From NCBI GenBank assembly GCA_031255525.1, contig JAIRSJ010000090.1, forward strand, positions 1 through 32,057: a stretch of 32,057 bases of DNA, in the 5' to 3' direction. This document shows positions 1 through 32,057 of the stretch, one piece after another. The position numbers and the translations under genes are program-made. Position 1 is the stretch's first letter; each line of letters opens with the position of its first letter. The stretch is from Campylobacteraceae bacterium (GTDB lineage Bacteria > Campylobacterota > Campylobacteria > Campylobacterales > Campylobacteraceae). A model generated the notes under the pieces. The model had not been told where the DNA came from, ran no database searches, and was given only the letters and a program-made list of their open reading frames with translations.

Positions 1-231
1 GTCGGTGAAATTTTAGTGCCTATACTTCTTATCATCGGTTTTAGAACAAGACTTGCTGCATTGATACTTGTAATAAATATGGTGTTTGTGATAGTTTTAT
101 CACACGTTTCTGATATGTTCTCTTTAAGTGCATACGGTGGACTTGCGATAGAAAATATCTACTTTTACATGTTCACTTCTGTTGCAATTTTTTTCTTAGG
201 CAGCGGTAAATACTCTATAGATAGAAATTAA
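1..231 (+). CDS. DoxX-like membrane protein, C-terminal part (5' truncated by window edge)
   Basis: Reading frame is open from base 1 (VGEILVPILLIIGFRTRLAALILVINMVFVIVLSHV...FFLGSGKYSIDRN*). Hydrophobic helices and the ending resemble the DoxX family. Confidence 0.6.
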   Translation, partial: VGEILVPILLIIGFRTRLAALILVINMVFVIVLSHVSDMFSLSAYGGLAIENIYFYMFTSVAIFFLGSGKYSIDRN

Positions 232-271
232 AAAACCAATACGGACAACAATTTTGTAAAGGAGATTATTT

Positions 272-643
272 TTGAAAATAAGAATATATTACGAAGATAC
301 GGACGCAGGTGGAGTCGTATACCACACGAATTACATAAAATATTGTGAACGCGCGCGAAGTCAAATGTTTTATGATGAGGGCAAAAAGCTTGGTGAAAAT
401 AATTGTCATTTTGTTGTCAAAAAGATAGATGCGGAGTACTTTAAGCCCGCTTATTTAGGGGATTTATTAGAAATCAAGATAGAAATTTTAGAATTAAAAG
501 GGACGTGTGCCAATGTCTTGCACACGATATACAGAAATGAAGAGAAGCTTTTTTGCGCAAAAATATTGATAGTTTTTGTGAGCGATTTTAAGCCCACAAG
601 ATTACCCGAAGATATAAGAGAATTTTTCTTGAAAAAGATGTAA
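272..643 (+). CDS. ybgC: YbgC/4-hydroxybenzoyl-CoA thioesterase-family acyl-CoA thioesterase
   Basis: TTG start with GGAG upstream. MKIRIYYEDTDAGGVVYHTNYIKYCERARS matches the hotdog thioesterase active-site region. Confidence 0.85.
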   Translation: MKIRIYYEDTDAGGVVYHTNYIKYCERARSQMFYDEGKKLGENNCHFVVKKIDAEYFKPAYLGDLLEIKIEILELKGTCANVLHTIYRNEEKLFCAKILIVFVSDFKPTRLPEDIREFFLKKM

Positions 644-678
644 ATAGCTTTTTTAAACTTCTAAAAGCAATTTTAAAG

Positions 679-723
679 TTGCGTCCAAGTTTTTTAAGAC
701 AGTTTGTCTAACTTGCGACGCAA
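679..723. terminator. Two-tier stem-loop between convergent genes, possible bidirectional terminator
   Basis: TTGCGTCCAAGTT (679-691) pairs with AACTTGCGACGCAA (710-723) with one bulged base. Inner hairpin is AGACA-GTT-TGTCT (697-709). It lies between convergent ybgC and oorC. Confidence 0.45.
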
Positions 724-771
724 ATATGCTGAAAAATTAATCTTTAAAAACCAAAATTAATGGACAAATAA

Positions 772-1326
772 CTATATCAAAAGTGCTTTTTGTGCGTACT
801 TAATACCAAGCTCGTACGCTTTTTTGTTTGCGACTTTAACTTTTTCAGGAACTTTTGAGAGCATAATATCCTCAACGATTTTTTTATCCAAGACTTTTGT
901 CATCTCTATAGTAACGCCAAGAGCTACTACCGACTGGGTTACGACATTGCCGACCTCTTCTTTTGCTATTGTGATGATAGGAATTTCATAGATTTTCCAT
1001 CTCTTTCTATCTTCCTCATTGGGAGTTACCAAATTTGGCTCTATTACTATAATTCCTCCATCTTTCACGCCATCTTTAAACTGATTGTAACTTACTTGTG
1101 CGGTTGAAAGCATAAACTCTATTTCGCCCTCATTGGCATAAGGAAACAATATCTCATTCTCACTAAGTATAATATCAACTTTTGTCGGACCGCCTCTTAC
1201 TTGTGAAGTATAAGTTGAAGCTTTTATACCGTAACCGCCCTCCTCTATTTTTGCTGCTGCCAATATTTCACCCGCCAATATAACGCCTTGTCCGCCAACT
1301 CCAACGAATCGTAATTGTCTCTCCAT
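772..1326 (-). CDS. oorC: 2-oxoglutarate:acceptor oxidoreductase, gamma subunit
   Basis: MERQLRFVGVGGQGVILAGEILAAAKIEEGGYGIKASTYTSQVRGGPTKVDIILS matches the POR/KOR gamma family. ATG at 1326 is preferred over 1341. Confidence 0.9.
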   Translation of the reverse strand: MERQLRFVGVGGQGVILAGEILAAAKIEEGGYGIKASTYTSQVRGGPTKVDIILSENEILFPYANEGEIEFMLSTAQVSYNQFKDGVKDGGIIVIEPNLVTPNEEDRKRWKIYEIPIITIAKEEVGNVVTQSVVALGVTIEMTKVLDKKIVEDIMLSKVPEKVKVANKKAYELGIKYAQKALLI

Positions 1327-1337
1327 AAGATAACTCC

Positions 1338-2171
1338 TCAAAACTTAACGACAGTTCCGTTTTGCGCAGCTTCTATGACTTTGTCATACGCTTTGCAATA
1401 CTCTATTTTATCTGTCTCGTGTTTTAAAATTCCTGTGGGGAATTTACCTTTTTTCTCTTCATCGGAAAGTTGGTCAAATCTGTTTTTAGACACGATTCTA
1501 TTCTCTATCCATTGTAAGTTCAGCATAGCCTCTCCCATCTTGTTTTTTCTTCCCAAATTTATATGACAATTTGAAAATATGTCAAAAAAAGAATATCCTT
1601 CATGAGAAAAACCTTCAATGAGCGTTTTTTCTATCCTTTTTGGATCCAGCACACTCTCTCTGGCCACAAATGTAGCTCCTGCTGCACTTGCAAGTTTTGC
1701 CGCGTCAAAAGATGGATCTACATTGCCGTATTGCGCGGTAACTGTCCACATGCCTTGCGGAGTTGTTGGTGAAGTTTGAGAATTTGTAAGACCATATATG
1801 AAGTTATTTATCAATATATGATTTAAATCAATATTTCGTCTACAGCCGTGTATTGTGTGATTTCCGCCTATGGCAAGTCCATCTCCATCTCCAGTAACAA
1901 CAATAACGTGCTTGGAAGGATTAGCAAGTTTTATACCTGTAGCGTAAGCAATGGCGCGCCCATGTGTAGTGTGCACCGTGTTGCAGTTGATATAAGAGCT
2001 AAATCTTCCGCTGCAGCCAATGCCCGAAACTACACATACATCGCTCATGTCCCATCCAATTTTTTCTATTGCTCTGATGACTGATTTTAAAATAACGCCA
2101 TCGCCGCAGCCCCAACACCAAAGAGTAGGCATCTTATCTACTCTTAAAAATTCATCATAGTTAAAAGCCAT
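1338..2171 (-). CDS. oorB: 2-oxoglutarate:acceptor oxidoreductase, beta (TPP-binding) subunit
   Basis: MPTLWCWGCGDGVILKSVIRAIEKIGWD...GIGCSGRF...HTTHGRAIAYATGIKLANP...VVTGDGDGLAIGGNH matches OorB/KorB. Confidence 0.93.
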   Translation of the reverse strand: MAFNYDEFLRVDKMPTLWCWGCGDGVILKSVIRAIEKIGWDMSDVCVVSGIGCSGRFSSYINCNTVHTTHGRAIAYATGIKLANPSKHVIVVTGDGDGLAIGGNHTIHGCRRNIDLNHILINNFIYGLTNSQTSPTTPQGMWTVTAQYGNVDPSFDAAKLASAAGATFVARESVLDPKRIEKTLIEGFSHEGYSFFDIFSNCHINLGRKNKMGEAMLNLQWIENRIVSKNRFDQLSDEEKKGKFPTGILKHETDKIEYCKAYDKVIEAAQNGTVVKF

Positions 2172-3301
2172 TATCTCATTCCTTTGATTTTTGCTATAAA
2201 CTCCTGCGGAGTCAGCGGACGACCGTTTGCTTTTTGCAAAGTCTCAAAATCTCTTTTTATAACACGCTCCACTTCATCTGCATACTGCCCCATGTTCAAC
2301 TCTGCAACCAGTATTTTTTCAAATTTTTTGCCAAGTTCAAAAAGTTCCTCGGCAGGACTTGGCCATAAAGTAATCGGTCTGAACAATCCCGCTTTTATCC
2401 CTTCACGGCGAAGTTTGACGATAGCCTCTTTTGCACTTCTTGAAACGCTTCCGTAAGCTATGATAAGAATATCAGCATCATCGGTCATAAAATTTTCGTA
2501 TTTTACTATTTCATCTTTATGATTATTGATTTTACCTGTCAATCTTTCAATATTATTTTGACACATTTCGCCATCTTCTGTAGGAAATCCGGTAGGTCCG
2601 TGATGCAAGCCTGTAATATGATATTTATAGCCTTTAAAAAATGGATTTAACACGGCAGGTTCGTCTTTACCGACATTGTACGGCTTATAATCTTTAGGCT
2701 CTCCCGCAAATTGTTTTCGCTTAATCACGCTTTTTCTAATCTCTTCGATGTCGGGTAAAATAGCTTTTCCATGCATGTGACCTATTGTCTCATCTAATAG
2801 TAAAAACACCGGAGTCATAAATTTTTCGGCTAAATTAAATGCTCTTACAGTTTCGCTGTAAGCCTCCTCAAGACTTCCTGGACATAATGAAATAGATGCA
2901 AAATCTCCATGGCTCGGCGCTTTTGCCTGATTTATATCACCTTGCGATACTCGTGTAGGAAGTCCGGTAGACGGTCCTCCGCGCATAACGTTTACTATTA
3001 CTATCGGAATTTCTGCAATGAAACTTAAACCTATCTGTTCAGACTTTAGAGAAATTCCGGGACCAGATGTAGCTGTCATAGCCTTGGATCCGCTCATTGA
3101 AGCACCCAAGGCTACAGATATGCCGCCTATCTCATCTTCCATCTGTATAAATTTTCCACCGTATTTTGGCAACAGTACGCTCATTTCATGCGCAACTTCG
3201 CTTGAAGGCGTTATCGGATATCCACCGAAAAAATTACAGCCGCAATCTATCGCAGCATGCGCGCACAATTCATTACCATTTGAAACTATTACTCTTGACA
3301 T
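2171..3301 (-). CDS. oorA: 2-oxoglutarate:acceptor oxidoreductase, alpha subunit
   Basis: GNELCAHAAIDCGCNFFGGYPITPSSEVAHEMS...ALGASMSGSKAMTATSGPGISLKSEQIG matches OorA/KorA. Confidence 0.93.
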   Translation of the reverse strand: MSRVIVSNGNELCAHAAIDCGCNFFGGYPITPSSEVAHEMSVLLPKYGGKFIQMEDEIGGISVALGASMSGSKAMTATSGPGISLKSEQIGLSFIAEIPIVIVNVMRGGPSTGLPTRVSQGDINQAKAPSHGDFASISLCPGSLEEAYSETVRAFNLAEKFMTPVFLLLDETIGHMHGKAILPDIEEIRKSVIKRKQFAGEPKDYKPYNVGKDEPAVLNPFFKGYKYHITGLHHGPTGFPTEDGEMCQNNIERLTGKINNHKDEIVKYENFMTDDADILIIAYGSVSRSAKEAIVKLRREGIKAGLFRPITLWPSPAEELFELGKKFEKILVAELNMGQYADEVERVIKRDFETLQKANGRPLTPQEFIAKIKGMR

Positions 3302-3624
3302 TATGCACCAACTTTATTGAATTTATTGTTTTTGATAGCTAAAGCTCTTGCTTTTGACTCTTCCGTCAGTTTTGCAAATTTTACTTCGCTTGAGCGTTCA
3401 GCTACAAAGATGGCAAAATCGGGACAGTGCAATTCGCAATCCCTACAACCTATGCAAGAGTCAGGTTCTACTACTTCTATGGTTTTGCCCTGCGTTGAAT
3501 TCATATTCTGCACCATTGCCAAAGTGCCTGACGGACACAAGCTAACGCATATATCGCAAGCCTTGCATCTTGATATGTCTACCCAAACTAATGCCTTATT
3601 TTCAGGCGGGGTCATGAAACTCAT
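3301..3624 (-). CDS. oorD: 2-oxoglutarate:acceptor oxidoreductase, delta (2x[4Fe-4S] ferredoxin-like) subunit
   Basis: Two cluster motifs, CKACDICVSLCPSG and CIGCRDCELHCPDFA, located directly upstream of oorA. Confidence 0.9.
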   Translation of the reverse strand: MSFMTPPENKALVWVDISRCKACDICVSLCPSGTLAMVQNMNSTQGKTIEVVEPDSCIGCRDCELHCPDFAIFVAERSSEVKFAKLTEESKARALAIKNNKFNKVGA

Positions 3625-3677
3625 ATGTTATTCTCCTTATCATTTTTTCAATACTGTCAAAAACGGTTAAAAGTATA

Positions 3678-4550
3678 TCAGCTGTTTAAAATTTCCGCAA
3701 CTTTTTTCCCGATAAGCGCAGGTGTTTTTACTACATGCACTCCGACTTTTTCCAAAGCAGCCATTTTTTCGGCAGCAGTTTGGCTTCCGCCGCTTACGAT
3801 AGCGCCTGCATGTCCCATTCTTTTACCCTTAGGAGCAGTAGCTCCTGCTATAAATGCAACTATCGGTTTTTTGATATCTGTTTTTATGAATTCGGCGGCT
3901 TCGATTTCCAATGTTCCCCCGATTTCTCCTATCAAAGTTATAGCCTTTGTCTCTTTATCGTTTTCAAAAAGTTTCAGTAATTCTTTATATCCAAGTCCGA
4001 TAATAGGATCTCCTCCTATCCCCACAGCAGTAGATATGCCAAGACCCTCTTGTACTATTTGATTGCTTACCTCGTAAGTCAATGTTCCTGATTTTGATAT
4101 GAGACCCACGCTGCCTTTTTTAAAGATGCTTCCCGGCATTATACCAATTTTGCACTCTTCGCTTGTTATAATTCCGGGACAATTTGGTCCTATAATATTC
4201 ATGCCTTTTTTCGTAGCATACAGTTTGGCGTTCATCATATCTCGCACCGGAATCCCTTCTGTTATGACAACGGCCAATTTTATGCCGCTCTCCGCCGCTT
4301 CCATTATGGCATCTGCAGCAAACAACGGAGGAACAAATATCATACTTGTATCAGCATTTAGAGCTTCCACTGCTTCTCTTACGGTATTAAATACGGGCTT
4401 CCCAAGATGCGTCTCTCCTTTGCGTCCGGGAGTTACGCCGCCTACTATTTTGGAACCGTAAGATATGCACTGTTCGCTATGAAAAGTACCCTCTTTACCT
4501 GTGAAGCCTTGAACTATTATCCTTGTATTTTTGTCTATCAAAATACTCAT
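3678..4550 (-). CDS. sucD: Succinyl-CoA synthetase (ADP-forming), alpha subunit
   Basis: [41 protein letters not shown]...; phosphohistidine region [15 protein letters not shown]. Confidence 0.95.
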
Positions 4551-5719
4551 TGATTACCTCCTGCAGCATTTACGGCTTTTTTCGCGCCTTCAGATAAATT
4601 TGAGACCGATATAATATTTTTTATGCCGCTTTTTTGTAGTATTTCTTTGGCTTCATCTGCATTTGTTCCATCAAGTCTCACAACAATCGGAACATTTACT
4701 TGTGTTATTTTTGCAGCTTCCAAAATACCGTTTGCCACACGATCACATCTTACGATACCGCCAAAAATATTGATAAAAATAGCTTTTACATTTTTATCTT
4801 TTAATATGATTTCAAATCCTTTGGCCACAGTTTGAGGATTTGCGCCACCACCGACATCTAAAAAATTGGCAGGCTCTCCACCTTCATATTTTATAATATC
4901 CATAGTCGCCATAGCAAGCCCGGCACCATTTACCATACATCCGACATTTCCATTTAGTTTTACATACGAAAGATTTGAACGTTTGGCTTCTGTTTCGGCT
5001 TCATTTTCTTCGTCAAAATCTCTTAAACTTTCTATATCTTTGTGACGTACAAGCGCATTGTCGTCAAAATTGATCTTTGCGTCAAGCGCCAAAAATTTAT
5101 TCTCTTCGGTTAGTATCAAAGGATTTATTTCAACCATATCGGCATCATTGTTTATATAAGTTTTATATAGATTTGATACAAACTCCACAAAATCATTCAT
5201 TGTTTCCACGGATAATCCAAGCTTAAAAGCTGCTTCTTTACCATGAAATTTCTGAAATCCTATCGTAGGATCTATACAGATTTTTGCAATCTTATCAGGT
5301 GTATGTTTCGCAATCTCTTCTATATCGGTACCACCGCTTGAAGAGGCTATTATCATTGGCATTTCAAGAGTACGATTTAACGCTATAGAGATATAAAACT
5401 CTTGCTTTATATTAACTCCCTCTTCTATGTAGACTTTTTTTACCTCTTTTCCTTCGCTTGTCGTTTGATGCGTAACAAGCCTGGAGCCAATCATTTGATT
5501 TGTGAGACTCTTTACTTCATCAAGACTTTTTGCAAGCTTTACGCCTCCGCCAAGTCCGCGACCACCGGCATGAATTTGAGCTTTTACCACCCACACGCTG
5601 CCGCCAAGCTTTTTGGCATTTTGAACAGCCTCGTCGGCATTAAAGGCCACCTCCCCTTTTGGCGTAGAAATACCATACTTTCTTAATATCTCTTTTGCCT
5701 GATATTCGTGTATATTCAT
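4547..5719 (-). CDS. sucC: Succinyl-CoA synthetase (ADP-forming), beta subunit
   Basis: [22 protein letters not shown]...[24 protein letters not shown]-grasp SucC family. Overlaps sucD by 4 nt. Confidence 0.95.
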
Positions 5720-6654
5720 ATATTCTCCTTTAACACTCTATCTGCGATTTTTATCTGCTCTTTTAACTCCAAAGCGGCAATATGCAGCACTTCGAGTTCT
5801 TTTGCGTCTAAAGAGAGTTGTTTTATTGTTTCAACTCCATTTTTACCTATCAGCACAGGAACGCCTATGCTAACTCCGCTAATATCATATTCACCTTCCA
5901 AATACACAGAACAAGGAAGCGTCTCTTTTTTATCTTTGAGTATCGCTTCAATAAGTATACTAATAGCAGCAGCAGGTGCGTAGTAAGCGGAGGTCTGTAA
6001 GAATTTCACAATTTTTGCTCCGCCTAATTTCGTATCATTTATAATTTCTTTGCATATATGCTCATCAAACAGTTCGCTGACACTCTTTTTACCCACAAAC
6101 GAATGAGAAAGCAAAGGCAACATCTGTTCACCGTGAGCACCTATAACGCACGCTCTTACAAGTTCGCTTTTATCATCTAATCGTTTGATGATAGCGTGAG
6201 TCATTCTGGCACTATCTAAAATGCCGCCCATGCCAATAACCTTAGACCTTTGAAATCCGCTGAGTTTTAATACTGCATAATTCATTATATCCAGCGGATT
6301 GGACACAGTAACAATAATGGCGTTTGGGGCAAATTTTTTGATATTTGAAACGATTTCATTTATGATTTTAATATTTGTGCCCAAAAGGTCTTCTCTACTC
6401 ATATTTTCACGTCTTGGTACACCTGCTGTTATAACTATTATATCGCTATTTTCTATATCTTTATAATCACTTGAAGTTTTAATCCTCGTCTCTGATACAA
6501 GTGCGATTGAAGCTTGCTGGAGATCTGTTGCTTTGCCTTGAGCTATAGAGTGATTAATATCCACTAAAATAACGTTTTTACATATCTCTTTGGCTATCAA
6601 AAGGTAACATGTAGAAGCTCCTACATTTCCTGCTCCGATGACAGAAACTTTCAC
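5716..6654 (-). CDS. mdh: Malate dehydrogenase
   Basis: MKVSVIGAGNVGASTCYLLIAKE...VTVSNPLDIMNYAVLK...VIGMGGILDSARM...VIGAHGEQMLPLLS matches the LDH/MDH superfamily. Confidence 0.92.
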   Translation of the reverse strand: MKVSVIGAGNVGASTCYLLIAKEICKNVILVDINHSIAQGKATDLQQASIALVSETRIKTSSDYKDIENSDIIVITAGVPRRENMSREDLLGTNIKIINEIVSNIKKFAPNAIIVTVSNPLDIMNYAVLKLSGFQRSKVIGMGGILDSARMTHAIIKRLDDKSELVRACVIGAHGEQMLPLLSHSFVGKKSVSELFDEHICKEIINDTKLGGAKIVKFLQTSAYYAPAAAISILIEAILKDKKETLPCSVYLEGEYDISGVSIGVPVLIGKNGVETIKQLSLDAKELEVLHIAALELKEQIKIADRVLKENI

Positions 6655-6655
6655 T

Positions 6656-8857
6656 TTATGCTCCTATGGCATCTATGATAAGGTTAAATGTTTCACTCGG
6701 TCTCATCAGAGCAAAAGCTTTTTCATCATTCGGATGATAATAACCGCCTATATCAGCTTTTTGTCCTTGAACGCTGTTTAATTCAAGTAGTATTTTTTGC
6801 TCATTTTGCAAAAGTTTTTGATAAAAAGGTGCAAAAAATTCGCTGAGACTTTTATCATCTTTTTGATTTGCAAGAGCTTTCATCCAATAAAGCGTCAAAT
6901 AAAAATGGTTGCCGCGACTATCCAACTCGCCGCATTTTGATTTTGGAGATTTACCGTTTTGCAATAACTCTTCGGTTGCAATATCAAGTGTTTTTGCCAA
7001 TACGGCAGCTTTTTTATTACGTGCGTTTTGCGAAAAAAATTCCAATGATGCGCAAATGGCTAAAAATTCACCCAAAGAATCCCACTTTAAATGATTTTCT
7101 TCCAATAACTGCTGCATAAGTTTCGGCGCAGAACCGCCCGCTCCTGTTTCAAACAATCCTCCTCCATTCATCAGAGGCACTACAGAAAGCATCTTCGCAC
7201 TTGTTCCAAGCTCCAATATTGGGAAAAGATCTGTCAAGTAATCTCTTAAAACGTTCCCTGTTACAGATATCGTATCTTTTCCTTCGCGCATACGTTTAAG
7301 GGAAAATTTGGCGGCTTCTACGGGAGATAGAATATCTATATTTATTTTAGATAAATCATGCTCCTTTAGATACTCTTTGACTTTTGTTATAAGACTTCTA
7401 TCATGTGCTCTTTCATTATCAAGCCAGAAAATAGCGGGAGTTTTTGAAACTTTCGCGCGTTCTACCGCTAGTCTCACCCAATCTTTTATCGGAGCGTCTT
7501 TGGTCTGACACATTCTGTATATGTCACCCTTTTCCACTTTGGTCTTAAATATTATCTCATTCTTGCTATTTTTTACAATTACCAAACCTTTTTTCTCTAT
7601 GATAAAAGTTTTATCATGAGAGCCGTATTCTTCGGCTTTTTGTGCCATAAGTCCAACATTTGGGACACTTCCTATAGTTCTTGGATCGAGCGTACCGTTT
7701 TTCTTGCAATCCTCAATCACAGCTTGATAAATTTTTGCATAACATCTATCGGGAATAACGGCTTTGACTTCTTTTTGATGACCGTCTTTATCCCACATAA
7801 TACCACCGGCTCTAATCATCGCAGGCATTGAAGCGTCAACTATAACGTCATTTGGAAAATGCAGATTTGTAATGCCTTTATTAGAATCTACCATAGCAAT
7901 ATTTGGCCGTTTTTTATAAATTTCAGATATATCTTTTTCTATTGCCTCTTTTTCATTTTTGGGCAAATTTGCAATTTTTAAGTATAAATCTCCAAGTCCG
8001 TTATTTGCATTTATACCAAGCTTTTCAAATATAGTACTATATTTTTCAAATAATTCGTTAAAAAATGCCAAAACACAGATACCGAATATCACAGGATCCG
8101 ATACTTTCATCATAGTGGCTTTAAGATGCACGGAAAAAAGTACATCTTTTTCTTTTGCATCTTCAATCTCTTTTAAAAAAAACTCTTTCAAAGCTTTTAC
8201 ATTCATAAACGATACGTCTACAATTTCGCCTTTTTGCACTCTCAAGTCTGATTTTAATGTTCTTTTTTCCCCGCCTTCATCCATAAATTCGATAGATATA
8301 ACATCTTCATTGGGAAAAATATACGAATCCTCATTTCCATAAAAATCGCCGTTATCCATATAAGAAGCATGGCTTTTTGACTCTTTTTTCCATATACCCA
8401 TTTGATGAGGATTGCTTTTCGCGTAATTTTTAACGGCTTTTGGCGCGCGTCTGTCGGAATTTCCTTCACGCAAAACAGGATTTACCGCAGAGCCTAAAAT
8501 CTTCGAATATTTTGCTTTTATCTCTTTTTCTTTGTCATCTGTCGGATTTTCAGGAAAATCAGGTATATCGTAACCTTGCAACTGAAGTTCGCTTATGGCG
8601 GCTTTTAATTGTGGTATGGATGCTGAAATATTTGGCAGCTTTATGATATTTGCGTCTTTATTTTGGGTAAGATTTCCCAAATACGCCAAATCATCAGGGT
8701 AATCTAAAAAAGTGCTTAAAATTCTTCCGGATAACGAGATATCTCTTAATTCAAAATCCACATCGCATTTTTTGCCTAAAGCTTTTACTACGGGAAATAA
8801 AGAATATGTGGCAAGAGCCGGAGATTCATCGGTTTTAGTGTATATTATACGAGACAT
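6656..8857 (-). CDS. icd: Isocitrate dehydrogenase, NADP-dependent, monomeric type
   Basis: 733 aa. [26 protein letters not shown]...[12 protein letters not shown]-type motif ([22 protein letters not shown]); [17 protein letters not shown]. Confidence 0.95.
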
Positions 8858-8899
8858 ATATATTTACCTTTCATAAATCATTCAACGAGCCATATTATC

Positions 8900-8911
8900 A
8901 TTATAATTATA
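8900..8911 (-). promoter_or_regulatory. Possible -10 element(s) upstream of icd
   Basis: Minus strand carries TATAATTATAAT about 45-55 nt upstream of the icd ATG, in the short gap after mltG. Confidence 0.3.
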
Positions 8912-8940
8912 AATGCAATTGGAAAAAGAGTACCTAATTT

Positions 8941-9930
8941 TTATTTTTTAATATTATTTAAATGTTCCCGATAAGTTTTTGAAAATATATGATTTTCATC
9001 TTCTCCTTTGACAAAATAGAGATAATTGCTTTGCACTGGATTTACAGCAGCTTTTATAGCCTCCTTACTTACCGAACACACTGGGCTTGGTGGTAGTCCG
9101 TTATACATGTAAGTATTATATAAAGATGTATCCTCTTTAATTCGCTGAGGAGTAACTTTTGTATGCGAAAATTTTCCATAATTTAACGTTCCATCCATCT
9201 GTAATTTCATCTTCATTTTAAGTCTGTTATATATAACGGAACTTACGAGAGGCATCTCCTCGATAGAAGCAGACTCTTTTTGAATGATAGAAGCTATAAT
9301 CAAAATTCTCTTCCAAGACTCTTCATCATATCTGTTTAAAAGTTTGTCTGAAAGTTCTTTATGCGCATATTCGGAAGTATTTACAAGATAAGAGACGAGC
9401 GCTTTTTCGTTGATACCAATAGGTATATTATACGTATCGGGAATAATCCAACCGTCTTCAATTGGCGAAAATTCTTTATAGTATGTTTTCAAATCTCTTA
9501 AAGAAAGGTTCAGATTTGATGATAATTGCTCTAAAAATATATATGCTGTTTCGCCCGGTATCAAGGTTATTGGCCTCAAAGCTGCTTTTGCATGCGTAAG
9601 TTTATATAAAAAATCGGCTTTTGTGATAACTTCACCGCCAATATTTATCCATCCTGTTTGAGGATATCCGATAAAAGCCAGTAAAAGTTTATCAACGAAA
9701 GGATATATATTAGTATTAAAATTTCCAAGCTGTGTTATAATTTTAGTTATTCCGCCTTGCGGTACATAAATGATCTTTTGAGTTTTTACTGGTTGAAGCA
9801 GATAAAACAGGAGCGACAGGAACGTGATTAAGATAACATCTAAGATAATAAAAAGAATCTGGATACCAATACTTTTTTTAACAGCGCTGCTTCTTGTATT
9901 TGTCGGCGTTTTGTATAAAGGTATTTGCAT
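8941..9930 (-). CDS. mltG: Endolytic murein transglycosylase MltG (YceG-like)
   Basis: ...IIASIIQKESASIEEMPLVSSVIYNRLKMKMKLQMDGTLNYG...YNGLPPSPVCSVSKEAIKAAVNPVQSNYLYFV. Start placed at ATG 9930 (MQIPLYKTPTNTRSS...); the ORF extends to 10071 without a convincing extra domain. Confidence 0.9.
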   Translation of the reverse strand: MQIPLYKTPTNTRSSAVKKSIGIQILFIILDVILITFLSLLFYLLQPVKTQKIIYVPQGGITKIITQLGNFNTNIYPFVDKLLLAFIGYPQTGWINIGGEVITKADFLYKLTHAKAALRPITLIPGETAYIFLEQLSSNLNLSLRDLKTYYKEFSPIEDGWIIPDTYNIPIGINEKALVSYLVNTSEYAHKELSDKLLNRYDEESWKRILIIASIIQKESASIEEMPLVSSVIYNRLKMKMKLQMDGTLNYGKFSHTKVTPQRIKEDTSLYNTYMYNGLPPSPVCSVSKEAIKAAVNPVQSNYLYFVKGEDENHIFSKTYREHLNNIKK

Positions 9931-12397
9931 TGACAACCTATCGTTTTTAAATATAAAAGTTACTGGATTATATATTAAATTAGATAAAAAACTCTTTGTT
10001 GAAGTAAATGATATCAAAATCAACAGCAATGTTTCAAAAGGTAACAATTCTGCCTTTTTTGATATCGACAAAATTTTAGATACACTTCCTCCGATCTACA
10101 CTCTCTTTGATACTATCGATATCAACAATATAAGATACAACAACGAAAATGCAACAATACTTTATAAAGACGAGCTGTTTTTTGTTAATTCGTCAAGATT
10201 TACGATTAAAACAAAACTTGAAATATTACAAAGCGGAAAGCTTGGTTTAGATATAAAGCAGATTTTGTTGAAAGACTTTGATATCGAAATATCCGGAAAC
10301 TTAAGCGCCAATATAAAAAGAGACACATATAATTTTGAAGGTTTTTTCAGAGCATTTGACATTGACGGCAAGTTAAAATTTGACGTAGCAAACAACATTA
10401 TGACGTACAATATAAGCTCAAATGAGTTCAAATCGCCGAAAGTCGTTTTAGACAATATACGCTCACATGTAAAACTCGGCGATGAAATCGCAAGCTGGAT
10501 ATACGGCCGCACAAAAGCCGCTTCTTATCAAATATTGTCGCTTGAGGGAAAAATAAATCTCTCCGCCCTTGATTTTTATCCCAAATTATTAAACGCACAC
10601 ATAGTAGCAAAAGATATAAACGTAACATTTCATAAAGATGTTCCGCCGGCAAATGTAAAAAACGCAAGAGTCGTGATAGGCAATAATAAAATCGTATTTA
10701 TTATAGACCAAGCCACGTATGAGGGCAAAAAAGCGGATGTAGACGTTGAGATATACAATTTGATCGAAGGTAAAACAGGTATAGAGATAGAGATTGATAC
10801 AAACGCCTATTTTGATGAAAGTGTAAATAAGATTTTAAAAGGCTTTATAGGCATTGAATTGCCGATACGTCAAACAAGCGGCCATGTCAGTTCGCATATA
10901 GACATAGATGTAAAAATTGCTGCGATAGATGTAAATGTTATTGGCAAATTTATCTTAAACGACGCCAATATTTCTATTGCAAACACATCTGTGTTTTCAC
11001 CCTATGCCCTAATAGATTTAAATAATACGATGATAAATTTTTCCGACACAAGGTTGAAATACGGCGATATTTTTGATGTAAGCGCAAACGGTACATTAAA
11101 CGCAAGCCAAAAACATATGAATGCAAGCTCGTATATTCATCTTATGGACATTAAAGCAAAAAACAACAGCAGCATAATCTTTATTTCCAATCTATCCACC
11201 CCTTTTGCACTTGATATTGCAGACAAGGGAGCGAAACTTGAATTTGAGGAGCTTGAGGCAAATCTTACTTTTGGAAATAAAAGTATCGTTACGCTAAACT
11301 CTCTGAATAAGCTTTATCCTTATTCGGAAATTATGCGCCAATATGGCATCAATAGAGGCAGGATTAATTTTGAGACTTCGGATTTTACAAATATAAACGG
11401 CAATGCACAAATATATGGATTGAATTTGCCGTTGTTTTCAAATAATTCTAAAATTTCATCATTTAGAGGCGTATTCAATGTGCAAAATGAGAATTTGCAT
11501 ATAAGATCAAACGATAGAAATATACTGCTTGATTTGGGCAAAAATATAAATATAACGCTGAATAATTTAAATGTTTTATTAGATGCAAACGGCTCATCAA
11601 AGAGTTTGAATAAAGATAATGACTCTGTGCCGATAAATGCAAAAATTTTGAATGGAAATATCAAAATTGCAAACTCAAATATCACCATTTTATCCGAAAA
11701 TCTCTCTTTACACACGAGTCAAAACGGCTCCGTAGCGGCAAATCTCACGTACAAAAACGGAGAAATCGAATTTTTGAAGGAAAAAGACTTTTTTAGTATT
11801 TATGCCGTGGATACAAAGAGTGAATTTATAAATCATCTGATTGATAAGGAATTTTTTGGAGGCGGAACTTTTAGTGCAGCAATTATGGGGGATTTAAAAA
11901 ATGAATTTTCTGGAATTGTTACGATAAGAGACACAAAAATAAAAGATCTAAAAGTTATGAATAATATCATCGCTTTTTTAAATACAATTCCAGCCCTTGC
12001 TACTCTTAGCGATCCTAAGTACAGCTCCACCGGATTTCCGGTTAAAAGCGGAATAATAGAATTTTCAAAGATGAGAAATCTAATATATATACCAACCATG
12101 TTTTTGGAAGGTTACAGTTCTGATATAAGCGGACTTGGATATGTTGATTTGGATAATAATGAAATATATTTGGATTTGCAAATTTCAACAATAAAGGCTT
12201 TAAGTGGCATTATAGATATCATTCCGCTGGTAAATTTTATAGTTTTGGGCGAAGACGGCAGGATCAATATACATGTATATGTCAAAGGAACACTTGATAA
12301 TCCCAAAGTAGAGACAAATATTGTGGAAGATACGATAATGTCGCCGATAAATATCATAAAGAGAGTATTCCAGCTTCCGTTCTATCTATTTCACTAA
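9824..12397 (+). CDS. AsmA/DUF3971-like large membrane-anchored protein
   Basis: GTG start preceded by ACAGGAAC. Single N-terminal TM (IPILFLTALLLVFVGVLY), long beta-rich body, AsmA-like C-terminus (GYVDLDNNEIYLDLQISTIKALSGIIDIIPLVNFIVLGEDGRINIHVYVKGTLDNPKV). Confidence 0.8.
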   Translation: MIKITSKIIKRIWIPILFLTALLLVFVGVLYKGICIDNLSFLNIKVTGLYIKLDKKLFVEVNDIKINSNVSKGNNSAFFDIDKILDTLPPIYTLFDTIDINNIRYNNENATILYKDELFFVNSSRFTIKTKLEILQSGKLGLDIKQILLKDFDIEISGNLSANIKRDTYNFEGFFRAFDIDGKLKFDVANNIMTYNISSNEFKSPKVVLDNIRSHVKLGDEIASWIYGRTKAASYQILSLEGKINLSALDFYPKLLNAHIVAKDINVTFHKDVPPANVKNARVVIGNNKIVFIIDQATYEGKKADVDVEIYNLIEGKTGIEIEIDTNAYFDESVNKILKGFIGIELPIRQTSGHVSSHIDIDVKIAAIDVNVIGKFILNDANISIANTSVFSPYALIDLNNTMINFSDTRLKYGDIFDVSANGTLNASQKHMNASSYIHLMDIKAKNNSSIIFISNLSTPFALDIADKGAKLEFEELEANLTFGNKSIVTLNSLNKLYPYSEIMRQYGINRGRINFETSDFTNINGNAQIYGLNLPLFSNNSKISSFRGVFNVQNENLHIRSNDRNILLDLGKNINITLNNLNVLLDANGSSKSLNKDNDSVPINAKILNGNIKIANSNITILSENLSLHTSQNGSVAANLTYKNGEIEFLKEKDFFSIYAVDTKSEFINHLIDKEFFGGGTFSAAIMGDLKNEFSGIVTIRDTKIKDLKVMNNIIAFLNTIPALATLSDPKYSSTGFPVKSGIIEFSKMRNLIYIPTMFLEGYSSDISGLGYVDLDNNEIYLDLQISTIKALSGIIDIIPLVNFIVLGEDGRINIHVYVKGTLDNPKVETNIVEDTIMSPINIIKRVFQLPFYLFH

Positions 12398-12502
12398 AAT
12401 CTAAAATTAAAGGCAGACTAGTTCACACAATAAGCATCTATCAAAAGATAAAAATTGTACCTGCGCGGCCGCAAAAAATACTTTTAGTAAGATCAAGAAG
12501 CT

Positions 12503-12601
12503 GTGAGAAAAGATACCAATCATATATCAGCTTTTGCGATCAAAAACGGCAAATTTATCGCAAATGATTTGTTATCTTTTAAATACAGCTTTATTTTTTG
12601 A
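12503..12601 (+). pseudogene. Possible remnant of a YtcJ-like amidohydrolase N-terminus
   Basis: Frame encodes MRKDTNHISAFAIKNGKFIANDLLSFKYSFIF*. 'AFAIKNGKFIA' resembles the N-terminal AFAIKDGKFxAVG motif of YtcJ-type amidohydrolases. Nothing follows it. Confidence 0.3.
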
Positions 12602-12611
12602 TAGAGTATAT

Positions 12612-13022
12612 TTATTGCGATTTTGCAATTTTTTTCACAAAAACCCTATTTGCTTTTGTCGGCTTTACGATTACGCGTTCGTTTATATCAAAGTTTTCAT
12701 CTTTGTCTTTATCATATTGCCATGTAGTGCCGCGAAATTCGACTAAGTTATTTTCTTTTATGACACCTTCGCCCTCTTCTAACAAAAACTCGTCTCTTAT
12801 TTTGCGTCCCATCATTTTGTCATACAGACGTTTTCTGAACGCTATCATCAAAATAAGTCCTATTCCAAGCCCTACCGCACTTTGAACTATCCATGCATCG
12901 GAGCCAATCGCCCAGCCTACAGCTCCGCTTATCACAAATCCAAAACCATACCATAAAAGATAAAAGCTTCCGCTCAAAAGTTCAAGAGCCAATATCAATA
13001 CTCCAGCTATCAATACCCACAT
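12612..13022 (-). CDS. NfeD-like membrane protein
   Basis: Hydrophobic helices followed by an OB-like C-terminus (GEGVIKENNLVEFRGTTWQYDKDKDENFDINERVIVKPTKANRVFVKK). Adjacent to an SPFH protein. Confidence 0.8.
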   Translation of the reverse strand: MWVLIAGVLILALELLSGSFYLLWYGFGFVISGAVGWAIGSDAWIVQSAVGLGIGLILMIAFRKRLYDKMMGRKIRDEFLLEEGEGVIKENNLVEFRGTTWQYDKDKDENFDINERVIVKPTKANRVFVKKIAKSQ

Positions 13023-13031
13023 AAATTTATC

Positions 13032-13952
13032 CTATTTATCAGAAGATTTTTTCAGCAAATCGCCTAAAATAGTCAGCGAACCCACTAATTCTACAGATTC
13101 GTATGGCACTACTATCTTATCTTTTGACGGATTTTTAGCCAACTCGTTGAAAGCCGCTATCCTATCTTTTGCCAATAAATACTCTGCTGATTTTATATTT
13201 TTATTTATGGCTTCTGTTATCATATTCATAGCCTCTTGCTGCGCTTTTGCAACCGCTTTTACTTGAAACGCTTGCGCGTCCGCTAAACGTTCAATTGCTT
13301 CAGCCTTTAAAAACTGCTCTGCTTTATATGCTTCGGATTGTCTGATTACAGCCTCTTTTTCAGCTTGCGCTTTAAGCTCTATAGCTCTTTTTTCACGCTC
13401 TGCTTTCATTTGCATACTCATAGCCTCTTGTATCTCTCCCGGAACAGCTATGTCGCTTATCTCTATTCTTGTTACTTTTGTACCCCAGTTTGCGCCTGCA
13501 TCGTCGAGAATAATTAAAATACGCGAATTGATTTTTTCACGGTTGCTCAAAATCTCATCAAGCGTCATTGAGCCTATTTCACTTCTTAATGTAGTTAAAG
13601 CTAAATTTGCCACTGCGATTTGATAATTTGTAACATTATATGTCGCCTTATACGGATCTACAACCGCAATAAATACAATACCATCAATCTGTATAGTTAC
13701 GTTATCACGCGTAATAACCGGTTGGCTCGGAATATTTATAATATGCTCTTTGGTACTCAAAGTCGCTTGTATTGTATCAATAAACGGAAAAATGATATGA
13801 ATTCCGGCAGAAAGCTGTCTGTAAAATTTGCCAAATCTCTCAACCATGCAAATTTCAGCTTGAGAAACTATGATTATACCTTTATAAATAATCAGTCCTA
13901 TCAGAACTACTACCGCAATCATAAAAAGCTCAAAAATCGATACCGCACTCAT
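13032..13952 (-). CDS. SPFH/Band 7 stomatin-like protein (QmcA-type)
   Basis: VERFGKFYRQLSAGIHIIFPFIDTI...ITRDNVTIQIDGIVFIAVVDPYKATYNVTNYQIAVANLALTTLRSEIGSMTLDEILSNRE. Confidence 0.92.
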   Translation of the reverse strand: MSAVSIFELFMIAVVVLIGLIIYKGIIIVSQAEICMVERFGKFYRQLSAGIHIIFPFIDTIQATLSTKEHIINIPSQPVITRDNVTIQIDGIVFIAVVDPYKATYNVTNYQIAVANLALTTLRSEIGSMTLDEILSNREKINSRILIILDDAGANWGTKVTRIEISDIAVPGEIQEAMSMQMKAEREKRAIELKAQAEKEAVIRQSEAYKAEQFLKAEAIERLADAQAFQVKAVAKAQQEAMNMITEAINKNIKSAEYLLAKDRIAAFNELAKNPSKDKIVVPYESVELVGSLTILGDLLKKSSDK

Positions 13953-14046
13953 GATAACTCCTTAAAAAATTTAATAAAATATATTTTACTCTAAAAAAAT
14001 TTCTTAGAGTTGAAAATACGGAAAAACGGACTGCTTTTTATCTTTA

Positions 14047-14883
14047 TTATGATTTTGCCTCTATTCCTGTTTGCGTTATTTGCAAAAATCCCTCTTTTTG
14101 TAAATTGTTTATGACCTGCTTAAAACTTTTTTTGCTGACGCCGAAAACTTCGTATAACTCTTTTGCGGAACTTTTTGTATTATAAGGCATTTTGTAGTCG
14201 TTTTTACGCAAAATTTCAAGTACTTTTACCTGCGCTGTAAGTTGTGCGCTGTCTCCTATGGGTTGTAGTGATACGTCTATTTTACCATCGCGTCTTATTT
14301 TCTTAATATAGCCGCTTTTTTTGCTTCCTATCTCAAGATTTTCAAAAATCTCGTTTTGATATAACATGCCTTCGTATCTATTGTTGATAATGACTTTAAT
14401 TCCAAGAGGTGTCTTTGCCAAAATAAAAAGCTCTACTTTTTCATTTTGCGTAAATTTACAACCATTTTTATGCAAAAACTTACCAAATTTCTCAACACCG
14501 ATAAGCCTGCCGCTTAGCTCATCAAGAACTACTAAGATTACTCTTTTCTCACCGACTTTAAATGGAGTTTTTTGATATTTTAGCGGCACAAAAAGCTCTT
14601 TTGGCAAACCCCAATCTACAAATGCGCCGAATGACGACACATCTGCAACTTCCATCACCTCAAATTCTCCGAGTCTTGCCGAAGGATACAAAGTTGAAGC
14701 CACAAGTCTATTTTCCGAATCATGATACAAGAAAACGTCTACAACCTTTCCTATCTGAATAAAAGAGGTTACGTAGGCATTTGGTAGCAGCACCTCGGTT
14801 CCTTCTTTATCTGACAAATACAGCCCATAGTCGCTTTTTCTTGCAACTTTTAATTGATTGATTTTCCCTACTTTGATAACCAC
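14047..14883 (-). CDS. CvfB-like S1 RNA-binding protein
   Basis: S1-like segments (EVMEVADVSSFGAFVDWGLPKELFVPLKYQ) and a C-terminal winged-helix-like end (AKELYEVFGVSKKSFKQVINNLQKEGFLQITQTGIEA) as in CvfB/YitL. Confidence 0.85.
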   Translation of the reverse strand: MVIKVGKINQLKVARKSDYGLYLSDKEGTEVLLPNAYVTSFIQIGKVVDVFLYHDSENRLVASTLYPSARLGEFEVMEVADVSSFGAFVDWGLPKELFVPLKYQKTPFKVGEKRVILVVLDELSGRLIGVEKFGKFLHKNGCKFTQNEKVELFILAKTPLGIKVIINNRYEGMLYQNEIFENLEIGSKKSGYIKKIRRDGKIDVSLQPIGDSAQLTAQVKVLEILRKNDYKMPYNTKSSAKELYEVFGVSKKSFKQVINNLQKEGFLQITQTGIEAKS

Positions 14884-15111
14884 GATAACCTTTACACACT
14901 ATATAAAAAAGCATATTATAACAGATCGCATTGTAAAAAATGTTTTTTGATAAAAAAATACTCCGATAGAAATAGATGTATAATAATTTATGATATAGGC
15001 TTTAAACAAATAGTCAAATATTGGCTTTTTTGTTATAGAATTGCAAAACGTTATGTTTATCAATAAAATTTTTTGATACAATAATAAGCTAATTTTTCAA
15101 AAGGAATTTCA

Positions 15112-16416
15112 ATGCGTCCTTCAATAGCGATTATGGCTGCCGGTCTTGGTACAAGAATGAAATCCTCCACTCCTAAAGTCTTGCATAAACTTTGCGGATA
15201 TACGATGTTGCATCATATTTTGAAAGAAGCCGGATCGCTTTCTGATGATATACACGTGATACTTTTTCATCATAGTGAAGATATAAAAGCCGAGCTTTTG
15301 AAAAAATTTGCAGGTCTTCATATTATCACGCAAAATCACGAACGTTTTCCAGGCACAGGCGGTGCTATTATGGGACTTAAACCCAAATATAACAGAATGC
15401 TTGTCCTAAGCGGAGACATGCCTCTTTTGCAAACAGAAGACATGAGGCTTTTGTGTCAAGATGAAAACGCGGATATTGTTATGGGCGCATTTTATACAAG
15501 CAAACCAAAAGGCTATGGGCGCGTTTTGGCCGATGAAGAGCTGCATGTAAGCGAAATTGTTGAAGAGAAAGATGCCGATGAAGAGCAGAAGAAGATAAAG
15601 CTTGTCAATGCCGGCGTCTATTCGTTTAATACGCATTTTTTAAATAAAATGCTGCCCAAACTCGACAATAATAATGCCCAAAAAGAATACTACATAACAG
15701 ATTTGATAAAACTGGCAAACGATCATAACAACAGCGTAAAAGCAGTTTTGGTAGAAGAAAATAAATTCATGGGCATCAACTCAAAAGCTCAACTTGCTGC
15801 TGCTGAGAGTATTATGCAAAATCGTATCAAACATATGTTCATGAAAGAAGGCGTTATTATGAGGCTTCCCGAAACCATATATATCGAAGCGGGTGTCACT
15901 TTTGAGGGCGAATGTATATTGGAAAATGGGGTAACGCTGCTTGGTAAAACACATATACAAAATAGTCATATTAAATCGCACACAAGAATAGAGTCGAGTA
16001 CCGTTATAGATTCTTCTGTCGGACCTTTCGCACATGTGCGTCCCTATTCGCTTATCAAAAATTCGCATGTAGGAAATTTTGTAGAGATAAAAAAATCGAC
16101 CCTTACAGGGGTAAAAGCCGGACATTTGAGTTATCTTGGAGACGCTCTGATAGACGAAGGTACAAATGTCGGTTGCGGAACTATCACGTGTAATTATGAT
16201 GGCAGAGAAAAACATCAAACCGTCATAGGTAAAAATGTTTTTATAGGCAGCGACACACAATTTATTGCTCCTGTCGAAATAGGTGATAACGCTGTGATAG
16301 CAGCCGGCACAACTGTTACAAAAAACGTTCCCGAAGGTTCATTGGCTATCAATAGAGCACCTTTGAAATTTGTCAAAGATTTTTTTTATAAACACTTTGG
16401 GATAGATAAAAAGTGA
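15112..16416 (+). CDS. glmU: Bifunctional UDP-N-acetylglucosamine pyrophosphorylase / glucosamine-1-phosphate N-acetyltransferase
   Basis: AIMAAGLGTRMKSSTPKVLHKLCG; left-handed beta-helix C-terminus with HLSYLGDALIDEGTNVGCGTITCNYDG. Confidence 0.96.
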   Translation: MRPSIAIMAAGLGTRMKSSTPKVLHKLCGYTMLHHILKEAGSLSDDIHVILFHHSEDIKAELLKKFAGLHIITQNHERFPGTGGAIMGLKPKYNRMLVLSGDMPLLQTEDMRLLCQDENADIVMGAFYTSKPKGYGRVLADEELHVSEIVEEKDADEEQKKIKLVNAGVYSFNTHFLNKMLPKLDNNNAQKEYYITDLIKLANDHNNSVKAVLVEENKFMGINSKAQLAAAESIMQNRIKHMFMKEGVIMRLPETIYIEAGVTFEGECILENGVTLLGKTHIQNSHIKSHTRIESSTVIDSSVGPFAHVRPYSLIKNSHVGNFVEIKKSTLTGVKAGHLSYLGDALIDEGTNVGCGTITCNYDGREKHQTVIGKNVFIGSDTQFIAPVEIGDNAVIAAGTTVTKNVPEGSLAINRAPLKFVKDFFYKHFGIDKK

Positions 16417-17612
16417 CGCAACTTTTAAAAAATAGAAATATTCTGCTTGGAGTTACAGGCAGTATCGCAGCCTATAAGGCATTGGAACTTATCAGACTTT
16501 TTACGAAAGCGGGCGCTAATGTAAGAGTGATTTTAAGCGAAGATGCAAAACGTTTTATAACACCTCTTAGTTTTGAAGCGCTTAGTAAAAATAGGATCTT
16601 GCATGCTTTAACAGAAAGCTGGGAAAATGACAACAACCATATCTTTATCAATAAATGGGCAGATATTTTTGTTATTGCTCCGGCTACGGCGAATACAATA
16701 AATAAACTTTCCGCCGGTATCGCAGACAATCTTTTGACTTCAACCGCCCTTGCTTTCACAAAACCTATACTTTTAGCTCCCGCTGCAAATACGGCTATGT
16801 TTTTGCATAAAACCACACAAAATTCACTTGAAAAACTAAAAAGTTTTGGATACAAGATATGTTCTGCACAAAATAAACTCTTAGCTTGCGACGACAAAGG
16901 TGAAGGAGCTTTAAGCGAGCCTGAGAGTATATTTTTTGAAACGGCGCGCATTTTACTTTCAAACTCTTTTTGGCAAAACAAAAATGTTATATTAACCGGC
17001 GGCGGGAGTGTTGAAAAGATAGACGACGTGAGATTTATCTCAAATTTTTCGAGCGGTAAGATGGCTGAAAATCTTGCGATGGCTCTATTTTTAAAAGGCG
17101 CTGATGTATTGTATGTCCAAAGCTGCGTATCCCACAATAATAATCTACCCATAAAAAGAGTATTTGTTCAAAGCGCCGAAGAGATGAATAAAGCCCTTAA
17201 AAACGCTCTTTTAAGCGAAAAATACGCATTTTTATTTATGGTAGCCGCAGTGAGTGATTACAGAGTGAAAAATCGCGCTATCGGAAAATTAAAAAAAGAG
17301 TTTTTAGGAGACGAGTTTGATCTAAAACTCATAAAAAATGATGACATACTTTTGAGTGTTGATAAAAAAGATATGAAAGTTGTCGGTTTTAAAGCAGAAC
17401 TTGACACCAAAAATGCACTTCAAAACGCAAAAAACATGTTGAAAGAAAAAAAACTTGACGCAGTTTGTTTAAATGTGATAAACGATACAAATCCATTCGG
17501 CAGCGATGATAATACTATAACATTTATTACAAAAAAAGATGCGGTGGAATTTCACAAAAAAAGTAAATTTGAAATATCACTTAATATTTTGAAAAATTGT
17601 GAAGAGTTGTGA
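16413..17612 (+). CDS. coaBC: Bifunctional phosphopantothenoylcysteine decarboxylase / phosphopantothenate-cysteine ligase
   Basis: ILLGVTGSIAAYKALELIRLF...; CoaB part VILTGGGSVEKIDDVRFISNFSSGKMA. GTG start overlaps the glmU stop. Confidence 0.93.
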   Translation: MTQLLKNRNILLGVTGSIAAYKALELIRLFTKAGANVRVILSEDAKRFITPLSFEALSKNRILHALTESWENDNNHIFINKWADIFVIAPATANTINKLSAGIADNLLTSTALAFTKPILLAPAANTAMFLHKTTQNSLEKLKSFGYKICSAQNKLLACDDKGEGALSEPESIFFETARILLSNSFWQNKNVILTGGGSVEKIDDVRFISNFSSGKMAENLAMALFLKGADVLYVQSCVSHNNNLPIKRVFVQSAEEMNKALKNALLSEKYAFLFMVAAVSDYRVKNRAIGKLKKEFLGDEFDLKLIKNDDILLSVDKKDMKVVGFKAELDTKNALQNAKNMLKEKKLDAVCLNVINDTNPFGSDDNTITFITKKDAVEFHKKSKFEISLNILKNCEEL

Positions 17613-18292
17613 ACTTGAATAAATTAACGCATGTAGCGATTATTATGGATGGGAATGGCAGATGGGCTGAAAAATGCGGTAAAATGCGAAGTTTTGGTCA
17701 TGAAGCAGGCGCTAAATCGGCAGAAAAGATCACTTCATACGCAGCAAAAACCGACTTAAAATATCTCACACTTTACGCTTTTAGTACGGAAAATTGGAAA
17801 CGCCCCAAAAGTGAAGTAATTTTTTTGATGGGATTGCTGAAACGTTTTCTATCAAGCCATTTGAAAGTTTTGAAAGATAACAATATAAGATTTGAGACTA
17901 TCGGAAATTTGGAAAAACTTGACAAAGGACTGCAAAAAGAGATAGAAAATGTCAAGAATAAGACAAAAAATAATGATGGACTGACACAAGTTTTAGCTCT
18001 CAATTACGGCTCTCATGATGAGATAACAAGAGCTTGCAAAAAGCTTTTTGAGAGTAAGGGCGAGATTAATGAGCAAAATTTAGAGGCAAATTTGGATACG
18101 AAAGGTTTTCCATCCGTGGATCTACTGATAAGAACAGGCGGTGAGCAAAGATTATCGAATTTTTTGCTTTGGCAAGCTTCATATGCCGAGCTTTTTTTTA
18201 CAAACACTCTATGGCCTGATTTTGATGAAGCTGAGTTTGAACAAATAATACTATCATATCAAAAAACACAAAGGAAGTTCGGCGGATTATGA
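17609..18292 (+). CDS. uppS: Undecaprenyl diphosphate synthase (isoprenyl transferase)
   Basis: HVAIIMDGNGRWAEKCGKMRSFGHEAGAKS...DLLIRTGGEQRLSNFLLWQASYAELFF. GTG start overlaps the coaBC stop. Confidence 0.95.
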   Translation: MNLNKLTHVAIIMDGNGRWAEKCGKMRSFGHEAGAKSAEKITSYAAKTDLKYLTLYAFSTENWKRPKSEVIFLMGLLKRFLSSHLKVLKDNNIRFETIGNLEKLDKGLQKEIENVKNKTKNNDGLTQVLALNYGSHDEITRACKKLFESKGEINEQNLEANLDTKGFPSVDLLIRTGGEQRLSNFLLWQASYAELFFTNTLWPDFDEAEFEQIILSYQKTQRKFGGL

Positions 18293-19017
18293 ATATAGCA
18301 TATTTAACTCTTTTTGGATTGTTGTTCGGTTCGTTTTTAAACGTTTTGATATTAAGGATTCCAAAAAACGAAAGCGTGATTTTCCCTTCATCTCATTGTG
18401 TCAATTGTGGTACTCCTTTAAAATGGTATCATAATATACCGCTTTTATCATGGATATTTTTGCGTGGAAAATGCGCCTATTGCAAAGAAAAGATTAGTTT
18501 TCAATACCCACTTGTAGAATTCATGACTGCCTTTTTATTTTTTATCTGCGCTATTAAAGAAAATAGTTTATATTTTTCTCTGATTCAAGGCATCATTTTT
18601 GCTCTGCTTTTGGCTCTATCCGTGATAGATTTGAGATACAAAGCAGTACCTGATAGTTTGAGTTTGCCGGCACTTGTTTTGGGTATTATCGGTTTTGATA
18701 TGCTTTCAAAACTCCAATATGCACTTTTGTTTGCAGGAGGTTTTGCTCTACTTCGTATATTTATAACCGCTGCTTTAAAAAAAGAGGCCATGGGAGAAGC
18801 CGATATCATAATAGCCGCTCTCATAGGAGCAATGCTTGGCATTCCTTTGGGATTTACAGCAATATATCTATCAGCACTTTTTGCTCTACCGATCTTTTTT
18901 ATAGTCGCCAAAAGAGGATATGAACTGCCTTTCATTCCATTTTTATCTACGGGACTTTTTGTAACATATCTGTTCAATGAACAAATATCTGCATTTTTAA
19001 AGTATGTGTATGGGTAA
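18289..19017 (+). CDS. A24-family prepilin peptidase
   Basis: GLLFGSFLNVLILRIP; CxxC pairs CVNCG/CAYCK; Asp motifs LSVIDLRYKAVPD and GEADIIIAALIGA. Confidence 0.9.
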   Translation: MNIAYLTLFGLLFGSFLNVLILRIPKNESVIFPSSHCVNCGTPLKWYHNIPLLSWIFLRGKCAYCKEKISFQYPLVEFMTAFLFFICAIKENSLYFSLIQGIIFALLLALSVIDLRYKAVPDSLSLPALVLGIIGFDMLSKLQYALLFAGGFALLRIFITAALKKEAMGEADIIIAALIGAMLGIPLGFTAIYLSALFALPIFFIVAKRGYELPFIPFLSTGLFVTYLFNEQISAFLKYVYG

Positions 19018-20026
19018 AACAAATCACTATCTTTTGAGCCAATTCATATCTGTTTTCGGTTCACTATTTTTTACGCTGTTTTTTATCACTTCGGTTGTAT
19101 ACTTCATACAAATAGCGCGCATCACGTCAGTTATCAAAATCACTTTTCTTGAACTTGGAAAACTATATCTCTTTTTATTACCCAAAGTGTTAATTTTCAC
19201 TTTGCCGATTACTTTTTTCATCGCTTTGGCTATGGTTTTATTTAAGCTCTCCCGTGAAAATGAGACGATAGTTCTTTTTACACTTGGATTTCCGCCTGGA
19301 AAAATAGCTAAATTTTTTACGCTTCTCTCGCTACTTTTATCGCTTTTTTTAGTTTTAAATGTACTTGTTCTGATGCCTTTATCAAAAGAACTTCAGACAA
19401 ATTTTGTTGATTATAAAAAGGCGGAAGCGCGTTTTAATATAGAAGCTACCGAATTCGGACAAAAATTTTCAGACTGGTTTATTTTCATAAATAATTCGGA
19501 TAAAGGTTATTACAAGGATATAGTTATGTATTCACAAAGTGACAACAGCGATAAAATAGTATCTGCAGGCGAGTCATTCGTACATAACAACCAAGGCGAG
19601 ATAAGTCTTGAACTTAGGGAAGGGAAGGCTTACGATATTACAAAAAACGAAATAAATCAGCTTGACTTTGAGACTATGTTTATACGAACGTTGCTTGGCA
19701 ATGAAGTAAGAGATATCGGCAATATAAAAACGTATTGGATTGATATGTTTGAAAATAGAAAAAAGGGTGAGGATTTTGTGTTTTACATGCTTATCGCACT
19801 TTTCCCGCTGGCGAGTACATTTTTTGCATTGTCGTTTGGAATAGTCACATACAGATACGAACGCTCAAACATCTATTTATGGATATCTTTAGTTATAATG
19901 CTCTATTTTGCCGCCGTTGTACTATTCAAAAATATCAACCCCATAGGAAGCCTTGTTGGCATATTTACACTCTTTTTCATACTCTCTTTTATCACATTCA
20001 GACAAAAAATCTTAAAGTACTTTTAA
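19004..20026 (+). CDS. LptF/LptG-family lipopolysaccharide export permease
   Basis: YLLSQFISVFGSLFFTLFFITSVVYFIQIAR...LPKVLIFTLPITFFIALAMVLFKLSRENE. Start is GTG 19004 or ATG 19010. Confidence 0.85.
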   Translation: MCMGKTNHYLLSQFISVFGSLFFTLFFITSVVYFIQIARITSVIKITFLELGKLYLFLLPKVLIFTLPITFFIALAMVLFKLSRENETIVLFTLGFPPGKIAKFFTLLSLLLSLFLVLNVLVLMPLSKELQTNFVDYKKAEARFNIEATEFGQKFSDWFIFINNSDKGYYKDIVMYSQSDNSDKIVSAGESFVHNNQGEISLELREGKAYDITKNEINQLDFETMFIRTLLGNEVRDIGNIKTYWIDMFENRKKGEDFVFYMLIALFPLASTFFALSFGIVTYRYERSNIYLWISLVIMLYFAAVVLFKNINPIGSLVGIFTLFFILSFITFRQKILKYF

Positions 20027-20742
20027 TGAGAGTTTTTCTTCGTGTCGCTTATGATGGAAGTAAATTCGGAGGATTTCAGCAACAGCCAAATAAAAACGGT
20101 GTTATGGATAAAATCATTTCTGCCTTAAAAGAGCTTGGCATAACATCAAAACCCACTGGAAGCTCGCGTACCGACAAGGGCGTACATGCATTAAATCAAG
20201 TCGTACATGTTGATATTCCTCCCTTTTGGGAAGATTTGATAAAACTAAAAAATATATTAAACCGTCTGCTTTTTCCGTATATACATATAAGGAGCGTATC
20301 ATTCTCCAATCTGCACGCAAGATTTAGCGCTAAAAAAAGATTATACAGATATATCTGCTACGATAAAAAGTACAATCCGTTTTTTAATGATTATGCACTT
20401 TTTTTATCAAGTTTTGACCTGAAGTTAATAAATGAAGCTCTTTTGCTTTTTATCGGAAAACACGATTTTGGTTTTTTCAAAAAAACCGGCAGCGAAACAA
20501 AAGATGATATAAGGGTTATACACAAAGCAGACGCTTATATACACAAAAACTTTTTAATTTTTAGATTTTTAGCGGACGGCTTTTTGCGTTCGCAAGTAAG
20601 ACTTATGATGGCAGCAGTGTTGAGCGTTCAAAAAGGCGAGTTGACATTGTCGGAATTAAAATCTCAAATAGAGAAAAAAAGTCGCATATTCACCAAAGCC
20701 GCCCCAGCTTGCGGGTTATATCTAAGCAGAGTGTATTACTAA
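20026..20742 (+). CDS. truA: tRNA pseudouridine(38-40) synthase TruA
   Basis: ATG at 20026 overlaps the stop of the permease gene. VAYDGSKFGGFQQQPN...GSSRTDKGVHALNQVVHVDI (catalytic Asp motif). Confidence 0.93.
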   Translation: MRVFLRVAYDGSKFGGFQQQPNKNGVMDKIISALKELGITSKPTGSSRTDKGVHALNQVVHVDIPPFWEDLIKLKNILNRLLFPYIHIRSVSFSNLHARFSAKKRLYRYICYDKKYNPFFNDYALFLSSFDLKLINEALLLFIGKHDFGFFKKTGSETKDDIRVIHKADAYIHKNFLIFRFLADGFLRSQVRLMMAAVLSVQKGELTLSELKSQIEKKSRIFTKAAPACGLYLSRVYY

Positions 20743-20822
20743 AGCTGCCTGTTGCCTGATATATGGGTATTTTGGAGCTTATTGAAATTTGAAAAACTAA
20801 CGTTATCTAAAGCAATATATTG

Positions 20823-20963
20823 CTAAACACCAAACCAACCGCCGTTATTTAAAAACATTTTGTGATCTGAAAGACTATAATTTTCTGTTATCTTAATGTT
20901 TTTGTCTTGGAAATTTAAAAAAGACGGATAAAAATGAGATATGCGCTTGCTGTTGATATCTTT
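20823..20963 (-). pseudogene. Protein-like remnant of unknown gene in the truA/ABC-F gap
   Basis: Minus-strand frame reads KDINSKRISHFYPSFLNFQDKNIKITENYSLSDHKMFLNNGGWFGV*. No start or RBS. Neighbouring frames are broken by stops. Confidence 0.3.
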
Positions 20964-21282
20964 TTACTGCCAAAAAGCCCATTTTTTTTATTTCAAACTG
21001 CAAATAAATTTAGCATAATAACTTTTATCCACCTCAAAACTTTGCAAAAATCTCAAGCGTTTTATGTAGTTTGGTTTATGCACTTATATCGCTGATTGCC
21101 TGCAAGATAAAAAATAATTTGGTTTCTTTGATATAACGCAGCTACGCATGAGGGTATTGTCCGCTTTTTAAGTGAATTTTCATGTCTCTTATCGGTTTTA
21201 TCACATGTAACACTCACAAACGACAAACAAAGTATTTTGATAAATGGTGTTTAACTTATTATATGAATGTAAATTTTTTAAA

Positions 21283-21305
21283 TGAGATGCTTCAAAAACA
21301 TCTCA
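21283..21305 (-). terminator. Candidate intrinsic terminator of the ABC-F gene
   Basis: TGAGATG (21283-21289) pairs with CATCTCA (21299-21305). On the minus strand it is followed by TTTAAAAAATTT, 35 nt past the ABC-F stop. Confidence 0.5.
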
Positions 21306-21339
21306 AAAACTCACATGCAAATATTAATCCATATTAGGT

Positions 21340-22815
21340 TTATAATTCTATAATTTTTGTACAGATTTTCTCAGCGAATACTTTGTCATGCTCTACAAAT
21401 AACATTGTGGGGTGGTATTTTAATATTATATTTTCAATCTGTATCCTTGAAAGTACATCAACAAAATTCAGCGGTTCGTCCCATATATACACATGCGCTT
21501 TCTCAGATAGACTCTTTGCTATAAAAACCTTTTTCTTTTGACCATCGCTAAATTTACTCATATCCATCTCAAAATGTTCGCGCGAAAAATCCAATTTGCG
21601 CAAAATAGTTTTAAAAAGAGTCTCGTCTATTTCGGAAGTTTTCGCAAATCCTTCCATGTTTCCTTGTAGCGCCGTAGTATTTTGTGGTATATAAGATATT
21701 TTTAGACCATGCGGTATATAAAGATTACCTTTATAAGCTATGTCTTCGCCCAAAATCAATCTGATAAGAGTACTTTTACCGCAACCATTTTTACCTTTAA
21801 GCCAAACGCGCTCACCATATTCAACTATAAAGTTCAATTTATTAAAAATAGCTTTATCGTAAGTGGTTTCGAGATTCCTCGCTTCTATCAGACTTTTTTG
21901 TGTATACTCTAAAAAAGAGATTTTGAGTTCAGGCGCAAATTCGAGATTTTTAAGCAATTTGGATTTTTCATCTATAGCTTTATCGCGCCGTTTTTGAACG
22001 TTTTTTGCTCTTTGCATAAGTTTGGCGGATTTGTGTCCGATGAAACCTTTATCTGCGGCCATACCGCTGTTTCTATCTATGTTATATTTACTGCGCTCGG
22101 TTTTGTTTGAGTAAATGGCTATATCTTTTGCGGATGCTTTTAGACGTTTGATATCTCTGTCAAATTTTTCATTTTGTGACAACTCAAAATTATCTTGACG
22201 CTCTCTGTTTTGCTGCCATGATGAGAAATTGCCTCGCTGTACCTCTAAGTTCGTTTTATTGATAGACAATATATGATCTACACAACTATCTAAAAAATAG
22301 CGATCATGGGAGATTAAAATAAAACCTTTTTTGCATTTTAAATATTTTGATATATCTTGCACGGCCTCAATATCCAAATGATTAGTCGGTTCGTCCAAAA
22401 GCAAAAAATTATTTTCTTTTAAAAATAAAATCGCCATGAGTGACTTTGTTTGCTCCCCACCGCTTAGAGTTTTAAATACTCTGTTTAAAATCTTTTCGCT
22501 CAAATTTAAAAGCGAAATCTCTTTTTCCAACTGCCATTGCCTGATAGATGGAGAAATTTTTTGTGCTATTTCAAATATGGTTTTTTCACTCTCTACCTCA
22601 AAAGGAAAATAGTCAAAATCTGTCGAAGCTGATATTGTGCCTGTGTATTCATATTGTCCCATCAAAAGTTTCAAAAAAGTCGTTTTGCCGCGTCCATTTC
22701 TACCGATAAAACCCAATTTCCAATCAGTATCCAAAACCGCCGATACATTTTCAAAAACAGCTTCTTTACCGCCCTCATATGTAAAACTTAGATTTTTAAT
22801 ATTTATCGCTGACAT
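21340..22815 (-). CDS. ABC-F subfamily protein, Lsa-like (candidate ribosome-protection ATPase)
   Basis: Two ABC cassettes: Walker A GRNGRGKTT and GKNGCGKST; signatures LSGGEQTKS and FSDGQKKKV; DEPTNHLD and WDEPLNFVDVLSR; KGFIGHKSAKLMQRAKN linker as in Lsa-type proteins. ATG at 22815 with AGAGGAAAG upstream. Confidence 0.88.
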   Translation of the reverse strand: MSAINIKNLSFTYEGGKEAVFENVSAVLDTDWKLGFIGRNGRGKTTFLKLLMGQYEYTGTISASTDFDYFPFEVESEKTIFEIAQKISPSIRQWQLEKEISLLNLSEKILNRVFKTLSGGEQTKSLMAILFLKENNFLLLDEPTNHLDIEAVQDISKYLKCKKGFILISHDRYFLDSCVDHILSINKTNLEVQRGNFSSWQQNRERQDNFELSQNEKFDRDIKRLKASAKDIAIYSNKTERSKYNIDRNSGMAADKGFIGHKSAKLMQRAKNVQKRRDKAIDEKSKLLKNLEFAPELKISFLEYTQKSLIEARNLETTYDKAIFNKLNFIVEYGERVWLKGKNGCGKSTLIRLILGEDIAYKGNLYIPHGLKISYIPQNTTALQGNMEGFAKTSEIDETLFKTILRKLDFSREHFEMDMSKFSDGQKKKVFIAKSLSEKAHVYIWDEPLNFVDVLSRIQIENIILKYHPTMLFVEHDKVFAEKICTKIIEL

Positions 22816-22847
22816 ATGATACTTTCCTCTAAAATTCTTGGAAATGT

Positions 22848-22870
22848 TAAAAATCACTCGCCGATTTTTA
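22848..22870 (-). promoter_or_regulatory. Stem-loop in the 5' leader of the ABC-F gene
   Basis: TAAAAATC (22848-22855) pairs with GATTTTTA (22863-22870) around a 7-nt loop, about 30 nt upstream of the ABC-F ATG. Confidence 0.35.
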
Positions 22871-23125
22871 GCTGCTGATACTTTGCCTTTTTCGGAGATA
22901 TTTTAGCGTATCTTGTAACAAAATGACATTTTGATAGATGATTGAGAGATTTTCATCTTTTTAAAAAATAGTTTTAACAAATAAAAATACGGTAGCTACG
23001 ACAGAAAAAATGCGCAAGCAAACTGCAACACTATTTAACAAAATGTCTATCTGTAATTTTTTATACTCTCACTGCTTGCCTTAAACTTCATTCACATTAA
23101 AAGTCGGTATTCATTACTTTTTATA

Positions 23126-24346
23126 TCAAATTTTTTTGTATACAACTTTACCTTTTGCAATAGTATAAAAAACTTTTCCTTTTAAAGTTTCACCCGAATA
23201 CATAGAGTCCGATATTTTTAATACCTCTTTATATGCAGGATCAAATATAACCAAGTCAGCATCAAATCCCTCTTTAATTTCACCTTTTGTCTTTAAACCT
23301 AAAATTTTTGCAGGCGTTTTGCTTGTTAAATCTATAAATTGTTCTATGGTTATCAGTTTCGTATTAATCAAGTAAGTAAAAATAAGCGGTAAATAGTCGC
23401 AAATAGCGTGCATACCATATGCTGCTTCCTCAAAAGCTACATCTTTATAGAGAATAGAACGCGGAGAGTGCGCAGAAGTTAAAATATCTATGTTACCTTT
23501 TTTTAACTCTTCTATCAGTTCCTGGCGTTCATCTTCGTCGCGCAAAGGAGGTTTGATTTTTGCATAAGTGTTGAAATCATCACAACTTGTATCGTTTTTA
23601 AGCAAATGATGAATGGAAACTTCGGCATAAGCTTCTATTGTTTTTTTTGCCTCTTTTACAAGTTCAATAGAGCGTTTAACAGAGAGTGTTTGAAAAAGAA
23701 TAGGTATATCGTAGTATTTTGCTATCTCGCACAGCTTAGCTGCTTCGCTGGTTTCAGACACTTTTGAAATACCCGGAAGTCCGAGTTTAAACGCTACTTC
23801 GCCGTCATTCATCACGCCGTTGTCGTCTAAGTCGTCATCGTAACAATCTATCAAAAAAGGTGTTTGTCTCATTTTGGCATATTGCACACCACGCCTGATG
23901 AGATTTGAGTTTACATGTGATTTGCCCCAAATAGCAATTGCACCGTTTTGTATCAAAGTGGCAATATTGTTGAGCTTACTTGTCTCTTCATTCACCAAAG
24001 GGGCTGACAAAAGCACAGTTGTCGGCAGAGTATTGACTTTGGCGTTTAAAAGTTCCAAAAAACTCTCATTGTCAAGCCGTGGAATAAAATCCGGGATAAT
24101 AAGCGCCGTTGTAACCCCGCCTCTGGCGCAATCATTGGAGAGAGTATTCAGATTTTTTTGATTTAACGTGTCGTTTTTCAATCTTACATGCAGATCCACA
24201 AGACCGGGGAACAAATATGCGCCGTTAGCATCTATAGTCTCATCGTTTTTGTCTATAGTATCTGCTATTTTGGTTATTGTATTGCCCTCTATCAAAACAT
24301 CTTTTAACCTTTCATCATCTGATATTCTGGCATTTTTAATCAGCAT
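23126..24346 (-). CDS. Dihydroorotase-like protein with degenerate active site (PyrC2/PyrC'-type)
   Basis: Amidohydrolase fold with GLVDLHVRLKN, SIHHLLKND, KIKPPLRDEDERQ, LTSAHSPR. Conserved overall, but most metal ligands are substituted. Confidence 0.85.
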   Translation of the reverse strand: MLIKNARISDDERLKDVLIEGNTITKIADTIDKNDETIDANGAYLFPGLVDLHVRLKNDTLNQKNLNTLSNDCARGGVTTALIIPDFIPRLDNESFLELLNAKVNTLPTTVLLSAPLVNEETSKLNNIATLIQNGAIAIWGKSHVNSNLIRRGVQYAKMRQTPFLIDCYDDDLDDNGVMNDGEVAFKLGLPGISKVSETSEAAKLCEIAKYYDIPILFQTLSVKRSIELVKEAKKTIEAYAEVSIHHLLKNDTSCDDFNTYAKIKPPLRDEDERQELIEELKKGNIDILTSAHSPRSILYKDVAFEEAAYGMHAICDYLPLIFTYLINTKLITIEQFIDLTSKTPAKILGLKTKGEIKEGFDADLVIFDPAYKEVLKISDSMYSGETLKGKVFYTIAKGKVVYKKI

Positions 24347-24392
24347 GCAAACCCTTTATCATAATTTATTTAAAAACAGTAAAAAACTATTT

Positions 24393-25277
24393 TTACGCAA
24401 GCAAATCTTTCAGACTGTCAAGTGGGGATTTTCCTTCTATGATCATGCTCACCTCTCTTGCTATAGGTGTATAGATATCTCTCTCTTTCGAGATTTTGCT
24501 TATAGCCCTTGATGTTAAAACCCCTTCGGCTACCTCTCCTAATTCTTGCAAGATTTTAACAAGTTTTGTGCCTTTGGCTAAAGCCACTCCAACGCGATAA
24601 TTGCGTGAAAGCACGCTTGAAGCAGTTAAAAACAGATCTCCGGCTCCGCTAAGCCCCAAAAACGTCGCCTCTTTAGCCCCAAAATTGAGTCCAAATCTTT
24701 GCATCTCAACAAGTCCTCTTGCAATAAGACTCGCTCTTGCATTAAGTCCCAAGTCAAGTCCGTCACATACTCCACTTGCTATTGCCAAAACATTTTTGTA
24801 TGCACCGCTTATCTCGGCTCCCACAATATCCTCATCTGCATAAGCTTTAATGAAACTTGGGAAAAACGCGCAAAATTCTTTTGCCGTCTTTTGGTTTTTT
24901 GAGCTTACCACTAAAGCTGTCGGCAACGCCTTCATAACTTCTGCGGCAAAAGACGGACCGGAAAGATAGGCAAGATTGGAAGCCGGAACAAAATCTGAAA
25001 ATATCTCATTTAAAAATCTTCCGTTGCTCTCTTCTATCCCTTTGGCGGCAATTAATATTTTTTGATTGTCGTATTTAAAATTTTCTTTAAGCCACTCGCC
25101 AACAATTTGCGCAGGAAGCGCCATGACGATATATTCATTATCCAACGCTTTTTCAAGAGTTACAAAATTGGGAATATCTTTTTTTGTCCTTGAAGTAATA
25201 ATACTTTTATGATTTTGCGAAAATGCAAAGTGCAATGCTTGTCCCCATTTGCCCCCGCCAATTACGGATATGTTCAT
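24393..25277 (-). CDS. gpsA: Glycerol-3-phosphate dehydrogenase [NAD(P)+]
   Basis: ISVIGGGKWGQALHFAFSQN...AAKGIEESNGRFLNEIF...YLSGPSFAAEVMKALPTALVVSS...GLSGAGDLFLTASSVLSRNYRVG. Confidence 0.94.
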   Translation of the reverse strand: MNISVIGGGKWGQALHFAFSQNHKSIITSRTKKDIPNFVTLEKALDNEYIVMALPAQIVGEWLKENFKYDNQKILIAAKGIEESNGRFLNEIFSDFVPASNLAYLSGPSFAAEVMKALPTALVVSSKNQKTAKEFCAFFPSFIKAYADEDIVGAEISGAYKNVLAIASGVCDGLDLGLNARASLIARGLVEMQRFGLNFGAKEATFLGLSGAGDLFLTASSVLSRNYRVGVALAKGTKLVKILQELGEVAEGVLTSRAISKISKERDIYTPIAREVSMIIEGKSPLDSLKDLLA

Positions 25278-25294
25278 AAAATTTTCCTTTGTTG

Positions 25295-26725
25295 TTATTT
25301 CAAACCCAACTTCTCTTTTAAGAGCTCATTTACTTTAGAGGGGTTTGCCGCGCCTTTGCTTTCTTTCATTACCTGCCCCACAAAAAATCCGAAAAGTTTC
25401 TCCTTACCCGCTTTTATCTGCTCTACCTTGTCTTGATTTGCGTCCAAAACCGCATCTATTATCGTTATTATCGCACCCTCATCGCTTACTTGTCTTAATC
25501 CTAATTCTTCAATGACATCGTCAACATTTTCATTATTTTTCATCAAAAAGTCTAAAATTTCCTTTGCCGCTTTGCCGCTTATCGCACCCTCTTCCACTCT
25601 TTTAACCAATGTGGCTAATTTGTCGGCTTTAACGGGTGAATTTTCTATTCCGACTCCACTTTCAAGGCGCCCTAAAAGCTCAACTGTAAGCCAATTTACA
25701 CTATTTTTCGCACTTGCTCCAAATTCTATCATCTCTTCAAAATATTTAGCTAACTCTACAGAACTTGTTACAACTCCGGCATCATACGGTTTTATACCAA
25801 ACTCTTTTATGTAACGAATCTTCTTTTCATCCGGAAGTTCCGGAATTTTGACACACTCTTCCATCATTGCATCATCTATCATCACAGGCAGCAAATCAGG
25901 ATCCGGGAAGTATCGGTACTCTGCGCTATCCTCTTTGCTTCTCATACTTCTTGTCTCACCGCTTTCAATGTTAAAAAGTCTTGTTTCCTGTACAACCTCT
26001 TTATCATAAACTCCGTCTATCCATGCTTCGCTTTGACGTTCTACTTCATAATCTATAGCTTTTTGAATAAATCTGAACGAATTTAGATTTTTTATCTCAA
26101 CTCTCGGATACAACTTTGTATCACCTTTTGGTCTTATGGATACATTTGCATCGCATCTGAAACTACCCTCTTGCATATTGGCATCGCTGATATTAAGATA
26201 TCTTAGTATCGCATGAATCTTTTTTAGGTACGACACAGCTTCACCGGAGCTTCTAAGATCAGGTTCGCTTACTATCTCCAAAAGCGGAGTACCCGCGCGA
26301 TTTAAGTCAACGCCGCTAAAATTCGCCTCATGCACATTTTTGCCGGCATCTTCCTCTAAATGCGCTCTTGTCACGCCTATTTTTTTTGTCGAGCCGTCTT
26401 CCAAATCTATATAAACCTCGCCTTTTTCAACGATTGGAATCTCAAATTGACTTATCTGATAAGCTTTTGGTAAGTCCGGATAAAAATAGTTTTTTCTATT
26501 AAAAATGGAGCGTTTATTTACAGTTGCGTTAATAGCAGTTCCAAAAGCTATTGATTTTTTAACCGCCTCTTTGTTTAGTACAGGAAGTGCTCCGGGAAGT
26601 CCCAAACACACAGGACATACATTTGTATTTGCTCTCTCGCCGAAACTCGTGGGGCATGAGCAGAAAATTTTTGTTTTTGTATTTAGCTGAGTATGAATTT
26701 CAAGACCTATCACAACTTCAAACAT
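25295..26725 (-). CDS. gatB: Aspartyl/glutamyl-tRNA(Asn/Gln) amidotransferase subunit B
   Basis: [50 protein letters not shown]. Confidence 0.97.
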
Positions 26726-26734
26726 ATATAACCT

Positions 26735-27286
26735 TTATATTAAAAAATAGCGGATAGACGCATATCCGATAGCCCCGGCTTTTTTACACATATCTATTTG
26801 AGAGCTTTCCAAAATACCGCCAAGCGCAATACATTTATGCGGTATTTTATCCGTTATTTCTTTTAACTTCTCTAAACCAAGAGGTTCATTTTTATCTGGG
26901 GTATAAAAAATTGGGCTTATTGTGACGATATCGGCTCCCAAAAAAAGCGCTTTATTTGCCTCTTTCAGAGAATGTGCACTTGCAAGCGTAAAAATATTTC
27001 TCTCTTTTGCCAAAGGAATATTTTCAAAATCTTTTGTTGAAAAATGAACTCCATAAGCCCCTAAAATTATTGTTTGCTGCCAAAAAGTATGTAAAATAGG
27101 CTTCGTATCCAAATCATTGCATACGGCTATAAAAGTTTCAGCCAAATCCTCATAATCTTTTGCATTTTTATCTCTTAAACAAGCATAATCTATTTTGTGT
27201 TTCTCGGCGACTTTTAAAAGTGTCTCTCTTATTGATTGTTTGGTATTTCCGTAATATTTTTGGTCAGTTATCAGATATGATATCAT
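26735..27286 (-). CDS. ThiE/TenI-like thiamine phosphate synthase family protein
   Basis: ACLRDKN, GAYGVHFSTKD, DIVTISPIFYTPDKNEPLGLEKL, CIALGGI match the ThiE/TenI TIM-barrel motifs. 183 aa. Confidence 0.75.
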   Translation of the reverse strand: MISYLITDQKYYGNTKQSIRETLLKVAEKHKIDYACLRDKNAKDYEDLAETFIAVCNDLDTKPILHTFWQQTIILGAYGVHFSTKDFENIPLAKERNIFTLASAHSLKEANKALFLGADIVTISPIFYTPDKNEPLGLEKLKEITDKIPHKCIALGGILESSQIDMCKKAGAIGYASIRYFLI

Positions 27287-27545
27287 CTGATTTTTTTTTC
27301 AAAAGTTTCTCAATCAGCTTTGTTTGGCGTTTCAACTCTTCCAATTTTTGCATTTGTATATGCGCAATTTCAACTATCAAAACCATAAAAAGTCCAAAAA
27401 GAGAACCGGCAAAAGCACCGAAAAGCCCGATAAAGAAACCTAAACGCACAAAGATAAAGAAAAATAAAATAGCGCCTAAAAACGCAAGAGCCCAAGAGGC
27501 TCCAGCTAAAAAACTAATTAGAAACTCAGTATATGATTTTCGCAA
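27264..27545 (-). CDS. Small integral membrane protein, unknown function
   Basis: 93 aa with hydrophobic helices and a charged C-terminus. Lies directly downstream of atpB. Confidence 0.65.
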   Translation of the reverse strand: MRKSYTEFLISFLAGASWALAFLGAILFFFIFVRLGFFIGLFGAFAGSLFGLFMVLIVEIAHIQMQKLEELKRQTKLIEKLLKKKSDDIISDN

Positions 27546-27557
27546 GTTCCGTACTTT

Positions 27558-28235
27558 TTAATGTTCTTCACTGATTTGTACAGCGCCTGCTAAATACACA
27601 TAAGTCAATATCATAAATATAAAAGCTTGCAATGCGCCGAAAAATACCAATATAAAGAAAGGTAAAACAGGTAAAACCCATGGTGCTAAAAATAGTATAA
27701 CCATCAAAAATAAGTCGTCTCCTTTGACGTTTCCAAAAAGCCTGAAAGACAAAGAGACAATCCTCGATATATGAGAAATGACCTCTATCGGAAACATTAG
27801 AGGAGATAAAAAGATATTAGGTCCTAAAAAGTGCTTAAAATACTTTACAAAGCCGTTCTTTTTAATACCTTCAAAATTGTAGTACAAAAATACCATTAAA
27901 GCCAGCGGCAAGGTGATATTGATATTGCTTGTCGGCGCCTCAAAACCGGGAATCACTCCTATCATATTTGATACAAAAACAAAAAGAGCGATTGTAGCGG
28001 CTAACGGCAAATATTTTCTTGCAACCTCTTCGCCCGCAATTTCCGAAGCTACGCTGATAATACCCTCCAAAAATGACTCCATGACATTTTGAACACCGTT
28101 TGGTACAAGCTGCATGGATGAAGTGGCAACTTTTGCGATGACAAGAAGAATAACTGCAACGATAAGTATTTGAGATAAAACAAGCCAAGTGTGATTATCT
28201 GAGATAAGACCTGTGAAGAGAAAAAGTTCAGACAT
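27558..28235 (-). CDS. atpB: F0F1 ATP synthase subunit a
   Basis: ESFLEGIISVASEIAGEEVARKYLPLAATIALFVFVSNMIGVIPGFEAPTSNINITLPLALMVF...SLSFRLFGNVKGDDLFL. Confidence 0.95.
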   Translation of the reverse strand: MSELFLFTGLISDNHTWLVLSQILIVAVILLVIAKVATSSMQLVPNGVQNVMESFLEGIISVASEIAGEEVARKYLPLAATIALFVFVSNMIGVIPGFEAPTSNINITLPLALMVFLYYNFEGIKKNGFVKYFKHFLGPNIFLSPLMFPIEVISHISRIVSLSFRLFGNVKGDDLFLMVILFLAPWVLPVLPFFILVFFGALQAFIFMILTYVYLAGAVQISEEH

Positions 28236-28501
28236 TTAAAGCCCTATTTTTAAAAATTTATGGATGATTATAGCAATCAAAGAATTAAGATTTTATGAAT
28301 TTTGCCATTATATTGGTGATTTTTAAAAGTTTGTTTTTAATATTTGTTTTACGTATAAAAAGACTTTCTATCGCACCGTAAGAGAAAAAATTTCACAAAA
28401 CTTGAAAATATCCTGTATCGGTTTTTATTATCGTTTTTTCTTAAATATATATCATAACGATCGCTTTTAGGGAGTTATCAAACGGATTAAATTATAAAAA
28501 A

Positions 28502-29257
28502 CTACAATACGATACTGTCTATCTTTTTTGACTGTCCGAGGCGATATATCGCAAAATCGTATTTTACGGGATCATTAGCGTCAAATTTGCGAAGCGTTTG
28601 GGTCAATTCTAAAACAGCTTTAAAGTCATAAGTTTTTCGATTTAAAAGTCCGAGTTTTCTTGAGACATTAAATGTATGTACATCAAGCGGCATCAGCAAA
28701 TCGGCTTTATTTACCCGCTTCCAAAGTCCCATATCAAGCTCGTCGTCTCTTACCATCCAACGCAAAAACATATTCCATCTCTTATATGGCGAGGACGGAT
28801 TTGACGATGGTATTTTACCAAACAAAAATTCGTATCCTGCGGTTCTATAAGGGCTTAAGTCGTACAATTTTTCCAGTACTTTTTTGATTCCGGCTATTAC
28901 GCTATTCTCTTTTTTATACCCTTCAAAAAAAATGTCTTCCAAATTTGCCTCTTTTTTAAATTTGGCAAAAGTTTTGAAAATCTCCACCACATCCTCGTTC
29001 GTTTGAAATCTATAATATCGTCCCTTTAGTTTTCTTTCTATCGTTTTTTCGTCATCATTCAAAGCTGAAAAATCAAGCGAAAGCAAAAATTTTTCAATGA
29101 GTTTTGCATTGCCATAAGCAAATAACGCACAAATTAATGCGACAACATCATTACGATGCGTCTTTGCAACCCTCAAAGGATCCTCGCTCTCCATAAGTCC
29201 GGCATGATGATTTTTTTGTTTGACTTCAATATCAAGCAAGCTTTTTATATTATCCAT
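28502..29257 (-). CDS. TIGR02757 (DUF2400) family protein
   Basis: NHHAGLMESEDPLRVAKTHRNDVVALICALFAYGNAKLIEKFL...RWNMFLRWMVRDDELDMGLWKRVNKADLLMPLDVHTFNVSRKLGLLNRKTYDFKAVLELT. Confidence 0.85.
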   Translation of the reverse strand: MDNIKSLLDIEVKQKNHHAGLMESEDPLRVAKTHRNDVVALICALFAYGNAKLIEKFLLSLDFSALNDDEKTIERKLKGRYYRFQTNEDVVEIFKTFAKFKKEANLEDIFFEGYKKENSVIAGIKKVLEKLYDLSPYRTAGYEFLFGKIPSSNPSSPYKRWNMFLRWMVRDDELDMGLWKRVNKADLLMPLDVHTFNVSRKLGLLNRKTYDFKAVLELTQTLRKFDANDPVKYDFAIYRLGQSKKIDSIVL

Positions 29258-29363
29258 ATATCCCCCTAAAAAAATTTTATTATAGCCAAATTTTTAAGTT
29301 CTGTTTCAAGATCATATCGTTAAAATTATTTTTTAATTTATTATTAATAAAAAGGTTACTTAT

Positions 29364-32057
29364 ATGAAATATGTCATCTATGCTTCAAAGTTTTTGAATT
29401 TTTTGCTCATTTCTCTTCTTTTTATCTCTTGCGGAAATCATGACCAGGATGACCCAAACACTCCGAATAATCCGAACAATTTCAACATATCGCATATTCA
29501 AGTATCCCCCTCATTTATCAGCTTAAAGATAAACGATAAAAAGATATTAACCGTTTATGGAGTTTCAAAAGATAACTCGGTTTATACGCTTCATAATGAA
29601 GATATCAAATTTACCATAGATAAGAGCGATATAGCATCTATCAACAAAAAAGGAGAGCTGGAAGGCTTAAATGCCGGAAATGCAACCATTAAGGCAAGTT
29701 ATAATGATTTAAGCCCTTTGACAATTAGAGTCACAGTCTCGGAAGAGTTGAACACTTCAAATATCAATTCGGCATATTTTGGAAATTTATATGTAGATAC
29801 TATCCCCGAAGACTCTTCTTTGGAAAAATATGACGAAAGATTATTTGCTATGATGACAGGCAGAGTATTAGACAAAGATAATAAACCTTTAAAAGACGTA
29901 ACAGTAGCTATTCACAACTTCAATGAATACGGAAGTGTAAAAACAGACGAGAACGGCTCTTATGCTTTGCCTGTTGAGGGCGGAAAAAACATTATCGTAA
30001 GATATCAAAAGGCGGGATTTACCACTATAGATAGAGACATATATGCAAAAACGCAAGATTGGAGCATACTTCCTGACGTGAATATGTTAAAAAAAGATAC
30101 TAAAGTATCTGTTATCAATCTAAACAATTCATCCGTTCAAACGCATGTATCTTCTAAAATAGGAGATGAAAGAGGAGCAAGAAGCGCAACTATAGTATTT
30201 GAAGGAGTAAACAAGGCAAAAGCAGTAGATAAAGACGGAAACGAAAGAGAGTTAGAGAGTATAAATGTCAGAGCCACAGAGTTTGAAGTTCCGGCCTCAA
30301 TGCCATCAAATCTTCCCGATACCGTAGCATTTACATATTGTATAGACGTCACAGTCGATGGTATAAGTGATGATGAGAGTGTAGTGTTTGACGAACCTAT
30401 AGCTATGTATGTAGATAACTTTTTAGGATTTAATGTAGGAGAGATAGTACCGGTTGGGTATTACGACAGAAACAAAGGAGAGTGGATAGGTTCGGAAAAC
30501 GGGATAGTAATAAGACTTCTTGACATAAACGGTGATGGAATAATAGATGCATTAGATAGCAACAATGACGGGGAACCGGACGATTTGAACGATGATGGAG
30601 ATTTTAGCGATGAAGTGGCAGGATTACAGGATAATATAAATTATCAAGCCGGACAAACGTATATGAGAGCAAGGATAACACACTTTACACCGTGGGATTT
30701 AAATTTTGGTATGGCTCCTCCGCTTGATGCGAATTCTCCTGAAGAGTCAAATACAGACAACGATCCCAAAGGCGATTGTAAAATCCCCACAAACTCATAC
30801 ATTACCGCAAAAACACAAGTCTTGCATGAAGATATTGATATCGCGGGAACCGACATAAAACTTCACTACTCTTCTAAAAACACAAACGGATATAAAAATA
30901 CTATATCCGCTATAGTAGACACTACAAATATGGCATCTTCTGCATTTGAAGCCGACGCTATATTGGAGATAGCCGGCAAAAGATATGAAAAAAAATTGAA
31001 TAGAGGCGAAATTAATAATATAGAGTTTGAGTGGGACGGAAGAGATATGCTCGGAAACAAGTTATCAGGAGTTATAGACGGAACTATTACCGTAAGATAT
31101 AAATATAAAATGATATATTATGCCGCTTCAAAAAATTATGAAATAGCTTGGGGTAAAATAGGAACAAATCCGACAGGAATAGAGGGCATTGACAATATAG
31201 CCTATCAGTCCGTACAAAGTATCTCCGTAAGTGCAAACAGGAACAATGATGAGAATAATTTGGCTAATGGCTGGAGCATTGAAGATGATTTATATATGAA
31301 TCTAAGTCCCAAAGGAATTTTAAGTAACGCTGAAACTTTAAAATATATAGAGGTAAAAGACGGAATGCTCTTTGCTGTGGATAAAGAACCCGAAAACAGA
31401 TTCAACGGTTCGTTATTTAGAGATAATGTTTATTACGGATTAACGCTTACGAGACCTCTTCCTAGCTTTTACTCTAATCAAAACAGAGTTAATTTGATAG
31501 TAATCAATTTTCGCGAATATAAAGATTACAAGAGTGCTTACTATTCAAATCGTATCTTGTATGAATATAAAGATATTGGGTCATACTCCGAGCTTGGCTT
31601 ATATATCGCTCCAGAAGCAGAATATCCCGTTATAAATATAAACAATTATGACTATAATGCTTATTATAAAGGAACTATATTTGAAGGAATTCAAGAATAC
31701 AGTTATGCATATCTCTCTTATCCAAAAGATCTTAAAAATAAGATTAGACAAGGAGTAGAAAGCAATCAAAGCTACTACTTTACAACAAGTTCGGCTGGGG
31801 CTTTTGGCGGAGGTCCTGCTTTTTGGGTATCTTTGCCTTCAACGGAACTTTTATATAAAAAGGTAAATGATGTTCTAATACCAGATTATGATTATTCGTT
31901 AACCGATAATCCCGCCTTCTCTTTTCTTAATCTGAAAAAAACCGACATCGTCATCTTCAACTCCAACTTAGGTTATGTCTACGATGCCTCAACAGGAGTT
32001 TTAAAACAGATATTCGACAACACCATAAAACAGACAATCAGAACTTACGAACATGAC
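29364..32057 (+). CDS. Rhs/teneurin-like large lipoprotein, N-terminal part (3' truncated by window edge)
   Basis: Hand translation is open for 898 codons to the last base. Signal peptide with lipobox LFISC; Big_2-like (ISHIQVSPSFISLKINDKKILTVYG...GLNAGNATIKAS); carboxypeptidase-regulatory-like (MTGRVLDKDNKPLKDVTVAIHN...TDENGSYALPV); DINGDGIIDALDSNNDGEPDDLNDDGD; Rhs-type segments (DIAGTDIKLHYSSKNTNGYKNT, IEFEWDGRDMLGNKLSG, NLANGWSIEDDLYM). Confidence 0.8.
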   Translation, partial: MKYVIYASKFLNFLLISLLFISCGNHDQDDPNTPNNPNNFNISHIQVSPSFISLKINDKKILTVYGVSKDNSVYTLHNEDIKFTIDKSDIASINKKGELEGLNAGNATIKASYNDLSPLTIRVTVSEELNTSNINSAYFGNLYVDTIPEDSSLEKYDERLFAMMTGRVLDKDNKPLKDVTVAIHNFNEYGSVKTDENGSYALPVEGGKNIIVRYQKAGFTTIDRDIYAKTQDWSILPDVNMLKKDTKVSVINLNNSSVQTHVSSKIGDERGARSATIVFEGVNKAKAVDKDGNERELESINVRATEFEVPASMPSNLPDTVAFTYCIDVTVDGISDDESVVFDEPIAMYVDNFLGFNVGEIVPVGYYDRNKGEWIGSENGIVIRLLDINGDGIIDALDSNNDGEPDDLNDDGDFSDEVAGLQDNINYQAGQTYMRARITHFTPWDLNFGMAPPLDANSPEESNTDNDPKGDCKIPTNSYITAKTQVLHEDIDIAGTDIKLHYSSKNTNGYKNTISAIVDTTNMASSAFEADAILEIAGKRYEKKLNRGEINNIEFEWDGRDMLGNKLSGVIDGTITVRYKYKMIYYAASKNYEIAWGKIGTNPTGIEGIDNIAYQSVQSISVSANRNNDENNLANGWSIEDDLYMNLSPKGILSNAETLKYIEVKDGMLFAVDKEPENRFNGSLFRDNVYYGLTLTRPLPSFYSNQNRVNLIVINFREYKDYKSAYYSNRILYEYKDIGSYSELGLYIAPEAEYPVININNYDYNAYYKGTIFEGIQEYSYAYLSYPKDLKNKIRQGVESNQSYYFTTSSAGAFGGGPAFWVSLPSTELLYKKVNDVLIPDYDYSLTDNPAFSFLNLKKTDIVIFNSNLGYVYDASTGVLKQIFDNTIKQTIRTYEHD

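What the first reader, a model, noticed from the sequence alone, without database searches (positions are those of the whole stretch)
29364..32057. Large Rhs/teneurin-like lipoprotein running off the window, missing from the ORF track
The longest accessory ORF at the right edge has no stop in the window, so it was not listed. It combines a lipoprotein signal, a Big_2-like domain, a carboxypeptidase-regulatory-like domain, an Asp/Gly calcium-loop stretch, and the motifs that usually precede the YD-repeat shell in Rhs-like proteins (LHYSS..., EWDGRDMLGNKLSG, NLANGWSIED). By family knowledge such proteins often continue into a YD shell and end in a variable, possibly toxic C-terminal domain with a small immunity gene behind it. 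A lipid-anchored version in a Campylobacterota-like genome could be a surface-tethered polymorphic toxin or adhesin. This is the best candidate in the window for an undescribed system.
Basis: partly seen in the sequence, partly recalled or inferred. Interest (0 to 1): 0.75.

Follow-up and report, generated by a model that had tools for sequence, protein, structure and literature searches.

The report
Teneurin-like Rhs lipoprotein, front half
A relative of Campylobacter carries the front half of a giant lipid-anchored toxin protein of the bacterial family from which animal teneurins (brain-wiring receptors) are thought to descend; one standard domain is replaced by an unknown one, and spare toxin tips are stored in arrays elsewhere in the genome.

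Summary
The ORF is real: 29364..32057 (+), 898 aa, no stop. The window is the whole contig (C42), which ends where the YD shell should begin, so no downstream DNA can be fetched and the shell of this copy is not in the assembly. A 60%-identical full-length homologue in the same genus (L003, 1953 aa) and others show the continuation: YD shell, Rhs core with the autoprotease motifs, variable C-terminus, small ORFs behind. By sequence the window protein is lipobox, Big_2, teneurin TTR, TIP, FN-plug. Its best solved match is the bacterial teneurin-like protein BiTLP (E 1e-86), then animal teneurin-2. New here: Campylobacterota, not among that paper's six phyla; the NHL propeller is replaced by an unknown ~185-aa domain shared with a second Rhs family; arrays of spare toxin tips (four in this genome) whose similarity ends at DPxG; a type II secretion system and no T6SS. 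Proposed: a surface-displayed lipoprotein carrying an exchangeable antibacterial toxin in its shell. Delivery, the new domain's role and this copy's toxin are inferred. Both structure predictions failed.

The parts
29364..32057 (+). N-terminal part (898 aa) of an NHL-less teneurin-like Rhs lipoprotein, cut by the contig end
   Evidence: Open frame; contig C42 ends at 32057; homologues; BiTLP match E 1e-86
29364..29432 (+). Signal peptide and lipobox, FIS-Cys23 (SPII type)
   Evidence: Pattern match in this protein and four homologues
29496..29708 (+). Big_2 Ig-like domain (aa 45-115)
   Evidence: Pfam PF02368, 9e-6
29829..30086 (+). Teneurin TTR-like domain (aa 156-241)
   Evidence: Pfam PF25020, 9e-13
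30087..30662 (+). TIP region (aa 242-433; borders approximate)
   Evidence: Aligned through this region with BiTLP; TIP lies between TTR and FN-plug in PMC13018210
30663..31403 (+). FN-plug (aa 434-680; borders approximate), with Cys472 and Ser478 facing BiTLP Cys719 and Ser724
   Evidence: BiTLP alignment and teneurin-2 match over aa 475-582, 8e-16; conserved Cys/Ser in homologues
31422..31976 (+). Unknown ~185-aa domain where TLPs have the NHL propeller (aa 687-871)
   Evidence: Alignments A1 and A4; no Pfam or PDB match; shared with a second Rhs family
31977..32057 (+). First residues of the YD shell, ending ...IRTYEHD at the contig end
   Evidence: Matches the start of the homologue's shell region (E 1.7e-4)

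Best explanation
The ORF is the N-terminal ~46% of an NHL-less bacterial teneurin-like polymorphic toxin. After Sec export it is lipidated at Cys23 and, most likely through the genome's type II secretion system, displayed on the outer surface. Ig, TTR, TIP and the new ~185-aa domain hold it out and probably recognise a target; the FN-plug closes a hollow YD shell holding a ~100-aa toxic C-terminus, cut off by the Rhs-core aspartyl protease and perhaps nicked at the FN-plug Ser. A small gene behind protects the producer. The tip can be exchanged by recombination between the core DNA of the main gene and spare tip/immunity cassettes. Shown by sequence: domains, motifs, homologues, arrays, boundary at DPxG, presence of T2SS genes, no T6SS marker found. 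Inferred: surface display, T2SS route, encapsulation, toxicity, target, and tip exchange as an ongoing process.
For: BiTLP match over aa 44-600 (1e-86) and animal teneurin-2/-3 over the FN-plug; full-length homologue L003 matches BiTLP at 2e-172 with YD repeats and Rhs core; R1783-D1796-D1820 in L003 has the spacing of BiTLP R2103-D2116-D2140; Cys472/Ser478 conserved; small ORFs behind the homologues' C-termini; tip arrays, core identity within genomes above that between genomes, and matches that stop at the DPTG codon; TssK absent in 14 of 14 genus genomes, GspD above cut-off in the own genome and in all four others with this N-terminus.
Against: The shell and tip of this copy are not in the assembly, so its toxin is unknown. 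No toxin activity, surface exposure or secretion was tested. The L003 tip has no Pfam or NCBIfam match. Structure predictions failed. T2SS co-occurrence is weak because three of the five genomes are one genus, and the gene in the gspN position has no Pfam match.
Confidence: 0.7

Rival explanations
1. A surface adhesin or contact receptor, as animal teneurins became, whose C-terminus is not used as a toxin.
For: Ig, TTR and FN-plug homology; PMC13018210 leaves a signalling role open.
Against: Tips vary sharply after DPxG, with different downstream genes, and are stored in arrays, which fits toxin/immunity diversification better. TLP tips of other bacteria are toxic to E. coli (PMC13018210).
Confidence: 0.12
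2. A decayed or truncated gene: the N-terminal remnant of a former toxin.
For: No shell sequence follows in the assembly; the own genome's other Rhs pieces are tips and fragments; the copy in G134 is split over several frames.
Against: The frame stays open for 898 codons to the last base of the contig with motifs intact; contigs of relatives also break in shell or tip DNA (G005 C3, G013 C82). The genome is 89% complete.
Confidence: 0.08
3. A type VI secretion Rhs effector.
For: YD shell and Rhs core resemble T6SS Rhs effectors (PDB hits).
Against: Lipoprotein signal instead of PAAR or VgrG; TssK absent in 14 of 14 genus genomes with a positive E. coli control.
Confidence: 0.02
4. A toxin or tether aimed at a eukaryote, such as the insect host or gut flagellates, rather than at bacteria.
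For: A relative comes from a termite-gut metagenome; some Rhs-type toxins act on insects (PMC13018210).
Against: Immunity-like genes between the tips point to bacterial targets. Components of insect-type toxin complexes were not searched for.
Confidence: 0.06

Closest known systems
Bacterial teneurin-like proteins (TLPs; BiTLP of Bacillus inaquosorum, PDB 9ifo/9pt5; PMC13018210)
   Same: Ig-like, TTR, TIP, FN-plug in the same order; Cys/Ser of the FN-plug; in homologues YD shell, Rhs-core Arg-Asp-Asp, variable C-terminus and small gene behind; SPII lipoprotein as in other Gram-negative TLPs.
   Different: No room for the ~327-aa NHL propeller: an unknown ~185-aa domain in its place. Campylobacterota, not among the six phyla surveyed. 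Tip arrays, which that paper's main text does not discuss under the word 'cassette'.
Orphan rhs-CT/rhsI and cdiA-CT/cdiI module arrays (PMC3150448)
   Same: Tip fragments with a piece of conserved core up to DPxG, unrelated sequence after it, and a small gene behind.
   Different: Many tips lie on other contigs than the main gene, and the main gene is a lipoprotein of teneurin type.
T2SS-dependent surface lipoproteins (PulA, InvL; PMC12802150)
   Same: Lipoprotein with a Gly/Asp-containing stretch after the Cys, in a genome with T2SS genes.
   Different: No test of secretion; the gene in the gspN position is not recognised by Pfam.
Animal teneurins
   Same: TTR and FN-plug by sequence; YD shell in the homologue.
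   Different: Lipid anchor instead of a transmembrane helix; no NHL; variable tip.

Membership tests
Bacterial teneurin-like protein (PMC13018210) | FN-plug | tested here: met
   BiTLP alignment and teneurin-2 match over aa 475-582, 8e-16
Bacterial teneurin-like protein (PMC13018210) | NHL propeller between FN-plug and shell | tested here: not met
   Only ~185 aa there against 327 in BiTLP; no Pfam or PDB match. No structure, so judged by length and sequence
Bacterial teneurin-like protein (PMC13018210) | YD shell in the same frame | tested here: inconclusive
   Contig ends at its start; present in homologues L003, G013, G092
Bacterial teneurin-like protein (PMC13018210) | TTR and TIP before the FN-plug | tested here: met
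   TTR by Pfam; TIP region by continuous BiTLP alignment
Rhs/YD-repeat polymorphic toxin | YD repeats and Rhs core with P-x4-DPxG | tested here: inconclusive
   Met in homologues; not readable in the window copy
Rhs/YD-repeat polymorphic toxin | Variable tip with unrelated sequence after DPxG | tested here: met
   Own-genome tips on C24 and the G005 arrays; the tip of the window copy itself is unknown
Rhs/YD-repeat polymorphic toxin | Toxicity neutralised by the adjacent gene | not testable with these tools
   Small genes lie behind tips; activity needs an experiment
T6SS Rhs effector | T6SS in the genome | tested here: not met
   TssK (PF05936) 0 of 14 genus genomes, E. coli control positive
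T2SS-dependent surface lipoprotein | SPII signal and T2SS genes | tested here: met
   Lipobox; GspD 3.6e-112 and GspC/E/F/G neighbours in the own genome
T2SS-dependent surface lipoprotein | GspN | tested here: inconclusive
   A gene stands where gspN would be but has no Pfam match
T2SS-dependent surface lipoprotein | Actual T2SS-dependent surface exposure | not testable with these tools
   Needs deletion and protease-shaving experiments

The most novel reading that the evidence does not exclude
A new architectural branch of the bacterial teneurin-like toxins in which the NHL propeller is replaced by an unrelated recognition domain that moves between two Rhs families, carried to the cell surface by the type II secretion system and re-armed from arrays of spare tips. 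That would name an export machinery for proteins that have none known.
Probability: 0.3. Interest if true: 0.75.

Novelty: new variant of a known kind. Interest (0 to 1): 0.5.

Why it matters
Bacterial teneurin-like proteins are the relatives from which animal teneurins are thought to descend. The 2026 study calls their superfold order invariant and their delivery unknown. A lineage without the NHL propeller would show that plug and shell can work with another domain in that place, and this genus offers a testable export route (T2SS) and a visible store of exchangeable tips.

Tried and rejected
Downstream DNA: impossible, the contig ends at 32057. Continuation elsewhere in the own genome: only orphan tips and a fragment on C24 and a stop-bearing 93-aa piece on C90, none accepted as the continuation. 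T6SS delivery: rejected. NHL in G092: its ~330 aa have the right length and, by eye, repeated D-x-x-G-N-I-Y-like motifs, but no Pfam or PDB match, so unproven. Phages: no relative; plasmids: one Streptomyces record at 30% identity. Two viral-contig scans got no answer. Transfer by base composition: ORF GC 0.357 against 0.358 for the rest of the window, no signal.

Full report
Observation. The ORF 29364..32057 (+) is real: 898 aa from ATG, no stop. The window is the whole contig C42 of a 1.53 Mb, 117-contig, 89% complete assembly, so the missing 3' part is an assembly end. It stops at ...IRTYEHD, where the homologue enters the YD shell.

What the N-terminus is. Pfam gives a teneurin TTR domain (9e-13), carboxypeptidase-regulatory-like (4e-8) and Big_2 (9e-6). 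The best solved relatives are 9ifo/9pt5, the bacterial teneurin-like protein BiTLP (aa 44-600, E 1e-86), followed by animal teneurin-2 and -3 over about aa 475-583 (8e-16 and weaker), the FN-plug. From that alignment window Cys472 and Ser478 face BiTLP Cys719 and Ser724, the disulfide and internal cleavage residues named in PMC13018210; a Cys before this Ser is kept in the homologues examined, with varying spacing. This protein and four homologues have a lipobox.

The continuation, from homologues. L003 (JAISGD010000031.1, Campylobacteraceae MAG Gx485_bin81; another bin of Gx485 comes from the termite Glyptotermes, PMC11707648) encodes 1953 aa, 60% identical over the window part. It has YD repeats and the Rhs core, matches BiTLP at 2e-172, and keeps R1783-D1796-D1820 with the spacing of BiTLP's R2103-D2116-D2140. 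Two small membrane-like ORFs follow, then a displaced copy of the shell end cut by the contig end. G013 (1568+ aa, contig ends in the shell), G092 (1835 aa) and G134 (split over several frames) are further homologues. Their chromosomal neighbours differ, as expected of an accessory gene.

The missing propeller. Between FN-plug and shell BiTLP has 327 aa of NHL. The window clade (G000, G005, G013, G134) has ~185 aa that align among themselves but match nothing in Pfam or the PDB. A profile finds 6 of 199 relatives: the four TLP-like genes and the N-terminus of a second, shorter Rhs family in G009 and G003; G003 was not in the profile (2.5e-51). So the domain is shared by two Rhs families.

Tip arrays. 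The own genome has four Rhs-core tips in a row at about C24:13-4057, with differing C-termini and small genes between, next to rpsO, hrcA, grpE and dnaK (identified by reading); the first has an in-frame TGA. G005 has tips on several contigs. Core DNA is more alike within genomes (0.85-0.915) than between them (0.765, all genomes); label permutation within the genus, 0 of 10,000. Tips in one genome are not independent, so this shows homogenisation or recent duplication, not its mechanism. Blastn of the G005 main gene against the tips: nearly all core matches stop at nt 5475-5503, the DPTG codon, with about 72-91% identity before and no match after. This is the arrangement known for orphan rhs-CT modules (PMC3150448).

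Delivery. TssK is absent in 14 of 14 genus genomes. GspD above cut-off is present in all five genomes with this N-terminus, and the own genome has an operon with GspC, D, E, F, G and pseudopilin-like genes. Six family relatives have only weaker secretin matches. At E <= 1e-70 GspD occurs in 41 of 150 relatives; three of the five genomes are one genus, so this support is weak. In G001 a second-family Rhs lies directly behind the last pseudopilin gene, and in G005 a tip array precedes an aldo/keto reductase like the one that follows that operon in the own genome. T2SS carries surface lipoproteins such as PulA, with GspN (PMC12802150). T2SS export of this protein remains a hypothesis.

Distribution and novelty. 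The N-terminal profile hits 4 of 398 genomes sampled over the phylum, one of them only by a short second-family match. PMC13018210 lists six phyla without Campylobacterota and calls the superfold order invariant; absence from that survey does not prove absence from the literature. Because NHL was tested and not met, I file this as an NHL-less relative of the TLPs and, through its homologues, with the Rhs/YD polymorphic toxins: a new variant of a known kind.

Noticed in passing
L056:3407-4057 (own genome C24); similar by eye in L060:6734-7102 and the end of L070:6718-10533: A toxin-tip C-terminus that matches serum amyloid A (PF00277, 3e-13), a family placed in the lipocone superfamily, whose members include polymorphic-toxin tips (PMC12419801).
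   Followed up: partly
L071:9152-12826, L070:6718-10533, L074:8661-11627: A second, shorter Rhs family in the genus, with Sec-type signal peptides by eye in G009 and G012, the Cys..S[YF] plug motif, and in G009/G003 the unknown 185-aa domain at the N-terminus.
   Followed up: partly
L070:6718-11283 (G001): A second-family Rhs gene starts about 210 nt behind the last pseudopilin gene of the type II secretion operon.
   Followed up: partly
L056:118-624; L058:9029-9646 and 7005-7667; L061:7064-7563: A recurring tip C-terminus with a GHG...C pattern reminiscent of caspase-like peptidases; no Pfam or NCBIfam match to that part in the two tips scanned.
   Followed up: no
L056:4769-5278 (own genome C24): A fragment resembling the shell of the second Rhs family, at the end of the tip array.
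   Followed up: no
L058:8187-8588 and 7705-8094 (G005): Two similar ~130-aa immunity-like genes in tandem between tips, as if duplicated.
   Followed up: no
L073:2904-8417 (G134): The G134 homologue is split over several frames with in-frame stops: a broken gene or assembly errors.
   Followed up: no
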